Assembly: GCF_003074135.1 (NCBI RefSeq)
Contig: NZ_PPDK01000001.1
Coordinates: 2,728,001 to 2,792,000, forward strand
Direction of reading: 5' to 3'
Length of the DNA: 64,000 nt
Source of the DNA: Euzebya tangerina
GTDB taxonomy: Bacteria; Actinomycetota; Nitriliruptoria; Euzebyales; Euzebyaceae
Made by a program: the position numbers and the translations under genes. The notes beneath the pieces were generated by a model, which was not told where the DNA came from, searched no databases, and saw nothing but the letters and a program-made list of their open reading frames with translations. This document shows positions 1 through 64,000 of this stretch, piece after piece. The first letter of the stretch is position 1. Every line of letters begins with the position of its first letter.

Positions 1-1391
1 GCAACTGGAACAGCGACGGGTGGTCGCTCGGCGATGGCGACGAAGGCGACTCGGCTGACGGCCAGTCCCCGGCGGCGGCACCTCCCGGAGACCCGACGCC
101 GTCCCTACCGACGCAGACGTTCAACCCGACCGACTACCAGCAGCAGCCAACCGCCCCCCTGCCGCAGTCAGGGCCCCCTCCGTCCGGGCCGCCACCCGTT
201 GGCCCGCCACCCGGCCAGGGCGGTCCTCCGCCGGGGTACCAGCAGGGCGGTCCACCGCCGGGGTACCAGCAGGGTGGTCCACCGCCGGGGTATCAGCAGG
301 GTGGTCCTCCGCCGGGGTATCAGCAGGGTGGTCCTCCGCCGGGGTATCAGCAGGGTGGTCCACCGCCGGGATACACCCCGCCGCCGGGCGGCCCAGGTGG
401 CCCCGGACAAGGTGGTCCACCTCCCAGCTTCGGTCAGGGAGGGCCCCCACCAAAGTCCAACGGGCTGCGCAACGCGCTGCTTGCCCTCGGTGCCATCGTC
501 ATCCTGGGTGGGGGCGCCTTCGGTCTGGTGACCCTGCTGGGTGGCGACGACGATGTCGAGCCGGTCACCCTGAGCTCCAGTGCGACACCCAGTGCCACAC
601 CTTCGGCGACCGCCACCCCGACGGAGGCGGCAACCCAGGCACCCACGGCCACGCCCACGCCGACATCAACTCCCACGCCGACCCCGCAAGCCACGACGCC
701 AGCACCAACCCCGTCAGCCACCGCGGCCCCGCCGCAACCGCCACCTCCGGATGACGATCAGATCATGTCAGAGGACGGCGAGGTCATCCCGGGCACCGTC
801 CCGGGCCCGGATGATGTCGACTCGATCACCCTCGAGTTGTTGGCGGGTGAGCGGATCCAGCTGTCCGCCGAGAGCGACGACTTCGACACCATCATCACGC
901 TCTTCGACCCCGACGGGAACGAGGTCGCCCGCGACGACGACGGTGGCGATGGCTTCAACTCGCTGCTGGACTACTCCGTTGAGGCGACGGGTCAACACGT
1001 CGCCGAGGTCTCGAGCTTCCTCGACGGTACCGGCGACTTCACCCTGACCCTGACGTTCCCTGACGGTGCGCTCAACGTCGATGACGAGTTCACCGAGGTC
1101 AACGCCATCACGAGCGGCGATGGCGTGGTCAGCTACGACAGCGACCTCCTGGCTGGCGAACAGATCATCGTGACCGTCGACGCGACCGCCGGCTCGGACC
1201 TGGATCCGCGGATCACCATCTTCGATCCCTCCGGCAACGAGATCGGCACCGATGACGACGGCGGGGACGGCTTCAACTCGTTGCTGTCGATCGAGGACGT
1301 GCCGGAGAGCGGCACCTACGTCACGGAGGTGGACAGCTTCGGGACGACGACCGGCGAGTTCGAGATCACCATCTCGATCATCGCCAACTAG
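1..1391 (+). CDS. Membrane protein with GYQQGGPPP repeats and two PPC-like extracellular domains (5' partial)
   Basis: The reading frame is open from base 3 and enters from outside the window; 462 residues are visible. In order: a short Gly/Asp/Ser-rich stretch, a proline-rich region with five 9-residue repeats (GGPPPGYQQ), one hydrophobic membrane helix (about visible residues 153-178), a Thr/Pro/Ala linker, then two related beta domains (about residues 265-350 and 365-460). Each contains LFDPDGNE-like and DDDGGDGFNSLL motifs, typical of bacterial pre-peptidase C-terminal (PPC) domains. The layout suggests a cytoplasmic N-terminus and an exported binding region. Its cytoplasmic head is missing, so the function is unknown. 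It converges on the CWB2 gene, with 33 bp between the two stops. Confidence 0.75.
   Translation, partial: NWNSDGWSLGDGDEGDSADGQSPAAAPPGDPTPSLPTQTFNPTDYQQQPTAPLPQSGPPPSGPPPVGPPPGQGGPPPGYQQGGPPPGYQQGGPPPGYQQGGPPPGYQQGGPPPGYQQGGPPPGYTPPPGGPGGPGQGGPPPSFGQGGPPPKSNGLRNALLALGAIVILGGGAFGLVTLLGGDDDVEPVTLSSSATPSATPSATATPTEAATQAPTATPTPTSTPTPTPQATTPAPTPSATAAPPQPPPPDDDQIMSEDGEVIPGTVPGPDDVDSITLELLAGERIQLSAESDDFDTIITLFDPDGNEVARDDDGGDGFNSLLDYSVEATGQHVAEVSSFLDGTGDFTLTLTFPDGALNVDDEFTEVNAITSGDGVVSYDSDLLAGEQIIVTVDATAGSDLDPRITIFDPSGNEIGTDDDGGDGFNSLLSIEDVPESGTYVTEVDSFGTTTGEFEITISIIAN
219..374 (+). repeat. 27-bp tandem repeat coding GGPPPGYQQ
   Basis: Five full 27-bp copies start at 219, 246, 273, 300 and 327, followed by a partial sixth copy at 354-374 that ends in GGPPPGY. 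Differences between copies are mostly synonymous (cct/cca, tac/tat, ggc/ggt), so the peptide is more conserved than the DNA. The repeat forms the flexible proline/glycine segment just before the membrane helix. Confidence 0.95.
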
Positions 1392-1424
1392 GCGTCTGGA
1401 CCGGCCGGCGACACCGGTTCCCGT

Positions 1425-4400
1425 CTACGGACCGATGTCGGCCCCGGCGTCCCCGAGGAGCGCTTCGAACTCGTCCACCTCGCGTTGGGTGATCGACGTC
1501 TGGTCACCGACCACCACCACCAGCTGGACCCGGTCGGCGACCAGCTCCGCGACGCGCGGGGCGGTGTCGGCACCTCCCTGCCCGTCGATGATGGCAACCG
1601 CGCCGCCGGTGTCCCCGGCCACGGGTCCCGCCGTCAAGGTGTTGCGCCAATCCAGTCCGGTCGTGACATAGACCGTGTCAGGGACCACCCCGTCCTCGAT
1701 CGAGGCGGCCAGGACGGCCGCGGACGTCTCGAACCTCGTGGCCCCCGCGATGCGGCCGACCTCGAGCAAGCCCGCCAGCTCGGCCGCGACGGCGTCCGAG
1801 ACCGCAGCCGTGCCGCCGATGACGGCGGCCCGTCGGATGTCATGTCGTTGGATGGTGCGCGCCGTCTCCTCCGGGAGCCGGTCCCGGTTCACCAGCAGGA
1901 TCGGGCGTCCGGTTGCGGACGCGTAGCCCGACACGGCCATCGCGTCCGGCCAGCCACGCTGGGGATCGGTGTTCTCCCCCTCGACGACGACGGCCTCGTC
2001 GTGACGCTGGCCCAAGGCACCAGCCACGAGCAAGGAGGTCTCGAAGCGGTTGCGCCCACCGATGCGCCGCACGTCGAGTCCGGCCTGGAGGAGCGCATCG
2101 GCCACGGCCGGTCGGATGGCGTCATCGCCGCCGAGCAGGATCGCCCGCGTCGCCCTCAGCCGCTCGAGCTCGATGCGGAGGGGGTCCACCAGCGTCTCGG
2201 GGTCGGTCAGCAGCAGGGGGGCCTGCAGGGCTGCGGCGAGCGGGCCGCCCGAGAGGCTGTCGGCGTAGACGTCATCACGGCCGAGGACCACGATCGGTGC
2301 CTCGTCGTAGGTCAGGACCGAGAGGGCGATCGACTGCTCGATGGGGGTCTGCCCCGAGAGACGGCTCACCGTGACCGGCTGGTTTGGCGCCGGCGGTGGT
2401 GGCGGTGGTGGTGGGGGCGCCGGATTCTCGTTCTGCAGGTGGTCTGGTATCCCATCCCCGTCGCTGTCTGCCGGCGCCGCCGGGTTGCCCGGGTCACCGG
2501 GCTGGAACGGTGCGTCGTAGCCGGCCTCCTCACCGTCCGGGGTGCCATCGCCATCCGCATCCTGATCGATCCGATCGGGCAGGCCATCCCCGTCTGAGTC
2601 CGGATCCGGCAGGGGGTTTGCCGCGATGCGATCGTCCCAGCCGTCGCCGTCCGGGTCGACGAAGTCGGCGACACGGCCGCTGTTGTCAGGATCCTGCCCA
2701 CCGGCCTCGATCAGGTCGGGGAGGCCGTCGTCGTCGCTGTCGAGATCGAGGAAGTCCGGGTCGCCATCGCCGTCGGAGTCGAGTGGCCCGCTCGGGTTCG
2801 CCGCAGTCGGATCGAACTCACTCGGGGGGTAGCCAGACTCGACACGGTCCGGCACGCCGTCGTTGTCGGAGTCCCGGTCCAGCCGGTCGGGAACCCGATC
2901 GCCGTCGCTGTCGGGATCGGGAAGACGTGAGGCCTCGAGGGCGTCGTCCCAGCCGTTGCCGTTCGCGGCGTCGGACTGGTCGTCCACCCGGCCGTCACCG
3001 TCGCTGTCGGCGCCGCCCGCCTCGACCAGGTCGGGGATGCCGTCGCCGTCGCTGTCCAGGTCCAGGTGGTCTGGTGCTCCGTCGCCGTCGCTGTCCGCGG
3101 TCCCCTCGGTGAAGTCGGGGATGCCGTCGCCATCGGCGTCCAGGTCGCGCCGATCCGCCACGCCGTCGCCGTCGGTGTCCCCCTCGCCCTCCTCGGCATC
3201 GGTCAGGCCGTCACCGTCCGCGTCGGGCAGGTCGTCGTCAGCAGCCCGGAAGGTGGCAGACGACTCACCGACCAGCCCGTAGACGTAGGTGTCGATGTTG
3301 CGGCCATCGCCGAAGCTGTCCGCCGTGAACGCCCCCCAGGTGTGGAAGCCATCCGGCTTGCCGTCACCGTCGCCATCCGTCGGGTTCGCCCGGTTGCCCG
3401 ACCGCGCACCTTCGGGGGTGTTCGCGGTGGCGTCGAAGACGTTGTCGCCGGTGAACCCGGCCGACAGGTCGTCCCAGAAGACGTTGGTATCGCGGAGTTC
3501 GAGGAAGTCGCCGAAGGCACGAGCCGCGAAGATCGTCAAGCCGGGGTTGTAGGTGCGAGGCGCCTCATCGTCGTCGGTCCCGCCTGAGGTCTCCACATCG
3601 CTGGCGATGAAGTGGAACTCGCCACCTCGCACCTGGATGCGGGCCTGGTAGGTGCCCAGGGGGACCGGTGTCCCGAAGGCGTCGTTGCCATCCCAGGGCA
3701 CCTCGTTCCGGCCCGGGGTGGCGCGCCCGATCAGCAGCACGTCACCGGGGTCGCCGAAGACCCCACCGCCGTCCACGTCGACGCTGATCGCGTAGTTGCC
3801 ACCGCTGATGTCGGTTGTGAAGTTGAACGTGCCCGAGTCCTGGATGCCGTCGGTACCGGGTGAGAACGTGGCGTCGGCACCGGGGCCGGAGTCGTCCAGG
3901 AACTCGGCATCGGTGACCGTCGGCGGCTCGACCGGCCGGGAACCGGCGACGGCGGGGTACCCCAGATAGAGGGGATACTCGGGGGTGACCGTCGAGGTGG
4001 ACTGCGGTGCGGAGATGCCGGAGAACGGTGGATCAAGCCCCAGGGCGTTCGCCGAAAGGGTGTAGCCCCCGCCGGCGAAGGTGCCGAGGTCCAACTGCCA
4101 GACGTAGTTGTCGGTTCCGTCCGCGCGGTGTCCGGGCGCCAGTGCGAACAGATTCACGTCGGTGGCCACGGACTCGCAGAACAGGTTGCACGGGGGACCG
4201 GCGTCCTGGGAGAGCAGTTGCCACTCGTAGGAGAAGGTCCGACCACGCGGGCGGGTCGGGTCCGGGTCGGTGGTGCTGTTGGGCGTGACGGTGATGTCGA
4301 AGCGGTCCAAGGTGGTCCCCGCCGTCACGTCCAGCGCGATCCGGTACGTGCCCGGGGTCGTGGGTGTGTATCGGAAGGGGTTGGCGAGGGGCCCGGTCAT

Positions 4401-4751
4401 CGGGTCGTCGTCGTCCAGGTTGTCGACGGTCCCGGTGCTCAGTGCCGGTCCGTCGTCGTCGACTCCGGGTGTGCCCTGTGAGTCGAAGACCCGGACGGTC
4501 GTCTGGCGCGACGTGGAGACGGTGATGCTCTCGCCCGCGGTCAGCACGTCGACGAAGAGGACCGTCGACTCGTCCAGTCGCTGTTGGGTGTTGAACTGGG
4601 CCGAGCCGGCAGCCGCTGCCGAACCGGCCCCGACGGCGATGAGAGCGAGGGCGCCAACCCCTGTGGCCAGCAGGCGGTGGACCGCAGGTGCGGCACGCGC
4701 ACGACGAGGGCCGGATCCGTGCGATTGCGCCGCTTTGCGCTCGCTCCTCAT
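1425..4751 (-). CDS. Secreted surface protein with DxDxDG calcium-type repeats and three C-terminal CWB2 cell-wall repeats
   Basis: A protein of 1108 residues starting at ATG 4751, preceded by GAGGG; the frame is open to 4859, but the upstream part lacks signal-peptide character. A signal peptide ([15 protein letters not shown], ending in an Ala-rich stretch) is followed by beta-rich extracellular domains. A long run of DSDGDGIPD-like thrombospondin type 3 calcium-binding motifs spans about residues 507-770. After a proline run come three cell wall binding repeat 2 (CWB2) units (about 794-1107), with IGG/IAG-(R/T)RFETS junctions. CWB2 triplets anchor proteins non-covalently to wall polymers. 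A structural or adhesive surface role is inferred. It is divergent from the HD-GYP gene. Confidence 0.9.
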
Positions 4752-4859
4752 CACGCTGACCCTCGGTGCGTCGATGTCCTGATTCCCGGTCTCGCAGGGT
4801 AAGGTTACAGTGACGCAGAGGGCGTTCGCCCGTGAGTGTGGTCGAGACTGAAGCGGCAC

Positions 4860-6947
4860 ATGGATCCAGGTGAGGTAGCGGACAGGCGTTGGGCACAGCG
4901 CCCGGTCCTGGCCTTCCTGGTGGGGGCGCTCATGGTGGGTCTTCCCATCCTCGGGGGACTCGTCGTCTCGCTCTACCTCGCGCGGGCTCTGCCGGCCCCT
5001 GACGGCATCGGTCAGTCACTGGCCTGGTGGGCGGCCGTCATCGGTGGTGCCGTCGTGGGCGCGCTGGTGATCGAGCGGCTGGTCAGGCGGCTGGCCCCAC
5101 TGCGCATGCTGCTGCGCGGATCGTTGCTGTTCCCCGGGAAGCCACCACCCCGCTTGAGCGTCGCCGCCCGCCAGTCCAGCAAGGAGCAGTTGCTCGACCG
5201 CATCGACGAAGCGGTTGCGTCGGAGAGCGGGGATGCCGACAGCCAGGCGATGACGCGGATCCTCACCCTGGTCGCCCAACTGCAGGCACACGACCGGAAG
5301 ACCCGAGGTCACGCCGAGCGGGTGCGGATGGTCACGGATCTGATGACGGCCGAGCGTGGACTTCCCGAGCCCGACCGCGACCGGATCCGCTGGGCTGCCT
5401 TGCTCCACGACATCGGCAAGATCGACATCGACACCGAGGTCCTGCACAAGCGCGAGAAGCTGGACGACGACGAGTGGGAGGCCCTCCGGAGACATCCGGA
5501 GCTGGGGATGCAGCGGTGCGCCCCGCTGATCGGCTGGCTCGGACGTCACGCCGGCGGCATCGCCGAACATCACGAGCGGTTCGACGGCACGGGATACCCG
5601 AGGGGCATCGCGGGGACCGACATCGCCGAGGCCGCGCGCATCATCGCCGTCGTCGACGCTTTCGAGGTGATGACCGGCAAGCGCCCCTACCGCACGCCGA
5701 TGAGCATCCCAGCTGCCAAGCAGGAGCTGCTTGACAACGCGGGCACCCAGTTCGATCCCAGCATGGTCAAGACGTTCCTGCAGCTGTCGACCCGGTCGCT
5801 GGGCAAGGCCGTCGGCTTCACTGCTGGTCTGGGTGCGGCGGCCACGCTACGACCGTCACCGGACACGGCCGGTGTTGTGACCAGCGTCGGCCTTCTGGGC
5901 GTTCTGGCGCTGGGCGGAGTGGTGGCGCCGCCCGAGCCGACGACGGTCGAACAGAGCTCGACGGATGATCCTGCCGAGGTCGTGGTCGAGGAGCCGGCGG
6001 ACGAGGGGCCCGCGGGCGGCGGGTCTGGCGGGGACGGTGGTCAGGGTGGCGGTGGAGGTGGTGCCGGGTCGTCTGGTGCCGATTCGGACGCTGCTGCTGG
6101 TGCCGATGAGGCCGGTTCGGAGGATGCCGGGTCCGGCAGCAGCGGATCGGACAGCACCTCGACAGCAGCCGCCGACGATGTGCAGCCGGCAGCGACAGCC
6201 GATGACGATGGGGGTGCCCCGAGCAGCGACGCGGCCGGTGACCCAGGCGGGGCCGGTCCCGCGCTGGGTGCTTCAGGTGGTGGGGGCGCGACGGGCGCCG
6301 GTACCCCTGGAGGTTCGCCGGGGGGCGGAGGCGGACCACCTCCTGCTGCCGACCCGCCGCCTCCGCCGCCTCCGCCGCCGCCCGTGGACCCGCCTCCGCC
6401 GCCTCCGCCGCCGCCTGCGCCCGCACCAGATCCGACACCAACGCCCATCCAGCCGACGGCACCGGCGGTGGCACCCCCGGCGACCGGCGCGCCTGACCCT
6501 GGGGTCACCCCAGAGCCGGTCCCCGTCACTGATCCGCCGCCGTCCCCTTCGCCGTCCGTGGACCCGCCTCCGCCGCCCCCGCCGCCTCCGCCCGTGGACC
6601 CGCCGCCCCCTCCTCCGCCGCCGCCTCCCCCTCCACCGCCCCCACCACCGCCCGAACCGGAACCACCACAAGCCGCGGACGACGCCTACGTCGCGCCCTT
6701 CTCCGGTGCAATGGGTGCGCTGCCCGTGTTGGAGAACGACAGCGACCCCGACGGCGATCTGGATCCGACGACCGTCACGGTGGTGAGCCAACCGGCGAAC
6801 GGGACGGCCACGGTTCTGGCGGATGGCCGGGTGAGCGTCGTCATGAGCGCCCTGTTCACCGGTCAGGACCAGTTCACCTACCAGGTCTGCGACACGACCG
6901 GGCTGTGTGACCAGGCCACCGTGTTCCTGACCATCGGTCGCCGCTGA
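4860..6947 (+). CDS. Membrane HD-GYP domain protein with proline-rich and Ig-like C-terminal extension
   Basis: A protein of 695 residues from ATG 4860; GTG 4836 is also possible. Two N-terminal membrane helices (about 15-37, 55-77) precede an HD-GYP domain (about 135-315). All expected metal ligands are visible: the His of RGHAER, HD in LLHDIGK, His in RRHPELG, HH and GYP in [12 protein letters not shown], and Asp in [13 protein letters not shown] proteins hydrolyse cyclic dinucleotides, typically c-di-GMP. A further hydrophobic segment (about 341-357) leads into a Gly/Ser/Pro-rich region with long polyproline runs and a terminal Ig-like domain (about 605-693, [10 protein letters not shown]). 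Predicted topology puts the enzyme inside and the tail outside. This coupling of a signalling hydrolase to an exported module is unusual. Confidence 0.85.
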
Positions 6948-6992
6948 GCGGTCAGGTCCCCCGCGTCCGTCCACCGCGGTAGAACTACAGGC

Positions 6993-8231
6993 GTGTCCAG
7001 CACCTCGTCATCACGCCGCCGCCTGCCCCGGTGGGAGGAGGTCTCGCCACTCATCGGCGTGCAACTCCCGTCACTCCGCCGGGCCGACCGCATGGCTGCC
7101 GCAGCAACCATCGGGGATCTGCGTCGTCTGGCGGGCCGCCGCGCACCGCGGGCCGTGTTCGACTACGTCGACGGGGCGGCCGAGTCAGAGCGCTCGTTGG
7201 CCCGGGCTCGACAGGGGTTCGCCGACGTCGAGTTCCACCCCCGCGTCCTCCAGGGCGTCACCGACGTCGACACCTCCACCGAGATCCTCGGTGCGCCTGC
7301 GGCGCTGCCGCTGGTCTGCGCGCCCACCGGGTTCACCCGGATGATGCACACCGAGGGCGAGCCTGCCGTCGCCAAGGCCGCCGGACGGGGCGGGGTCCCC
7401 TACGCACTCTCCACCGTCGGGACGACCGACCCCGAGACGCTCCAGGCGGCAGCGCCGGACACACGCCGGTGGTTCCAGCTGTACGTCTGGCGTGATCGCG
7501 ACGCGGCCGGCTCCCTGGTCCAGCGGGCACGCGACACCGGATTCGAGGCGATGGTGTTCACGGTCGACACGCCGGTGGCCGGACAACGCCTTCGCGATGT
7601 CCACAACGGGCTGACGGTTCCGCCCCGACTGACGCCCTCCACGCTGGTCGACATGGCCCTGCACCCGGCGTGGTGGCTGGACCTGCTGTCGACCGAGCCG
7701 TTGGACTTCGCGACCCTCTCCAACTTCGACGGGACCGTGGCCGAACTGGTCAATGCACTGTTCGATCCGGCGATCACCTACGCCGACCTGGACTGGCTGC
7801 GGGAGGTCTGGGATGGCCCGCTGATCGTCAAGGGCATCCAGGACGTCGCGGATGCTTACGAGTGCGTCGAGCGTGGTGCCGACGCGATCGTGGTGTCCAA
7901 TCACGGTGGTCGGCAGTTGGATCGATCTCCGACCCCGCTCCACCTGCTGCCCTCCATCGTCCAGGCTGTCGGCGATGACATCGAGGTCTACCTGGACACG
8001 GGCATCGTTCACGGGGCCGACATCGTCGCGGCACTCGCGCACGGGGCCGATGCCTGCCTGATCGGCCGGGCCTACCTCTACGGCCTCATGGCCGGGGGAG
8101 AGGACGGCGTCGACCGCGCCCTCGCCATCCTGCACGAGGAGATGGTCCGCACCATGCAGCTGCTCGGTGTCACGAGCGTTGCGGCGCTCGACCCCGGTCG
8201 TGTCTCCCTCGGCTCCGGGTCCAACGGGTGA
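6993..8231 (+). CDS. FMN-dependent alpha-hydroxy acid dehydrogenase/oxidase (lactate dehydrogenase LldD-like)
   Basis: A protein of 412 residues, normal for the FMN-dependent 2-hydroxyacid dehydrogenase/oxidase family, starting at GTG 6993. Family marks: FDYVDGAAE near the N-terminus, the PTGFTRMMHTEGE flavin region, the QLYVWRD strand, VFTVDTPV, the Lys of LIVKGI, and the active-site motif SNHGGRQLDR (about residues 302-311) holding the catalytic His and Arg. The enzyme oxidises an L-2-hydroxyacid such as lactate to the oxoacid; the exact substrate cannot be read. The stop overlaps the GTG of the next gene by 4 nt, indicating translational coupling. MftD is a family relative, but no other mycofactocin gene is nearby. 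Confidence 0.88.
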   Translation: MSSTSSSRRRLPRWEEVSPLIGVQLPSLRRADRMAAAATIGDLRRLAGRRAPRAVFDYVDGAAESERSLARARQGFADVEFHPRVLQGVTDVDTSTEILGAPAALPLVCAPTGFTRMMHTEGEPAVAKAAGRGGVPYALSTVGTTDPETLQAAAPDTRRWFQLYVWRDRDAAGSLVQRARDTGFEAMVFTVDTPVAGQRLRDVHNGLTVPPRLTPSTLVDMALHPAWWLDLLSTEPLDFATLSNFDGTVAELVNALFDPAITYADLDWLREVWDGPLIVKGIQDVADAYECVERGADAIVVSNHGGRQLDRSPTPLHLLPSIVQAVGDDIEVYLDTGIVHGADIVAALAHGADACLIGRAYLYGLMAGGEDGVDRALAILHEEMVRTMQLLGVTSVAALDPGRVSLGSGSNG

Positions 8232-9304
8232 GGGGGTCGACCACATCCCTGCCGGTGCGGGAGCGTCGCTTCTACCTCGAGCAGTTCGGCGGCCGAACGC
8301 TGGTCATCGGTCGCGGACCGGGCAGCGACGGTGATGCCGAGGTCGTGGACCGTCTGGTCGCGGGCCTGGTTGCTGAAGACGTCCGCGTCGTCCTGATCGA
8401 GCCGGGTGGTCGGGTTGCCCACTGGCAACCTGACGACGCGGGCGTTGTTGCTGCGTGGCGTCAACTGCACCGCCACGGCCAGATGCGCGTGCGCCTGCCG
8501 GCCGAGGTCGATCACCTGACGTTGGCTGTCCGCTTGGCGGTTCGATTGCAGGCCTTCAAGGTGGTCCTGGTCGACGAAGGGCACGACCGGACGGCGTCGG
8601 ACCGAGACGCGGCCCGCGCCGCGGCGGCCGACTCCTTCATCACGCTGCGGGAGCACCACCGTGATGGCCGTCTCGGGAAGCTGGCCGGTGAGGCCCTCGA
8701 CGGGGGCGTGGCCACCGTCAACGTCTGCCATCCCCGGGACATCGCCGAAGAGCTGCTCTCCTACGCCGGTGCGGGGACCTGTTACACCCGGTCGGACTAC
8801 ACCACCGTCCGCCGGGTCGCGATCGACGAGTACGCCGGGGTCGCCGAGCTGATCGAGCGTGGGGTGGAGGAGTCATTCCTCAAGGCCCGGTCGCCCGATG
8901 CCGTCGCCAGACTGGTCGTCAACGGCTGGGGGGCCTACGTCGGTGACCATCACCTGGCCGGCTTTGCAGCACTCCTGACCGAGCCATACGCGGCCGAGGG
9001 GCTGGGAGAGCTCTCGGCCCTCACCACCATCAGCCGCTTCGTGGGCGGCGGCGTCGGGGGTCGGCTGGTGGAGGGGATCCTGCGGGCGGCCGTCGTGGAG
9101 GGACTCCAGGGGGTCTTCGCCTGCACCACCTCGGAGAGCGCGGCGACCTTCTTCCGCCGTCTGGGATTCGTCGACGTGCCACAGACCGAACTGCCGCAGG
9201 CCAAGTGGGACGGGTACGACGCTGAGCGGCGGCCCAGGGTTCGTGCATTCATGCACCTTCTGACCATGATCGAGGGTGGCCCGCCAACGGGTGAGGGGTC
9301 GTGA
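8228..9304 (+). CDS. N-acetylglutamate synthase-like protein (degenerate amino-acid-kinase domain plus GNAT)
   Basis: A protein of 358 residues from GTG 8228. The N-terminal part resembles the amino-acid-kinase fold of ArgA-type synthases (YLEQFGGRTLVIGRGP, then VRVVLIEPGGR), but the kinase glycine motif is altered, as expected where this domain is only structural. The C-terminal part (about 195-345) is a GNAT acetyltransferase, with LGELSALTT, the acetyl-CoA loop RFVGGGVGGRL and FFRRLGFVDVP followed by KWDGYDAERR, all close to N-acetylglutamate synthase. A first-step arginine role is plausible, but no other arg gene lies nearby. It is 4-nt overlapped on both sides, forming a tight three-gene operon. 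Confidence 0.75.
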   Translation: MRGSTTSLPVRERRFYLEQFGGRTLVIGRGPGSDGDAEVVDRLVAGLVAEDVRVVLIEPGGRVAHWQPDDAGVVAAWRQLHRHGQMRVRLPAEVDHLTLAVRLAVRLQAFKVVLVDEGHDRTASDRDAARAAAADSFITLREHHRDGRLGKLAGEALDGGVATVNVCHPRDIAEELLSYAGAGTCYTRSDYTTVRRVAIDEYAGVAELIERGVEESFLKARSPDAVARLVVNGWGAYVGDHHLAGFAALLTEPYAAEGLGELSALTTISRFVGGGVGGRLVEGILRAAVVEGLQGVFACTTSESAATFFRRLGFVDVPQTELPQAKWDGYDAERRPRVRAFMHLLTMIEGGPPTGEGS

Positions 9305-9549
9305 TCCTGGTCGATGGCGCCGTGTGGCGATGGCGCGGGAAGTTGTGGGCACACATGGTCAGCGATACCTCCTTCGAGGAGCTGCACGAGTTCGCCCAGG
9401 GCCTCGGGCTGCCGCGCCACATCTTCCAGGGGGACCACTACGACGTGCCCAGCGAGCTGCGGGAGCTCGCGATCCGGCGTGGGGCGGTCCCCGTGGATGC
9501 CCGGGAACTGGTCCGCCGCATCACCGCCGCGGGCCTCCGTCGCCGCTGA
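9301..9549 (+). CDS. DUF4031 family small protein
   Basis: An 82-residue protein from GTG 9301, overlapping the previous stop by 4 nt. It carries the conserved pattern of DUF4031: an initial VDGAVWRWRGKLWAHMVSD, then EELHEFAQGLGLPR, FQGDHYDVP and a final GAVPVDARELVRR. The family has no established function; its conserved His/Asp residues would suit a small enzyme or nucleotide-binding protein, which is an inference. It is the last gene of the hydroxyacid dehydrogenase operon and stops 18 bp before the convergent HD hydrolase gene. Confidence 0.8.
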   Translation: MILVDGAVWRWRGKLWAHMVSDTSFEELHEFAQGLGLPRHIFQGDHYDVPSELRELAIRRGAVPVDARELVRRITAAGLRRR

Positions 9550-9567
9550 GGTCGATGAACCGCCTGG

Positions 9568-10170
9568 TCAGGATTCCCCCGTCAGCGTTGCGAGCTCCGC
9601 GGCGAGGTTGGCGCGGGCCCGCTGCTCCCAACGCTCCCGTGCCTCGTCGGTCAGGAACAGTGGGTCACGGCCCAGCAGCTCGCGGAGCACGGCCGAGCGC
9701 CCCGTCCGCCAGTCGTCCTCCTCGACATGGCGGTACTCCCGCCGGACGGCTGACCGGTACACCTCGTAGACGGGTGGCGTGGAGCCGAGGATCGCGAGGT
9801 CGGCGTCGCACAGGATCGCCCCCTGCCGGTCGTCGTCGTTCGCCGGCCGATGCGCTGCCGTCAGTCGGACTAGGCGAGCTGCCTCGGCCACATCCGGATC
9901 GTCGTCGAGCCACGCCTCGACCAGCCGGGCCGACTGCTCCTCGTTGTCGGACGCCGTCGGTTCGTACACCACGTCGTGGAACCAGGCGGCCAGCAGACAG
10001 GCGCGGTTGCCGCCCAGGCCAGCCACGTGCTTGGCGACGTCACCGGCGTGCTCCAGCGTGTGGTACTCCCGTGGCGGTCTGCGGTAGGCGGTGACCAGCC
10101 TCGACCGGACGCCGGCCGGCAGGATCCCAGCCGGGTCCGGCGGATCGGGTCGGGGCTCCTCAGGCGGCAC
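9568..10170 (-). CDS. HD-domain predicted metal-dependent phosphohydrolase
   Basis: A 200-residue protein read from GTG 10170. The N-terminus has YHTLEHAGDVAKH, followed by AAWFHDVVYEP with the HD dyad, a distal TAAHRP His and a CDADLAILGS Asp segment. This is the pattern of the small predicted HD-superfamily metal-dependent hydrolases (COG4339-like). Substrates of these proteins are unknown; phosphomonoester or nucleotide hydrolysis is the family expectation. The start overlaps the 3' end of the P450 gene by 11 nt, so the two are co-transcribed. Confidence 0.8.
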   Translation of the reverse strand: MPPEEPRPDPPDPAGILPAGVRSRLVTAYRRPPREYHTLEHAGDVAKHVAGLGGNRACLLAAWFHDVVYEPTASDNEEQSARLVEAWLDDDPDVAEAARLVRLTAAHRPANDDDRQGAILCDADLAILGSTPPVYEVYRSAVRREYRHVEEDDWRTGRSAVLRELLGRDPLFLTDEARERWEQRARANLAAELATLTGES

Positions 10171-11503
10171 GTGCCGGTCGGGGCGCCCGTGCGCCCGTCA
10201 CCTGTGGTTGCTCGGGCCCGAGGTCCACGGGGAAGGTCTCCAGGCCACGCAGGACCTGGGCCTTGTGCCGACGCGCTCGTCCGGCCTGCCGGAGATGCGG
10301 GAATCGCCAGAACAGCGTGGACAACGCGACCTCGCCCTCCAGTCGGGCCAGCGCTGCTCCCAGGCAGTGATGGACACCGGTGGAGAACGACAGGTGCTGC
10401 CTGGCATCCGGCCGGCCGATGACGAAGCGGTCCGGCTCCTGGAAGACCGCGGGGTCACGGTTCGCCCCGCCCAGCAGGCACACGACGGACGTCTTGCCAG
10501 GTATCGGAACACCCTCGATCACCGTGTCGTCCACGATGTACCGGGACGTCATCTGGACCGGCGGGTCGTACCGCAGCACCTCTTCGACACACGCGGCCGC
10601 CAACCCGTTGGGGTCGCCCACGAAGTGGCGCCGCTGGTCCGGGTGGTGCAGCAGCGCCAGGACACCGTTGCCGATCAGGTTGACGGTGGTCTCGAAGCCG
10701 GCCAGGAGGATCAGGATGGAGGTTGCGACCAGCTCCTGATCGCTCAGCTTGTCCTGTCCATCGCGAGCGTTGACCAGTCGGGTGAGCACGTCGTCGCCCG
10801 GTTCGGCCCGGCGCCGGTCGAAGGCCTCGGTGAAGACCTCCTCCAGTTCGGCTGCGGCCTGGTCGATTCGCGGTTGATGACGCGGGTCGGGTACCTCGAG
10901 GGTCAGCGCGACGGCCGTGCCCCACTCGCGGAACCGGTCCATGTCGTCGACCGGCAGCCCCAGCATCTGGCAGATCATGGTGATCGGCAGGGGGGAGGCG
11001 TAGCTGCGCATCAGGTCCACGGTGCCGCCTTGGCCGACGGCCGCGTCGAGCAACTCGTCGGCCACGGTCTGCGCTCGCGCACGCATCTGCGAGATCGCCC
11101 GCGGCGTGAAGGCCTGCGCGACCAGCCGCCGGATGCGTGTGTGGTGAGGCGGATCGAGCGAGAGGAGGGACGGATCCAGGGGCGAGTCCCACCGGAAGTC
11201 CTCCGTCGGTGGCTCGACCCGATGGTTCCGGAGCACCTCGGTGACGGCAGCATGCGTCGTGGCCACCGAGACCATCGGCAACCGGCTGCGCACGACCGCT
11301 CCGTCCTCGGCGAGGCGGCGGTACACCGCGTAGGGGTCCCGGGTCAGGCTGGCGACATCGCCCAGCCGGCCGATCGGATCGCCCAGCAGGCGCAAGCCGG
11401 CGAGCAGTGGTCGCTGCACCTTGGTCATCAGCCGCTGCTGCCGGTCGGTCAGGAGCGCTTCACGTCGCGACCGTCCGCCTCCCTGTGCGTGCCTGGTCTC
11501 CAC
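10160..11503 (-). CDS. Cytochrome P450
   Basis: A 447-residue soluble bacterial P450 starting at GTG 11503, with GGAG about 8 nt upstream. Visible signatures: the substrate-region motif DPPHHTRIRRLV, the I-helix oxygen-binding motif LLAGFETTVN, the K-helix ExxR (EEVLR), and the heme loop FSTGVHHCLGAALAR with the axial Cys. It is a class-I-type monooxygenase that would need separate ferredoxin and reductase partners; neither is adjacent. It sits downstream of the EEP-family gene and upstream of the HD hydrolase on the minus strand. The substrate is unknown. The C-terminus is slightly extended by an Ala/Pro/Arg-rich tail. Confidence 0.93.
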   Translation of the reverse strand: METRHAQGGGRSRREALLTDRQQRLMTKVQRPLLAGLRLLGDPIGRLGDVASLTRDPYAVYRRLAEDGAVVRSRLPMVSVATTHAAVTEVLRNHRVEPPTEDFRWDSPLDPSLLSLDPPHHTRIRRLVAQAFTPRAISQMRARAQTVADELLDAAVGQGGTVDLMRSYASPLPITMICQMLGLPVDDMDRFREWGTAVALTLEVPDPRHQPRIDQAAAELEEVFTEAFDRRRAEPGDDVLTRLVNARDGQDKLSDQELVATSILILLAGFETTVNLIGNGVLALLHHPDQRRHFVGDPNGLAAACVEEVLRYDPPVQMTSRYIVDDTVIEGVPIPGKTSVVCLLGGANRDPAVFQEPDRFVIGRPDARQHLSFSTGVHHCLGAALARLEGEVALSTLFWRFPHLRQAGRARRHKAQVLRGLETFPVDLGPEQPQVTGARAPRPARAA

Positions 11504-11526
11504 CGGGTGTGCTCCGCGTCGCCGGT

Positions 11527-12363
11527 CTACATCTCCAGGTCCACGATAACCGGCAGGTGGTCGCTCGGACCAGCCGGTCCGATCTGGACAGCCGTCGGCT
11601 CCGAGAGCCGTCGGATGTAGATCTGATCCAACTGCAGCCTGGGGTTCCAGGCCGGGTAGGTCGCCTCAGCCGGAACGTACGCCCAGCCGTTCTGCGTGGT
11701 GGCCAGGCGGGGCCACCGCCAGGGGTGCAGCCCCCAGGCGTGGAGGGCCAACCACCCGCCCCACATCGGCAGGTTCAGGTCGCCGATCAGGATGCTGGGG
11801 CCGTCGTGGTCGACCGATGCAGCGCGGATCGCGTGCCCGAGCTGGGGGACGGCGCGCCAGAACATGTACGACAGATGCGTGGTCGCGACGCGCAGGCCGT
11901 TGTCCGTGACCGCGGTCGCCGCGACGCGTGGCTCGCGGTCGACACCTGGGTTCGTGGGGCTGGCGCCCGGTTCGCGGCTCCCCGGACCGCCGTAGGGCAG
12001 TCGTGTCCGCTGGACGTCGTGCAGCCCGACCCGCGAGAGCAGGCCGACGCCGTAGGCGGGCTGGCTGGTGACGTCAGTGGCGTGTCGGACCTCCTCCCAC
12101 GTGGTGTCCGGCGAGCCCCACAGCGCCGGGACGAAGCGCCCGTCGTAGCCCAGCCGGTCAGCCAGCCAGGCAACCTGGTCGACGTCGCCCGACCGCTCCT
12201 GATGGGCGTCGACCTCCTGCAGCGCGATCACGTCGGCGTCCAGTTGCGCCAGCCAGGCCGCCACCGCCTCCAGATCGACGTGCTCTGCCGTCAGCTCGGT
12301 CTGACCCCGTTCGAGGCTGCGGATGTCCACCCCGTGCAGGATGTTCGCCGAGGCAACCCTCAC
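11527..12363 (-). CDS. Endonuclease/exonuclease/phosphatase (EEP) family protein
   Basis: A 278-residue protein from GTG 12363, overlapping the stop of the gene upstream by 4 nt. EEP-fold marks are present: ASANILHG at the N-terminus, the metal-binding Glu in VIALQEVD, THLSYM, the metal/catalytic GDLN motif, and the terminal SDHLPV His motif. Family members cleave phosphodiester or phosphomonoester bonds in nucleic acids, phosphoinositides or sphingolipids. No signal peptide is seen, so a cytoplasmic location is likely. Substrate specificity cannot be assigned. Confidence 0.85.
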   Translation of the reverse strand: MRVASANILHGVDIRSLERGQTELTAEHVDLEAVAAWLAQLDADVIALQEVDAHQERSGDVDQVAWLADRLGYDGRFVPALWGSPDTTWEEVRHATDVTSQPAYGVGLLSRVGLHDVQRTRLPYGGPGSREPGASPTNPGVDREPRVAATAVTDNGLRVATTHLSYMFWRAVPQLGHAIRAASVDHDGPSILIGDLNLPMWGGWLALHAWGLHPWRWPRLATTQNGWAYVPAEATYPAWNPRLQLDQIYIRRLSEPTAVQIGPAGPSDHLPVIVDLEM

Positions 12364-12896
12364 CGCGCCAGGTGGTTCAGGTGCATGGCAACCGCCTCAC
12401 CCAGAACCCGCTTGACCGGTCCGAGTGAGAGGTCCCACACCCGCCCACCGGAGGCCAGCAGCTGGTCTCTCCAGCGCGGGAACTGGTTGCATGCCGTCCG
12501 GGTCAGCAGCAGGTCGACCGTCCTATCAGGCCCCTCCGCATCCGGGACGTCCGACAGACAGCCGACGCCCACGTACCCGAGCAGCTCGAGCGGCTCGGCG
12601 TGTTCGGCCTCCACCTCCGGATCGCTGAAGGCTGCGGTCACGATCAGGGCGTTGGGCACCGGCGGCAGCCCTTCGGCCCACACCGGCGAGGTCACGGGGA
12701 TGCGCAGCAGGACCAGGTCGTCGTGATCGGGGGTCCGAGCCGCCTGGAGTGGGACAACCGTTCCAGATCGAACGCCCAGATCACCCCGGCTCCGGTCCCG
12801 CAGCGCCGTTCGTGCTGGCGACGTGGGCCCGGGCTGCTGCCCTGAGTGATCCTCAACCTCGTCACGTCCTGCCATCGGCGACCGAGTGTCACGCAC
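12360..12896 (-). CDS. Hypothetical protein, start uncertain
   Basis: A frame of 178 codons read from GTG 12896; ATG 12875 is an alternative, and neither has a clear ribosome binding site. I do not recognise the family. The first 50 residues are charged and low in structure; the rest is a mixed alpha/beta domain with hydrophobic strands (DLVLLRIPV, NALIVTAAF, LLGYVGVG) and a C-terminal helix. The 4-nt overlap with the EEP gene supports it as a real gene and as the operon's first gene. No membrane segment or known catalytic motif is visible. Confidence 0.55.
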   Translation of the reverse strand: MRDTRSPMAGRDEVEDHSGQQPGPTSPARTALRDRSRGDLGVRSGTVVPLQAARTPDHDDLVLLRIPVTSPVWAEGLPPVPNALIVTAAFSDPEVEAEHAEPLELLGYVGVGCLSDVPDAEGPDRTVDLLLTRTACNQFPRWRDQLLASGGRVWDLSLGPVKRVLGEAVAMHLNHLAR

Positions 12897-12999
12897 TGCG
12901 GGTCGGATCGTCGGGAGGCACTACGGCCAACCACCCCCTGCGCCACCCTTCCCGAAGACCTACTGTCCACTCAACCGTCGTAGAACAGGAGCGCGTGGC

Positions 13000-14409
13000 A
13001 TGAGCGACCAACCGTTGGCCTCGACCCTGGGAGCGCTCCGCGCCTCCGGCTACCCCGACCGGACGGTCAAGCAGGAGATCGCGGCCAACGCCACGGCCCG
13101 GTTGCGAGCAGGGGAACCGCTCGTGGACGGGCTGGTCGGCTTCGACCAGACGGTGCTGCCGGCCCTGGAAACGGCGTTGCTGGCCGGCCACGACCTGATC
13201 CTGTTGGGCGAGCGCGGGCAGGCCAAGAGCCGCATCATCCGGTCGCTGGTCACGCTGCTGGACGAGGCGGTGCCGATCGTGGCCGGCAGTGAGGTCAACG
13301 ACCACCCGTTCCACCCGTTCACGCCCGCAGCCAGACGCCTGGTGGACGAGCGCGGCGACGACACGCCCATCGAGTGGATCGGCCGCGACCAGCGGTACGC
13401 CGAGAAGCTGGCAACACCCGACATCGCCGTCGCCGACCTGGTCGGCGATGTGGACCCCATCAAGGTCGCCGAGGGCCGCTACCTCGGCGATGACGAGACG
13501 ATCCACTTCGGGCTCATCCCACGGCACAACCGAGGCATCATCGCGCTGAACGAGCTCCCCGACCTCGCGGAGCGCATCCAGGTCGCCCTGCTCAACGTGA
13601 TGGAGGAGCGGGATGTCCAGGTGCGCGGCTACTCCCTGCGCCTGCCGCTCGACCTGATGGTCGTCACCACGGCAAACCCCGAGGACTACACCAACCGCGG
13701 GCGGATCATCACCCCGCTGAAGGATCGGTTCGGCTCCGAGATCCGGACCCACTACCCGCTCTCGATCGACCACGAAGTCGACGTGATGGTCGCCGAGGCC
13801 GTCCTGCCCGACAGCCCGCCCATCCCGGCCGTGGTCGTGCCGACGTTCATGGCCGAGGTGCTGGCGGCGTTCACGCGAAGCCTGCGGATGGCGGCCGAGG
13901 TCAATCAGCGGTCCGGGGTCAGCGTGCGGTTCTCCACCGGGAACTACGAGACCTTGGCCGCTTCCGCCGTGCGTCGTGCGGTCCGGACGGGGGAGGAGAG
14001 TGCGGTGGCCCGGCCGAGTGACCTTCCGGCGGTCATCGCCGCCTCGATGGGCAAGATCGAGTTCGAGTCCTTCGAGGAGGGTCGCGAGGTCGAGATCATG
14101 ACGCGGTTGATGAAGCGCTCGATCCTGGAGGTCTTCCGTCGTCGTGTCCGTGGCGCGGACGTGGCCGGGCTGCTGGACGCCTTCGAGACCGGCCTCGAGG
14201 TCACCACCGGCGACCTCGTCAGCGGGCGAGAGCTGATGGGGCAGATGGACCGGATCCCCGGCTTGGCAGCAGTCCTTGCGGGGCTTGACGTCGAGGAGAG
14301 TCCGGCCATGGCCGCAGCAGCCGTCGAGCTCTGCCTGGAGGGGCTCCACCTCTCCCGCCGGCTCGATCGGCACGAGTCCGACATCGGCTACACCTACGTG
14401 CAGGGGTGA
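13000..14409 (+). CDS. AAA+ ATPase of the magnesium-chelatase/MoxR type
   Basis: A 469-residue protein starting at ATG 13000, preceded by AGGAG 8 nt upstream; the open frame extends to 12886 but has no site there. Walker A is GERGQAKS (about 69-76). The Walker B region reads IIALNELPDL, followed by a sensor-1-like TTANPEDY, where Asn is typical. The long C-terminal helical part resembles BchI/ChlI relatives. MoxR-type ATPases remodel or insert cofactors into partner complexes, usually with a VWA protein. Exactly that partner follows 4 nt downstream. Target unknown. Confidence 0.85.
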   Translation: MSDQPLASTLGALRASGYPDRTVKQEIAANATARLRAGEPLVDGLVGFDQTVLPALETALLAGHDLILLGERGQAKSRIIRSLVTLLDEAVPIVAGSEVNDHPFHPFTPAARRLVDERGDDTPIEWIGRDQRYAEKLATPDIAVADLVGDVDPIKVAEGRYLGDDETIHFGLIPRHNRGIIALNELPDLAERIQVALLNVMEERDVQVRGYSLRLPLDLMVVTTANPEDYTNRGRIITPLKDRFGSEIRTHYPLSIDHEVDVMVAEAVLPDSPPIPAVVVPTFMAEVLAAFTRSLRMAAEVNQRSGVSVRFSTGNYETLAASAVRRAVRTGEESAVARPSDLPAVIAASMGKIEFESFEEGREVEIMTRLMKRSILEVFRRRVRGADVAGLLDAFETGLEVTTGDLVSGRELMGQMDRIPGLAAVLAGLDVEESPAMAAAAVELCLEGLHLSRRLDRHESDIGYTYVQG

Positions 14410-14413
14410 ATCG

Positions 14414-16453
14414 TTGAGCATCGCGCGGTACGGCCGGTGGAGCGGCACCCAGGACCCGTGGGGCAACGACCTCTCGCCCGACGAGGTCCTGGCCGAGATC
14501 GCCGACGACCTCATGGACGGGGTCGATCCGGATGACGCCATCGACGATCTGCTCCGTCGCGGCATCGAGGGTCGGATGGAGGGCCTGGACGACCTGATGG
14601 AGCGGCTCCGCCAGGCCCGGCAGGCTGAGCTCGATCGGATGGGCCTGGAGGGTCCCCTCCAACAGGTGGCCCAGAAGCTGGACGAGATCGTCGAGCTGGA
14701 ACGCACCGCGCTGCAGTTCGCCGACGACGATCTGGCGGCCGCCGAGCACTCCGCGCAGTTGGACCGGCTCCCCACGGACCCCGCCGGTCAGATCGCCGCC
14801 CTGCAGGACTACACCTTCCACGACGAGGGGGCCCGGCAGGCCTTCGAGGATCTCGTGGCCGACCTGCGCAACGACGTGGCCCAGGCGACCTTCGGGCAGC
14901 TGGCGAGCGCCATCGACGCCACCAATCCCGAGGACCTCGCCCGGATGCGTGACATGTTGGCCGAGGTCAACGGGCTGGCGGCCAGGCAGCAGCAGGGCGA
15001 GGACATCACCGAGGCGTTCGAGGACTTCAAGGAGCGCTACGGCGACATGATCCCCGGTGATCCGGAGACGCTGGATGACCTGCTGGAGGAGATGGCCCAG
15101 CGGATGGCGGCGATGAACCGGATGATGGCCGGGCTCAGTGAGGACCAGCGGCGACAACTGGCAGAGCTTGCGGCCCAGGCGATGGGCGACGCCGTCGATC
15201 TGCAGTTCCAGGCCCAGCAGCTGACCCAGACGCTGCAGGGCATGTTCCCCGAGCTCGGCTGGGGTCAGCCGATGCCGGGAGCGCCGATGGCCGGGCAGGA
15301 GTCAGGGTCCATGTCGCAGACCGTCGACTGGATGCAACGGCTGCAGCAGCTGGACGAGTTGGGACAGGCCCTGGGGCAGTCCTACCCGGGGGCGCGCCTG
15401 GAGGACATCTCGAACGACGACCTCCGGTCGGTGCTGGGCGACGAGGCGGCGCAGGATCTGCAGAAGCTGAAGGAGATCGAGCGGCTGCTCGAGCAGTCCG
15501 GGGCGCTGCAGCGCAAGGACGGGAAGCTCGAGTTGACGCCGAAGGGTGTGCGACGGCTTGGCGAGCAGTCACTGGCCAAGATCTTCGAGCGCGCACTGGC
15601 CGGCGGGGTGGGTGGCCACCGAGCGCAGAGCCTGGGCGGGGATGCCGAGCTGACGGGCTCGACCCGGCAGATGCGCTTCGGCGACCCGTTCCGGCTGGAC
15701 ATCCCGCGGACGATCACCAACGCGGTGGTCCGCGGGTCGGTCAGCGACCCTGCCGCGCGGGATCATTCGTCACGATCGGGGCCTGACCCTCGCATAGGCG
15801 GTTCAGCCCCCGATCGTGCACCATCGCGACCCACGGTCCGACTGGCCCCCGAGGACTTCGAGCTGGCGGAAGCCGAGCGGCGGGTCAAGGCCGTCACCGT
15901 CCTCCTGCTGGACATGTCCTACTCGATGCTCCTCCGCGAGAACTGGGACCCGGCCAAGCGGCTGGCCCTGGCGCTGCAGTCCCTCGTGGCGGGCAAGTTT
16001 CCCCAGGATACCTTCCACGTCGTCGGCTTCTCCGACTACGCCCGCCGCCTGACCCCCCACGATCTGTTGGTCTCCAGCTGGTCCCGCACCTGGGGGACCA
16101 ACATGGAGCACGCCTTCCGCATCGCCCGGCGGCTGCTCACCGCCGAACCGGGGGCCGAGAAGCAGGTGATCATGGTCACCGACGGCGAGCCGACCTCCCA
16201 TCTGATGGACGGCGGCCAGTCCTTCTTCGACTACCCGCCCCACCCGCTGACGTTGGCCAAGAGCATGGCCGAGGCGATGCGGCTGTCGCGAACGGGGTGT
16301 GACCTGAACGTCTTCATGCTCGACCACGCGCCCGGGTCTGCCACCTTCGTGGAGGGGATGGTCAAGCGGGCCGGTGGCCGGGTCTTCTACCCTGATCTGC
16401 GCGACCTCGGCCGGGTGGTCATGCACGACTTCCTGAAGAACCGGGCAGCCTGA
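14414..16453 (+). CDS. VWA-domain protein, partner of the upstream AAA+ ATPase
   Basis: A 679-residue protein. TTG 14414 is chosen because AGGGG lies 7 nt upstream and the preceding stop ends 4 nt before; the frame is open further upstream but overlaps the ATPase. The N-terminal two thirds is long acidic helix rich in Met, Gln and Glu. A von Willebrand A domain starts near residue 491, with the metal-site motif LLDMSYSM (DxSxS), VGFSDYA, the conserved Thr of WGTNMEHAF and VTDGEPTSH. Family knowledge: ATPase/VWA pairs act like metal chelatases or as chaperones. The linker just before the VWA domain contains an imperfect DNA palindrome and looks inserted. Confidence 0.85.
   Translation: MSIARYGRWSGTQDPWGNDLSPDEVLAEIADDLMDGVDPDDAIDDLLRRGIEGRMEGLDDLMERLRQARQAELDRMGLEGPLQQVAQKLDEIVELERTALQFADDDLAAAEHSAQLDRLPTDPAGQIAALQDYTFHDEGARQAFEDLVADLRNDVAQATFGQLASAIDATNPEDLARMRDMLAEVNGLAARQQQGEDITEAFEDFKERYGDMIPGDPETLDDLLEEMAQRMAAMNRMMAGLSEDQRRQLAELAAQAMGDAVDLQFQAQQLTQTLQGMFPELGWGQPMPGAPMAGQESGSMSQTVDWMQRLQQLDELGQALGQSYPGARLEDISNDDLRSVLGDEAAQDLQKLKEIERLLEQSGALQRKDGKLELTPKGVRRLGEQSLAKIFERALAGGVGGHRAQSLGGDAELTGSTRQMRFGDPFRLDIPRTITNAVVRGSVSDPAARDHSSRSGPDPRIGGSAPDRAPSRPTVRLAPEDFELAEAERRVKAVTVLLLDMSYSMLLRENWDPAKRLALALQSLVAGKFPQDTFHVVGFSDYARRLTPHDLLVSSWSRTWGTNMEHAFRIARRLLTAEPGAEKQVIMVTDGEPTSHLMDGGQSFFDYPPHPLTLAKSMAEAMRLSRTGCDLNVFMLDHAPGSATFVEGMVKRAGGRVFYPDLRDLGRVVMHDFLKNRAA
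15771..15818. repeat. Imperfect palindrome inside the VWA gene linker
   Basis: Two 16-nt arms, 15771-15786 (CACGATCGGGGCCTGA) and 15803-15818 (TCAGCCCCCGATCGTG), are inverted repeats with one mismatch, separated by 16 nt. They lie in the coding sequence, in a Ser/Arg/Asp-rich linker immediately before the VWA domain. This is the size and shape expected of a small palindromic element that inserts in frame, but only one copy is visible in the window. Confidence 0.7.
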
Positions 16454-16483
16454 CCGCCGGCGATCACCGGCCATCACCGGCCA

Positions 16484-17248
16484 TCACGTCGGCTGCCGGA
16501 GCGCCGTGTGGAGCCAGCCGGCGAGAGTCGCCAGCGCCGCCGTCGGCGGACGACCGTCGTCGAACGACTCCCCCCGACTGTCGGCGTGGGCGAAGACAAC
16601 TGCCGCTGCACGGCCGACGTCCTGATCCAGCGCCTGCAGCCGTCGGACCGCGTAGGCCCGGTCGGTCGACCACCCGTTCTCACGGACCGCACACACCGTG
16701 GCAGCCGCGATCAGCATCACCCGGCCGATCCGGCCCGGATCTCGACCGTCCAGCCGACCCTCGGCCAGACCCGGCAGCGCGGCCATCAGGGCCCCCGCCA
16801 GACCACGGGCGAGCGCCATGGTCGCTCGACAGCCCGGACCCTCGACCGGTGGCGGGACACCCTGCCAGCAGATCGCGTAGTGCCGCAGGAAGCAGCGGTT
16901 TGCCGCTCCGTGGGGTCCATCCAGATCGGCCATGGTCATCGTCGAGACCTCCACGGTGCGGACCAGCCCTGCGGTCTCGACGCTGCGGACGACGTCGGCC
17001 GGCCGCACCAACGGCGGTCCACTGGTCAGCACCAGCAGATCGAGGTCCGACCGGCCACGCACCGCCTGTCCGGTCGCCACGGAGCCGTACACCCAGATCG
17101 ACTGCAGCGCCGACCCGCCGGTCCGTCGCAGCGGTTCGCTGGCCCGGCTCACCAGGTCGGCCCACTCGCCCACGACCTTCGACCGGCTGACCCCGGTACG
17201 GACCCGACCCTCCTCATCCACCCCTTCCTCCGGGTCGTCCACCAGCAA
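16484..17248 (-). CDS. Nucleotidyltransferase-domain protein (pol-beta/MNT type)
   Basis: A 254-residue protein read from TTG 17248, with a GAGAGGGAAG site about 7 nt upstream. It carries the minimal nucleotidyltransferase signature VYGSVATGQAVRGRSDLDLLVL (the GS motif, then the Asp pair of the metal site, about 53-74), followed by an all-helical C-terminal region. Similar proteins include aminoglycoside nucleotidyltransferases, MNT antitoxins and uncharacterised sugar or nucleotide transferases; no HEPN toxin partner is next to it. It converges on the VWA gene and diverges from trpB. Confidence 0.75.
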   Translation of the reverse strand: MLVDDPEEGVDEEGRVRTGVSRSKVVGEWADLVSRASEPLRRTGGSALQSIWVYGSVATGQAVRGRSDLDLLVLTSGPPLVRPADVVRSVETAGLVRTVEVSTMTMADLDGPHGAANRCFLRHYAICWQGVPPPVEGPGCRATMALARGLAGALMAALPGLAEGRLDGRDPGRIGRVMLIAAATVCAVRENGWSTDRAYAVRRLQALDQDVGRAAAVVFAHADSRGESFDDGRPPTAALATLAGWLHTALRQPT

Positions 17249-17390
17249 TCAACTTCCCTCTCGTGCCGGATCCTGGTTCCGCCCGGCCTGCGGTTGACCG
17301 TAGCGGACCAGCCGGCGGCCGGCGGAGCCCCGCCTGGCTGGGATAGGGTGCCGCTGCAGCAGCCGTCCGATCCCACGAGGAGCCACACGC

Positions 17391-18761
17391 GTGTCCGATT
17401 CCGTACCGAACAAGATCACCCTCGAGCAGTCCGAGATCCCACGCGCCTGGTACAACGTCATCCCCGATCTGCCGGCTCCGCCTCCGCCGCCGCTGCACCC
17501 CGGCACGCACCAGCCGATCGGTCCGGACGACCTCGCACCGCTGTTCCCCATGGACCTCATCATGCAGGAGGTCACCACCGAGCGGTTCGTCGAGATCCCG
17601 GACGAGGTCCGCGACGTCTACGGCCTGTGGCGGCCCACGCCGCTCCACCGGGCCCATCGGCTGGAGCAGGCGCTCGGCACGCCGGCCAAGATCTACTACA
17701 AGTACGAGGGGGTGAGCCCCGCCGGCTCACACAAGCCGAACACGGCCGTCCCGCAGGCCTTCTACAACGCCAAGGCCGGCGTCAAGCGACTCACCACCGA
17801 GACTGGCGCCGGTCAGTGGGGGAGCGCCCTCTCCTTCGCGTGCGCACAGTTCGGCCTCGACCTCGACGTGTGGCAGGTGGCGGCCAGCTTCACCCAGAAG
17901 CCCTACCGCGCCTCGATGATCCGGACTTGGGGGGCGAACATCCACTCCTCACCGTCGGAGCTGACGGCAGCCGGCCGGGCCATCCTCGAGGCGGACCCCA
18001 ACTCACCGGGCAGCCTCGGCATCGCGATCAGCGAGGCGGTTGAGATGGCCGTGCAGGACGAGGACACCAAGTACGCCCTGGGTAGTGTCCTGAACCACGT
18101 GCTGCTGCATCAGACCGTCATCGGTGAAGAGGCGCTGTTGCAGTTCGCCAAGATCGGGCAGACCCCCGACGTCATCGTCGGCTGCACGGGCGGAGGATCG
18201 AACTTCGGTGGACTCTTCTTCCCGTTCCTGCGGGAGAAGTTGGCCGGCAACATCAACCCGCGGATCGTGGCGGTCGAGCCGGCAGCCTGCCCATCGTTGA
18301 CGCAGGGTGAGTACCGCTACGACTTCGGTGACACCGCGGGAATGACCCCACTGGTCAAGATGCACACCCTGGGCCACGACTTCGTCCCGGATCCCATCCA
18401 CGCTGGGGGATTGCGGTACCACGGCATGGCACCGCTGATCAGCCACATGTACGAACTCGACCTCTTCGAGGCCGTCGCGATCGGGCAGGAGGAGTGCTTC
18501 GAAAGCGCGGTGCGCTTCGCCCGCACCGAGGGCATCGTGCCGGCACCCGAGCCCACCCACGCCATCGCCCAGGCCGTCCGCGAAGCCCTGGCCTGCAAGG
18601 AGAGCGGGGAGGAGAAGGTCATCCTGACGGCACTCTGCGGACACGGTCACTTCGACATGGCGGCCTACGACGCCTACTTCGACGGCCAGATCGTCGATCA
18701 CGACCACCCTGCAGAGGAGATCGCAGCCGCCATGGCGCGAGTCCCGCAGATCGCCAACTGA
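17391..18761 (+). CDS. trpB: Tryptophan synthase beta-like protein, TrpB2 type
   Basis: A 456-residue PLP enzyme from GTG 17391, with GAGGAG upstream. The length and the N-terminal extension (IPRAWYNVIPDLP) match the TrpB2 subfamily rather than the classic 400-residue TrpB1. The PLP lysine lies in GSHKPNTA (Lys115), with ETGAGQWG and the phosphate-binding loop GCTGGGSNFGG. TrpB2 condenses indole (or indole released elsewhere) with serine to tryptophan. No trpA or other trp gene is beside it, so it probably acts as a stand-alone, indole-salvaging enzyme. A TAGGGT at 17344-17349 may be its -10 element. Confidence 0.9.
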   Translation: MSDSVPNKITLEQSEIPRAWYNVIPDLPAPPPPPLHPGTHQPIGPDDLAPLFPMDLIMQEVTTERFVEIPDEVRDVYGLWRPTPLHRAHRLEQALGTPAKIYYKYEGVSPAGSHKPNTAVPQAFYNAKAGVKRLTTETGAGQWGSALSFACAQFGLDLDVWQVAASFTQKPYRASMIRTWGANIHSSPSELTAAGRAILEADPNSPGSLGIAISEAVEMAVQDEDTKYALGSVLNHVLLHQTVIGEEALLQFAKIGQTPDVIVGCTGGGSNFGGLFFPFLREKLAGNINPRIVAVEPAACPSLTQGEYRYDFGDTAGMTPLVKMHTLGHDFVPDPIHAGGLRYHGMAPLISHMYELDLFEAVAIGQEECFESAVRFARTEGIVPAPEPTHAIAQAVREALACKESGEEKVILTALCGHGHFDMAAYDAYFDGQIVDHDHPAEEIAAAMARVPQIAN

Positions 18762-18784
18762 ACGGCCAAGAGCTCGACCGAGCG

Positions 18785-18814
18785 TTGCCAGCTGGTCGCT
18801 CTCCGTTGTATCGT
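18785..18814 (+). promoter_or_regulatory. Candidate promoter of the tail-collar cluster
   Basis: TTGCCA at 18785-18790 and TATCGT at 18809-18814 are separated by 18 nt, a plausible -35/-10 pair, 35 nt upstream of the first collar gene. This suggests that the cluster is transcribed independently of trpB. Confidence 0.5.
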
Positions 18815-18849
18815 CAGGCGAAGCGCCAGATCGACGAAAGCCCTGCCAC

Positions 18850-19368
18850 GTGTCCGAACCATTCCTAGCCGAGGTCCGCATGGTGGGGTTCAACTTCCCT
18901 CCCCGGGGCTGGGCGTTCTGTGATGGCCAGATCCTGCCGATCAATCAGAACCAGTCGCTGTTCTCCCTGCTCGGGACGACCTACGGCGGCGACGGTGAAA
19001 CGTCCTTCGCACTGCCGGATCTGCGCGGCCGCGTGCCCATCCACGAGGGTCAAGGACCGGGAGGGGCGTCGCGGACGCTGGGCCAGCGAGTCGGCGAGGA
19101 GACGCACACGTTGAGCGCAGCAGAGGTGCCGGCTCACACCCACACGGTGCAGGCGTCGACGGCTGACGCTGACCAGGACGAGCCGCCGTCAGGCGGGGCG
19201 CTGGCCCGACCAGCAGACGAGATCTACAGCGACGGCGCCGCCTCGACGTCGTTGGCCCCAGCTGCGGTGGCGGCCACGGGTGGCGGGCAGGCGCACGAGA
19301 ACATGCAGCCCTACCTGGCACTCAACTTCTGCATCGCCCTCCAGGGGCTGTTCCCCTCACGCAACTAG
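18850..19368 (+). CDS. Phage tail collar-domain protein (MdpB-like), copy 1
   Basis: A 172-residue protein from GTG 18850. The N-terminus has the tail-collar motif set: a SEPFLAEVRM start, then PRGWAFCDGQ, LFSLLGTTYGGDG, LPDLRGRVPIH and a GxG loop, then the His-rich AHTHTVQ. The C-terminus ends AHENMQPYLALNFCIAL and LFPSRN. Collar domains form trimeric beta-structures at phage tail tips. In bacterial chromosomes the same small proteins (microcystin-dependent-protein family) occur without phage genes. First of three tandem paralogues 15 and 9 bp apart. There are no capsid, portal or tail-tube genes around it. Confidence 0.88.
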   Translation: MSEPFLAEVRMVGFNFPPRGWAFCDGQILPINQNQSLFSLLGTTYGGDGETSFALPDLRGRVPIHEGQGPGGASRTLGQRVGEETHTLSAAEVPAHTHTVQASTADADQDEPPSGGALARPADEIYSDGAASTSLAPAAVAATGGGQAHENMQPYLALNFCIALQGLFPSRN

Positions 19369-19383
19369 ATCGGCCAGCACGCG

Positions 19384-19896
19384 ATGTCTGAACCATTCGT
19401 CGGGGAGATCCGGATGTTCGCGGGCAACTTCGCCCCGCGCGGGTGGGCCTTCTGCGACGGTCAGCTCTTGGCCGTCTCCCAGAACGATGCGCTGTTCTCG
19501 CTGCTCGGAACCATCTACGGGGGCGACGGGCGCACCACGTTCGGACTGCCGGACATGCGAGGTCGGCTGCCGATTCACGCCGGGACGGGGCCCGGCCTCT
19601 CCCCGCGTCGACTGGGTGCTCGGGCGGGTGCCGAGAGCGTGACGCTGACCGTGAACCAGATGCCGTCACACCAACACACGTGGCAGGCCAGCCAGGATGA
19701 GGCTGACGCGACAGCCCCGAACCTGAATCGGCTCGCCAGCACCCGCGAGGACACCTACGGCGACCCCGGGACGATCGGTCTCGCGTCGTCGACGGTGCTC
19801 GGCGTGGGCGGTAGTCGATCGCACCCGAACCTCATGCCGTTCCTCTGCGTGCACTTCATCATCGCCCTCGTCGGCATCTATCCAAGCCGCCAGTGA
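19384..19896 (+). CDS. Phage tail collar-domain protein (MdpB-like), copy 2
   Basis: A 170-residue paralogue of its neighbours, starting at ATG 19384. It repeats the same landmarks: SEPFVGEIRMFAGNFAPRGW, CDGQLL, LFSLLGTIYGGDG, LPDMRGRLPIH, then SHQHTWQ and the C-terminal PFLCVHFIIALVGIYPSRQ. The variable region (about 100-140) differs most from copy 1 and copy 3, while the two ends are nearly constant. That is the pattern of a common trimer scaffold with a divergent tip. It is co-directional and tightly packed with the other two copies. Confidence 0.88.
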   Translation: MSEPFVGEIRMFAGNFAPRGWAFCDGQLLAVSQNDALFSLLGTIYGGDGRTTFGLPDMRGRLPIHAGTGPGLSPRRLGARAGAESVTLTVNQMPSHQHTWQASQDEADATAPNLNRLASTREDTYGDPGTIGLASSTVLGVGGSRSHPNLMPFLCVHFIIALVGIYPSRQ

Positions 19897-19905
19897 GGAT
19901 GTCCC

Positions 19906-20421
19906 ATGTCTGAGCCGTTCCTCGCCGAGATCCGCATCTTCGCCGGCAACTTCGCGCCACGCGGGTGGGCCTTCTGCGACGGCCAACTGCTGCCCATAGC
20001 CCAGAACACGGCGCTGTTCTCCCTGATCGGCACGACCTACGGCGGCGACGGCCGAACGACGACGGCACTGCCCGACCTGCAGGGTCGTGCGCCGATGCAC
20101 CCCGGTCGTGGTCCCGGCTTGACCAGTCGCCGTCTCGGTGAGGCCGGAGGCACGGAGACGGTGACGTTGACCGAGGCGCAGATGCCGAACCACCAACACA
20201 GCCTGCTGGTCAGTGACGAACCAGCCCAGGCCGACGACGCCGGAGGGGCGGTGCCCGCGGTCGCCTCCCAGGACATCTGGGGCGCTGCCGCGGACCTCGC
20301 ACCGATGGGGAACGACAGTCTGACCACAACGGGCGGATCGCAGGCGCACAACAACGTGCAGCCCGTGCTGGTCCTCAACTACATCATCGCCCTGCAGGGC
20401 CTGTACCCCTCGAGGTCGTGA
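19906..20421 (+). CDS. Phage tail collar-domain protein (MdpB-like), copy 3
   Basis: A 171-residue third paralogue from ATG 19906. The same framework is visible: SEPFLAEIRIFAGNFAPRGW, CDGQLLPIAQ, LIGTTYGGDG, LPDLQGRAPMH, NHQHSLL, then HNNVQPVLVLNYIIALQ and LYPSRS at the end. Its start is close to copy 2, so these two look like the most recent duplicates. The stop overlaps the GTG of the acetyltransferase by 4 nt, so the acetyltransferase is made together with the collar proteins. Confidence 0.88.
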   Translation: MSEPFLAEIRIFAGNFAPRGWAFCDGQLLPIAQNTALFSLIGTTYGGDGRTTTALPDLQGRAPMHPGRGPGLTSRRLGEAGGTETVTLTEAQMPNHQHSLLVSDEPAQADDAGGAVPAVASQDIWGAAADLAPMGNDSLTTTGGSQAHNNVQPVLVLNYIIALQGLYPSRS

Positions 20422-20924
20422 CGCTGATCGAGGAACCCGTCGTCGACAAGCGGCCCGTCGCGGCGCACGATCGATCCTTCCTGGCCCAGGTCTACGCCTC
20501 CACACGAACATCTGAGCTCGACCGGACACCGTGGACGCCACAGCAGAAGCAGGCGTTCCTGACCCAGCAGTTCGAGGCCCAGGACGACCACTACCGGACC
20601 CACTACGGCGACGCCGAGTGGTCGGTGCTGCTCGTCGACGCTGAGCCGGTCGGCCGGCTCTACCTCGACCGTCGCGCCGAGGAGTTCCGCATCATCGACA
20701 TCGCCATCCTCCCCGAACACCGGGGTAGGGGCATCGGGACGCGCGTGCTCCGAGCTGTCATCGACGAGGCCGAGCATGCCGGCGTCCCGGTCTCGATCCA
20801 CGTCGAGGCCGCCAACCCGGCGATGCGTCTGTACGAGCGTCTGGGCTTCGAGGCGGTCGAGGACCGACCGCCCTACCGGTTCCTGCGCCGCGCAGCCGAC
20901 GGCCCCGGTGGCCCGGTCAGTTGA
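20418..20924 (+). CDS. GNAT-family N-acetyltransferase coupled to the tail-collar genes
   Basis: A 168-residue protein from GTG 20418. The GNAT fold is shown by the strand RIIDIAILPEHRGRGIGTRV, whose RGRGIGT is the acetyl-CoA pyrophosphate loop, followed by SIHVEAANPAMRLYERLGF. It overlaps the third collar gene by 4 nt and its stop region overlaps the convergent gene by 8 nt. The acceptor is unknown. The strict coupling suggests it may modify the collar proteins or their cargo, which is an inference from context. Confidence 0.85.
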   Translation: MTLIEEPVVDKRPVAAHDRSFLAQVYASTRTSELDRTPWTPQQKQAFLTQQFEAQDDHYRTHYGDAEWSVLLVDAEPVGRLYLDRRAEEFRIIDIAILPEHRGRGIGTRVLRAVIDEAEHAGVPVSIHVEAANPAMRLYERLGFEAVEDRPPYRFLRRAADGPGGPVS

Positions 20925-21234
20925 ACACGGCCTCGTAGCGCATCGCGGCCCCGTCGGCCGGACCGATCGGGACCAGGAACACCGCCAGGTCTGGCAGCTC
21001 GGCGTGGGTGAGCCGGTAGGTCCCCTGGGGCAAGGTGGCGTCGTCGCTGACGAAGATCAAGGAGAATGGCTGTCGGCGATCCGACGGCGCTGTGCCAGTG
21101 ACCTCGGCGGCGGCCAGGCGGAGCTCGCTGAGCCGTCCCTCTCCATCATCCACCGGGCCGACGCAGAAGGTGGACCCGACGTGCGGGCTGAAGGTCTCAC
21201 AGGTGAGCTGGTCCAGCTGATCAGGGTCGCTCAT
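20917..21234 (-). CDS. DUF6916-like small protein facing the collar cluster
   Basis: A 105-residue protein from ATG 21234, chosen because GAGG precedes it; the open frame continues upstream to 21300 but overlaps the next gene. Recognisable pattern: an early CETFSPHVGSTF, a central SLIFVSDDATLPQGTYRL, a late AVFLVPIGPADGAAMRYEAVFN. This resembles the DUF6916 family, which is repeatedly found beside bacterial tail-collar proteins. Function unknown. It lies 4 bp downstream of the exported-protein gene and converges on the acetyltransferase gene. Confidence 0.65.
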   Translation of the reverse strand: MSDPDQLDQLTCETFSPHVGSTFCVGPVDDGEGRLSELRLAAAEVTGTAPSDRRQPFSLIFVSDDATLPQGTYRLTHAELPDLAVFLVPIGPADGAAMRYEAVFN

Positions 21235-21238
21235 GACC

Positions 21239-21910
21239 TCAAGTGTGCCGAATCGACACCAGTACGGATGCCAGCTCTGTCCATGCGGGGTCGTCTGCAC
21301 TCGGGGCCGTGAGTGGGGCCTCCCAGACGTCGTCGGCCAGCCCGATCAGGTAGGTCCCTGCCGCCAGCGTGGGGAGTGCGGAGGTGGCGCTGGTCGTGAG
21401 CACCGTGTGGGTCGTCCTGCCATCCGGGGTGCCGACGACGAGCCCCAGTGCCAGGTCACCGGTCGGGACGGCGAAGTCAACCGGGTGTGCCGCCACCCCA
21501 TCGGTCACCGACCAGGCCTGGAACTGGTTGGGTGCCGCGCCGCCCGGCCCGGCCATCAGGACGTCCAGGTTGTGGTCGGGGATCACGCCTGGCGTGACGC
21601 CGTCGACCGATCCCCTGGCCGAACGGAGTGCGACAGATGGGGCCTGTCGGGCCGGGACGATCCGTGGGCGATCGTCCCAGTCGATGGCGTGCGGGTCGGT
21701 CGCGCTGGCCAGAAAGCCCACGGACAGCTTGCGGCCCGGTTCACGAGCCATCGCGGCCAGCGATCGGTTGGTGCGGTGGTCGAGTGCCGCGCGACCAGCC
21801 ACGGCGACCCCGGTCGCGATGGTTGCGCTGGCGAGTAGGAACGACCGCCGACTGGCGCGATCCACCCGTGGGGCGTCGGCAGCCGGTGGGCTCGGCGTGG
21901 GCGCGGTCAT
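21239..21910 (-). CDS. Exported hypothetical protein with Tat-like signal, in the collar neighbourhood
   Basis: A 223-residue protein starting at ATG 21910. The N-terminus carries SRRSFLLASATIATGVAVAG, a twin-arginine-like signal followed by a hydrophobic stretch; whether it is cleaved is uncertain. The rest is beta-rich, with a late segment PTLAAGTYLIGLADDVWE similar in layout to the DUF6916-like protein next to it. It forms a two-gene operon with that protein, oriented against the three collar genes and acetyltransferase. I do not recognise a named family. Confidence 0.6.
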   Translation of the reverse strand: MTAPTPSPPAADAPRVDRASRRSFLLASATIATGVAVAGRAALDHRTNRSLAAMAREPGRKLSVGFLASATDPHAIDWDDRPRIVPARQAPSVALRSARGSVDGVTPGVIPDHNLDVLMAGPGGAAPNQFQAWSVTDGVAAHPVDFAVPTGDLALGLVVGTPDGRTTHTVLTTSATSALPTLAAGTYLIGLADDVWEAPLTAPSADDPAWTELASVLVSIRHT

Positions 21911-22016
21911 CTGGTGTCCTACTGCTGGTCGCGGTCGCAGGCGCGAAGGGATCGGTTCCTCTCCTCATCGGCAGCTCAGCTGTGGACATGAGGGTCGGAT
22001 GGCGCGAACCAGCCGG

Positions 22017-22022
22017 TACCGT
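22017..22022 (+). promoter_or_regulatory. Candidate -10 of recD2
   Basis: TACCGT fits the TANNNT -10 form and ends 9 nt before GTG 22032, the spacing expected of a leaderless transcript. No convincing -35 is seen. Confidence 0.35.
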
Positions 22023-22031
22023 GGCGCGGCC

Positions 22032-24281
22032 GTGTCCACCGAGAGCAACCTCTTCGGCGCCGACGCCCCGGAGCGGGTCGCCGGCGAGATCGTCTACGTC
22101 ATCTACGCCGACCCGACCAGCGGGTTCGCGGTCGTCAGCCTGGACGAGGATCGTGAGGGCGCGATGAAGGCCAGCGGCCCGCTGGCGAGCCTGGAGGTCG
22201 GGCAGGCAGTTGAGCTGGTCGGGCGGTGGGAGACCCACCCGAAGCATGGACGCACGTTCCGCTCGGACTTCTATGAGTTGGCAACGCCACGCACCAAGAA
22301 GGGCCTGCAGCAGTTCCTCGCCAGCGACCGGTTCCCGGGCGTCGGTCAGGCGCTCGCCGAGCGGCTGGTGACGGCCTTCGGCATGGGGGTCGCCGATGTG
22401 ATTGCCGCGGACCCGCACCGGCTGGTCGAGGTGAAGGGGGTGTCGACGGCCCTGGCAGCCCGAATCGCCGCTGCCTGGGAGGCGGCCGGCCTGTTGCCGC
22501 AACTCGTCCAGCTGCTTGCTGCCGTCGATCTCTCTCCCGCCGTGGCCCGAGCTGCCATCCGCGTCTTCGGTGACGAGGCGGTTGAGATCGTGGCCGAGGA
22601 TCCCTACGCCTACCTGACGCTCCCTGGCGTGCGGTGGCGGCACGCGGACGCCCTTGGCCGGGCCGCCGGGATCCCCGAGGACGACCCTCGCCGGCTGGCG
22701 GCTGGCGCGATCGGCCTGGTCGGGGCGCTGTGCTGGCGCGACGGCCACACGTGGCTGGCGACCGAGGACGTGCTCCGACGCCTGCCCGCCGTCGTCGGTG
22801 GCGGGCCCGAACGAGCACAGGTCGCGCTGGACGAGGCGGCCTCCGTCGGCGAGTTGGACGTCGACCCCGACCCCATCGGCCCCGTGCCCGGCGGACGGGT
22901 GGCGCCCCGCCTGCTCCACGAGGCCGAGCTGACACTCGCCGCACACGTCGAGGACCTGATGGGCGACGTGGTCGGCCGACCCAACCCGCTGGTGGCTGCG
23001 GCTGATGAGGTCGATCCCACCGACACCGTGTCCCCAGGGTCCGAGACGTCGGACCAGGAGGATCCGCCTGCCGAGGCGGAGGAGTTGACCGCGGAGCAGG
23101 AACGAGCTGTCGCCGTCGCCATGACCTCCGCCGTGTCGGTCCTGACCGGTGGTCCGGGCACCGGCAAGACGCACACCGTTCGCGAGCTGATCCGGCGGGC
23201 GAGCGCCGCCGGTGCCGAGGTGGCGCTGTGTGCGCCGACGGGCCGGGCGGCGAAACGACTGGAGGAGCTGACCGGCCACGCCGCAACGACCGTCCACCGA
23301 CTGCTCGAGGCCAGGCCCGTGCCGGGCTCGGGCTTCCAATTCGGCCGGACCGTCGAGAACCCGCTCCCGCAGGATCTCGTCGTGGCCGACGAGTGGTCGA
23401 TGGCGGACGCCCACCTGGCCGCCTCCCTCCTGGAGGCACTCGAGCCGCCCACCCACCTGTTGCTGGTGGGCGACCCGGACCAGCTCCCGCCCGTCGGGCC
23501 CGGGGCGTCACTCCGCGACCTGATGGCCTGCGAGCGGATCCCGGTCACGCGCCTCGAGACCATCCACCGACAGGCGGCGCAGAGCCGGATCGTCACGCTG
23601 GCGCATGAGCTCAATGCAGGCCAGTCCCCGCTGATCGTCGGCCGCGACGGTGACGTCTTCGCGGTGCCCGAGCGGACACCAGCGGTTGCCGAGCGGGTCG
23701 CCGCCATCGTGGCCGAACGGGCGCCGGATTTCTTCGACTGCGCACCCTCCGACGTCCAGGTCCTGGCGCCGATGTACCGCGGGCTGGCCGGTGTCGATGC
23801 CATCAATGCCGCGCTGAAGGAGCGGTTGAACCCACCGGCCGGTCGGCCGGCCGTGGCTGGCTGGCACGAAGGTGACCGGGTTGTTGCCACCCGCAACGAC
23901 GCCGAGTTGGACATCGCCAATGGGGACATCGGTGAGGTCACCGAGACGGACCGGGGCGAGACCTCCGTCACCGTCGCGTTCCCGCAGGGCTCGGTCACAC
24001 TGGACGGGGAGCGTCTGGGCAACCTGGCGCCCGCGTGGTGCCTGACCGTCCACAAGTCCCAGGGCGGGGAGTGGCCGGTGGTGGTGCTGGTGCTCGACCG
24101 AACGCATCGGTCCATGCTCACCCGCGAACTGGTCTACACCGCGGTCACCAGGGCCCGTCAGGGGTTGCTGCTGGTCGGCGATCCGTCACTCCTGGCCACA
24201 GCGTCGACCCGGGTCGGGGCAGGCTTGGCAGCCCGTCAGACCACCTCCGCCGGTCGTGTGGCCGTGGCGCTGAAGGGGTAG
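22032..24281 (+). CDS. recD2: ATP-dependent RecD2-type DNA helicase
   Basis: A 749-residue superfamily 1 helicase. GTG 22032 is chosen because the family's conserved N-terminus (ERVAGEIVYVIY) follows shortly; ATG 21999 is an alternative. After an OB-like and helix-hairpin-helix region (VKGVSTALAARIAAAWE) comes Walker A GGPGTGKT (about 374), CAPTGRAAKRL, TVHRLLE, Walker B VVADEWSM, VGDPDQLPPVGPG, and C-terminal VHKSQGGEWP with YTAVTRARQGLLLVGD. RecD2 unwinds DNA 5' to 3' outside the RecBCD complex. It stands apart from recB/recC, as usual in Gram-positives. The DE box reads DEWSMA. Confidence 0.93.
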   Translation: MSTESNLFGADAPERVAGEIVYVIYADPTSGFAVVSLDEDREGAMKASGPLASLEVGQAVELVGRWETHPKHGRTFRSDFYELATPRTKKGLQQFLASDRFPGVGQALAERLVTAFGMGVADVIAADPHRLVEVKGVSTALAARIAAAWEAAGLLPQLVQLLAAVDLSPAVARAAIRVFGDEAVEIVAEDPYAYLTLPGVRWRHADALGRAAGIPEDDPRRLAAGAIGLVGALCWRDGHTWLATEDVLRRLPAVVGGGPERAQVALDEAASVGELDVDPDPIGPVPGGRVAPRLLHEAELTLAAHVEDLMGDVVGRPNPLVAAADEVDPTDTVSPGSETSDQEDPPAEAEELTAEQERAVAVAMTSAVSVLTGGPGTGKTHTVRELIRRASAAGAEVALCAPTGRAAKRLEELTGHAATTVHRLLEARPVPGSGFQFGRTVENPLPQDLVVADEWSMADAHLAASLLEALEPPTHLLLVGDPDQLPPVGPGASLRDLMACERIPVTRLETIHRQAAQSRIVTLAHELNAGQSPLIVGRDGDVFAVPERTPAVAERVAAIVAERAPDFFDCAPSDVQVLAPMYRGLAGVDAINAALKERLNPPAGRPAVAGWHEGDRVVATRNDAELDIANGDIGEVTETDRGETSVTVAFPQGSVTLDGERLGNLAPAWCLTVHKSQGGEWPVVVLVLDRTHRSMLTRELVYTAVTRARQGLLLVGDPSLLATASTRVGAGLAARQTTSAGRVAVALKG

Positions 24282-24361
24282 GACCAAACCTGTACGAGCG
24301 GTGCTGTCGCAGCGCCCTCACGTCCCGCAATCCCGCCTTGCCAGGCCGACAGGAGCCCGCA

Positions 24362-25057
24362 GTGTCCGAACAAACGCCTCACCAGAACGTCGAGTTCTCC
24401 TCCAACGGCGGTACCGCCCACGGATATCTGGCCACCCCCGAGTCGGGCAGTGGCCCCGGGCTGATCGTGATCCAGGAGTGGTGGGGACTGACCGACCACA
24501 TCGCCGACGTCACGAATCGGTTCGCCGCTCAGGGGTACACGGCGCTCGCCCCGGATCTCTACGGCGGGTCGATTACCCACGACTCGGAGGAGGCCGGTCA
24601 GATGATGCAGAACCTTCCCGAGGACAAGGCCGCCATGGATCTCGGTGGTGCGGTCGACTTCCTGCTGGACCATGGCGCCGTCACGTCGTCCAAGATCGGC
24701 GTCGTCGGGTTCTGCATGGGTGGCGGTTTCGTCATCCAGCTCGCGGCGCAACAGGGGGACAAGATCGGTGCCGCAATCCCGTACTACGGCGTGCTGCAGA
24801 GCCAGCCGGACTTCTCCGCGATCACGGCGGCCGTGCTCGGGCACTACGCCGAGACCGACGACTTCGCCCCCGCCGACAAGGCGCTGGAGATGGGCGCCGC
24901 GATCCGTGAGGCGGGGGGCCAGGCGGCCATCAACATCTACGGGGGCACGGGGCACGCCTTCTTCAACGACGAGAACCGGATGGGCACCTACGACAGCGAC
25001 GCCGCCGCGGTGTCCTGGTCACGAACGTTGGCGTTCCTGGCCGAGAACCTGGGCTGA
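24362..25057 (+). CDS. Dienelactone hydrolase family protein
   Basis: A 231-residue alpha/beta hydrolase from GTG 24362, with AGGAG upstream; the frame extends upstream but overlaps recD2. Conserved features: IVIQEWWGLTDHI with the catalytic-elbow Glu, ALAPDLYGG, the nucleophile Cys118 in GFCMGGG, YYGVLQ, the Asp-containing ETDDFAP, and the His in GTGHAFFN. The Cys-Asp-His triad defines carboxymethylenebutenolidase-type enzymes, which hydrolyse dienelactones in chlorocatechol breakdown; many family members are general esterases. No aromatic-degradation genes are near, so the true substrate is open. Confidence 0.88.
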   Translation: MSEQTPHQNVEFSSNGGTAHGYLATPESGSGPGLIVIQEWWGLTDHIADVTNRFAAQGYTALAPDLYGGSITHDSEEAGQMMQNLPEDKAAMDLGGAVDFLLDHGAVTSSKIGVVGFCMGGGFVIQLAAQQGDKIGAAIPYYGVLQSQPDFSAITAAVLGHYAETDDFAPADKALEMGAAIREAGGQAAINIYGGTGHAFFNDENRMGTYDSDAAAVSWSRTLAFLAENLG

Positions 25058-25161
25058 TCGGGTGCCTCCAATCCGCTAGCCGACTGGCTCCGAACACATT
25101 GGTGTGGGGCGGGCGTTGCCGTGCGCCCGCCACGACCAGGCAAGGGGTGTTCACACCAGTC

Positions 25162-25407
25162 ATGCGCCACCCGCGTGCGCACCGGAGAGACCACGATGAG
25201 CAGGACCCGTTCGAACAACCGCTGGCGGTTGCCAGTCTTGCTGGTGCGCTCATCTCGACCGTGGGCCAGGAGGATGCGCTGGACATCCTCATCGGACACT
25301 TCGGATGGGACCTGACCTTTCGAGCCCTCCACCTGCTGACCGGTGACGAAGCGGATCAGGCCCTGTACAGCGCGGTCAAGCGGCTTGGATCGGATCAGTC
25401 CGTCTGA
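25162..25407 (+). CDS. Small hypothetical protein
   Basis: An 81-residue frame from ATG 25162. Third-position GC is high from the Asp-Glu region onward, and the C-terminal 60 residues form a plausible amphipathic helical domain (ALDILIGHFGWDLTFRALHL). No family is recognised. Only weak evidence supports the start, and the first 10 residues are Arg/His-rich and may be non-coding. It stops 5 bp before a convergent hypothetical gene. Confidence 0.45.
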   Translation: MRHPRAHRRDHDEQDPFEQPLAVASLAGALISTVGQEDALDILIGHFGWDLTFRALHLLTGDEADQALYSAVKRLGSDQSV

Positions 25408-25412
25408 GTGCC

Positions 25413-25847
25413 TCAGGCGATGACGCGATGGGCGACCGCGAGGACGCTCGCGCAGCCATCCGTGGCATTGCCGGAGAACCAGCAGTCACCCGCGGGGTGG
25501 GCATGCCGACGACAGTGGAAGACCGCGGTGGCCGCAGCCCGCACCGCCTGCATGAACAGATGCGCGGAGCGGTCAGGGTCGGTCGCCAGTGATGAGTCGT
25601 CCGCGGTCGCGACCTCGCGTGCTAGTCGACACGCGGCTTCGCCGCCGTCCAGTTCCCGGAGTCGACAGGTGGAGGACGGCCCGGTGAGACACCCGTCTGC
25701 CATCACGTGTCCCGTGGCGGCACGTCGAAGTTGAGCGGCCAGGGCCATGCCCTGACCGACGATGTCCTGGGGAGCATCGCCGTGCGTGCCGACTGTCAGA
25801 CCGCTGATTTCCAGCAGCCACTCGGCTGTTGAAGGTGACACGTGCAT
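25413..25847 (-). CDS. Hypothetical helical protein with Cys/His residues
   Basis: A 144-residue protein read from ATG 25847 (GTG 25850 adjacent). The open frame continues far upstream, but there it overlaps mscL antisense and looks like a shadow. The protein is helical, with several Cys and His (CLTGPSSTCR, ACRLAREV, FHCRRHAHPAGDCW), suggestive of a metal site but not matching a known motif. It is divergent from mscL and converges on a small hypothetical gene. No function can be assigned. Confidence 0.5.
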   Translation of the reverse strand: MHVSPSTAEWLLEISGLTVGTHGDAPQDIVGQGMALAAQLRRAATGHVMADGCLTGPSSTCRLRELDGGEAACRLAREVATADDSSLATDPDRSAHLFMQAVRAAATAVFHCRRHAHPAGDCWFSGNATDGCASVLAVAHRVIA

Positions 25848-25896
25848 CACGGTAACAACATCGGCTGTTCTGTCCGGGATCCTTAGCCCCTCCGTG

Positions 25897-25925
25897 TGGA
25901 CATCGTAAGGTCTGCTCACTAGCCT
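25897..25925 (+). promoter_or_regulatory. Candidate promoter of mscL
   Basis: TGGACA at 25897-25902 and TAGCCT at 25920-25925 have an exact 17-nt spacer. The -10 ends 36 nt before the mscL ATG, with an AAGGA site in between. Confidence 0.55.
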
Positions 25926-25961
25926 CACGCGCGGGTGAGGAGCTACCACAAAGGACTGGCA

Positions 25962-26342
25962 ATGCTTCAGGAATTCAGAGAGTTCATCATGCGGGGCAAC
26001 GTGATCGACCTCGCTGTCGCCGTCGTGATCGGTGCCGCGTTCGCGGCGATCATCACCGCGCTGGTCGAGGGGATCATCAACCCGCTGATCGCGCTCCTCG
26101 TCGGTCAGCCCTCGATCACCGACGTCGTCGTCACGATCTCCGATACGGACTTCCTGGTCGGGCAGCTGATCGGGCAGATCATCAACTTCGTGCTCGTGGG
26201 CTTCGTGCTGTTCCTGGTCGTCAAGGGTGCGAACAAAGCGATGGAGATGCGCAAGCAGCCCGAGGATGAGGGCGAACCCGAAGTGCCCGAGGACGTGCAA
26301 CTCCTGCGCGACATCCGCGACTCGCTGAAGGCCTCCAGCTAG
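25962..26342 (+). CDS. mscL: Large-conductance mechanosensitive channel MscL
   Basis: A 126-residue protein from ATG 25962, preceded by AAGGA. The family start MLQEFREFIMRGNVIDLAVAV, the first membrane helix with VIGAAFAAIITALVEGIINPL, a short periplasmic loop and the second helix (IINFVLVGFVLFLVV) followed by the charged cytoplasmic helix are all present at normal length. MscL opens under membrane tension to release solutes during osmotic downshock. A strong hairpin terminator follows. Confidence 0.96.
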   Translation: MLQEFREFIMRGNVIDLAVAVVIGAAFAAIITALVEGIINPLIALLVGQPSITDVVVTISDTDFLVGQLIGQIINFVLVGFVLFLVVKGANKAMEMRKQPEDEGEPEVPEDVQLLRDIRDSLKASS

Positions 26343-26355
26343 CCAACACGCCCCC

Positions 26356-26386
26356 CAGACGCGGCCCGGGATCCGGGCCGCGTCTG
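26356..26386. terminator. Perfect 14-bp hairpin between mscL and the Sua5 gene
   Basis: Arms 26356-26369 and 26373-26386 are perfect inverted repeats of 14 bp (CAGACGCGGCCCGG) around a 3-nt loop. There is no T-tract. Its position between two convergent stop codons suits a bidirectional terminator. Confidence 0.8.
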
Positions 26387-26393
26387 TGCGTTC

Positions 26394-27389
26394 TCACCCC
26401 GCCGCCCGGCGGATGCGGTCCATCACGGCGACACCGACACCAATCGGGGGGACGGCCTCGATCACCACATCCTCAAGACCCCAGTCGTCAGCCTGCCGGA
26501 GCGCGGCGTACAGCAGGTGCGCCAGGTCCCTCGTGTCCCTCGGCATCCCGAGGATCCGCACGCCTGAGACGTCTGTGACCGGGGTGAGTCCCAGGTAGCC
26601 GACCGGGGTGCCCTGCTCGACGAGCTCAGCCACCCGTGACGGGCCTGACCCGATGTCCGCGACATGGACCCGGGCTGCAGGTCGATAGTGCGCATGTCTC
26701 GTGCCGGGAGAGGCGGCCAGGTCCGGCAGCCCACCGGTCAGCGCAGCAGGTGTGGCCGTGCCCAACTGCTCGGCGGTGATGGAGCCGGGTCGCAGGATGA
26801 CCGGGTCCCGACCGCGGCAGTCCACCACCGTCGACTCGATCCCGACCGCGCAGGGACCAGCATCCACGATGATGTCAACACCAGCGGGGAAGTCGGCGGC
26901 GACATGCGCCGCCGTCGTGGGGGAGGGGCGACCCGAGCGGTTGGCGCTCGGCGCGGCCAGCGGCACACCAGACTGCCGGATCAGCTCGCGCGCCACCGCG
27001 TGGTCGGGCGCCCGAACGGCCACGGTGTCAAGCCCACCGGTGGTGATCCGTGGAACCGTCCGGTCCGCGTCGAGCACCAGCGTGAGTGGGCCGGGCCAGA
27101 ACGCCCCGGCCAGCTTGGCCGCCAACGGTGTCACCTCTCTCGCCAGTGGGCGGGCCCCGTCCAGATCGCTCACGTGGACGATGAGCGGGTTGTCCGACGG
27201 GCGCCCCTTGGCTCGGAAGACGGCCTCGACGGCGGCCGGGTCCAGTGCGCTCGCGCCCAATCCGTAGACGGTCTCGGTGGGGAAGGCGACGACACCACCC
27301 TCCCGAAGGACCTCAGCGGCGGGTCGAAGCAGGGCAGCAAGCTCGCTGCCGGTGGTTCCGGAGGGAACCGACACGCGCTGGGGTCCCAC
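26394..27389 (-). CDS. sua5: L-threonylcarbamoyladenylate synthase, Sua5 type
   Basis: A 331-residue protein from GTG 27389. The N-terminal YrdC/TsaC domain shows GGVVAFPTETVYGLGA, KGRPSDNPLIVHV, PGPLTLVL, PLAAPSANRSGRPSPT and GIESTVVDC. The extra C-terminal Sua5 domain (from about residue 225, TRHAHYRP) gives the two-domain Sua5 length. It makes threonylcarbamoyl-AMP for t6A at position 37 of tRNAs reading ANN codons. Its start is 3 bp downstream of the preceding gene's stop, so the two share an operon. Confidence 0.93.
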   Translation of the reverse strand: MGPQRVSVPSGTTGSELAALLRPAAEVLREGGVVAFPTETVYGLGASALDPAAVEAVFRAKGRPSDNPLIVHVSDLDGARPLAREVTPLAAKLAGAFWPGPLTLVLDADRTVPRITTGGLDTVAVRAPDHAVARELIRQSGVPLAAPSANRSGRPSPTTAAHVAADFPAGVDIIVDAGPCAVGIESTVVDCRGRDPVILRPGSITAEQLGTATPAALTGGLPDLAASPGTRHAHYRPAARVHVADIGSGPSRVAELVEQGTPVGYLGLTPVTDVSGVRILGMPRDTRDLAHLLYAALRQADDWGLEDVVIEAVPPIGVGVAVMDRIRRAAG

Positions 27390-27392
27390 CGC

Positions 27393-28034
27393 TCACCTGG
27401 CGCGCGACGGGGCCGGCCGCTGCACGGCCAGTGCGAGGTACGCCGCGACGTTGGGCGTGTCCACGTGACGTGGGAGCCGGGTCAACACGGCCCGGACCTT
27501 GTCAGCCGATTCCAGCGGGACCCCGGTCGCGTCCGGTGTCATCGCCTCGAGCAGTCGCGACAGGCGGTGCACCCGAGCCGCAGACGTCCGGCTGGTGTCG
27601 TGCAGGACGGTCCGGAGGCGTCCGAGCCAGCGCTGCGCTCCATGCACCTCGAGGTGATCGGCCAGATCGCGGAGCGCGGAGTACAGCGGCTGGACGGGCA
27701 GATCGGTCTCGCCGACGCCAGCCGCCAGGTAGGCCACCGCGCGGGAGATCACCGCATCGAGCCCGGCCCGCTTGACGTCGGACATCCCGGCCAGACGGGT
27801 GAGCTCGAGGATGAGGTGGTGTTGCCGGGCGGTGGAGCTGTCGGCGTCCAGGCATGACCGCAGGTCGCCCGCCCAGAGGTCCAGGCCGGCGTCGTCAAGG
27901 GCCCCCGCGATGTCAAGGGCATGACGGTACGCGTCGGGGGCGTCGTCCAGCTGGCTCCGCTGTGCCCATCGAGCCGGCTGGCGGCTGGTCTGGGACGGCG
28001 AGGCGGTGGGCATCTCCTCCACCGTAGCCGTCAC
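27393..28034 (-). CDS. Hypothetical helical protein upstream of sua5
   Basis: A 213-residue protein from GTG 28034. It is almost entirely alpha-helical, with repeated short helices (ALDIAGALDDAGLDLWAGDL, YSALRDLADHLEVHGAQRWL), a charged low-complexity N-terminus and no membrane segment or catalytic motif. Repeated Leu/Ala/Arg helices suggest a helical bundle or TPR-like scaffold, but I recognise no family. It is 36 bp downstream of the acyl-CoA dehydrogenase stop and 3 bp upstream of sua5 on the same strand. Confidence 0.6.
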   Translation of the reverse strand: MTATVEEMPTASPSQTSRQPARWAQRSQLDDAPDAYRHALDIAGALDDAGLDLWAGDLRSCLDADSSTARQHHLILELTRLAGMSDVKRAGLDAVISRAVAYLAAGVGETDLPVQPLYSALRDLADHLEVHGAQRWLGRLRTVLHDTSRTSAARVHRLSRLLEAMTPDATGVPLESADKVRAVLTRLPRHVDTPNVAAYLALAVQRPAPSRAR

Positions 28035-28070
28035 GCCTGACGGGGACGCGTGACGGCCTCGATGTGTCGA

Positions 28071-29903
28071 CTAGAAGGCGCTGTCGGCCAGCTCCATCAC
28101 CCCGAGGTCCGTTGCGGCCATGATGTCAGCACGCGACGAGAGTTCGGGCAGGACGTTGTGGGCGAACCAGGACGCCGCCGCGATCTTGCCGGCGTAGAAG
28201 TCGGCATCGCCGTCCCGGAGATCATCCCGGGCCTGTGCGGCGATCGCCACTTCGGCGCCGCGCAGGGACAGCCACCCGACGACCAGCTCCGCCAGGCTGA
28301 ACAGGAACGGGGTGGTGGACAGGCCGATCTTGTACAGGTCCTCGCCAAGGAACTGGACCATCGAGCCGAGCATCCGCTGGACGTCCGCCAGTGCGGTGGC
28401 CAGCCGAGCGCGCTCGGCGACCAAGACGTCGGCCCCGTCGTCCTTGGCGAAGTCCTGGATCTGGGTCAGCAGCCCGGTCAGGGTTGCGCCCTGGTCACGA
28501 CCGATCTTGCGGAAGAACAGGTCCATGCCCTGGATGCCGGTCGTCCCCTCGTACAGCGTGTCGATCTTGGCATCCCGGATGTACTGCTCGATTGGGTAGT
28601 CGCGGGTGTAGCCAGCACCGCCGAAGACCTGGAGGGACATGGCCAGCAGCTCATAGGACTTCTCCGACCCGTAGCCCTTGACCAGCGGCAGCAGCAGGTC
28701 GTTCAGCCGTTCCCACCTGGTGATCTCCTCCGCGTTCGAACCGTCCACGTCGGCGTGGTGGGCCAGCTCCACCTGGTCCTGCACCCAGGCGGTGTAGGTC
28801 ATCAGGGCACGCAGACCCTCGACGTGTGCCTTCTGGATCATCAGCATCCGGCGGACGTCGGGGTGAGCGATGATCGGCACCCGCGGCGCGGTCTTGTCGG
28901 CGGCCTGCTTGAGGTCCGGCCCCTGCACCCGCTCCTTGGCGTACTCCAAGGCGTTGAGGTACCCGGTCGACAGCGTCGAGATGGCCTTGGTCCCGACCAG
29001 CATCCGCGCGTACTCGATCACCTTGAACATCTGGGCGATGCCATCGTGGACCTCACCGACCAGCACGCCGCGGGCCGGGATGTCACCGTCGGAGAAGTAC
29101 AACTCGGCTGTCGAGGAGGCCTTGATGCCCATCTTGTCCTCGACCGAGCGGACGAAGGCGCCATTGCGCTCGCCGATCGAGCCGTCCTCGTTCACCCAGT
29201 ACTTCGGCACGACGAAGAGGGACAGACCCTTGGTGCCCGCACCGGCACCCTCGGGACGGGCCAGGACGAGGTGGACGATGTTGTCCGGCCAGTCGAAATC
29301 GCCGTTGGTGATGAACCGCTTGCTGCCGGTGATGGTCCATGTGCCGTCGCCGTTGTCCACCGCTTTGGTGCGTCCGGCACCGACGTCTGAGCCAGCGTCG
29401 GGCTCGGTCAGCACCATCGTGGCGCCCCACTTGTGCTCGATCATCGGCGTGACGAAGCGCTCCCGCTGCTCGGGCGTGGCGACCTCGTCCAGGATCTTCG
29501 CGAAGAAGGGCCCTGCGGTGAAGAAGAAGGCGGAGGCGTTGGCTCCAGCGAGCATCTCCGACGCCGACCACGAGACGGAGGGGGACGCGCCGTATCCGCC
29601 GAGGTGTGGCGGGACGTACAGCAGGTGCCAGTCATTGTCGAAGAAGGCGTCCAGCGACTCGTTCAACTCCGGTGGCACCGTGACGTCACCCGAGTCGGCA
29701 TCCAGCTGCAGCGGCGTCCGGTCGGCAGCGGTGAAGCTGGCCGCGAAGTCCTCCCGAGCCAACCGGTCGACCTCACGGAGCACGTCCTGGGCGGCGTCGG
29801 CATCCATGTCTTCGAACGGCCCGGTCCCCAGGTGGTCTTGGACCCGGTTGACCTCGAAGAGGTTGAAGAAGAGGTCGCGGAGGTTGCTCTTGTAGTGGGT
29901 CAC
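28071..29903 (-). CDS. Acyl-CoA dehydrogenase, 600-residue type with C-terminal domain
   Basis: A 610-residue FAD enzyme from GTG 29903, with GGAG upstream. The standard ACAD core is seen (MVLTEPDAGSDVG, WTITGSKRFITNGDFDW, LQVFGGAGYTRDYPIEQY, RDAKIDTLYEGTTGIQ with the catalytic-base Glu). The extra 200 residues at the C-terminus match the long subgroup that includes DmdC (3-methylmercaptopropionyl-CoA dehydrogenase) and FadE5-like enzymes. It oxidises an acyl-CoA to a 2-enoyl-CoA; chain specificity is not readable. Three operator-like palindromes lie upstream, as for TetR-regulated lipid genes. Confidence 0.9.
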   Translation of the reverse strand: MTHYKSNLRDLFFNLFEVNRVQDHLGTGPFEDMDADAAQDVLREVDRLAREDFAASFTAADRTPLQLDADSGDVTVPPELNESLDAFFDNDWHLLYVPPHLGGYGASPSVSWSASEMLAGANASAFFFTAGPFFAKILDEVATPEQRERFVTPMIEHKWGATMVLTEPDAGSDVGAGRTKAVDNGDGTWTITGSKRFITNGDFDWPDNIVHLVLARPEGAGAGTKGLSLFVVPKYWVNEDGSIGERNGAFVRSVEDKMGIKASSTAELYFSDGDIPARGVLVGEVHDGIAQMFKVIEYARMLVGTKAISTLSTGYLNALEYAKERVQGPDLKQAADKTAPRVPIIAHPDVRRMLMIQKAHVEGLRALMTYTAWVQDQVELAHHADVDGSNAEEITRWERLNDLLLPLVKGYGSEKSYELLAMSLQVFGGAGYTRDYPIEQYIRDAKIDTLYEGTTGIQGMDLFFRKIGRDQGATLTGLLTQIQDFAKDDGADVLVAERARLATALADVQRMLGSMVQFLGEDLYKIGLSTTPFLFSLAELVVGWLSLRGAEVAIAAQARDDLRDGDADFYAGKIAAASWFAHNVLPELSSRADIMAATDLGVMELADSAF

Positions 29904-29932
29904 GGGATGACTCCGATGTCGCTTGAGGCGTG

Positions 29933-29976
29933 TTACTGGCCAGTAGGTTACTTGTCAGTAGCTTACTCGCGAGTAA
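29933..29976. promoter_or_regulatory. Triple operator-like palindromes upstream of the acyl-CoA dehydrogenase
   Basis: Three palindromic 12-mers start at 29934 (TACTGGCCAGTA), 29949 (TACTTGTCAGTA) and 29964 (TACTCGCGAGTA): exactly 15 bp apart. The outer two are perfect and the middle one is imperfect. The last extends to the 14-bp palindrome TTACTCGCGAGTAA. The form resembles binding sites of TetR-type regulators of fatty-acid and acyl-CoA genes. They lie 30 to 73 nt upstream of the acyl-CoA dehydrogenase start and also upstream of the divergent LuxR-type gene. Confidence 0.8.
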
Positions 29977-30058
29977 CCGTCTCGGCCAAATTCCGGTCAA
30001 CCCGTCACGTGATCCGAGGGCTTGCCTTGAGGGGGAGCGTCCCCGCAGGATGATCCCG

Positions 30059-31696
30059 ATGGCCATCCCGATGGCAGAGTCCGGCGCGGCATGGTTGGAG
30101 CGATCGCGCCGGCTGCACGAGGGCGGGGACGTCGCCGGTGCAGTCCAGGCCCTGGAGGAGGCGTATCGCTGGCTGCTGGAGGAGGGTCGGCTGGTCGAGG
30201 CCGCCCGGGCGGCACGGACCCGTGCCTATCAGTGCGCCCTCGACGGCGCGACCGCGAAGGCCGGGGGCTGGCTCGGGCAGGCTCGGACCCTGGCTGCGCA
30301 ACACGGCGACCCCGTGGAGGTCGCGTGGCTCGAGCTGTTCGATGCCATGGGCGATCCGGAGGAGGATCGCGGGCTGCGCCGCCTGGAGGCGCTGCGACAG
30401 CGGGCTCGCGACGTGCACGCGCCTGATCTGGAGTGCGACGCCACGGCCTTGGTCGGGCACCGGAACGTGCAGCGCGGCCGCGTCGCGGCGGGGATGGCGC
30501 TGCTGGACGAGGCGCTGACGGCGGTCTGTGTCGGCCGTGTCGGCGAGGTCGTCGTCACCGAGGGCGCCTGCTGCCTGCTGCTCTCGGCGTGCGAGTTGAC
30601 CGGCGATGTGGGCCGCGCCGACCAGTGGCTGGAGCGGCTCTCCGCCCGATCCAGCAGCGCCCGATCCAGCAGCGCCCGATCCAGCAGCGCCCGATCCAGT
30701 ACCGCCCGATCCGGCAACGCCCGAACGGGTGCCCCGACGTCGTTGTCGCTGCGTCCGATCTGCCTGAGCTATCACGGTGGGATCCTGATGGCGGCCGGCC
30801 GGTGGCCGGAAGCGGAGGCGGCGCTGGCCGAGGCACTGGTGGAGCTCGGCGACAGCTACGCCTTCGCGCGCCACCAGGCCCGTGCCCGGCTGGCCGACCT
30901 CCGCTGCCGCCAAGGTCGCCACGAGGCGGCGGCGCGCCTGCTGGCCGGTGTCGAAGAGGACCCGGACGCCGCCGCTCCACTGGTGACCATCCACCTGGCG
31001 TTGGGTCGGGCAGCGCTTGCGGAGGAGCGCCTGATGCGGTCCCTCCCGGGTACCGATGGCGTCAACCGTGCTCGGCTGTTGGCTGTGGAGGTCGACGTGG
31101 CGCTCGCAGGTCACGATCCCGATCGTGGGCTCCGTGCCGCCGCCGAACTGGCCGACCTCGCGGCGGCATCCCGGGTCGCGAGCGACTTCCTGACCGGTCT
31201 CGCCGCTCTGGCCCGGGGGAAGGTCCTGGCCGCCACGGCGACGTCGGCCGAGGCCGCTGATGCCTTTCGAGCGGCGGTCGCCGCGTTCGCCGCTGCCGCG
31301 ACCCCGCACGAGCTCGCCCGTGCCAGGGTCGGACTTGCGGAGGTGCTCGCAGCGGAGGCGCCGGAGGTGTCGGAGGCGGAGGCCCGGCGGGCCATGAGGA
31401 CCGGGCACGACCTGGGCGCCGCGCCACTGGTCGACGTGGCAGCCGCCGTGCTGCGCACCCTCGGTCGTCCGGTCCGCTCCGGCGCTCGCGGCGAGACCCG
31501 GTTGACTGACCGTGAACACGAGGTCCTGGCGCTGATCGGTGAGGGCCTCAGCAACCCCGAGATCGCGACCCGACTGGTGATCAGCCGAAAGACCGTCGAG
31601 CACCACGTCAGTCGGATCCTGATGAAGCTCGGGGTGCGCAACCGCACGCAGGCAGCGGCCCACGCCCTCCGGGCCAGGCCATCGGATCACGAATAG
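30059..31696 (+). CDS. LuxR-family transcriptional regulator with helical-repeat sensor region
   Basis: A 545-residue protein; ATG 30059 has AGGA 8 nt upstream, with ATG 30050 and 30071 as alternatives. The C-terminal 60 residues are a LuxR/GerE HTH ([24 protein letters not shown], then [10 protein letters not shown]). The body is 400 residues of TPR-like helical hairpins, as in large ATPase-less regulators of the MalT/LAL kind, but there is no Walker motif. An RSSSA repeat interrupts the middle. It is divergent from the acyl-CoA dehydrogenase across the triple operator region and could control it, which is only a guess. Confidence 0.85.
30647..30721 (+). repeat. 15-bp tandem repeat coding RSSSA in the LuxR-type gene
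   Basis: Five 15-bp units run 30647-30721. The first three (cgatccagcagcgcc) are identical; the fourth and fifth differ by a few bases, coding RSSTA and RSGNA. They form an Arg/Ser/Ala insert between helical hairpins of the sensor region. Fresh tandem copies suggest replication slippage and length variation among strains. Confidence 0.9.
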
Positions 31697-31777
31697 GGGA
31701 TCTCCCCGATGTGCGGGAGGATCTGCTCCCGCAGCGTGGGTGGCGAGGCAGGAACGGCCTGCCGGGAGAGGACCGCC

Positions 31778-32593
31778 ATGACCACCAACAGCCCCGCCAC
31801 CGTCTCGACGGACGACACCAGCTTCCAGATCAGCGCCGAGGCCGCCGAGGTCTATGAGAGCCGCTTCGTTCCGGCGATCTTCGCCGAGTGGGCACCGCGG
31901 CTGGTCGACTTCGTCGCCGTCCGGCCGGACGAGGAGGTGGCCGACATCGCGTGCGGCACGGGGATCGTGGCCCGCGAGGCCGCCGGCCGAGTGGGAGCCG
32001 AGCGCGTGGTCGGTGTGGACCTGAACAGGGCGATGCTCGATGTCGCCGAACGGCAGTCGCCGTCCATCACCTGGCTGCAGGGGGAGGCGGGCGACCTCCC
32101 ATTGGCTGCTGGCAGCGTCGACCACGCCTTGTGTCAGATGGCGCTGATGTTCTTCCCGGACCGAGCGGCCGCGGTCGCCGAGATGGCCCGGGTGGCCCGG
32201 CGACGGGTCGCCCTGCTCGTGCCCGCTGCAGTGGACCAGCAACCGGCCTACCAGGTGTTCACCGATGTCGTCCGCCGCCATGCGGGTCCATCCGGTGCGG
32301 CCCTGGTCAGCGCGTACTGGTCGGCGGGGGACCCAGGATCCCTGAGCGACCTCCTGACCGGGGCCGGGCTGCGGAGCGTCGAGCTGGCGACGGTCGTCGG
32401 TACCGCCAGGTTCGACTCCGTCGAGGCGCTGGTGGCGACGGAGGTCGAGGGCTCACCGCTCGTCGATGCCATCGACACCGAGACCTACGACGCCATTCGT
32501 CGGGACTGCCGTGTCGAACTGGACCGCTTCATCGGCGACGACGGTCGGTGTGACGTCCCGCTGGTCTGTCACCTGGTTCGGGGGGACCACTGA
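31778..32593 (+). CDS. Class I SAM-dependent methyltransferase
   Basis: A 271-residue protein from ATG 31778, preceded by GAGAGG. The Rossmann methyltransferase fold is shown by VADIACGTGIVAREAA (motif I), VVGVDLNRAMLDVA, and the post-motif SVDHALCQMALMFFPD. This UbiE/Methyltransf_11 pattern acts on small molecules. The substrate cannot be inferred. It lies 81 bp after the LuxR-type gene, with no visible coupling, and converges on the sugar transferase gene. Confidence 0.85.
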   Translation: MTTNSPATVSTDDTSFQISAEAAEVYESRFVPAIFAEWAPRLVDFVAVRPDEEVADIACGTGIVAREAAGRVGAERVVGVDLNRAMLDVAERQSPSITWLQGEAGDLPLAAGSVDHALCQMALMFFPDRAAAVAEMARVARRRVALLVPAAVDQQPAYQVFTDVVRRHAGPSGAALVSAYWSAGDPGSLSDLLTGAGLRSVELATVVGTARFDSVEALVATEVEGSPLVDAIDTETYDAIRRDCRVELDRFIGDDGRCDVPLVCHLVRGDH

Positions 32594-32629
32594 GCACCAG
32601 CGCCGGTGACCAGCGCTCACCGCCCGGCG

Positions 32630-33430
32630 TCAGAAGCCGCGGCGGGGTCCGAGGGCCGCGTACGGCGTCGCCAGCAGGATCCTGAGGTCGGTCATGAAGG
32701 TGACCGAGTCCACGTAGTCCAGGTCGACATCCACGTGTTCGTGCATCATCCCGTTGCCGCGCTCGGAGATCTGCCACAACCCCGTCAGCCCGGGCTTGAC
32801 GGCGTGTCGGCGGTGCATCCACTGGTCGTAGTGGGCCTCGACGATGCCGGGAAGTTCGGGTCGTGGACCGACCAGGCTCATGTCGCCCTTGATGACGTTG
32901 AGGAGCTGGGGGATCTCATCGATCGAGAAGGTGCGCAGCAGCCGACCAACCTGGTTCAGTCGTGGGTCGCGCTCGCTCTTGTGGGTGTTGCGACGCTCGA
33001 TGCCGTCCCAGCGACCGTCGCGGAAGGCTTCGATGTCCCCCGCACTGGTCTCGCGGCGGTCGTGGTCCATCGTCCGCAGCTTGTAGGTGCGGAAGACCTC
33101 CCCACCCAACCCGACCCGGCGTTGCACGAAGAAGACGTCGGGACCCAGTGAGAGACGGACGGCGATGACGCCGGCGAGCAGGACGGGGGACAGGGCCACG
33201 AGGAGCACGACGGCGACCGTGACGTCGAACAGCGGCTTGATCAGCGAGACGTAGACCCCGGTCAGGGGTGCAGGGCTCCAGCGGTCAGCGGTGCTGGCGG
33301 GTGACGGCCGACTCGGCGGCGACGACGTGGGCCGAGGAGTCCGCGCCTGCACGTCCTCGACCCTCGAGGCGACGGGTGTTGGCCGACCTATGGAGAGGTC
33401 GGTGCCGTCGGGGTCGTCGGGAGGTGCCAT
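32630..33430 (-). CDS. Bacterial sugar transferase (undecaprenyl-phosphate glycosyl-1-phosphate transferase type)
   Basis: A 266-residue protein from ATG 33430. A disordered 55-residue N-terminus precedes the membrane anchor (YVSLIKPLFDVTVAVVLLVAL). Conserved motifs follow: GPDVFFVQRRVGLGGEVFRTYKLRTM, DEIPQLLNVIKGDMSLVGPRP, and KPGLTGLWQISERGN. These enzymes start exopolysaccharide or wall-glycan repeat units by transferring sugar-1-phosphate to undecaprenyl phosphate. It has only the catalytic domain, without the extra CoA-binding-like membrane domain of WcaJ. No glycosyltransferases are adjacent. Confidence 0.92.
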   Translation of the reverse strand: MAPPDDPDGTDLSIGRPTPVASRVEDVQARTPRPTSSPPSRPSPASTADRWSPAPLTGVYVSLIKPLFDVTVAVVLLVALSPVLLAGVIAVRLSLGPDVFFVQRRVGLGGEVFRTYKLRTMDHDRRETSAGDIEAFRDGRWDGIERRNTHKSERDPRLNQVGRLLRTFSIDEIPQLLNVIKGDMSLVGPRPELPGIVEAHYDQWMHRRHAVKPGLTGLWQISERGNGMMHEHVDVDLDYVDSVTFMTDLRILLATPYAALGPRRGF

Positions 33431-33492
33431 GGGCGGGGCCTGGGTCGTGCGATCTGGGTTCAGGTCGCGGGAGGTGCAAGACTCGTGCGCCT

Positions 33493-34395
33493 ATGGCTCA
33501 GGATTCGACACGGTACGGAACGATCTTTAGCCCGGGGCTCTTCGATGGACAGGTGGCGCTGGTCACGGGCGGGGGCACCGGCATCGGCCGCGCCAGCGCC
33601 CACGAGTTGGCGGCGCTGGGGGCGACGGTCGTGGTCGCGGCGCGCCGTGAGGAGCCCTTGATCCAGACGGTGGGGGAGATCCGAGGAGTTGGCGGCAACG
33701 CCTCCTGGACGACACTCAACATCCGTGAGGCGGAGGAGGTCGAGGCGGTGATCGGCGACGTCGTGGAGGAGCACGGCCGCCTCGACCTGCTGGTCAACAA
33801 CGCCGGCGGGCAGTTTCCGGCGCCGTCTGAGCAGATCAGCCCGAACGGCTGGCGCACGGTGATCGATCTGAACCTCAACGGCACGTTCCTGGTGACCCGG
33901 GCGGCCTACACGACCTGGATGGCCGAGCACGGCGGGGTGATCTGCAACGTCATCGCCGACATGTGGCGGGGATTCCCGTACATGGCCCACACCGGGGCGG
34001 CGCGGGCCGGAGTGGACAACCTGACCAAGAGCCTCGCCATCGAGTGGGGGAGGAGCGGCGTCCGGATCAACGCCGTGGCACCGGGCACGATCTACTCCAG
34101 TGGGATGGACACCTACGACGAGTCCTTCCGGACTCACGCCGCGCGGCGGGCCTCCAAGATCCCGGTGGGTCGGGTGGGGACGGAGTCGGAGACCGCGGCT
34201 GCCATCACCTTCCTGCTGTCGCCCGCGGCGGCGTTCATCACCGGGGCCACCCTGCGGGTGGATGGCGGGGCGTCGCTCGAGAAGGCCGCGATGGTCCCGC
34301 TCGAGGCACACACCGCAATCCCGCCGTACAACGGCTTTCACCTCGCTCGGGAGATCCCGGAGGCGTGGGTGGACGACGGCGAGCCCGATGCGTGA
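33493..34395 (+). CDS. Short-chain dehydrogenase similar to trans-2-enoyl-CoA reductase (PECR-like)
   Basis: A 300-residue SDR from ATG 33493. The nucleotide-binding glycine motif is TGGGTGIG, with NNAGG and a C-terminal ITGATLRVDGG. The usual YxxxK catalytic pair is replaced by HTGAARAGVDNLTKSLA, and FLLSPAAAFITG follows; this is the arrangement of peroxisomal trans-2-enoyl-CoA and 2,4-dienoyl-CoA reductases. A role reducing enoyl-CoA in fatty-acid metabolism fits. Its 3' end overlaps the next gene by 8 nt, suggesting an operon with the CobS-like gene. Confidence 0.8.
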   Translation: MAQDSTRYGTIFSPGLFDGQVALVTGGGTGIGRASAHELAALGATVVVAARREEPLIQTVGEIRGVGGNASWTTLNIREAEEVEAVIGDVVEEHGRLDLLVNNAGGQFPAPSEQISPNGWRTVIDLNLNGTFLVTRAAYTTWMAEHGGVICNVIADMWRGFPYMAHTGAARAGVDNLTKSLAIEWGRSGVRINAVAPGTIYSSGMDTYDESFRTHAARRASKIPVGRVGTESETAAAITFLLSPAAAFITGATLRVDGGASLEKAAMVPLEAHTAIPPYNGFHLAREIPEAWVDDGEPDA

Positions 34396-35128
34396 GGCCT
34401 TCGGTGTCCTGACCGGGCTGCCCCACGAGTGGGATCACGATCAGATCGGCCGCGGCTGGGTGTGGACCGTCGCAGTCGGCGTCGTCATGGGGGTGGTCTG
34501 GCTGTCCGTCCAGCAGGTCGTCGGCCGGATCGGTGGGCCGTTCGTCGCGGCCGGTGCGCTGCTGCTGGTCCACGTGGTCGTGCTCGGTGCCAGGCCACAG
34601 CGGGGGCTGGCCGCCGTGGCCGAGGAGCTGACCGAGGAGCCGGACCCCGCCGTCGCACCGAGCCGTCCTGACACCGGCGGAGCTGCGGCTGCGGTGGTGA
34701 TGCTGGTTCTGCTGATGATGAGCGGGATGGCGACCTTCAGTGCCGATGTGCCCGCCCTGCTCTTCATCGCACCACTCATCGGCCGGTCCGTTCAGGTGGT
34801 GCTGCTGCAGGGCTGTGGTGAGGACGTCGGCCTCCCCGAGCCGAGTGCACTGCAGCACACCGCGATCGTGGCGCTGACGGTGGCCGCGCTGGGTCTGGCC
34901 CCGGTGCTCAACACCGCGGTGCGCCCGGTGCGCGAGAACGCCCAGATCCAAGGCATCGAGTACGTCGTGGCGGGCCTGATCGCGCTGCTGGTGACGTTTG
35001 TCATAGCCATCGCGTGGCGAGGCTGGTTGCGAGCCCGCTTCGGCACTGTGGACGCCAATGCCTGGCACTCCATCGGGGCCGTGGCTGACCTGGCCGCCCT
35101 CCTGGCCCTGGTCGGTCAGATCAACTAG
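34388..35128 (+). CDS. CobS-like integral membrane protein, catalytic motifs degenerate
   Basis: A 246-residue membrane protein from ATG 34388, with five to seven hydrophobic helices. The segment ALLFIAPLIGRSVQVVLLQG and the end RFGTVDANAWHSIGAVADL resemble adenosylcobinamide-GDP ribazoletransferase (CobS). However, the family's HxDGxxD motif and C-terminal TGDxxGA signature are not conserved (TVDANAWHSIGA instead). It may have lost the cobalamin activity or have a new phosphotransferase role. Overlap with the PECR-like gene suggests lipid or CoA context. Family placement is tentative. Confidence 0.5.
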   Translation: MREAFGVLTGLPHEWDHDQIGRGWVWTVAVGVVMGVVWLSVQQVVGRIGGPFVAAGALLLVHVVVLGARPQRGLAAVAEELTEEPDPAVAPSRPDTGGAAAAVVMLVLLMMSGMATFSADVPALLFIAPLIGRSVQVVLLQGCGEDVGLPEPSALQHTAIVALTVAALGLAPVLNTAVRPVRENAQIQGIEYVVAGLIALLVTFVIAIAWRGWLRARFGTVDANAWHSIGAVADLAALLALVGQIN

Positions 35129-35215
35129 GCCCACGTCAGCTACGTCCACGTCGGCCAATTGGCGGCGACAGCTACCCTGGAGGCACATCAACTTCTGAGG
35201 AGTCATCAACCCCAC

Positions 35216-35524
35216 ATGGCCAGACGACGCAGCGGACGGCGACCGTCCCAGTCCCGCAAGTACATCGATGAGGAGACTCGCGCCAAGCGTGAGGCTCGCT
35301 CCGGCAACACCAAGGAAGAGGCGCTGGAGCTCGAAGGTGTCATCGAAGAGGCACTTCCCAACACCATGTTCCGCGTGAAGCTCGACAACGGGCACGACGT
35401 GCTCGGACACATCTCGGGCAAGATGCGCAAGCACTACATCCGAATCCTCCCCGGCGACCGTGTGACCGTCGAGGTCTCGCCCTACGACCTCACCAGGGGC
35501 CGCATCACCTACCGCTACAAGTAG
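35216..35524 (+). CDS. infA: Translation initiation factor IF-1 with basic N-terminal extension
   Basis: A 102-residue protein from ATG 35216; the family is normally about 72. The S1-like OB core ([20 protein letters not shown], then [20 protein letters not shown] and [12 protein letters not shown]) starts near residue 32. The extra 30 residues are strongly basic ([13 protein letters not shown]) and have no internal start codon to remove them. IF-1 binds the 30S A site during initiation. The gene stands alone, not in the ribosomal-protein operon where infA usually lies. TACCCT at 35173-35178 may be a -10 element. Confidence 0.88.
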
Positions 35525-35536
35525 GGCTCGCGCCGA

Positions 35537-35941
35537 TCAGGTCAGGGCGAGGCTGAACTCGCGTAGGAGTTCGTGTGCGCGGCTCGAGTCCTCGGCGTGC
35601 TGCTGGGCGGCGAGGTCCATGAAGCCATCGACCTGCCGGGCGCTGTCGGGATCGATGGCGACGTAGCCCATGCGCCAGTCTGGGAAGTCGCGCTGGTCGA
35701 TCTCGTCGACGTACAACGTGACGATGCCGTGGTGGCGGCTGTCGCGCTGGATTCGCGAGAAGGTGTCGTGCACCGCCTCCGCAGGCCCCTCCAGTGCCTG
35801 GATGAACCGGCCGTCGTGATGGAGGAGCACCCCGGTCACGTCCCATGCCCAGTTCAGATCACGGGCCTCGATCAGGATCGACTGCAACTTGGCGTCGCTG
35901 AACGCCTTGGCCGCGGTGCTGACGTAGACCAGTTGAAGCAT
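35537..35941 (-). CDS. BLUF-domain blue-light photoreceptor
   Basis: A 134-residue protein from ATG 35941. It is a single BLUF (FAD-based blue-light sensor) domain: the redox Tyr in LVYVSTA, the Asn in RDLNWAWDVTGVLL, the Gln in RFIQALEG, and DWRMGY with Trp near the C-terminus. All the photochemically important residues are conserved. There is no fused EAL, cyclase or other output, so it must signal to a partner protein. Next genes are the divergently expressed IF-1 (convergent end) and a quinone oxidoreductase upstream. No output gene can be named. Confidence 0.9.
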   Translation of the reverse strand: MLQLVYVSTAAKAFSDAKLQSILIEARDLNWAWDVTGVLLHHDGRFIQALEGPAEAVHDTFSRIQRDSRHHGIVTLYVDEIDQRDFPDWRMGYVAIDPDSARQVDGFMDLAAQQHAEDSSRAHELLREFSLALT

Positions 35942-35986
35942 GATGACGACTGCATCGGCACACAGCTTGCAATCCTTTAGCGCTGA

Positions 35987-36973
35987 TCAGTCCTGGTCGA
36001 CCAGCAGCAGGATCTTGCCGATGTGGGTGGAGGCTTCCATCTCAGCATGCGCCGCTGCCACCTCGGCAAGCGGATAGCGGCTGTGGATGACCGGCCGCAG
36101 GGACCCGTCGGCGAACCCGGGCCACACCTCCTCGACCAGCCGCTGCGCCAGCGCTGCCTTCTCCTCGACCGGCCGAGCGCGCAGCGTCGACCCCATCAAC
36201 GTCAAGCGCTTGGTCAGCACCACCCCGAGGTTGAGCTCGGCCGTCGCGCCGCCCATCAGGCCGATCGTGACCATACGACCGCCGGTGCGCAGCGCGGCCA
36301 GGTTCTGAGCGAGGTATGAGCCCCCGATGATGTCGAGGACCACATCGACGCCGTGACCGAGCCCCGCACGGACAGCGTCGGCGAAGTCGGGGGTCTCGCG
36401 ATAGTTGATCACGAGGTCGGCACCCAGGTCCCGACAGGCCCGGGCCTTCTCCTCGGTCCCGACCGTCACCACGACGGTTGCTCCGGCGCGCTTGGCCAAC
36501 TGGATGCCGGCCGTTCCGACGCCGCTCGAACCGCCATGCAACAGGACCGACTCTCCCGCCGCCAGTCCGCCCTGCAGGATCACGGCGTCGAAGGCGGTGG
36601 CGAAGACCTCGGGAACGGCCGCTGCGGTCACGAGGTCGGTTCCCGGCGGCAGGGGCATCGCCGTGGAGGCGGCCACGACCGCCTGGCTGCCGTATCCGCC
36701 AGCGGGGACGATCGCGCAGACCTCATCACCCACGGACCACGACCCGACGTCGCCCTGAACCTCCGCGACAGTGCCCGCCAACTCGAGTCCCAGGACGTCG
36801 CCTGCACCGGGCGGAGGGGGATACATCCCGCGACGTTGCATGACGTCCGCCCGGTTGACCGCCGTCGTCGCAACGTCGACCAGAAGGTCGCCGTCGGCCG
36901 GCACCGGGGGATCGAGCGGGCCGAGCAGCAACGACTCGGGCCCTCCAGGTTCGGGGGCGGTGACGGCGTACAC
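35987..36973 (-). CDS. NAD(P)H quinone oxidoreductase, PIG3-like zinc-free MDR family
   Basis: A 328-residue medium-chain reductase from GTG 36973, with GGGAGAA upstream; the longer frame to 37081 would exceed family length. It shows NRADVMQRRGMYPPPPGA, GLELAGTVAEV, GDEVCAIVPAGGYGSQAV, the Rossmann LLHGGSSGVGTAGIQLAK and a terminal STHIGKILLLV. These match the TP53I3/quinone oxidoreductase subgroup, which lacks zinc ligands and reduces quinones with NADPH. It lies 45 bp upstream of the BLUF gene on the same strand. Confidence 0.9.
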   Translation of the reverse strand: MYAVTAPEPGGPESLLLGPLDPPVPADGDLLVDVATTAVNRADVMQRRGMYPPPPGAGDVLGLELAGTVAEVQGDVGSWSVGDEVCAIVPAGGYGSQAVVAASTAMPLPPGTDLVTAAAVPEVFATAFDAVILQGGLAAGESVLLHGGSSGVGTAGIQLAKRAGATVVVTVGTEEKARACRDLGADLVINYRETPDFADAVRAGLGHGVDVVLDIIGGSYLAQNLAALRTGGRMVTIGLMGGATAELNLGVVLTKRLTLMGSTLRARPVEEKAALAQRLVEEVWPGFADGSLRPVIHSRYPLAEVAAAHAEMEASTHIGKILLLVDQD

Positions 36974-37129
36974 GGCGGGTCGTTCTCCCAGGTCGGCTCT
37001 GCACGGACGGCTGGCGACGCGGCCAGGAATGGGTCTGGCGGGTGCGTGCCACCTGACTGCTAGGATACGGCCGCACTGCACAGGCCACGTCCGTGTGCCG
37101 ATCCCCGCAAGCAGACCCGAAGGAGCATG

Positions 37130-37495
37130 GTGTCAGTCCAGGTAGACGATGTCGTCACCGGCAAGGTGGTGAAGCTGCAGGATTTCGGCGCCTTCGTCGA
37201 GATCGATGCAGAGACCACCGGTTTGGTCCACATCTCGGAGGTGCATCGTGAGTTCGTGGACAACATCCACGCGTACCTCACCGAAGGACAAGAGGTCGAG
37301 GTGAAAGTCGTCGGGATCAAGGACGACGGCCGGATCGACCTCTCGATCAAGCGTGCCGAACCTGACTGGAGCGACGAGCCGCGCCCTCGGCCGACCGCGA
37401 AGGTGGACAAGGAGTTCAACCAGCGGCTCCGCAAGTTCATGCACCAGTCGGACATGATCCAAGGCGAGGTCCGCAAACGGAAGCGGGCCTTCTAG
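37130..37495 (+). CDS. S1 RNA-binding domain protein (CvfD/YugI-like)
   Basis: A 121-residue protein. GTG 37130 has AAGGAG 4 nt upstream; ATG 37127 is possible but very close to that site. The S1 domain is clear: VVTGKVVKLQDFGAFVEI, GLVHISEVHREFV, EGQEVEVKVVGI and GRIDLSIKRAE. The C-terminus is a short basic tail (RKRKRAF). Single-S1 proteins of this size bind ribosomes or RNA and modulate translation. The next gene is 7 bp downstream. TAGGAT at 37061-37066 may be a -10 element. Confidence 0.88.
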   Translation: MSVQVDDVVTGKVVKLQDFGAFVEIDAETTGLVHISEVHREFVDNIHAYLTEGQEVEVKVVGIKDDGRIDLSIKRAEPDWSDEPRPRPTAKVDKEFNQRLRKFMHQSDMIQGEVRKRKRAF

Positions 37496-37502
37496 CCTCC
37501 CC

Positions 37503-38000
37503 ATGGCTGCTGCAGCGGAGGGTGAGGGGGTCACGCGCGTTCTGGTCGTCGATGACGACTCCAACGTCCGGTTCACGGTGCGCGTGGCGCTCGAAGGGGC
37601 CCCGCCCAACGGTCAGCCCATGGAGATCATGGAAGCTGCTGGAGGCAACGCGGCTCTGACGTTCTTGCAGAGCCAGAAGATCGATGTCGTCCTGCTGGAC
37701 GTGATGATGCCGGACATGGACGGGTTCGCGGTGCTCAAGAAGCTGCGGACCGAACAGCAGAACGAGGTTCCCGTCGTCATGCTGACGGCCCGCGGCCGCG
37801 AGTCGGACGTCGCCAACGCCTTCCGTGCGGGCGCCGATGCCTACGTGAGCAAGCCGTTCGACGTCGATGAGTTGGCGCGGATCACCCAGGACATGGCCGA
37901 TATGCCACTGCGCGAACGTCGGAAGCGTCGGATCGAGGAGATGGAGCGCGCCGAGTTGCTGCTGCAGCTCGAGTACAGCTTCGACTTCGACGACGAGTAG
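37503..38000 (+). CDS. Receiver-only response regulator
   Basis: A 165-residue protein from ATG 37503. A CheY-like receiver domain is seen: acidic pocket VVDDDSN, the phosphorylation Asp in VVLLDVMMPDMDG, Thr in MLTARG, and Lys in YVSKPFD. After it only a short charged helical tail (ERRKRRIEEMERAELLLQLEY) follows, without an output domain. Such proteins act through protein-protein contacts. There is no histidine kinase beside it. It is 7 bp from the S1 gene. Confidence 0.92.
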   Translation: MAAAAEGEGVTRVLVVDDDSNVRFTVRVALEGAPPNGQPMEIMEAAGGNAALTFLQSQKIDVVLLDVMMPDMDGFAVLKKLRTEQQNEVPVVMLTARGRESDVANAFRAGADAYVSKPFDVDELARITQDMADMPLRERRKRRIEEMERAELLLQLEYSFDFDDE

Positions 38001-38100
38001 GCGGCTCCCCGACGGGGCGCGGAGGGGCCGTTGGGCTGTGCGGGTCCCCTCAGTCCGCCGTCACGGACCGAGAGGACACGCAGCGAGTGCCCGGTGCGAC

Positions 38101-39153
38101 CTAGCCGTCGAGGACGCCCTGCTCGGTCAGGAACTCGCTGGCGACCTCAGCCGGATCGGCGAGGTCGATGCGGATCTGCCCCAGCATCTCTGAGACGTTC
38201 TCCGTCGTGAGCACCGCGGAGACGGCGTTGAGGGCCTCGGTGGCTGCCTCGTTGTTCACCTCGGTCTGGATGACCGGGACGATGTTCTCCGCCGGCTGCA
38301 GACCCTGGTCGTCCTCCAGCAGCACCCACTCGTTGGCGCTGATCACGGCGTCGGTGGTGAACAGCAGGGCGACGTCGATCTCACCGGAGCTCAGCGCTTC
38401 GACCGTCACGGGTCCGCCAGCGTCCAGAGACCGGAAGTCGCCGAACGTGATGCCGTAGGTCTCCTCGTACCCGGGGATGCACAGGGGCCGCTCGGGGCAC
38501 TCCGGCGGACCGCCGAGCGTCAGGTCACCGGCTTCGTCAGCCAGGTCGCTGACGGTCTCGAGGCCGAGTTCATCGGCGGTCTCGGGCCGGACGACCAGGC
38601 CGTTCTTGTCCTGGGCCTCGGCCGGCTCGAGGACGTCGACCCCCTCCTCGGCGAACTCCTCACGGAGTAGCTCGGTGGTGGCCTCGGTGTCCGAGCTGGC
38701 CTCGCCGGCCCCACCGTTCAGGAACTCCAAGGCCGTCCCGACATACTCCGGGTAGACATTGATCTCGCCCGACGTCAGTGCTGGGAGGACCACTTCGCGC
38801 GCGCCCAGCTGATAGCGGCGCTCGACGGTGAAGCCCGCCTGCTCCAAGGAGAGGGCGTACATCTCGGCCACCAACTCCTGCTCGTCGAAGTTCGTGGACC
38901 CGACGACGAGTTCGCCCAGGTCCTCGCCCGCTGCGGCGGCGTCGTCCGGCTCATCGGTCCCGTCGTCGGAACCGTCGGTCTCCTCGTCGTCCACCATGGT
39001 CTGATCTTCGGTGGCCGGTACGTCCTCGGTGGAGTCGGCGGCGTCCGTTCCATCGTCCGCATCGTCGGCGGCGCAAGCGCCGGCCACCAGGGCCAGCGCG
39101 AGCATCAGCAGCAGCGTGACGAGCCGGCGCGGCGATCGTGTCGTGTTGGTCAT
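38101..39153 (-). CDS. opuCC: Substrate-binding lipoprotein of a glycine betaine/osmoprotectant ABC transporter
   Basis: A 350-residue lipoprotein from ATG 39153. The lipobox LVAGAC is followed by an Asp/Glu/Ala-rich linker and an OpuAC/ProX-type binding domain: VVGSTNFDEQELVAEMYA, YQLGAREVVLPALTSGEINVYPEY, and ALLFTTDAVISANEWVLLEDD. The family binds quaternary amines such as glycine betaine, choline or carnitine. It is the last gene of a four-gene minus-strand operon, 85 bp after the second permease. Confidence 0.9.
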   Translation of the reverse strand: MTNTTRSPRRLVTLLLMLALALVAGACAADDADDGTDAADSTEDVPATEDQTMVDDEETDGSDDGTDEPDDAAAAGEDLGELVVGSTNFDEQELVAEMYALSLEQAGFTVERRYQLGAREVVLPALTSGEINVYPEYVGTALEFLNGGAGEASSDTEATTELLREEFAEEGVDVLEPAEAQDKNGLVVRPETADELGLETVSDLADEAGDLTLGGPPECPERPLCIPGYEETYGITFGDFRSLDAGGPVTVEALSSGEIDVALLFTTDAVISANEWVLLEDDQGLQPAENIVPVIQTEVNNEAATEALNAVSAVLTTENVSEMLGQIRIDLADPAEVASEFLTEQGVLDG

Positions 39154-39238
39154 GACCTGAGATTCCTTCGTGTTGTGGACATCGGACTGATCTGTGATGG
39201 CCGCCTCGACCCTGCCCGGTGCTGGGGCCGACGAACCA

Positions 39239-40054
39239 CTACGTCTCGACCCGCCTGTGCTGATCAGCGGGCTCGGCCCGTCGCTCCTGTGCGGCCTCGC
39301 GCAGCTGCAGGCCCTTCGGGACGATCAGACGCTGGATGCCGGCCAAGCCGGCCTCGGTGACGACCGACAGGACAGCAACGAGCACCGCCCCACCGATGGC
39401 GAGGATCTGTGCGGTCGTGGAGAACTGGAGGCCGCGATTCAGGCCGGAGATGATCGGCAGCCCGAGCCCGCCGAAGCCGACGATCGCGGCCAGGGTCACC
39501 GTGGCCACGATGTTGATCGCGCCCGTCCGGATGCCCGCCATGATCACGGGCAACGCCATGGGGATCTCGACCTGGAACAGCTGTTGGGTACCCGTCAAGC
39601 CCATGCCCTTCGCGGCGTCGACGATCTCCGGGTCGACCTGCGTCACCCCGACGTAGGTGTTGGCGAAGATCGGTGCCACACCGATCAGGGCGAACACCAG
39701 GACGAGCAGCGGATAGGAGAACCCACCGATCTGGAACGCGACGAGCAGCAGCCCGAAGGCCGGGATCGCCCGGAAGGCATTGGCGATGTTGATCGACACG
39801 ACCGGTGCCCGGCGCGTGTGGGCGAGCCAGAGACCCAAGGGCAGAGCCAAGACCAGGGCGAGCGCCAGTGACCACGCGCTGAGGCCGAGGTGCTGCGCCA
39901 CCAACGTCGGGACGCCATCGATGGCGCTGAAGTCGTTGCCGAGCAGCCACGAGACCGCCTCAGCGGTGAGCGACTCCTCCGCCTGCGCCAGGACGATGAC
40001 CACGTCGCCGCCCGACTCGAGCGTCATCTCGTCGCCTCCCGGCTCCAGCGTCAT
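39239..40054 (-). CDS. opuCD: Permease of the osmoprotectant ABC transporter (second subunit)
   Basis: A 271-residue permease from ATG 40054, which overlaps the stop of the upstream permease (ATGA). ATG 40027 is an equally good alternative because the start region is duplicated. After a short N-terminus come about six membrane helices, the EAA-type loop VDAAKGMGLTGTQQLFQVEIPMA, and TVTLAAIVGFGGLGLPI. It forms the channel with the other permease. A charged tail ends the protein. Confidence 0.88.
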   Translation of the reverse strand: MTLEPGGDEMTLESGGDVVIVLAQAEESLTAEAVSWLLGNDFSAIDGVPTLVAQHLGLSAWSLALALVLALPLGLWLAHTRRAPVVSINIANAFRAIPAFGLLLVAFQIGGFSYPLLVLVFALIGVAPIFANTYVGVTQVDPEIVDAAKGMGLTGTQQLFQVEIPMALPVIMAGIRTGAINIVATVTLAAIVGFGGLGLPIISGLNRGLQFSTTAQILAIGGAVLVAVLSVVTEAGLAGIQRLIVPKGLQLREAAQERRAEPADQHRRVET

Positions 40055-40075
40055 CTCGTCGCCTCCCGGCTCCAG
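40022..40075 (-). repeat. 27-bp tandem duplication of a ribosome-binding-site/start module
   Basis: Two perfect 27-bp copies at 40022-40048 and 40049-40075. On the minus strand each contains GGGAGG followed 7 nt later by ATG, so both ATG 40054 and ATG 40027 have the same ribosome binding site. The first copy also contains the stop of the upstream permease. The protein therefore begins MTLEPGGDE MTLESGGD, or only the second part. Confidence 0.95.
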
Positions 40076-40740
40076 GGCGAGAGCCTGCGCTCCAACGCGA
40101 CCAGCAGCAGATCGAGCACCAAGGCGAGGGCAACCGACAGCACGAACCCGACGACGGCCGGGGTCAGGTTCTGTCGCTGGAAGCCACGCAGGATGATCTG
40201 CCCCCAGCCGCCCTGGCCGATCAGCGCGGTCACCGTGACCAGGCCGATCGTCGTCACCGTGGCGATCCGGACGCCGGCGATGATGACCGGGAGGGCCAGC
40301 GGCAACTCGACCGACCGCAGCAACGCAGCATCGGTGTAGCCCATTGCCCGAGCCGCCTCGACCACCTCGGTGGGCACGTTGTCGAGCCCCGCGATGGTGT
40401 TGCGGACCAGGATCAGCAGCGTGTACAGGGTCAGCGGGATCAGCGCGGTCGTGGTCGACAGACCCGTCAGGGGCACGAGCGCGACGAACAGCGCGAGGGA
40501 CGGGATCGTGAAGATGATCCCGGTCACCTGCAGGACGGGTGTCTGCCACCGCCGCCGACGTGAGGCGAGCACGGCCAGCGGGAAGGCGACCAGGAAGCCG
40601 ATCACCACAGCCAGGACGGTCAGCGTCACGTGCTCGATCCCGCGCTCGACCATCGTGTCGGTGTTCTGCTGGATCCACTGCCAGTCGGGGAAGGGCCGCC
40701 CCTGCGCCAGGACGACCAGCGCTGCCTCACCGGTCTGCAT
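40051..40740 (-). CDS. opuCB: Permease of the osmoprotectant ABC transporter (first subunit)
   Basis: A 229-residue permease from ATG 40740, 5 bp after the ATPase gene. Helices and the EAA-type motif are present (VVEAARAMGYTDAALLRSVELPLA, then LIGQGGWGQIILRGF). Length is typical of OpuCB/ProW-like half permeases. Its stop sits inside the duplicated 27-bp module and overlaps the next ATG by 4 nt. Expected to pair with the second permease as a heterodimer. Confidence 0.9.
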   Translation of the reverse strand: MQTGEAALVVLAQGRPFPDWQWIQQNTDTMVERGIEHVTLTVLAVVIGFLVAFPLAVLASRRRRWQTPVLQVTGIIFTIPSLALFVALVPLTGLSTTTALIPLTLYTLLILVRNTIAGLDNVPTEVVEAARAMGYTDAALLRSVELPLALPVIIAGVRIATVTTIGLVTVTALIGQGGWGQIILRGFQRQNLTPAVVGFVLSVALALVLDLLLVALERRLSPWSREATR

Positions 40741-40745
40741 GTGCG

Positions 40746-41831
40746 CTAGCCCAACGCCTCGGTGACCAGCTCCCGGGTCACGAGGCCCTCATAGCTGCCA
40801 CCTGGGCCGACGCGCACGGCGACACCATTCGGTGAGGCCACGAGGACGTCGAGTGCGGTCCGCAGTGTGTCGTCGGCCAGGACCACGGCGGCGAACGGTC
40901 GGGCCACGTCGGGTGTGAGCGGGCTGGTGACGTCGACCACGTCGACCCAGCCATGGACCGTCCCGTCGTCGGCCAGCACCGTCACCCACTTCTCATCGGC
41001 CGCCTGGGCGGCTTGGCGGACCTCTTCCGGGCCATCACCGACGCGGGCGACCGGGCCTGGGTCGGCGGTGACCTCGCTGACCGGGATCAGCGCCAGCCTG
41101 CGGAGTTCACGCTCGGCCCCCAGGAACTGCTCGACGAACTCGTTGGCGGGGCGGGCCAGGATCTCGGTCGGCGTGTCCAACTGCTGCAGTCGGCCGCCCT
41201 CCGCCAGGATCGCGATCCGGTCGCCCATGGTGATGGCCTCGTCGATGTCGTGGGTGACGAAGACGATGGTCTTCTTCACGTCGGACTGCAAGCTCAGGAA
41301 CTCCTCCTGCAGCCGGTGTCGCACGATCGGGTCCACGGCCCCGAACGGCTCATCCATCAGCAGCACCGGCGGGTCGGCGGCCAGCGCGCGGGCCACTCCC
41401 ACACGTTGCCGTTGGCCGCCGGAGAGCTGATGTGGGTAGCGCTCGCCCAGTTCCGGTGACAGACCCACCGTCTCGACCAGCGTGTCGACCCGCTCGCTGA
41501 CGCGGTCCGCCTCCCAGTCGAGCAGCCGCGGAACGGTCGCGATGTTGTCCGCGACGGTCCGGTGGGGGAACAGGCCGATCTGTTGGATGACGTACCCGAT
41601 GCCTCGCCGCAACTCGGCCGCCTCCAATGAGGTGACGTCCTGGCCGTCGACGGAGATGGTGCCGCCGGTCGGTTCGACCATCCGATTGATCATGCGCATG
41701 GCCGTGGTCTTGCCACAGCCCGACGGACCGACCAGGACCAGGAACTCGCCCTCCTCGACCTCGAAGGACAGGTCGTCGACGGCCACCGTCCCATCGGGAT
41801 AGCGCTTGGTGACGTGGTCGAAGGTGATCAC
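40746..41831 (-). CDS. opuCA: ATP-binding protein of the osmoprotectant ABC transporter, with CBS region
   Basis: A 361-residue ATPase from GTG 41831. Walker A GPSGCGKTT (about 38-46), Q-loop YVIQQIGLF, signature LSGGQRQRVGVA, Walker B VLLMDEPFGA, and HDIDEAITMG are all intact. The C-terminal 120 residues are a CBS-like pair, as in OpuCA/ProV, which sense ionic strength in known members. It is the first gene of the operon, on the opposite strand to sufR. Confidence 0.92.
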   Translation of the reverse strand: MITFDHVTKRYPDGTVAVDDLSFEVEEGEFLVLVGPSGCGKTTAMRMINRMVEPTGGTISVDGQDVTSLEAAELRRGIGYVIQQIGLFPHRTVADNIATVPRLLDWEADRVSERVDTLVETVGLSPELGERYPHQLSGGQRQRVGVARALAADPPVLLMDEPFGAVDPIVRHRLQEEFLSLQSDVKKTIVFVTHDIDEAITMGDRIAILAEGGRLQQLDTPTEILARPANEFVEQFLGAERELRRLALIPVSEVTADPGPVARVGDGPEEVRQAAQAADEKWVTVLADDGTVHGWVDVVDVTSPLTPDVARPFAAVVLADDTLRTALDVLVASPNGVAVRVGPGGSYEGLVTRELVTEALG

Positions 41832-41840
41832 GAGGGCAAG

Positions 41841-41846
41841 AGCTTA
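41841..41846 (-). promoter_or_regulatory. Candidate -10 of the osmoprotectant transporter operon
   Basis: On the minus strand TAAGCT ends 9 nt before the GTG start at 41831, consistent with a leaderless transcript. No clear -35 is seen. Confidence 0.35.
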
Positions 41847-41899
41847 CCGGGCCTGTCACCGACGCGGCCCGATCCGATGGTCAGAGAGCCCACCCCCGG

Positions 41900-41934
41900 T
41901 TGAGACTTTCACAACATGAACTAGACTTAAGTCT
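41900..41934 (+). promoter_or_regulatory. sufR promoter with overlapping palindromic operator candidate
   Basis: TTGAGA at 41900-41905 and TAGACT at 41922-41927 have a 16-nt spacer, so transcription should begin at or next to GTG 41935 (leaderless). A perfect 12-bp palindrome AGACTTAAGTCT (41923-41934) covers the -10 and abuts the start codon. A second inverted pair, GTTG (41899-41902) and CAAC (41912-41915), overlaps the -35 side. The first is the natural site for SufR autoregulation. Confidence 0.7.
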
Positions 41935-42666
41935 GTGACCGCCACACGCCCCCTGATCGACCTGCTGGGCGAGACGCGCGCGCAGATCGTGACCCGGATC
42001 CAGCGGTCCCCGCAGACTGCCCCGGAGCTGTCCGAGGCACTCCAGATCAGCCAAGCGGCGATCCGGCGACACCTGGCGGCGCTGGCCGGCGACGACCTGA
42101 TCGCCGGCGAGGCCGTCCACGACGGCTCGATGGGTCGTCCTCGTGAGCGTTGGACCCTGACGGCCCGAGGCAAGCGACTGTTCGCCGACCGGTCTTCGGA
42201 GTTCGCCGACGAGCTCCTCGACCACCTGGAAGCCGCACACGGTCGCACGGCCGTGCTGGACTTCCTCAGGACCCGAAGCGAGGCGCAAGCCGACCGCTAC
42301 GCCGAGCGGCTCTCCGGTGCTGCAACCCCACAGGAGCGAGCCGAGTTGCTCGCGGCCGCCCTCAGCGACGACGGCTTCGCGGCGCGGGTCGAAGAGACCG
42401 ACGCCGGCTCCGGTGCAGCAGAGCGGAACTCCGGCGGCCAGACTGGCCGCACCCTGCAGTTGGTCCAGTCCCACTGCGCGATCGAGGGCATCGCTGCTGA
42501 GCATCCCGAGATCTGCGCACACGAGGCGGCGTTGTTCAAACGCCTGCTGGGTACTCCTGCCCAGGGGGTCAAGATCTCCCGCAGGACGACCATCGCCTCA
42601 GGCGGCACCGCCTGCATCTGCCACATCGAAGTCCCAACCGAGCCAGCCACATCAACCTCCACCTAG
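41935..42666 (+). CDS. sufR: SufR-type Fe-S-sensing transcriptional repressor of the suf operon
   Basis: A 243-residue protein from GTG 41935. The N-terminal winged helix (TAPELSEALQISQAAIRRHLAA, then GRPRERWTLT) resembles ArsR/DeoR-type HTH proteins. The C-terminus has the Cys set expected for SufR: HCAIEGIAAEHPEICAHE and a final ACICH. These ligate a [4Fe-4S] cluster. With the cluster, SufR represses suf; loss derepresses it. First gene of the suf block, 16 bp before sufB. Confidence 0.9.
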   Translation: MTATRPLIDLLGETRAQIVTRIQRSPQTAPELSEALQISQAAIRRHLAALAGDDLIAGEAVHDGSMGRPRERWTLTARGKRLFADRSSEFADELLDHLEAAHGRTAVLDFLRTRSEAQADRYAERLSGAATPQERAELLAAALSDDGFAARVEETDAGSGAAERNSGGQTGRTLQLVQSHCAIEGIAAEHPEICAHEAALFKRLLGTPAQGVKISRRTTIASGGTACICHIEVPTEPATSTST

Positions 42667-42681
42667 GAGCGCACGAGAACC

Positions 42682-44130
42682 ATGTCGAGCACCATCTCCA
42701 CACCAGACACCAAGGGCACCCGCGCCGAGGATCTGTCCGGCGAGGACGGCATCAAGGGCTACAACTATGGCTGGGCGGATGAGTCCAAGCCGGTCAACAT
42801 CATCAAGAAGGGCCTCTCCGAGCAGGTCGTCCGAGAGATCTCCGAGCTCAAGGACGAGCCGGAGTGGATGCTGAAGGCCCGGCTCAAGGGTCTCAAGCAC
42901 TTCAACAGTCGCCCCATGCCGAGTTGGGGGTCGGACCTGTCCGGCATCGACTTCGACGACATCTACTACTTCGTCCGGTCGACCGAGAAGCAGGCCAACA
43001 CCTGGGAGGACCTGCCCGAGGACATCAAGAACACCTACGACAAGCTCGGTATCCCGGAGGCCGAGAAGCAGCGGCTGATCGCCGGCGTCGCGGCCCAGTA
43101 CGAGAGCGAGGTCGTCTATCACAAGGTCCGCGAGGACCTCGAGGAGCAGGGCGTGCTCTTCCTCGACACCGACACCGGCCTGCGCGAGCACGAGGACGTC
43201 TTCCGGGAGCACTTCGCCAAGGTCATCCCGATCAACGACAACAAGTTCTCCGCCCTGAACACCGCGGTCTGGTCGGGTGGCTCGTTCATCGTGATCCCCG
43301 AGGGCGTCAAGGTCGACATCCCCCTCCAGGCCTACTTCCGCATCAACCAGCAGAACATGGGCCAGTTCGAGCGCACCCTGATCATCGCGGAGCCCGGCTC
43401 CTACGTGCACTACGTCGAGGGCTGCACCGCGCCGATCTACTCCTCGGATTCCCTGCACTCCGCAGTCGTCGAGATCGTGTGCAAGCCAGGCTCACGGGTC
43501 CGGTACACCACGATCCAGAACTGGTCCAACAACGTCTACAACCTGGTCACCAAGCGGGCTGCGGCCTACGAGGACGCCACCATGGAGTGGATCGACGGCA
43601 ACATCGGCTCCAAGGTCACGATGAAGTACCCGGCCGTGTGGCTCATGGGCCGCGGTGCCCGTGGTGAGGTGCTGTCGGTCGCCTGGGCCGGTGACGGTCA
43701 GCACCAGGACGCCGGGGCCAAGATGGTCCACCACGCTCCTGACACCTCGTCCAACATCGTCTCCAAGTCGGTGGCGCAGGGCGCGGGGCGGACGTCGTAC
43801 CGAGGCCTGGTCGAGATCCACGAGGGCGCCGAGCGCGTCAAGTCCTCCGTCGTGTGCGATGCGCTGATGCTGGACGACGAGTCGCGGTCCGACACCTACC
43901 CGTACATGAACATCGAGGAGGACGACGCCCAGATCGGCCACGAGGCCAGCGTCTCCAAGATCGGTGAGGATCAGCTGTTCTACCTGCAGTCCCGCGGGAT
44001 CAGCGAGACCGAGGCCCTGGCGATGATCGTCCGCGGCTTCATCGAGCCCATCTCGAAGGAGCTGCCGATGGAGTACTCCGTCGAGCTGAACCGCCTGATC
44101 CAGCTGAACATGGAAGGGGCGGTCGGCTAG
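42682..44130 (+). CDS. sufB: Fe-S cluster assembly scaffold SufB
   Basis: A 482-residue protein from ATG 42682, with AGGAG upstream. It shows the family's core: [87 protein letters not shown] and [12 protein letters not shown]. SufB receives sulfur and forms the cluster within the SufBC2D complex. Length is normal for SufB. The longest suf gene here and 79 bp upstream of sufD. Confidence 0.96.
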
Positions 44131-44209
44131 CGCCCCCGCCCACGTCGTCTCGGTCGTCCTCCTCTGAGCCGACGACCACCACACCTCCGACACGAAGGCC
44201 GATCTCACC

Positions 44210-45655
44210 GTGCCCAATCCGCTCACCCTCACCGAGACCGACGTCCTCGCGATCAGCGATGCCGCCGACGATCCAGCCTGGCTGCGTGACCGCCGCAGCG
44301 AGGCCTTCAAGGCGTTCAGCGACCTCGAGTGGCCGACCGTCCGTGACGAGGACTGGCGCTTCACCAACCCGGCACGGATCCCCCTCGACCGGGAGATCCT
44401 GACCAGCGGTGTGGATGTCCCCGCCCTCGCCGACGGCTCCTTCTGCCACGCCGCCGAGGCCGTGGCCGGCCTGGTCAGGCTGGTCGACGGCGGCGTCCAG
44501 TCCGCGGAGGCACAGGGTGGCCTGCCCGAGGGCGTGATCGTGACGGACCTCGCGACGGCTGCCCGCGAGCACCCCGAGTTGGTCCAGCAGACGCTCGGCT
44601 CGGTGGTGGGCAACGAGGAGATCTTCGCGGCCACGACGCACGCGGCGTGGACCGCCGGCGCATTCGTGCACGTCCCACACGACGTCGAGGTGGAGGGGAC
44701 GCTGGTCGTCACCATCCAGGCCGTCACACCCGGCACCCACGTGCAGCACGTGGTCGTGTCGCTGGGGCGGCACGCGAAGGCCTCCGTGCTGGTGGAGCAG
44801 GTGGGGTCGACCGATGCGACCGTCCTCAACACCGTCGAGGCAGTTGTGGGTGACGGCGCCACACTCAACCTGGTCACCGCCCAGAACTGGGGAGCGGGCA
44901 TCGCGCACGTGACCACCCATCGGGGCAAGGTCGGTCGCGACGCCACCTACCAGCAGACCGAGATCACCCTGGGCGGCGACACCGTCTACGCGCGGCCTGA
45001 CGTGTGGCTGGCCGAGCGGGGCGGCAGCGGTGAGCTGCTGGGTGTGTACTTCCCCACGGGCACCGAGAAGATCGAGCATCGCTCCCTCATCTTCCACGAC
45101 GCCGACCACACCACCAGCGACTACGTGCACAAGGGCGCCCTGTCGGACCAGGCGCACGCGACGTGGTACGGCAACATCCGCATCGACATCGATGCCAAGC
45201 AGACCGTCAGCGACGAGACCAACCGCAACCTGATCCTGTCGCCCGGGGCCAAGGCCGACACCCTGCCCTTCCTGGAGATCGAGACTGCCGACGTGGCCGC
45301 CTGCGGGCACCACTCCTCGGTCGGCCAGGTCGATGAGGTCCAGCTGTGGTACCTGCAGTCGCGCGGGATCTCTCGCGACGAGGCCGCCCGCATGCTGGTC
45401 TTCGCCTTCTTCACCGAGGTGCTCGACCGGGTCGCGGTCAGCGGCATCACCGAGACGGTCCTGGCCGACATCACCGCGGCCGTGCGTGAGGCGCCGGCGA
45501 CGCTGATGGATCCCCGTCGAACGGCCATCGGACGATCTGCGTCCGTCGACACCGTCGAGGCGGGCACCGCCCACGTGGACACCACGGGCACCGGAGCGTC
45601 GATCGGTAGCGCCGACGCCGGTGCTCCGCCGGCTGACTTCGGCGGTGGGGCATGA
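44210..45655 (+). CDS. sufD: Fe-S cluster assembly protein SufD
   Basis: A 481-residue protein from GTG 44210. A variable N-terminal helical region (SEAFKAFSDLEWPTVRDEDWRFTNP) is followed by the SufD beta-helix, with the C-terminal SSVGQVDEVQLWYLQSRGI and DEAARMLVFAFF. It is slightly longer than usual because of an Ala/Thr/Gly-rich C-terminal tail (last 60 residues). SufD completes the SufBC2D scaffold and supports iron acquisition. The stop overlaps the Rieske gene start by 4 nt. Confidence 0.93.
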   Translation: MPNPLTLTETDVLAISDAADDPAWLRDRRSEAFKAFSDLEWPTVRDEDWRFTNPARIPLDREILTSGVDVPALADGSFCHAAEAVAGLVRLVDGGVQSAEAQGGLPEGVIVTDLATAAREHPELVQQTLGSVVGNEEIFAATTHAAWTAGAFVHVPHDVEVEGTLVVTIQAVTPGTHVQHVVVSLGRHAKASVLVEQVGSTDATVLNTVEAVVGDGATLNLVTAQNWGAGIAHVTTHRGKVGRDATYQQTEITLGGDTVYARPDVWLAERGGSGELLGVYFPTGTEKIEHRSLIFHDADHTTSDYVHKGALSDQAHATWYGNIRIDIDAKQTVSDETNRNLILSPGAKADTLPFLEIETADVAACGHHSSVGQVDEVQLWYLQSRGISRDEAARMLVFAFFTEVLDRVAVSGITETVLADITAAVREAPATLMDPRRTAIGRSASVDTVEAGTAHVDTTGTGASIGSADAGAPPADFGGGA

Positions 45656-45996
45656 GCTTCGAGTCCGTTGCCGCCCTGGACGACCTCGTTGTCGGTCAGG
45701 CCAAGCAGGTGGTCGCCGGTGACGAGCCGATCTGCCTGGTGCGCACCGACGACCGGACGGTGAAGGCTGTTCACAACGTGTGCAGCCACGCCCAGTTCAA
45801 CCTCGACGAGGGCTGGGTCGAGGACAACCACATCGAGTGCTCGCTGCACGGGTCCTCCTTCGACCTCGACACCGGCCAGCCGGACTCCCTCCCCGCAGTC
45901 AAGCCCATACCGACCTACGCGACGAAGATCGACGGTGAGCAGGTGCTGGTGGACGCCGCCAGCCCCACCAACGACGCCGCACCACCCCGACACTGA
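45652..45996 (+). CDS. Rieske-type [2Fe-2S] ferredoxin of the suf operon
   Basis: A 114-residue protein from ATG 45652. The cluster motif pairs are CSH (in VCSHAQFNL) and CSLH (in ECSLHGSSFDL), which is the Rieske two-Cys two-His set. Homologues sit between sufD and sufC in many actinobacteria. A role in electron delivery to the Suf machinery is inferred from this conserved placement. No oxygenase partner is adjacent. Confidence 0.92.
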   Translation: MSFESVAALDDLVVGQAKQVVAGDEPICLVRTDDRTVKAVHNVCSHAQFNLDEGWVEDNHIECSLHGSSFDLDTGQPDSLPAVKPIPTYATKIDGEQVLVDAASPTNDAAPPRH

Positions 45997-46027
45997 TTCA
46001 CCAATCCAACCCGAGGAACCAACCACC

Positions 46028-46762
46028 ATGAGCGCACAAATCCAGATCGACGGCCTGCGAGTTGAGGTCGAGGGCAAGGAGATCCTGACCGGCCTGGACC
46101 TGATCGTGAAGCAGGGTGAGACGCACGCCCTGATGGGTCCCAACGGCTCGGGCAAGTCCACGCTCGCCTACGCCATCGCCGGCCACCCGGCCTACGAGGT
46201 GACCGGCGGATCCATCCTGTTCGACGGCGAAGACGTCACCGAGATGGCGCCCGACGAGCGCGCCCAGGTCGGCCTGTTCCTCGCGATGCAGTACCCGACC
46301 GAGATCCCCGGCGTGTCGATGACCAACTTCCTGCGGACCGCCGTCAACGCAACCCGCGAGGAGGACCTGCCGGTCCGCGAGTTCATGACCAACCTGCGGG
46401 CCGGGATGGCCGACCTGAAGATGGACGACTCCTTCCTCTCCCGAAACGTCAACGAGGGCTTCAGCGGTGGTGAGAAGAAGCGGTTCGAGATCCTGCAGAT
46501 GGCGATGCTCGAGCCACGCATCGCGGTGCTCGACGAGACCGACTCGGGCCTCGACGTCGACGCGCTGAAGGTCGTGAGTACGGGCGTCAACCAGTTGGCA
46601 GGCCCCGACCTCGGGATCCTGCTGATCACCCACTACACGCGCATCCTCAACTACATCACCCCCGACCACGTCCACGTGATGACCGGCGGCCGGATCGTGA
46701 AGACCGGCGGCGCCGACCTCGCCGAGGTATTGGAAGAAGAGGGCTACGAGCAGTTCAGCTGA
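46028..46762 (+). CDS. sufC: SufC ATPase of the Fe-S assembly complex
   Basis: A 244-residue ABC-type ATPase from ATG 46028, preceded by GAGGAA. Walker A MGPNGSGKST, signature FSGGEKKRFEILQM, Walker B VLDETDSGLDVD and the ITHYTRIL His are typical of SufC. The open frame extends upstream but overlaps the Rieske gene. SufC drives conformational change in SufBC2D. It is followed 38 bp later by sufS. Confidence 0.95.
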   Translation: MSAQIQIDGLRVEVEGKEILTGLDLIVKQGETHALMGPNGSGKSTLAYAIAGHPAYEVTGGSILFDGEDVTEMAPDERAQVGLFLAMQYPTEIPGVSMTNFLRTAVNATREEDLPVREFMTNLRAGMADLKMDDSFLSRNVNEGFSGGEKKRFEILQMAMLEPRIAVLDETDSGLDVDALKVVSTGVNQLAGPDLGILLITHYTRILNYITPDHVHVMTGGRIVKTGGADLAEVLEEEGYEQFS

Positions 46763-46799
46763 GGCGTCAGCTACGTTCCAGGTGCGAGGAGGTACGCGA

Positions 46800-48050
46800 A
46801 TGGCAGGCACGACAACCGGGTTCGATCCGGCTGCCATCCGCGCCGACTTCCCGAACCTGCACCGAGAGGTGCACGGCAAGCCGTTGGTCTACCTGGACTC
46901 AGCCGCCACCTCGTTCAAGCCCCAGGTGGTCATCGACACCCTGGCCGACTCCTACAGCCAGCACACTGCCAACGTGCACCGCGGCGTGCACGCCCTCGCC
47001 GAGGAGGCGACAGACCGCTACGAGGCGGCGCGGACGGCCGTCGCCGACTTCGTCGGTGCCGACCCCCGGGGTGTGGTCTTCACCAAGAACGCAACCGAGG
47101 CGTTCAACCTGATCGCCCAGAGCTACGCCAAGCAGCAGCTGGGCGCCGGTGACATTCTGCTGTACACCGAGATGGAGCACCACGCCAACCTGGTGCCCTG
47201 GCAACTGGTCCAACCCGAGGCCGGATTCGAACTGGCCGCCGTGCCGGTCCGGGCCGACGGCACGCTCGACCTGGACACCTTCGCCGAGATCGTCCGGACG
47301 GGCCGGGTGAAGCTGCTGGCCGTCACCGCGATGTCCAACGTCGTCGGCACCATCAACCCCGTGGCCGAGATGGGCGCCGCGGTCAAGGCCGCAAACCCCG
47401 AGGCCGTGGTCGTCGTCGACGGCGCCCAGAGCGTCCCGCACCTGCCCACCGACATGACCGAACTGGGCGCAGACTTCCTCTGCTTCAGCGGCCACAAGAT
47501 GTGCGGCCCCACCGGCATCGGGGTCCTGGCCGGTCGACTCGACGTGCTGGACGCGATGCCGCCGTTCCTGGGCGGCGGCGAGATGATCCTGGACGTGCAC
47601 CTGTTCGGAGCGACCTACAACGAGGTCCCGTACCGCTTCGAGGCCGGAACGCCGATGATCGCCGAGGCAGCCGGGCTCGGGGCCGCGGTGCGCTACCTGA
47701 CCGATGCCGGCATGGACGCGGTCCGGTCCCACGAGATCGAGATCGTCGAGCACGCCATCCCCGCACTCCACGACATCCCGGGCGTGACGGTGCACGGGCC
47801 GACCGATCCGAAGGCGCGTGGCGCCGCGATCAGCTTCGTCGTCGACGGGCTGCACCCGCACGACATCGGGACGGTCCTCGATCGCGAGGGCATCGCCGTG
47901 CGGGCCGGTCATCACTGTGCCAAGCCGCTCATCAGGGCCCTCGGCAAGGCGGCGACGACGCGCGCCTCCTTCTACCTGTACAACACGGTCGAGGAGATCG
48001 ACCCCCTCTGTGACGCCATCCGCGCAACCCAAGCCTTCTTCGAGGTATGA
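46800..48050 (+). CDS. sufS: SufS cysteine desulfurase
   Basis: A 416-residue PLP enzyme from ATG 46800, with GGAGG 8 nt upstream; an upstream ATG in frame lacks such a site. The PLP-binding Lys lies in SGHKMCGP, and the catalytic Cys is in AGHHCAKPLIR. VYLDSAATSFKP and the THA.. class-II desulfurase pattern mark the SufS/CsdA group. It removes sulfur from cysteine as persulfide and passes it to SufU and SufB. Confidence 0.95.
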   Translation: MAGTTTGFDPAAIRADFPNLHREVHGKPLVYLDSAATSFKPQVVIDTLADSYSQHTANVHRGVHALAEEATDRYEAARTAVADFVGADPRGVVFTKNATEAFNLIAQSYAKQQLGAGDILLYTEMEHHANLVPWQLVQPEAGFELAAVPVRADGTLDLDTFAEIVRTGRVKLLAVTAMSNVVGTINPVAEMGAAVKAANPEAVVVVDGAQSVPHLPTDMTELGADFLCFSGHKMCGPTGIGVLAGRLDVLDAMPPFLGGGEMILDVHLFGATYNEVPYRFEAGTPMIAEAAGLGAAVRYLTDAGMDAVRSHEIEIVEHAIPALHDIPGVTVHGPTDPKARGAAISFVVDGLHPHDIGTVLDREGIAVRAGHHCAKPLIRALGKAATTRASFYLYNTVEEIDPLCDAIRATQAFFEV

Positions 48051-48054
48051 GCCC

Positions 48055-48525
48055 ATGAGCCTTGACGACCTGTACCAGGAGATCATCCTGGACCACTACA
48101 AGAAGCCGCGGAACCGGGCGCCCGACCTCGAGCCACACCACGTCCACGTCCACCACTCCAACCCGCTGTGCGGCGACGAGATGGACCTGCGTCTGCGCAT
48201 CGGGGGTGAGGTGAGTGAGACCGTCGACGCCGTGGTCTACGACGGGGACGGCTGCTCCATCTCGATGGCGAGCGCATCAGCCATGACCGAGGCGGTCGTC
48301 GGCCGGACCTTGGACGATGCGGAGGATCTCGCCGAGGCCTTCCGGCTGATGATGCACGGCGAGGATCTGCGCCGCGAGGAAGATCTGGTGGATGGAGTGG
48401 CGTTCCAAGGAGTGGCCAAGTTCCCCGTCAGGGTCAAGTGTGCCCTGCTCGGCTGGATGGCCCTCAAGGACGCCATCGCCACCCACCGCGCCGGCTCCAA
48501 CGAACACGAAGTCACCCACGACTGA
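48055..48525 (+). CDS. sufU: SufU zinc-dependent sulfurtransferase
   Basis: A 156-residue protein from ATG 48055, 4 bp after sufS. The three conserved Cys are present: NPLCGD, DGCSIS and RVKCALLGW, with an Asp before the first. SufU uses zinc to accept persulfide from SufS. The N-terminus (LYQEIILDHYKKPRNRA) is typical. Actinobacteria and Firmicutes share this SufS/SufU pairing in place of SufE. Confidence 0.95.
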   Translation: MSLDDLYQEIILDHYKKPRNRAPDLEPHHVHVHHSNPLCGDEMDLRLRIGGEVSETVDAVVYDGDGCSISMASASAMTEAVVGRTLDDAEDLAEAFRLMMHGEDLRREEDLVDGVAFQGVAKFPVRVKCALLGWMALKDAIATHRAGSNEHEVTHD

Positions 48526-48557
48526 GCCAGGCCACGAGCCCACATAGGATTGATCAC

Positions 48558-49013
48558 ATGACCGACACCGCCTCACCCACCGACAGCGCCACCACCGACA
48601 CCGCCGCTGGCTGGCCGACGGAGGAGACCGACGAGCAGTTCGCCGCCAAGCAGGACGCGGCGGAGTCGCCCTTCGCCGGTGCCGAGGTCGACGAGAACGG
48701 CGTCGCCACACCGGCCGCGGGCTACGAAGCCATGAAGGCCGTCATCGACCCCGAGATCGGCATCAACGTCGTCGATCTCGGCCTGGTCTACGACATCACC
48801 ATCAACGAGGGGACCGCCTACATGCGCATGACCCTCACCTCGATGGGGTGCCCGCTGACGGAACTCATCCACCAGCAGGCAACGCTGGTCCTCACCCGGC
48901 TGCCAGGCATCGACGACGCCGAGGTCGAGTTCGTGTTCAGCCCGCCGTGGACCACCGACATGATCTCCCCGGAGGCCCGCGAAGAGCTGCGGGCGATGGG
49001 CTTCAACGTCTGA
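48558..49013 (+). CDS. sufT: SufT (MIP18/DUF59 family) Fe-S maturation protein
   Basis: A 151-residue protein from ATG 48558, after AGGA. About 55 acidic, Ala/Thr-rich residues precede the DUF59 domain: AVIDPEIGINVVDLGLVYDI, the Cys in TSMGCPLTELIHQQ, and WTTDMISPEAREELRAMGF. SufT supports Fe-S protein maturation, notably under iron limitation. It closes the canonical suf set here. Confidence 0.93.
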   Translation: MTDTASPTDSATTDTAAGWPTEETDEQFAAKQDAAESPFAGAEVDENGVATPAAGYEAMKAVIDPEIGINVVDLGLVYDITINEGTAYMRMTLTSMGCPLTELIHQQATLVLTRLPGIDDAEVEFVFSPPWTTDMISPEAREELRAMGFNV

Positions 49014-49034
49014 CCAATGGGTATCTGTTGACCC

Positions 49035-49448
49035 ATGAGCGCAGATCCCCAGCCCAACACCCACGCCATCATCGCGCACGTGGCCGATGCTGCCTCGGCT
49101 GAGGCGGCCCTCTCGGCCCTGACCGACGAGGTCGGCATCGACCTGGATCGTGTGACGCACGGCACCGGGCAGTCGTTCGCGGCAAAGCTCAACAGCAGCC
49201 GAGAGGAGAAGGAGGCGAAGAGCCGGATCGCCAAGTGGCTGCTCTCCCTGGGGCAGGAACGCGAGGAGTTGGTCCGGCTGGCCGAGGTCGTCAAGGACGA
49301 CCGGTACGGGATCGTTATCAACGACGTCGACCGCCGCGACACGCTGGACGCCGTCGTCGCCGTCCTGAAGCGCCACGATGCGAAGGACATCGTGTACTTC
49401 GGCGAGTGGCAGACCGAGGACCTGTCCATCAACCGGGCCGCCACCTGA
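49035..49448 (+). CDS. Hypothetical alpha/beta protein between sufT and moeZ
   Basis: A 137-residue protein from ATG 49035, 21 bp after sufT. A short strand-helix start (HAIIAHVADAASAEAALSAL), a central charged region (SREEKEAKSRIAKWLLSLGQ) and a final YGIVINDVDRRDTLDAVVAVL; the pattern suggests a small compact fold. No known motif or Cys cluster is seen. Its position inside the sulfur block gives a weak hint of a related role. I do not recognise the family. Confidence 0.6.
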   Translation: MSADPQPNTHAIIAHVADAASAEAALSALTDEVGIDLDRVTHGTGQSFAAKLNSSREEKEAKSRIAKWLLSLGQEREELVRLAEVVKDDRYGIVINDVDRRDTLDAVVAVLKRHDAKDIVYFGEWQTEDLSINRAAT

Positions 49449-49500
49449 AACCACTGTTTCCACCGGGAAGGTCTGCGCCGCACCTACTGTTGATGCAGCC

Positions 49501-50652
49501 ATGGAACCGTTGATTGCCGAGCCCGCGGAACTCACCAACGAGGAGATCCGTCGCTACTCACGCCACCTGATCATGCCCGACATCGGTATGGACGGGCAGG
49601 GGCGCCTGAAGGCGGCGAAGGTCCTGGTCGTCGGGACCGGCGGTCTTGGCTCACCGGTCGCCATGTACCTGGCTGCGGCCGGCGTCGGTGAGATCGGCCT
49701 GGTCGACTACGACGTCGTCGACGAATCCAATCTGCATCGCCAGGTGATCCACGGGACCTCCGATGTCGGCAAGCGGAAGACCGAGTCGGCCAAGGAGACC
49801 ATCCTCGACATCAACCCGGGCGTCACCGTCACCATCCACGAGACGCTGCTGCGCAGCGACAACGCGCTGGAGATCATCCGGCCCTACGACCTGGTCATCG
49901 ACGGAACCGACAACTTCCCGACGCGATACCTGGTGAACGATGCCTGCGCGATCCTGGGCAAGCCCAACGTCTACGGCTCGATCTTTCGCTTCGAGGGGCA
50001 GCTGTCGGTCTTCTGGGACGCCAAGGGGCCGAACTACCGGGACCTGTTCCCCGAGCCGCCGCCGCCCGGCATGGTGCCGTCCTGCGCCGAGGGTGGCGTC
50101 TTCGGCGTGATCTGCGGCACGATCGGCGCCGGCCAGGTCACCGAGGCCATCAAGCTCATCACCGGCATCGGCACACCGCTGATCGGCACCATGAAGTTGT
50201 ACGACGCGATGGACAACGAGTGGCGGTCCATCACCGTCCGCAAGGACCCGAACGGCCAGCCGATAACGACGCTGATCGACTACGAGGCCTTCTGCGGGGT
50301 TCCGGCCAACGATCACGCGACCGAACAGGCGAGCCAGGACTTCGACGTCCAGATGACCCCCGAGGACTTCGAGAAGATCCGCGACCAGGTCACCCTGATC
50401 GACGTCCGCGAGCCACACGAGTACGAGATTTCACGCATCGAGGGGTCGACGCTGATTCCGCTGGGCGACCTGCCGTCGCGCATGAACGAACTGGACAGCG
50501 CCGACGAGATCGTCCTGCAGTGCAAGTCAGGGGCCCGGTCCATGGAGGCACTCGAGCTGTTGCGGTCGGCCGGCTTCACGAAGCTGTCCAACCTGCAGGG
50601 TGGCATCAACGGCTATGCCCGCCAGGTCGACCCGTCGATCCCGACGTACTGA
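49501..50652 (+). CDS. moeZ: MoeZ-type adenylyltransferase/sulfurtransferase
   Basis: A 383-residue two-domain protein from ATG 49501. The ThiF/E1-like half has LVVGTGGLGSPVAMYLAAAG, VDYDVVDESNLHRQVIHG, DGTDNFPTRYLVND and VPSCAEGGVFGV with the conserved Cys. The C-terminal rhodanese domain carries VTLIDVREPHEYE and the active Cys in VLQCKSGARS. MoeZ adenylates sulfur-carrier proteins (MoaD, CysO) and supplies sulfur. The 3' end overlaps the convergent CNNM gene by 47 nt. Confidence 0.94.
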   Translation: MEPLIAEPAELTNEEIRRYSRHLIMPDIGMDGQGRLKAAKVLVVGTGGLGSPVAMYLAAAGVGEIGLVDYDVVDESNLHRQVIHGTSDVGKRKTESAKETILDINPGVTVTIHETLLRSDNALEIIRPYDLVIDGTDNFPTRYLVNDACAILGKPNVYGSIFRFEGQLSVFWDAKGPNYRDLFPEPPPPGMVPSCAEGGVFGVICGTIGAGQVTEAIKLITGIGTPLIGTMKLYDAMDNEWRSITVRKDPNGQPITTLIDYEAFCGVPANDHATEQASQDFDVQMTPEDFEKIRDQVTLIDVREPHEYEISRIEGSTLIPLGDLPSRMNELDSADEIVLQCKSGARSMEALELLRSAGFTKLSNLQGGINGYARQVDPSIPTY

Positions 50653-51958
50653 CCGAGACGACCGACCCTGACGGCTTGATCCGGACTTCCTCCACCCGGT
50701 AGCCGGCGACCTTCGAGACCTCGAGCACCATGCCCTGGTGGGTGACGGTCTGACCGACCGCGCCCACCGCTCCGGTGCGATGCTCGATGAAGCCGGCCAG
50801 GGTCTCGAACGGTCCGTCGGGCAGGGTGAGCCCGGTGCGGTCGGTGAGTTCGTGTGGGCGGAGGCTCCCGGAGACGATCATCTGCTCGTCGGGGGTCCGG
50901 CGTCGCAGCCGGCGTGACAGTCGGTCGGTCTCGTCCTCGAACTCTCCGATGAGCTCCTCGACGATGTCCTCGAGCGCCACGAGGCCGCTGACCGACCCGT
51001 ACTCGTCCACCACCATCGCGATGTGCTGGCGCCCGGACCGCATGTCGAGCAGGAGATCCTCGATGGGCCGGGAGTCAGGCACCACCAGCGCCGGGCGGAC
51101 CAGATGGCGGACCCCCAGGGATGCGGCCGCATCCTCGTCGAGCAGCGCGTCCTTGACCGTCAGGACCCCGACCACCTGGTCGAGGTTGCCGTTGTGAACC
51201 GGCAGGCGCGACCGGCCGGTCTGGCGGGCCAGCGCCAGCACGTCGGGACGGGGAGTGTCCACGCTGACGGAGACGATGTCGGTCCGCGGCACCATCACCG
51301 ACTCCGCATCCAAACCCGACAGGTCCAGAGCTCGGGTCAGCAGATCGGTGTCCTCGCCACCGATGGTGCCGTCACGTGCGCTCTCCCGGAGCACGAGGAG
51401 CAGATCACCCGGTGCGTGAGCCACCGCCAGCTCCTCACGCGGCTCGACCCCGACGGCACGGACCACCCCGTTGGCAATGGCGTTCAGGGCGACGATGACC
51501 GGCCGGAGGATCGTGATGAACACCCGGAAGGGTCGGGACAGCAGCAGCGATGACTTCTCCGGATCGGCGATGGCCCACGACTTGGGCGCCATCTCGCCGA
51601 CGACCATGTGCAGGAACACCACGATCGACAGGCCGATCCCGAACCCGAGCCCGATCGCAACCGGCTCGGGCAGCGGCGTCTGCTCAGCCAGCAGATGCTC
51701 GAAGAAGCCGGCGACCAGCGGCTCGGCGACAACCCCCAGCCCCAGGCTGGCCATCGTGATGCCGAGCTGTGCACCGGCCAGCGTGAGGGACAGCTCGCGC
51801 AGGCCCTTGACCGCCGACACCGCACGCCGGTCGCCCTCGGTGGCCAGCTGCTCCATGCGGCTGCGCCTGGCGGAGAGCAGGGCGAACTCGGCGGCCACGA
51901 AGAACCCGTTGAGCACCAGCAGCACGATCCCGACGACGATGCCGACCAAGCCCGTCAC
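50606..51958 (-). CDS. CNNM/HlyC-CorC family transporter, copy 2 of tandem pair
   Basis: A 450-residue membrane protein from GTG 51958. The DUF21 domain (N-terminal membrane helices, FFVAAEFALLSARRSRMEQL, GITMASLGLGVVAEP, FLHMVVGEMAPKSWAIADPE) is followed by a CBS pair (MVPRTDIVSV, IAMVVDEYGSVSGLVALEDIVEE) and a CorC/HlyC domain. The family transports or regulates divalent cations. The last residues are encoded over the end of moeZ. Its start overlaps copy 1 by 4 nt. Confidence 0.9.
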   Translation of the reverse strand: MTGLVGIVVGIVLLVLNGFFVAAEFALLSARRSRMEQLATEGDRRAVSAVKGLRELSLTLAGAQLGITMASLGLGVVAEPLVAGFFEHLLAEQTPLPEPVAIGLGFGIGLSIVVFLHMVVGEMAPKSWAIADPEKSSLLLSRPFRVFITILRPVIVALNAIANGVVRAVGVEPREELAVAHAPGDLLLVLRESARDGTIGGEDTDLLTRALDLSGLDAESVMVPRTDIVSVSVDTPRPDVLALARQTGRSRLPVHNGNLDQVVGVLTVKDALLDEDAAASLGVRHLVRPALVVPDSRPIEDLLLDMRSGRQHIAMVVDEYGSVSGLVALEDIVEELIGEFEDETDRLSRRLRRRTPDEQMIVSGSLRPHELTDRTGLTLPDGPFETLAGFIEHRTGAVGAVGQTVTHQGMVLEVSKVAGYRVEEVRIKPSGSVVSVSTSGSTGRPGGHSR

Positions 51959-53295
51959 GGGGCCACCTCCCCGTGTCCGGCGTCCGCCGGCTGGCCGCCA
52001 TCCTCCGCGGTGACCATGAGGCGGACGGACTGCACGGTGTGACGCTCCATCGCCAGGACGTCGAGCACCGCGCCATCCAGCTCCACGCGGTCGCCAGGCT
52101 CGGGGACCCTGCCGAGCTCAGCCATGACCAGTCCGGCCACCGTGTCGTGCTCGCCCTCCGGCAGCTCCACGCCCGTGTCGCGACGAACCTCATCGATGCG
52201 CCAGGTCCCCGGCAGCCGCCAGCTACCGTCGTCGCGTCGGACGGGCGACCGTTCGAAGGGGTCGTGCTCGTCCAGGATCTCACCGACCAGCTCCTCGACG
52301 ATGTCCTCCAGGGTGATGATCCCGGCCGTGCCACCGAACTCGTCGATCACCACGGCGAGCTGCGTGTGTGAGTCGCGCAGCAGGCGCAGCACGTCGGGGA
52401 GCAGTGCCGTCTCGGGAACGGCCAACTCGTCCTCCGTGAGCGCCCCGACCGGGGTGATCGCCAGCTGATCCTCGGCGATGTCCATCAGCTCCTTGATGCT
52501 GACCACACCACGGACGTCGTCGAGGCCGTTCTCGCCGGCCACGGGGAAGCGGGTGTGACCGGTGCTGCGCGCGAGCGCCATCAGCTCGTCACAGGTGGCG
52601 TCGCCTGCGACCCACTGGATCTCCGACCGCGGCCGCATGGCCTCGTCGGCCTTGAGCTCCCGAAAGTCGATCGACCGTTGGAGCAGGCTGGCCACACCCT
52701 CATTGAGCGCGCCTGACTCGCCCGAGGTGGCGATGATGTGCTCCAGTTCCTCGATCGTGACGGCCTGGGTGAGCTCCTCTGCCGGCTCGATCCCGACCGA
52801 TCGGATCAGACGGTTGGCGGCGTTGTCGAACAGGCGGATGATCGGTCCCCACAGACGCAGGTACAGCTCCTGACCCCATGCCAGGCGGCGCGAGACGTCC
52901 TCTGCTCTGGCGATGGCCAGGTTCTTGGGGCCGAGCTCACCGAAGACCATCTGCGCCGCGGTCGACAGAGCCAGTCCCGTCCCCAGTGCAGCGGCCTCCG
53001 TCGTCTCGGCGCTGGCGCCCAGGGGTTCGAAGAGCGGGGTGAGCAGTGCTTCGAACACCGGCTCGGCCACGAACCCCACCGCAAGCGACGTCACGGTGAT
53101 CCCCAACTGCGCACCGGACAGCGCGAACGACAGGCGCTCGATCAACCCGAGGGCGATCGCCGCCTTTCGGTCACCAGCGTCCCGCCGCGCCTCCAGACGG
53201 CTCCGGCGTGCCGCGACGAGGGCGAACTCGGCCGCCACGAACCAGGCGTTGCCGGCGATCAGCGCGACGATGAGCAGCAGTCCGAGGGCCGTCAT
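51955..53295 (-). CDS. CNNM/HlyC-CorC family transporter, copy 1 of tandem pair
   Basis: A 446-residue membrane protein from ATG 53295. The same domains are present: DUF21 (WFVAAEFALVAARRSRLEAR, FGELGPKNLAIARAEDVSR), the CBS pair (MRPRSEIQWV, LAVVIDEFGGTAGIITLEDIVEE) and a CorC/HlyC tail. The pair of paralogues may assemble as a heterodimer, which is an inference from tight coupling. ATGA overlap with the VanW gene upstream indicates a three-gene minus-strand operon. Confidence 0.9.
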   Translation of the reverse strand: MTALGLLLIVALIAGNAWFVAAEFALVAARRSRLEARRDAGDRKAAIALGLIERLSFALSGAQLGITVTSLAVGFVAEPVFEALLTPLFEPLGASAETTEAAALGTGLALSTAAQMVFGELGPKNLAIARAEDVSRRLAWGQELYLRLWGPIIRLFDNAANRLIRSVGIEPAEELTQAVTIEELEHIIATSGESGALNEGVASLLQRSIDFRELKADEAMRPRSEIQWVAGDATCDELMALARSTGHTRFPVAGENGLDDVRGVVSIKELMDIAEDQLAITPVGALTEDELAVPETALLPDVLRLLRDSHTQLAVVIDEFGGTAGIITLEDIVEELVGEILDEHDPFERSPVRRDDGSWRLPGTWRIDEVRRDTGVELPEGEHDTVAGLVMAELGRVPEPGDRVELDGAVLDVLAMERHTVQSVRLMVTAEDGGQPADAGHGEVAP

Positions 53296-55430
53296 GATCG
53301 CCCATTGTGTGCCAAGACCGAGATGGCGCGGTGGCGCCGCGACGAGGAATCGTCGACCAGCGGCTCTGGGGGCACGACCGCGTCCGGGGGCGTCACCGCC
53401 GGTGGTTCGACGGGGGCCGGTGGTGGGGTGGCATCGCCTGGGGATTCGGGCGGTGTCGGAGGACCAGGCGATGTTGGCGGGTCCGGTACCGGTTCCGGTG
53501 TGTTCTGGACCGGTCCGGGTTCCGGAATCGGCTCGGGCGTGATGGTTGGCTCGAGGGAGATGTCGGGTTCGGGGAGGGTCTCGGGCTCGGCGCTCGTCAC
53601 GGGCTCGGATGCGTCGTCTGTTGGCGTCTCAGCACCACCCGTGCCGGTGCCGACCAGCACGATCCGCGGCTGCGCGCGGTAGACGGTCGTGTACGTCTCG
53701 CTCTCGCGGCGGCCGTCGACGTAGGTGATGTCGCGCGTCACGTCGACGGTGAACCCCTGCGCGCCGTCCTGCTCGACACGCTCCTCCCCGGCTGGCAGCT
53801 CCGGGGTGGGCCGTCGCTCCTCCTCCGGCTCGCTGAAGCCGTACCGATCGCTGGTGGCGGACTCCACGGCTGCGAACACCGAGGAGTACAACGTGACCGT
53901 GATCTGGGTGTCGGTGTAGCTGGTGGCGATGAGGATGCCATCCGGGGAGTTGTTGGTGAACTGCAGGTCGATCGGCGGATCGAAGTTGAGCGTTGCCTCG
54001 CGGCCGAGCGGATAGCGGGGCAGGTAGTAGGAGTGCGGTTGGAACTCCTCGATCTGATACCCGCCGAAGAACACGGCGTTGAACAGCGTCGTCGTGAACT
54101 GACTGACGCCGCCACCCACCTGATCGACGAACTCGCCGCTCTCGATTGCGCCGCCCTCCACGAAGCCATTGGCCAGCGTCCGCGGCCCGACGGTCTCGTT
54201 CAGGGAGAAGGTCTCGCCGGGTCGGACTATGGCGCCGTCGACGAGGTCGGCGATGCGATGGATGTTCTGCACGCGACCCTCGCAGCAGGGATGGTCGGTG
54301 GTGAACGCGGCGACCTGCTGCGTGATACCGAGTTCGGCGACCACCGCATCGGGTAGGTCCGGCTGGATCTGCCGACCCTCCAGGGCTGCCGCCCGGGGGC
54401 CCACCGCTGTTGCGAGCTCCAGCAGCTGTTCGGCGACGATGTCGAGGTCGAAGACGAACCCCGTCTGCGAGGGCACGAGCTGTGGTGTGCCGCTGCTCAC
54501 GTCGATGCTGGCGTCCGTCGGCGCGGTCGTCAGCGCAAGTGGATCGAACGGCAAGACGTCGAGCAGGGCAGCAGGATCGATGACGATGGCGGCGCGGGTG
54601 GTGCCATCCACGTGATCGGCCCGGACGGCGAGCAGACCAGCCAGGGTGTCGGCGTCCAGCGTCCAGTCGGCCAGCGGGGTGGTGATGGTGATCGGGGCGC
54701 TGGCCGCGCGCTCGGCCTCGGACTCGAGCAACGCCCGGTCGTCATCGTCGATGGCCGGTGTCACCACGAGCGTCGGGACCTCCACCGCGCCGACGGCGGC
54801 TGCGGAGGACCCCAGCAGCGCGTCCACGGTCACGCGGCGAAGTGCCTCCACGTCGATGACCTCGCTGGGCGGGGGCAGCTCCACGGACGCTTGGCCGTCA
54901 GCAGCGATGCGCACCGCACCCAGGGGTGCTTCGAGACCGACCTCCCGCGCGATCCTCGCCCCGGCCTGACGCAGCCGGGTCTCATCGATGGCTGCGACCG
55001 GGTTGACCACGAGCGTGGTGGCGGAGGCGATCAGGTGGTCGCCAAGGGCCGCCACCGGGTTGGCCTGCCGACCGCGTCGCCGGATCGCCTCGATCGTGGC
55101 GTCGATGTCGAGGTCCAGTCCCAGCTCAGGTGCCGACATCGTGATCACCCGACCCCCGTGGGTGATCTCCAGCTGCCGCTGGCGTAGCCCGACTGCCAGA
55201 TCCTGCACCACCGTGTCCAGCTCGGCGTCGGACAGACCACCAACCGGAACCGGTGTCGAGCCCGGACGGGCGACTTCCAGGTTGGTCAGGACGCCGTCCC
55301 GGATCGTCCGGAACGCCACCAGGGTCGACGCGGCCAGCAGCAGGACGAGCACCACGAGCGCCGCGGCCGCGCGTCCCCAGTTGATGCGGGTGCGCGGTGC
55401 GGCAGCTTGGCCTATTGACCGCGTCACCAT
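53292..55430 (-). CDS. VanW-family protein with peptidoglycan-binding-like repeats
   Basis: A 712-residue protein from ATG 55430. One N-terminal membrane anchor (AAAALVVLVLLLAASTLVAF) is followed by two YoaR-like putative peptidoglycan-binding regions (about 70-340) and a VanW domain (about 379-530: HRIADLVDGAIVRPGETFSL, GGGVSQFTTTLFNAVF). The last 100 residues are Pro/Glu/Thr-rich. The protein is expected outside the membrane, at the wall. VanW homologues occur with vancomycin resistance genes and in many wall loci, but the reaction is unknown. Confidence 0.87.
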   Translation of the reverse strand: MVTRSIGQAAAPRTRINWGRAAAALVVLVLLLAASTLVAFRTIRDGVLTNLEVARPGSTPVPVGGLSDAELDTVVQDLAVGLRQRQLEITHGGRVITMSAPELGLDLDIDATIEAIRRRGRQANPVAALGDHLIASATTLVVNPVAAIDETRLRQAGARIAREVGLEAPLGAVRIAADGQASVELPPPSEVIDVEALRRVTVDALLGSSAAAVGAVEVPTLVVTPAIDDDDRALLESEAERAASAPITITTPLADWTLDADTLAGLLAVRADHVDGTTRAAIVIDPAALLDVLPFDPLALTTAPTDASIDVSSGTPQLVPSQTGFVFDLDIVAEQLLELATAVGPRAAALEGRQIQPDLPDAVVAELGITQQVAAFTTDHPCCEGRVQNIHRIADLVDGAIVRPGETFSLNETVGPRTLANGFVEGGAIESGEFVDQVGGGVSQFTTTLFNAVFFGGYQIEEFQPHSYYLPRYPLGREATLNFDPPIDLQFTNNSPDGILIATSYTDTQITVTLYSSVFAAVESATSDRYGFSEPEEERRPTPELPAGEERVEQDGAQGFTVDVTRDITYVDGRRESETYTTVYRAQPRIVLVGTGTGGAETPTDDASEPVTSAEPETLPEPDISLEPTITPEPIPEPGPVQNTPEPVPDPPTSPGPPTPPESPGDATPPPAPVEPPAVTPPDAVVPPEPLVDDSSSRRHRAISVLAHNGRS

Positions 55431-55599
55431 GCGGTCAGTCTACGGTCTGACCCTCGTCAGCCATCTCACCCTGTCCGTTAGCCTCGTTGAGTTGGGCCTC
55501 GTGACCGGGTACACCCGTACTGCTTCCCCGTAACACCCCTCATATCCTCCCGCCCTACCGCAGCCCGAGCCGGTCTGCCCTGGGCGCTTGTCGTTACGG

Positions 55600-56973
55600 A
55601 TGGTCGTGCATCACTCAGGTCAGCTCTTGGATCGCCACACGAGATGGCGCGTCCTGACCGTTGTCCTGGCCACACTTGCCCTCGTCGCGGTCACGGCGCC
55701 GGCAGCCGCCAACCCCGAACAGGAGCGGATCGCCGAGACCCGGGCCCAGCTGCAGGCCGTTCGTGACGAGCTGGACAACGCCCGGAACGACGCCGACACC
55801 GATCAGATCGCGCTGGAGGATGCCGATCGCCAGTTGCGTGCCGTCTTCGACACGGTCGAGGCGGCCTCCGCAGCGGTCGACCGACAGCAGCAGGCCGTCA
55901 CGTCCGCGCAGGACCGGGTGGCGACCGCCGAGGCGGAGCTGGAACGCCAGCAGGTGCTGATGGGTGAGCGTGTCGCCCGGCTCTACCGTCAGGGTCGGCA
56001 GGACGCCGTCATCAGCGTGTTGGGTGCCGGGACGGCTGCGGACGTCGTGCAACAGACCGCCTACATCAACGCCATCGGTCGTGAGGACCGCATCCAGGTG
56101 GAGACCTTGACCAACGCCGAGCGTCGCGTCGACGCCGAACAGCGTGTCCTGGCGGCCGAGCAGGTGGCCATGGAGGAGGTCCTGGTCGAGCAGGAGGCCC
56201 TGCTCGCCGATGTCGAGGAGATCCGCAACGACCGCGCCCTCATCGCAGCGGCGAGCGTCGAACTGGTGGCCGAGCTGCAGGCACGGGAGAGCTACCTGGA
56301 GGAGGAGGAAGCCCAGCTGGAGCGCGAGGCCCGGGCTCGCGCCGAAGCTGAACGCCAAGCGCAGATCGCCGCCGCTCAGGCTCAGGCTGCTCGGGCCACG
56401 AACTCGAGCACCCTGGCGGCGAGTGGCGGCGTGGCGGACGCTCCAGTGGCCGCAGCCCCTGCGGCCGCGCCCGACGCGCTGGAGGCGCAGGACTCGCCCG
56501 ACGTGGCATCAGAGACCGGGGCGGTGGCTGACAGCCCTGACGCTGCCGAAGACCCCGGGGCGCTCGAGCCCGAGCCTGAACCGGAGCCAGAGCCCGTGGC
56601 GGCACCGTCCGGCGGGTTCGCATGGCCAGCATCCGGGACGGTGACCAGCGAGTTCGGCAATCGTTGGGGCCGGCTCCATGCCGGCATCGACATCGCGGGT
56701 GGAACCGGGACGGCCATCGCCGCGGCCCGTGGCGGCACCGTCGTGGACATCAAATCAGGTGGCGGGTACGGCAACCTGGTCATCATCAGCCACGGCGATG
56801 GCTTCTCGACGTACTACGCCCACCTGTCGAGTGTCGCGGTCAGCGTCGGGCAGTCGGTCTCCACCGGCTCCTACTTGGGCGGCATGGGCTGCACGGGGAG
56901 CTGTACCGGGACGCACCTGCACTTCGAGATCCGCTCCGGGGGCTCCCCGGTCAACCCGCGGAACTACCTCTAG
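55600..56973 (+). CDS. M23 family metallopeptidase with coiled-coil domain (EnvC/PcsB-like)
   Basis: A 457-residue protein from ATG 55600 (TTG 55588 also possible). A signal peptide (VLTVVLATLALVAVTAPAAA) precedes about 230 residues of coiled coil (TRAQLQAVRDELDNARNDAD and later EEEEAQLEREARARAEAERQ), an Ala/Pro/Glu-rich linker, and a C-terminal LytM domain. The zinc ligands are in LHAGIDI (HxxxD) and THLHFEI, all conserved. It probably cleaves peptidoglycan cross-links or activates amidases during division. It is divergent from the VanW gene and convergent with the LCP gene. Confidence 0.9.
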   Translation: MVVHHSGQLLDRHTRWRVLTVVLATLALVAVTAPAAANPEQERIAETRAQLQAVRDELDNARNDADTDQIALEDADRQLRAVFDTVEAASAAVDRQQQAVTSAQDRVATAEAELERQQVLMGERVARLYRQGRQDAVISVLGAGTAADVVQQTAYINAIGREDRIQVETLTNAERRVDAEQRVLAAEQVAMEEVLVEQEALLADVEEIRNDRALIAAASVELVAELQARESYLEEEEAQLEREARARAEAERQAQIAAAQAQAARATNSSTLAASGGVADAPVAAAPAAAPDALEAQDSPDVASETGAVADSPDAAEDPGALEPEPEPEPEPVAAPSGGFAWPASGTVTSEFGNRWGRLHAGIDIAGGTGTAIAAARGGTVVDIKSGGGYGNLVIISHGDGFSTYYAHLSSVAVSVGQSVSTGSYLGGMGCTGSCTGTHLHFEIRSGGSPVNPRNYL

Positions 56974-56985
56974 CCAAGTCGGCAG

Positions 56986-58407
56986 TCAGGCGCAGTCCTC
57001 CGGAACGGGGGCGGCGCCCAACGGGACCTCCTCGGCCGCTCTCGGGTCGTCCTCCATCGGCGGTGGCGGGGGAGCAGAGAAGTCGGCTCCCGGCCCCACG
57101 ATCAGGACGATGTCGCTGATGCCCTCAGTCTCGGCAATCGTGGCACCGGGGATCTGGTCGGCCACCAACTGGGCTGCGGCCGCCCGTCCGGGCCCGTACT
57201 GGACCACGGTCGCCGGCACCGGGTCGGCGTTGCCGATCCCAGTGATCTCGAAGCCGCGGTCCATCATGAACTGACGCGCCTGGGCGGCCAGCCCGTCGAC
57301 GCCGGCGCCGTTGAGCACGCGGATCGGGACATCGCCGGGTTGGGCGGCTGCGACCTCGGGCGTCGGCGGGATCTGCAGGATCGATCCGTCGGCGAACTGT
57401 GCGAACAGCGGTTCGGCCAGCGGCGCGTCCGGGATCAGGACTGCGGCGCCGTCGACGTTGGCGGCGTCGGCCGGCACGGTGTAGGTGGCCAGCCCGGCCC
57501 CCGCGAGACCTCGTGCCGCGCGAGCCAGTCGCGCCAGGTCGAGCAGACCCAGGCCCTGGTCGCTGATCAGCGACTGGCCGGAGGAGCGCGCGACCCGGAA
57601 CAGGCGCGGGACGTTCACGACCGTGGAGGGGGAGATGACCTCCTCGGCCAGTTCTCGGAGGAAGCGTTGCTGCCGAGCGATGCGGCCCAGGTCCGAGTCG
57701 ATCATGCGCGACCGGACGAAGCCGATGGCTTGTCGACCGTCGAGCACGTTGCAGCCAGCTGGCAGGTTGATGCCCGCGAAGGGATCGACCAGCGGAGCGT
57801 CGAGGAAGATGGGGACACCGCCGACGGCGTCGACGATCTGCACGAAGCCGAAGAGGTTGACCTCGACGTAGTGGTCGATGTTGATCCCGGTCAACGAGGT
57901 CACGGTCTGGACCAGGCACGAGGGGCCGAGTCGCGCGTAGGCAGCGTTGATCCGACCCTGTTGACCATCGCAGGCGGTCACGAACAGATCCCGGGGGAAC
58001 GAGAGCATGGCCGCCCGCCCTCCGTCGACGCTCAGCAGGAAGATCGTGTCGGTCCGGCGGCCCTCGACGGCCTCGGTGCCCAACTCGGCCAGTTCCTCCG
58101 GCGTGAAGCCGTCACGACTGTCCGACCCGACGATCAGCACGTTGAGCGCCCCCTCACCGCGGGCCAGCCCCTCGATCGGCTCACGGTTGATCTGACTCGA
58201 GGAGTAGACGGCCAAACCGCCGAACACGAGCGCGAGGAGCAGGATGCCGAACAGGGCCAGGTTGAGGGCGGCACCGAGCGCACCACCGAAGGTCAGGCGA
58301 CGGTGGCGCCCCCGCATCGCGGGACCGAAGTCGTCGTGGTGCGGCCCCTGATCGCCGCCCCAGCGCTCGCCATACGTCCGGTCGATGGATTCGTAGTCGC
58401 CACTCAT
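56986..58407 (-). CDS. LytR-CpsA-Psr (LCP) family phosphotransferase with LytR_C domain
   Basis: A 473-residue membrane protein from ATG 58407. The N-terminus is cytoplasmic and charged, then one helix (ALNLALFGILLLALVFGGLA). The extracellular LCP domain has NVLIVGSDSR, RRTDTIFLLSVDG, MLSFPRDLFV and RQAIGFVRSR, holding the Arg/Asp residues for pyrophosphate-lipid binding. The C-terminal LytR_C domain is about 360-450. LCP enzymes attach wall polymers such as arabinogalactan or teichoic acid to peptidoglycan. The gene lies 26 bp after the TcpC-like gene on the same strand. Confidence 0.92.
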   Translation of the reverse strand: MSGDYESIDRTYGERWGGDQGPHHDDFGPAMRGRHRRLTFGGALGAALNLALFGILLLALVFGGLAVYSSSQINREPIEGLARGEGALNVLIVGSDSRDGFTPEELAELGTEAVEGRRTDTIFLLSVDGGRAAMLSFPRDLFVTACDGQQGRINAAYARLGPSCLVQTVTSLTGINIDHYVEVNLFGFVQIVDAVGGVPIFLDAPLVDPFAGINLPAGCNVLDGRQAIGFVRSRMIDSDLGRIARQQRFLRELAEEVISPSTVVNVPRLFRVARSSGQSLISDQGLGLLDLARLARAARGLAGAGLATYTVPADAANVDGAAVLIPDAPLAEPLFAQFADGSILQIPPTPEVAAAQPGDVPIRVLNGAGVDGLAAQARQFMMDRGFEITGIGNADPVPATVVQYGPGRAAAAQLVADQIPGATIAETEGISDIVLIVGPGADFSAPPPPPMEDDPRAAEEVPLGAAPVPEDCA

Positions 58408-58433
58408 CTCCCGACTGTGTAGCAGCCCTGTGG

Positions 58434-59594
58434 TCAGCCCGTGCTGATCTGCTGCACCAACCAGTCGTCGCCGTCCGAGACCAGGGTCAGCACGTATGAC
58501 TGGGTGAGCTCACTGCCGGCTGTCTCACGGAGCCAGGTGACGTTGATGCGGGCGTCCCGTGTGGTCGAATCGCCCTCGAGGACCCGCAACTCGCCCACCG
58601 AGACCAGGCTGACGTCGCCGTCGAGCCCGCGGATTCTTGCGTCGGGCGCGGTGATGCCGTCCTCGTTGACCACAGCTCGGTCAGCGAACGCATCGAACAG
58701 GGGTGTCATCCGGCCCGAGAGCTCCTCGCCCAGGTCGTCGTCGAGCGCGACGTCCGGTGGCTCCGGCTCCCCGGCGGCTGGCCGGGGGACGTAGGCGGGC
58801 GCTGCCGTCACAGCCAGACGACCGCTGGCGTCCTCGGCGACCGGCACAGCCAGGTGGATCCACTGTGAGGCGTCCGGACCGGTGACCTGCGACGCCACGA
58901 CGACGGTCGCGCCACGGTCGGTCAGGGTGGTCTGCACGGGCATCGTGAGGACCGCCGCTTGTGCCCCTTCGCCATCCCAGCCGAGCTGCGGGTCGAGGCC
59001 GGGTGCGAGGTAGGCGGCCAGCCGGGCCTCGCGTATGGCGGCTTGATCAGCCTGGAAGTTGAGGTAGTCGAACGCGAACTCGACCGCGAAGGCCTCGATT
59101 CGCGTCAGATCCTCGGTCGGACCTGCCTCAGCTGTGCCGGACCCGACGACGTCGGTGTCCGCTGCCGCGTCGGTGTCGGCACTCGCGCCGCTCTCGGCGC
59201 TCGCGTCGCTTGCGTCAGGGCCGCCCGCGTCGGCCGACTCGGCGACCACCGCTCCCGACGCGGTGAGATCCTCCGCGGAGTCACCCGCCACGGCCGGGAC
59301 GTCGGCGCCGTCGGCCTGCTGGTCGCTGGTGACCGCCCCGTCGCTCTCCGGCTCGCCGCCGCTCCCGAAGATCGAGACGAGGGACACCACGGCGACCAGC
59401 AACAGGCCGCCGAGGATGAAGGGGCGGACCCACTTGGGTGAGTCCCCACCCGAATCGCCCGGGGAGGGTCGACGTGAGGACCGCTGCTTCTTGTTGCGGG
59501 AGAATCCTCCGCTGGAGTCCTTTGTAGACCGGGGCGACGGCCGATCCGGCGGTTGCGGATCGAAGAGCGGGGGTCGGGTGTCGCTCGAACTCAC
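58434..59594 (-). CDS. TcpC-like membrane protein (conjugation/secretion-type)
   Basis: A 386-residue protein from GTG 59594. A basic, Ser/Pro-rich cytoplasmic part, a membrane helix (FILGGLLLVAVVSLVSIF, about 58-75), an acidic Ala/Ser/Asp linker, and two extracellular alpha/beta domains of the NTF2/VirB8-like kind: EAFAVEFAFDYLNF, LAAYLAPGLDPQLGW, and later LSGRMTPLFDAFADRAVV. This is the layout of TcpC, the VirB8-like scaffold of Gram-positive conjugation machines. The assignment is by pattern only. Its start overlaps the LysM gene by 4 nt. Confidence 0.65.
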   Translation of the reverse strand: MSSSDTRPPLFDPQPPDRPSPRSTKDSSGGFSRNKKQRSSRRPSPGDSGGDSPKWVRPFILGGLLLVAVVSLVSIFGSGGEPESDGAVTSDQQADGADVPAVAGDSAEDLTASGAVVAESADAGGPDASDASAESGASADTDAAADTDVVGSGTAEAGPTEDLTRIEAFAVEFAFDYLNFQADQAAIREARLAAYLAPGLDPQLGWDGEGAQAAVLTMPVQTTLTDRGATVVVASQVTGPDASQWIHLAVPVAEDASGRLAVTAAPAYVPRPAAGEPEPPDVALDDDLGEELSGRMTPLFDAFADRAVVNEDGITAPDARIRGLDGDVSLVSVGELRVLEGDSTTRDARINVTWLRETAGSELTQSYVLTLVSDGDDWLVQQISTG

Positions 59595-61525
59595 GAACCG
59601 TCCATCCCGGTGTCGAGCGGCAACTCGATCACCGTGCCCGGGTTCAGCTGGTCGGGGTCGCCACCGATCACATCGGCGTTCCAGGTGTAGACCAGCTCGT
59701 ACGTCGCCGAGATCTGCGTGGTTGACAGGGACGCCGAGCCCCAGAGCTCACGGGAGATCTCCCACAGCGAGTCGCCGACCTGCACCTCATAGGACCAGCC
59801 CAGCGTCGGCGTGTCCGCGATCTCCGGCAGCGCCACGACGTCCTGGTCGTCTGTCGACCCGCCGGCCTGGAGGCTGCTGAACGCCTCCGCCACGGCCTCG
59901 GTCCAGTCCAGGACCCGCTGGTCATCGACCGGCCGGGCCTGCGCGATGGCGATGCGCTCCTCGAGCGTCGGCTCATCATCCTCGGCGGCTGGGTCCTCTG
60001 GGACGTCCGCGCTTCCTGTGAACGTCACGGCCAGCTGGGCGTCGGTGCCGGGGTGGACGGCTCGGACCGGCCGAGCCTGCTCGGCTGCTGCGGTGGCGAG
60101 GACAGGATCGACGTCCTGCGGGCTGGCCAGCGGGTGAACGCTGACCGTCGGTTCCGGCGCGGTCGTCGCAGATCCGCTTGGCCGCGCGTCCGGTTCGGGT
60201 CGTGGCTCCGGCGCCTGACCGGCCGGCCCGGCGGTCACCGCCGGAGGCGTGGGTACCTGGGCGACCGGCGCGGGCTCGGGCGCGGGCGTGCTCACGGGGG
60301 CGGGTGGCGTCGACCCTCCTGAGGGGGAGGTCGTCGGTGTCGGGGGACGCTGCGTCGTGGCCGGTCGGCTGACGGCGGGCGTCGAGACCGGCGGTGTGCT
60401 GCCGACACTGCCCGAGACAGGCGCGGATACGGCAGGCTCGGCGGGCGTGGAGACCGCGGGTTCAGCCGGCGCGGCGGGTGTCGGCGTCGCCGGCTGCGCC
60501 GGGTCCGCAGGTGTGGTCGGGGTGCCGCCAGCGGCTGGAGCGCTGGGGCTCGCCGGGGTCGCAGGTTGCGCCCCCGCTCCGCCCGAGGCGTCGTCGACGG
60601 GCGGCTGGCCCGGCCTGCCACTTTCGGGCCCGCCACCCGGCGTGCCTCCGTCCGGTCCGGTCGGGGCGCCCGGCCTGCCGCCTGGTGCCGGTCCGTTGCC
60701 AGGCTCCTCCTCGAGCGGTGGGGCGTCGGCGTCCGGTGGCGGCTCCTCGTCGGGCGGGGCCTCGTCGTCGAGCGGCGGCGCGTCCGCTCCCGGCTCCGCC
60801 ACCGCCGGCGGCGCCGCTGCGACCGGTTCGGCGTCGATGACCGGATCGACGTGGGCTGCCACGTCCTCGACGGGGGGCGTCACGTCGTCCGCCGCGTCGT
60901 GCCCCCCACCAGCCTCGACCGGTTCCTGCTCGACCGGCACCTCCTGAACGGGCTCTTCCTCGGCGGGCTCTTCTTCGGTGGGCTCCTCGTCAGCCGGTTC
61001 CTCGGCGGGTTCCTCGTCCACAGGGGTCTGGTCAACGGGAGCATCGGCTACGGGATCAGCGCCGACATCGGGGTCGGGATCCTCCACGGGCGTCGGGTCC
61101 TCCGGGGGGGCCGCAGCCGGGGGCTCCTCCGGCGGAGGGGGGTCGGCCGGGGGCGGTGGCGCCGAGTCCTCTGCCGGCGGCGGAGGGGTGGCCTCCACAG
61201 GGGTCGGAGGCGGTTCCTGGGCCGCAGGCGGTGGGACCGGGTCGTCATCCGGCTGCCCGACATCGGGAGCGTCGGGCTCCGTGGGTGTGTCGGTCGCGTG
61301 GGCCACCCCAGCCATCTGCGGAGCCAGCAGCACCGACGCCGCACCGACGGCCGCCGCACCTTGCTTCGTCCGGGTCGCCGTGCTCGACAGCGCCCTGCGG
61401 GTGGCCGTTCCCGACTCCAGGGTCAGGTTGTCGCGGACGGCCCGGCGTCGCGCCGCACGTGACAGTTCAGCCTGATCGTCCGTGATCTGGTCAAGTGCCT
61501 TGTCGAGGTGGACGTTGCGGTGCAT
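59591..61525 (-). CDS. Exported proline-rich LysM protein
   Basis: A 644-residue protein from ATG 61525. A 60-residue basic start, a hydrophobic signal-like stretch (AAAVGAASVLLAPQMAGVA), then over 400 residues of Pro, Ala, Glu and Thr-rich low-complexity sequence. A C-terminal LysM domain has YEVQVGDSLWEISRELWG and LNPGTVIELPL. LysM binds glycan of peptidoglycan, so the protein probably spans or coats the wall. Base composition of the low-complexity part is highly biased. Directly abuts the ATPase stop upstream. Confidence 0.82.
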   Translation of the reverse strand: MHRNVHLDKALDQITDDQAELSRAARRRAVRDNLTLESGTATRRALSSTATRTKQGAAAVGAASVLLAPQMAGVAHATDTPTEPDAPDVGQPDDDPVPPPAAQEPPPTPVEATPPPPAEDSAPPPPADPPPPEEPPAAAPPEDPTPVEDPDPDVGADPVADAPVDQTPVDEEPAEEPADEEPTEEEPAEEEPVQEVPVEQEPVEAGGGHDAADDVTPPVEDVAAHVDPVIDAEPVAAAPPAVAEPGADAPPLDDEAPPDEEPPPDADAPPLEEEPGNGPAPGGRPGAPTGPDGGTPGGGPESGRPGQPPVDDASGGAGAQPATPASPSAPAAGGTPTTPADPAQPATPTPAAPAEPAVSTPAEPAVSAPVSGSVGSTPPVSTPAVSRPATTQRPPTPTTSPSGGSTPPAPVSTPAPEPAPVAQVPTPPAVTAGPAGQAPEPRPEPDARPSGSATTAPEPTVSVHPLASPQDVDPVLATAAAEQARPVRAVHPGTDAQLAVTFTGSADVPEDPAAEDDEPTLEERIAIAQARPVDDQRVLDWTEAVAEAFSSLQAGGSTDDQDVVALPEIADTPTLGWSYEVQVGDSLWEISRELWGSASLSTTQISATYELVYTWNADVIGGDPDQLNPGTVIELPLDTGMDGS

Positions 61526-62728
61526 CTAGTTGCTGCCTCCATCGCGGGATGAGCGGTCCTCGTGCAGGGTGGAACTCGTCGGATCAGACAGGGGAGTGTC
61601 GTGATGCGGTGTGTCGTGTGGCTGCGTCACGAACTCATCGATCAGTGTTGCTGCCAGGGCAAGGTATGCCTGACGGGTTGGAGGTGCCAACCATTCCAGG
61701 CTCACCGCAGCGCCGTTGGCCAGTTCGGGGTCCCAGGGAATCGTCACGACCGATCGGACCAGTGCGGCGAAGTGATCCTGGATGCGGTCGAGGTCCACCG
61801 GCCCCTGGCCACCGCGCACCCCGTTGACCACCACCACGGCGCGCTCGACCTTGTCAGCCATGCCGTGCTCACGCAGCCAGGCCAGCATGTACGTGACCGC
61901 GCGAGCGGCATCGACGCTGGCACCCGTCACGACGACGAGTTGGTCGGCGGCCTGCACGACCCCCCGCGTGGCGGAGTCGAGGATGCCGGTGCCGCAGTCG
62001 GCCAGGATCAGGTTGTACTGCAGTTCGAGCATCGCCAGCAGGCGTTGATAGTCCTGCCGACCCATCCGCCGGGTCAGCCGCGGGTCGTCGGGACTGGCGA
62101 TGACCTCGAGGCGCGAGTCGGCCTGGGAGGTGTAGGGCCGGATCTGGGCGTAGCTGGTGATCTCGTCGGGGATGGCCAACAGATCAGCAGCAGTGGCCAT
62201 GGTCTCCCGCTGGACCCGGTATCCCAGGCTGCCCGCATCCGGGTTGGCGTCCAAGGCGACCACGCGGTCACCGCGCGTCGAGGCCAGCGTGTGCCCGAGG
62301 TTCAGCGCCGTCGTGGTCTTGCCCACGCCGCCCTTGGTCGAGACCACGGCGATGGACCTGGCCCCGGGGAGCGGACGGCGGGTCAGCCGGAGCAGCTCTC
62401 GAGCTCGGTCCTCGCCAGGTGTGGGAGCCGGGGTGTAGCGGCCTCCGGTGATGCGCCACAGGGCTCGCCGCCACCCCTTCCGGGGCGCCGGGTTGGTCTC
62501 GGTCACCCACCCGTCGTCGTCGAACCCGACGTCGGGGTCATCGACCTCGGTCGCTCCGCGGAGGGAGAACGGGTCATCCTCGGGCAGCACGAACGTGGAT
62601 GGGTCGATCGGGACGTCGTCCAGGCTGACTTGCTCGGGTAGCTCGAAGCTCGCTGGCTCGGGCCGCGGGTCGAGAGTCGTCGAGAAGTCCCCCGCAAGTC
62701 CCGATCGGTCACGTCCGTGGTCCGACAC
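61526..62728 (-). CDS. EspI-like MinD/ParA-family ATPase A
   Basis: A 400-residue protein from GTG 62728, chosen because GGCAGGA precedes it. The open frame runs to 63589, but that upstream part is antisense to the divergent gene. An acidic N-terminus of about 100 residues precedes GWRRALWRITGGRYT, then the deviant Walker A VSTKGGVGKTTTALN, VVALDANPDAGSLGYRV, the ILADCGTGILD Asp, and VVVVNGVRGG. The full-length pattern is close to EspI of mycobacterial type VII loci. Such ATPases regulate or position secretion systems. It heads a minus-strand operon with LysM, TcpC-like and LCP genes. Confidence 0.82.
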   Translation of the reverse strand: MSDHGRDRSGLAGDFSTTLDPRPEPASFELPEQVSLDDVPIDPSTFVLPEDDPFSLRGATEVDDPDVGFDDDGWVTETNPAPRKGWRRALWRITGGRYTPAPTPGEDRARELLRLTRRPLPGARSIAVVSTKGGVGKTTTALNLGHTLASTRGDRVVALDANPDAGSLGYRVQRETMATAADLLAIPDEITSYAQIRPYTSQADSRLEVIASPDDPRLTRRMGRQDYQRLLAMLELQYNLILADCGTGILDSATRGVVQAADQLVVVTGASVDAARAVTYMLAWLREHGMADKVERAVVVVNGVRGGQGPVDLDRIQDHFAALVRSVVTIPWDPELANGAAVSLEWLAPPTRQAYLALAATLIDEFVTQPHDTPHHDTPLSDPTSSTLHEDRSSRDGGSN

Positions 62729-63074
62729 TTCAGTCCTGCCGCCTTTGCTGCCCTTGCCGCCTCGTCCGTACCGCTGCCGGCACGCGCCCTCCGGGCCGAC
62801 TCTACCCGTCAATTCACTAGTCCCACCACTCGGACGAGCGGACAATAAGTGCACCTCAGGTTGCGTTGGCGTGCGCACGGATCCCTCCATGGCCAGCACT
62901 TTCGCAGAGATGGACCACACCAGACCTAACGAGTTGGGAACATCATGTATCAGTCCGACGGGTGCGGCTGGCGCCCAGTCCGCGCCGACGACTAGCGTTC
63001 GGGCAGTCTTGGTAGCGTTCGCCGAGCGGTTCATGCCGACGGCACGACGACAGGCTGAATGGAGGACGACAGCG
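62729..63074. other. Divergent intergenic region between the two EspI-like ATPase genes
   Basis: 346 bp with no credible gene. It separates two paralogous ATPase genes transcribed away from each other and must hold both promoters. The direct repeat TAGCGTTCG (62993-63001 and 63013-63021, exactly 20 bp apart) lies on the side of the plus-strand gene and may be a regulator site or a pair of -10 boxes. No other convincing promoter or RNA structure was found. Confidence 0.6.
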
Positions 63075-64000
63075 GTGGAGGACAGCGGCAGCGCTCGCCC
63101 CCTGTGGGCTGACGACGAGGACGAGGGGAGCGGTGATGCCGCGCCCGCCGCCCCCATGCCGCCCGCTCCGCCAGCCGCTGACTCGCCGTCGCAGACGACG
63201 CGGTACTCCGAGGCCGACCTCAAGCAGGCCATCGAGGAGGTCAAGCGGATCGCCAGCGAGCGCGAGGCTGCCGGTGACCCGGAGGATGCGCCCTCCGAAC
63301 CGGGGGAGGTCGGCCCCTGGACAGCTGAGGCCGGCCCACCGGCGTCGCAGACGTTTCCGACGGTCTTCCACGACGGCCGTCCCGACGTCCAGGGGCACGC
63401 CGTCCGGGCGGATGGTGGGGCCGGCTCCGACGCCACCGCGCAGCCGCTGCACGGACATCGGGCGTCCGCGGCCGTCCCTCCCGGCCCGCCCGTGCTCGAG
63501 GAGTCGACCGTCCTGCGCCCACGGAAGGAACGGCCCACCGAGGGCTGGCGCGCGTGGCTGTACACCATCTCCGGCGGTGCGATCAACATCGGTCCGGGGC
63601 GCCGGGAGCGGGCGTGGAACGATCTGGTTCGTCGCTGTCAGGCTCCCTGCCCGACGGGGCGGAGGATCGCCGTCATCTCCCGCAAGGGCGGGGTGGGCAA
63701 GACCACGACGACGCTGATGCTCGGGCACACCCTGGCCGCCATCCGCCCGGACCGCGTCATGGCCATCGATGGCAACCCCGACGCCGGAACCCTGGGTCAC
63801 CGGATCTCCGGTCAGACGACGGCCACGGTGGTCGACGCGCTGGCCCAGGTGGGCAACGTCCGCGGCTATCCCGATGCCAGGGCATTGACCTCACAGGCCC
63901 CGTCGCGGCTGGAGATCCTGGCTTCGCCGCAGGATCCCCACGCCTCCCGTGCCCTGCGCGGTCGCGACTACCAGGCGGTGATGAACGAGCTCGACCACCA
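63075..64000 (+). CDS. EspI-like MinD/ParA-family ATPase B (3' partial)
   Basis: The frame opens at GTG 63075, with GGAGG 9 nt upstream, and runs past the right edge; 308 codons are visible. An acidic, Pro/Ala-rich N-terminus with a Lys/Glu helix (about 45-65) is followed by GWRAWLYTISGGAINIGPG, then the deviant Walker A VISRKGGVGKTTTTLML (about 200), VMAIDGNPDAGTLGHRI and EILASPQDPHASRALRGRDY. It is clearly a paralogue of ATPase A, sharing the GWRxxLxxIxGG segment. The end, including the C-terminal domain, is outside the window. Confidence 0.85.
   Translation, partial: MEDSGSARPLWADDEDEGSGDAAPAAPMPPAPPAADSPSQTTRYSEADLKQAIEEVKRIASEREAAGDPEDAPSEPGEVGPWTAEAGPPASQTFPTVFHDGRPDVQGHAVRADGGAGSDATAQPLHGHRASAAVPPGPPVLEESTVLRPRKERPTEGWRAWLYTISGGAINIGPGRRERAWNDLVRRCQAPCPTGRRIAVISRKGGVGKTTTTLMLGHTLAAIRPDRVMAIDGNPDAGTLGHRISGQTTATVVDALAQVGNVRGYPDARALTSQAPSRLEILASPQDPHASRALRGRDYQAVMNELDH

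Follow-up and report, generated by a model that had tools for sequence, protein, structure and literature searches.

Serine/threonine kinases of the PknB type consist of a cytoplasmic catalytic domain, a single transmembrane segment and exported PASTA domains. The domain layout of RsgI comprises a cytoplasmic regulator, a transmembrane segment, a low-complexity stretch and interchangeable exported modules. The RsgI anti-sigma factors of Clostridium thermocellum are cytoplasmic regulators with exported sensing or binding modules (PMC12203970). Inside-out signalling is known for DvhD of Desulfovibrio, a membrane protein with a cytoplasmic HD-GYP domain serving as a c-di-GMP switch, where an exported dCache domain precedes the PAS and HD-GYP domains (PMC13090378). 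In HD-GYP proteins, E/D and Y/F subgroups have been described according to the third-metal position, and the E185A substitution in PmGH reduced hydrolysis but did not abolish it (PMC4159591).

The gene considered here occupies positions 4860..6947 on the plus strand of the window, that is, the whole analysed stretch of 64,000 nucleotides from Euzebya tangerina (contig NZ_PPDK01000001.1). Its frame is open from ATG to TGA over 695 codons without an internal stop, and an in-frame GTG at 4836 is an alternative start. The 695-residue product contains, in this order, a membrane hairpin, an HD-GYP domain, a third candidate transmembrane segment (TM3), a low-complexity linker and a Big_9 domain. We judge it to be a wall-anchored or wall-sensing c-di-GMP phosphodiesterase, both the sensing and the catalysis being predictions. 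The Pfam matches HD_5 and Big_9 lie in one and the same frame, as they do in the relatives L078 and L080. The earlier note raised the concern that a frameshift might have merged two separate genes. However, the GC content of third codon positions is coding-like on either side of the linker (0.88 over the HD-GYP domain and 0.86 over Big_9; it is lower in the proline/glycine linker itself), and a frameshift joining two genes across the linker is therefore very unlikely. Given also the single frame and the parallel architectures in relatives, a fusion artefact was rejected.

The catalytic domain spans residues 141-301 (5280..5762, plus strand) and matches the Pfam profile HD_5 with 111.5 bits against a cut-off of 27.2 (E = 4.8e-32). 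The nearest structures by sequence are those of V-cGAP3 (5z7c, 4.8e-35), PmGH (4mcw, 3.3e-28) and PA4781 (4r8z, 2.3e-21), and the nearest by fold, as found by Foldseek, are 4r8z, 4mcw and the DvhD structure 9rbz. Alignment with the family and with PmGH places the HD pair at H183-D184 (5406..5411, plus strand; PmGH H221/D222). The motif HHExxDGxGYPxxxxxxxI ends at residue 255; its part up to GYP covers residues 237-247 (5568..5600, plus strand), with GYP at 245-247. Residues H151, H183, D184, H212, H237, H238 and D266 correspond to the PmGH metal ligands H189, H221, D222, H250, H276, H277 and D305, and the catalytic pair D183/K225, essential in PmGH, is kept as D145/K187. The claim of the earlier note that all metal ligands and the GYP motif are present thus holds for seven of the eight ligands and for GYP, but not for the third-metal ligand E185, which is replaced by K147. 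The protein shares the fold and the motifs of PmGH, PA4781 and V-cGAP3 and differs from them by this lysine, by the membrane hairpin before the catalytic domain and by the exported tail after it. It falls outside the trinuclear E/D-T-G subgroup, while still belonging to the HD-GYP family.

The same position is not glutamate in 29 of the 30 family members described below, the single exception being L074, and it is arginine or lysine in 17 of them. These enzymes therefore lie outside both the E/D and the Y/F subgroup. Since the E185A substitution in PmGH only lowers hydrolysis, activity is still likely despite K147. All 30 members retain the equivalents of D183, H189, the HD pair, K225, H250, the HH pair, D305 and I294; in L126 GYP is replaced by GYH. 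As the catalytic residues are kept throughout, catalysis is probably under selection in the family, and the window protein itself is likely to hydrolyse c-di-GMP.

Relatives were searched for with the hairpin and HD-GYP module alone as the query. Homologues that match the module over its full length, TM1 and TM2 included, were found in genomes of the same genus, the same order and the same class, as well as in an Acidimicrobiaceae genome (L003) and in a contig filed as Melainabacteria (L004). With the transmembrane region included, family members score 220 bits and more, versus at most 140 bits for other HD-GYP proteins. In an evenly drawn sample of 396 Actinomycetota genomes the full module occurs in 17 (E < 1e-125, the next matches being at about 1e-70), and in two other classes it occurs in 7 of 27 and 6 of 60 genomes. 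The 30 members are monophyletic relative to 33 other HD-GYP domains in a maximum likelihood tree of the HD-GYP domain alone (support 100/99; 99% of bootstrap trees). The hairpin and the HD-GYP domain are conserved as one unit. In every member compared, this same pair is followed by a hydrophobic stretch after the catalytic domain and then by a tail of low complexity. This apparently is a previously undescribed family of HD-GYP proteins with exported tails, present in several actinobacterial classes. No paper on HD-GYP proteins with PASTA or Ig-like tails was found in a search conducted mostly without subscription literature, which is weak evidence of novelty, and titles and abstracts on HD-GYP and cadherin yielded nothing relevant. 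Plasmid records contained no full-length relative. The contig of L004, filed as Candidatus Melainabacteria, carries a member of a family otherwise seen only in Actinomycetota and may reflect a binning error.

The earlier note described some 250 residues rich in Gly, Ser and Pro ending in an Ig-like domain, and this description proved accurate. The linker comprises 245 residues (357-601; 5928..6662, plus strand), with a G/S/A/D-rich half followed by a P-rich half that contains four runs of 9-18 prolines; in total it has 82 Pro, 43 Gly and no Lys or Arg. A largely polyproline linker of 245 residues could span tens of nanometres, as estimated from polyproline II geometry, a length that would suffice to get through the wall of a monoderm cell. 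The tip is a bacterial Ig/cadherin-like Big_9 domain (residues 602-691; 6663..6932, plus strand; Pfam E = 3.6e-18, 66.7 bits against a gathering score of 23.6). It carries the cysteine pair C677/C683, the only cysteines of the protein outside the enzyme. The tails have two cysteines in the window protein with its one Big_9 domain, eight in L078 with four domains and 20 in L080 with ten. Two cysteines per domain are the number expected if each domain forms one disulfide outside the cytoplasm.

Other proteins combining an HD-GYP and an Ig-like domain, for which the earlier note had suggested a search, do exist: Big_9 domains occur in the tails of 10 of the 30 members, in one to ten copies. Besides the proteins just listed, there are three and two copies in the pair at L077 and two each in L133, L134 and L135. 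In the draft copies L075 and L081, Big_9 domains are encoded just downstream of the open reading frame in the neighbouring frame, which suggests draft-assembly frameshifts or broken tails. Two members end in a single PASTA domain (L126:4399-6099, 1.2e-13; L128:4336-6069, 3.4e-12), and the others have no recognised Pfam domain in the tail. Both L077 proteins and L121 share a C-terminal domain of about 150 residues without a Pfam match (blastp 6e-9). The end of L003, also without a Pfam match, looks FN3-like by eye, and the remaining tails are of low complexity only. Tail length varies from 41 to 1282 residues. The two members at L077:3856-9799 are arranged in tandem in one genome, and both have Big_9 together with the unnamed C-terminal domain.

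The same-genus orthologue L074 is syntenic with the window gene: the module is 54% identical, and the adjoining downstream genes are the same (63% and 57% identical). However, its tail is Asp/Pro-rich and has no Big_9 domain, and hence these proteins can do without the Ig domain as such. The conserved part is the enzyme module with its predicted exported tail, and the tip is exchangeable. With an orthologue lacking Big_9 and most members lacking a recognised tip, no single ligand is implied. Since PASTA is a wall-binding module, wall binding by the tail is better supported than matrix sensing.

The placement of the HD-GYP domain between membrane helices, also proposed in the earlier note, agrees with our analysis. 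TM1 (residues 15-43; 4902..4988, plus strand; KD 2.39; with W11 and P29 unchanged in every family member) and TM2 (residues 50-77; 5007..5090, plus strand; KD 2.03), the latter followed by a basic segment assigned to the inside, are clear. The AF2 model, built from a 42-row alignment, has helices at 15-43 and 50-77 with pLDDT about 91-93 and is confident for the hairpin and the HD-GYP domain; it shows no confident structure at TM3. The candidate TM3 (residues 338-356; 5871..5927, plus strand), the third hydrophobic segment of the earlier note, stands out in the window protein with KD 2.13, as the highest values elsewhere are 1.26 in the HD-GYP domain and 1.19 in the tail. It is hydrophobic but weak, with a Wimley-White octanol sum of -0.3. 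TM3 is weak in many other members too, KD going down to 1.2 and octanol sums often being positive. The mean number of Lys and Arg residues in the 30 members is 3.5 before TM1, 1.3 in the loop between TM1 and TM2 and 3.1 after TM2; after TM3 there are on average 1.3 Lys/Arg versus 3.7 Asp/Glu.

From this we infer a topology with the N-terminus in, the loop out, the enzyme in and the tail out. It is well supported: the tail is placed outside because of the PASTA ends, the cysteine pair in each Big_9 domain and the charge bias, and hydrophobicity agrees with these, but TM3 is weak. We consider the exported-tail architecture highly likely. An alternative is that the post-catalytic segment (5766..5849, plus strand; GPxSWLxxxPF in relatives) crosses the membrane together with TM3, leaving the tail in the cytoplasm. 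The moderately hydrophobic stretch GPxSWLxxxPFL of relatives could be read in this way. However, the corresponding stretch of the window protein is no transmembrane candidate, scores across the family are mostly below those of TM1 and TM2, and the cytoplasm is not where PASTA, Big_9 and paired cysteines belong. A cytoplasmic tail is thus very improbable, and the post-catalytic segment is probably interfacial.

TM3 could also act as an internal signal peptide. Cleavage there would detach the tail, which would either be released or stay behind in the wall, and the enzyme and the tail would be separate mature proteins. Indeed, TM3 is short, rich in Ala and Gly and signal-peptide-like, and in some relatives it has AxA-like ends (APAVAA/S in L004, ADA/QT in L078). 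On the other hand, sequence rich in Ala will often contain AxA by chance, and in the window protein the candidate site is followed by proline (GGVVA/PPEP), which is unfavourable for signal peptidase I. We regard cleavage as improbable. In the preferred reading, with the tail exported and attached, the idea of the earlier note that an intracellular HD-GYP enzyme is tied to a surface module is upheld as regards the covalent link to a tail that, from charges, PASTA and cysteine pairs, is most likely exported; the Ig-like domain is no fixed part of the arrangement, as L074 demonstrates.

The attached tail may serve as a tether only. A constitutively active phosphodiesterase would then be fixed at particular sites in the wall, creating a local zone of low c-di-GMP, and no signal would cross the membrane. 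This would agree with the conserved catalytic module and the interchangeable or absent tips, and with the fact that nothing between the HD-GYP domain and TM3 looks like a helical or coiled-coil coupler, there being just a short semi-conserved segment. However, tails without a binding domain would be poor anchors, and the observed tails are longer and more varied than a tether requires. A pure tether therefore seems rather unlikely. As to whether the tail controls activity and does not merely anchor the enzyme, we consider the chances to be even.

The upstream neighbour (1425..4859, minus strand) is divergently transcribed, and its product, predicted to be secreted, has numerous DxDxDG (thrombospondin-3-like) repeats, three CW_binding_2 repeats and a polyproline run of its own. 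It is not conserved beside relatives, and in about 28 neighbourhoods no conserved neighbour gene or operon partner was found apart from recent syntenic pairs. With 40 GGDEF matches and some 22 EAL proteins encoded in the genome of E. tangerina, c-di-GMP signalling is present. The genome has only two HD_5 proteins, both belonging to the exported-tail family. Flagellin was not found in this genome, which makes flagellar control unlikely as the output. Elsewhere in the genome (G000 C2:112642-139153, L142-L153), three adjacent frames of 2204, 3941 and 3686 residues encode giant Big_9-repeat proteins, probably surface adhesins. Between the Big_9 domains of these three and the tip of the window protein, identity reaches 49%.

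This common domain type would suit an inside-out receptor like DvhD or LapD, in which c-di-GMP on the HD-GYP domain alters the exposure of the tail and thereby adhesion or an extracellular partner. DvhD is a precedent for an HD-GYP switch with an exported domain (PMC13090378), and its structure 9rbz is among the Foldseek matches. However, DvhD has a structured dCache domain and a helical stalk, whereas a low-complexity linker of 245 residues is unlikely to carry a conformational change, and the exported part here follows the HD-GYP domain through TM3 instead of preceding it. Moreover, no LapG-like gene was recognised beside the window gene, no neighbour is conserved, and the catalytic residues are retained, as expected of an enzyme. 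Inside-out signalling thus has little probability.

The best overall explanation, which we hold to be about evenly balanced between right and wrong, is a membrane-anchored HD-GYP phosphodiesterase of a distinct actinobacterial family, in which engagement of the tail, relayed by TM3, sets or localises c-di-GMP breakdown. The TM1/TM2 hairpin would keep the enzyme on the cytoplasmic side, close to the membrane. The chain would cross again at TM3 and continue as a long flexible exported tail spanning the wall, and the interchangeable tip (Big_9, PASTA or other) would attach to material of the wall or the surface and so link the enzyme with it. Engagement of the tail, or tension on it, might be relayed via TM3, about 40 residues past the catalytic fold. 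Positioning or gating of the phosphodiesterase by tail engagement is the most likely role, and outside-in control of the predicted hydrolysis is what we infer.

The layout resembles that of the PASTA kinases, and the tails of L126 and L128 end in PASTA. However, the predicted output is cyclic-dinucleotide hydrolysis, the two relatives have one PASTA domain instead of several, the linker is long and there is an extra transmembrane hairpin. A Pfam scan of the window protein found no kinase domain, and the likeness is one of layout only. Similarly, RsgI is alike in layout, whereas its cytoplasmic part is an anti-sigma domain freed by proteolysis and unrelated in sequence. The window protein is a member of neither group.

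The conversion of wall state or surface contact into a change of c-di-GMP in Gram-positive (monoderm) bacteria is poorly known. Throughout the family, the enzyme and a predicted wall- or surface-binding tail are parts of one polypeptide, and the natural exchange of tips (PASTA, Big_9 or none) on the same enzyme module makes the link from wall to c-di-GMP directly testable. Tentatively, at somewhat less than an even chance, these proteins may form a new class of receptors of monoderm actinobacteria, in which wall state or surface contact directly controls c-di-GMP through interchangeable wall- or matrix-binding tips on a tail that crosses the wall. If so, they would be a second-messenger counterpart of the PASTA kinases.

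Follow-up and report, generated by a model that had tools for sequence, protein, structure and literature searches.

A perfect 27-nt tandem duplication at the overlapping junction of two permease genes in a predicted osmoprotectant ABC operon of Euzebya tangerina

Within the analysed stretch of Euzebya tangerina DNA (64,000 nt, hereafter the window), four minus-strand genes follow one another in the operon-like order ATPase, first permease, second permease and OpuAC-type binding protein. The first gene (40746–41831, minus strand) encodes an ATP-binding protein of the betaine/proline/choline family (ProV/OpuCA-like), which scores 331.6 bits against TIGR01186, above the curated cut-off of 326.6, and also matches PF00005. 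It is followed by permease 1 (perm1; ORF at 40051–40740, minus strand; PF00528, E = 1e-23), which ends on a TGA stop at 40053–40051, and by permease 2 (perm2; 39239–40054, minus strand; PF00528, E = 8e-17), whose translation from the first ATG is 271 aa long. The last gene (38101–39153, minus strand) encodes a substrate-binding protein with an OpuAC domain (PF04069, E = 3e-50) that reaches 116 bits against NF049931 (OsmF), below the cut-off of 400. An ATPase, two BPD permeases and an OpuAC binding protein thus stand in tandem, as in osmoprotectant ABC operons, and judging from the families the four genes are predicted to encode an ordinary osmoprotectant importer of the glycine betaine/choline/proline type. 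A promoter/terminator scan of positions 37900–42000 found no promoter-like site on the minus strand and no terminator-like site.

The junction between the two permease genes is where this operon departs from the ordinary. Positions 40022–40048 are identical to positions 40049–40075, which confirms the perfect 27-bp head-to-tail tandem duplication described in the initial annotation, and the exact self-match at lag 27 is even longer, a 29-nt run from 40020. A first-order Markov model of the 2.2 kb around the array, resampled 100 times, gave longest exact self-matches of 8–11 nt at any lag of 10–100, compared with the 29 nt observed. Tandem Repeats Finder reports an array at 40003–40075 (73 nt) with 2.7 copies and 93% matches. 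Read on the minus strand, copy 1 (40049–40075) holds the C-terminal codons of perm1, the Shine–Dalgarno (SD) sequence GGGAGG and an ATGA overlap with its ATG at 40054; copy 2 (40022–40048), identical to copy 1, lies within perm2 and brings a second SD together with an ATG at 40027; and a partial, diverged third copy downstream of the two full ones (40003–40021, minus strand) has a weak GGGCGG and lacks an ATG. Each full copy reads GGGAGG-CGACGAG-ATG, so the repeat does double the SD and start codon of perm2 in the GGGAGG-N7-ATG arrangement first noticed, and the stop of the upstream permease does fall inside it, the TGA at 40053–40051 being contained in the first ATGA. At this ATGA (40051–40054, minus strand) perm2 start 1 overlaps the perm1 stop with a gap of −4. 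The 4-nt stop/start overlap and an SD within the upstream gene give perm1/perm2 the form of a coupled ATGA pair.

Repeats of this kind appear to be uncommon at gene junctions in the same genome. We sampled 464 kb, consisting of the window and twenty 20-kb stretches, in which exact self-matches of at least 20 nt at lags of 15–60 occur at 14 places, 11 of them with a lag that is a multiple of three. A strict GC3-based gene caller identified 123 same-strand gene pairs in this sample, 25 of them with an ATGA-type overlap, and beyond perm1/perm2 no other strong junction repeat was found among the 123 pairs. The only further repeats were two weak ones at non-overlapping pairs, and the event is therefore rare in this genome.

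Other repeat families were seen along the way. Three more tandem arrays lie in the window: a second 27-nt array at 216–374 (5.9 copies, 94% matches), which by eye looks like a nine-residue coding unit repeated in tandem, with many P, G and Q residues; a 15-nt array at 30643–30724 (5.5 copies, 92% matches); and an 84-nt repeat at 2991–3180 (2.2 copies, 76% matches). Genome-wide, the sequence GGTCAGGTTCCCC has 120 exact copies, 60 per strand, with none for the reversed control, and many of them stand in head-to-tail arrays with 20–21 nt spacing, as in a dispersed short minisatellite family. Its sites include C1:98950-99042, C1:1195115-1195247 and C1:2276453-2276565, which lie outside the range of the window, as well as C3:136633-136745, L067:7330-7470 and L053:3520-3570.

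We compared the orthologous junction in three congeners, whose perm2 proteins are 65, 65 and 63% identical to that of the window. All three keep the stop–start overlap (ATGA, ATGA and GTGA, gap −4), and no junction repeat was found in any of the three. Since the congeners keep the overlap without the repeat, the coupling would predate the duplication, which on these sequences occurs in this species alone of the four genomes compared within the genus. The comparison was then widened to 81 loci, comprising all 26 from a class search and, from a phylum search, 15 loci and 40 of 62 non-locus places taken in listed order. Junctions were measured at 79 of the 81 (40 of 41 and 39 of 40, with L029 and L096 missed), and 27 of them have a direct −4 gap (11 and 16 in the two batches). 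Requiring an exact run of 12 nt or more and a copy identity of at least 0.8, we find a tandem duplication across the permease junction in three of the 79, namely the window (lag 27), L040 (lag 56, 95%) and L043 (lag 17, 82%), the last with a 12-nt run for which we estimate near one chance occurrence in 79 loci, so that its case rests on place and frame. L040 and L043 belong to different species within a single genus, and a common origin is possible.

The two additional duplications resolve the junction differently from the window. In L040, perm1 ends in ...ATPWARGRR and a stop, and its ATGA opens a 19-aa mini-ORF, MSGLHSILEWSATPRARRR; the ATGA of this first mini-ORF opens another, MSGLHSIPEWSATPRARGR, whose end meets the perm2 start. 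In L043, the 17-nt repeat produces the mini-ORF MTRGRR, which closes on the perm2 ATG. Periods of 56 and 17 are both of the form 3n+2, and for that reason a mini-ORF can end on the next ATGA, whereas a period of 27 is of the form 3n, so that in the window the first ATG reads straight into perm2.

The consequence at the window is that perm2 has two start codons 27 nt apart and two possible lengths, as first proposed: the in-frame ATGs at 40054 (271 aa) and at 40027 (40025–40027, minus strand; 262 aa). With the anti-SD sequence that we take to apply here, both full-copy SDs pair at −13.0 kcal/mol, and the SDs of perm2 in the congeners are weaker, at −4.4, −4.4 and −8.0 kcal/mol; this stronger SD may have altered expression. 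Predicted folding of the mRNA leaves the second site more open than the first, with mean unpaired values for SD/ATG of 0.34/0.70 at site 2 versus 0.17/0.39 at site 1. This could favour the second ATG in de novo initiation, making some of the shorter perm2 product plausible. An AlphaFold2 model of perm2, built from 34 aligned sequences (mean pLDDT 89.8), places residues 1–14 in a coil (block pLDDT 63 and 71) and begins the first helix at residue 15, and the N-termini of the 34 orthologues vary in length and are mostly shorter. Because the modelled N-terminus is a coil and the N-termini of orthologues vary freely, the added residues probably do little.

From these observations, we think it likely that the window carries a local tandem duplication, specific to this species, that spans the coupled perm1/perm2 junction, kept the coupling and is near-neutral. 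Copy 1 would still supply the end of perm1, leaving the upstream protein untouched, and ribosomes finishing perm1 would restart at the overlapping ATG at 40054 and translate through the copy. Read in frame, the 27-nt unit would extend the perm2 N-terminus by nine residues (MTLEPGGDE), which would lie in the coil that precedes the first helix. The second SD and ATG would then be a spare, able to yield a perm2 form nine residues shorter, and a ribosome sitting on the first ATG would be expected to cover the second SD. We infer the coupling with the first ATG as the main start, the near-neutrality, and an origin by slippage or misaligned replication. The duplication would be tolerated because the first copy ends perm1 and the overlapping ATG restarts perm2 in frame, and with both protein cores undamaged and the coupling kept, the change should be close to neutral.

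There are several other ways to read the same junction. One places the true start of perm2 at a third in-frame candidate, the GTG at 40003 (40001–40003, minus strand), which best matches the position of the congeners' starts: it lies three residues ahead of the VLAQ motif, compared with 2–5 in the congeners, and its predicted start-codon accessibility is 0.99. If perm2 began there, both full copies would effectively be intercistronic spacer. We consider this unlikely, given that the SD at the GTG pairs at −8.4 kcal/mol versus −13.0 for the full copies and that the first ATG retains the ATGA overlap found in the congeners.

A second alternative treats the array as a slippage-prone device that tunes translation by varying the number of SD–ATG units. 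It draws on the two identical units, on the ability of a perfect repeat to slip, and on the growth in copy number seen elsewhere, with three or four units at the junctions in G091, G064, G294 and G100. An effect of the repeat on perm2 translation is possible, with SD scores equal for both sites and folding predictions mixed. A dedicated tuning device is nonetheless doubtful, as the repeat is in frame and hence no on/off switch, has a low copy number, showed no variation in a comparison with one genome per species, and is absent from the three congeners. The suggestion that the array is a small phase-variation-like device is not supported on frame grounds: the 27-nt unit is divisible by three in length and is present just 2.7 times, both starts share one frame, and gain or loss of a unit would keep the perm2 frame and merely add or remove nine residues.

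It is rather improbable that the extra residues MTLEPGGDE were themselves selected to give two functional perm2 isoforms. The two good start sites and the acidic character of the extension would suit such a role, but the extension is modelled as a lower-confidence coil, and the variable, mostly shorter N-termini of the orthologues again speak against it. An assembly artefact, which might be suspected for a perfect repeat when the assembly has 12 contigs, is very improbable in view of the diverged third copy in frame, the similar arrays in other assemblies and the length of the array, since 73 nt is shorter than common sequencing read lengths. Least probable of all is the insertion of a mobile, MIRU-like element into the junction, which would fit the position exactly at the ATGA overlap, as PMC12548453 describes for MIRUs, but not a unit built from the end of perm1 itself, and which we reject since the 27-mer is restricted, at up to three mismatches, to two adjacent sites in the 4.78-Mb genome (reversed control, 0).

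Apart from the permease junctions, doubled SD–ATGA motifs were scanned in one draw of 396 genomes of the phylum. Doubled GGAGG-N7-ATGA, GGAGG-N6-ATGA and GGAGG-N8-ATGA motifs gave 15, 12 and 9 matches, and the reversed pattern gave 1, 5 and 1. A repeat was called strong at a copy identity of at least 0.8 or an exact run of at least 14 nt, a threshold set after the first results had been seen, and by this definition 18 of the 36 rows are strong unit repeats, which we merged by hand into 14 loci. Eight loci have a period that leaves a remainder of 2 on division by three (G239, G091 twice, G017, G026, G294, G022 and G100) and six a remainder of 0 (the window, listed as G000, G041, G266, G310, G119 and G286). 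No strong locus (0 of 14) has a remainder of 1, for which the chance is about 0.004 (0.007 two-sided), when the sole strong row with that remainder (G294, lag 46) is counted as two units of 23. The telling contrast is that between 3n+2 and 3n+1, because repeats with a 3n period are to be expected within coding sequence in any case; at the strong loci it stands at 8 to 0 (by arithmetic, 0.0078 two-sided). The other 18 rows, which fall short of the strong threshold, divide into 11, 4 and 3 for remainders of 0, 2 and 1, with no clear bias of 2 over 1. At nine of the 14 loci (six with remainder 2, three with remainder 0), the downstream ORF read from the last ATG has 200 aa or more, while G239, G041, G266 and G286 lack one of that length from the second ATG, and at G022 the repeat is weak (0.83, run 8) and the ORF from the second ATG has 99 aa. 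A looser scan of the class returned seven matches in 6 of 66 genomes, with a control of 0, and added G064. There is also an additional junction duplication, of 47 nt, upstream of another gene. Like the 56- and 17-nt duplications at the permease junction and the strong loci, it has a period that would leave coupling intact, in keeping with our reading of the window.

The 3n+2 loci show how such arrays can be organised. In G091 (L140/L147), three 17-aa mini-ORFs (MTTAGAT...GQEERR/Q, then a stop) run in relay into a 480-aa ORF; in G064 (L133), two 16-aa mini-ORFs lie between the upstream ORF and a 321-aa ORF; in G294 (L151), two 8-aa mini-ORFs precede a 250-aa ORF; and in G100 (L169), two 12-aa mini-ORFs are followed, across a TGATG junction, by an ORF of 501 aa or more. 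We read these four arrays as probable gene-junction duplications that preserved ribosome hand-over. One to three repeated mini-ORFs before a large ORF are also seen in G026 (L144) and G017 (L142), and in the chains of all six genomes nearly every mini-ORF ends on the ATGA that opens the following frame. A different arrangement occurs in G073 (L136, L146 and L148), where a dispersed 52-nt sequence with two SD–ATGA motifs 36 nt apart occurs three times in the genome, with a different sequence after it each time.

The distribution of periods could reflect a frame rule, in which coupled junctions tolerate 3n duplications, giving a longer downstream protein, and 3n+2 duplications, giving mini-ORF chains, and purge 3n+1 duplications because these break the coupling. 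We offer the rule tentatively, as a conjecture that may well prove wrong, and beyond the window it is a lead drawn from sequence comparison. If it is true, 3n+2 chains would pass ribosomes along through successive ATGA overlaps, and the arrays would be natural bicistronic-design ladders in which the number of units could tune the downstream gene. Avoidance of 3n+1 periods would also mean that genomes reveal, independently of reporters, ATGA termination–reinitiation under selection, and that multi-unit mini-ORF relays provide natural variants for measuring ribosome passage across successive overlaps. Taken alone, the window case is a minor and probably near-neutral alteration, which we class as an in-frame form of local junction duplication.

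Compared with known systems, the window operon has the same gene set as osmoprotectant ABC operons of the OpuC/ProU type, and only the duplicated junction sets it apart. Phase-variable simple-sequence contingency loci are tandem repeats with a changeable copy number, and the window repeat resembles them in that it could in principle change its own. It differs in that its unit length is divisible by three, its copies are few and a change in their number has no on/off consequence, where a contingency locus would switch frame or promoter with a change in units. Our search of the open-access literature found no report of a duplicated Shine–Dalgarno sequence. Termination–reinitiation at ATGA overlaps is established, as Huber et al. 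2019 (PMC6728339) set out, and perm1/perm2 likewise share an ATGA with the SD inside the upstream gene; they differ from that account in that the restart region is duplicated and a second in-frame start is on offer. The closest natural counterpart is the MIRU, which PMC12548453, following Supply et al. 1997, presents as apparently mobile, present in many mycobacteria, inserted at start codons and carrying an ORF that is coupled at −4. Similarly, the window unit sits at a stop–start overlap with an ATGA inside, and its coupling would be comparable. Unlike a MIRU as portrayed there, it is 27 nt long, local, derived from the flanking gene and in frame with perm2; no copies of it are dispersed through the 4.78-Mb genome at up to three mismatches, and its period keeps the perm2 frame open, so that it forms no separate mini-ORF. 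The likeness to that description is closer in the 3n+2 cases, where each unit is a mini-ORF that would hand on to the next, and a coupled ORF of the unit's own is found in L040, L043, G064, G091 and others.
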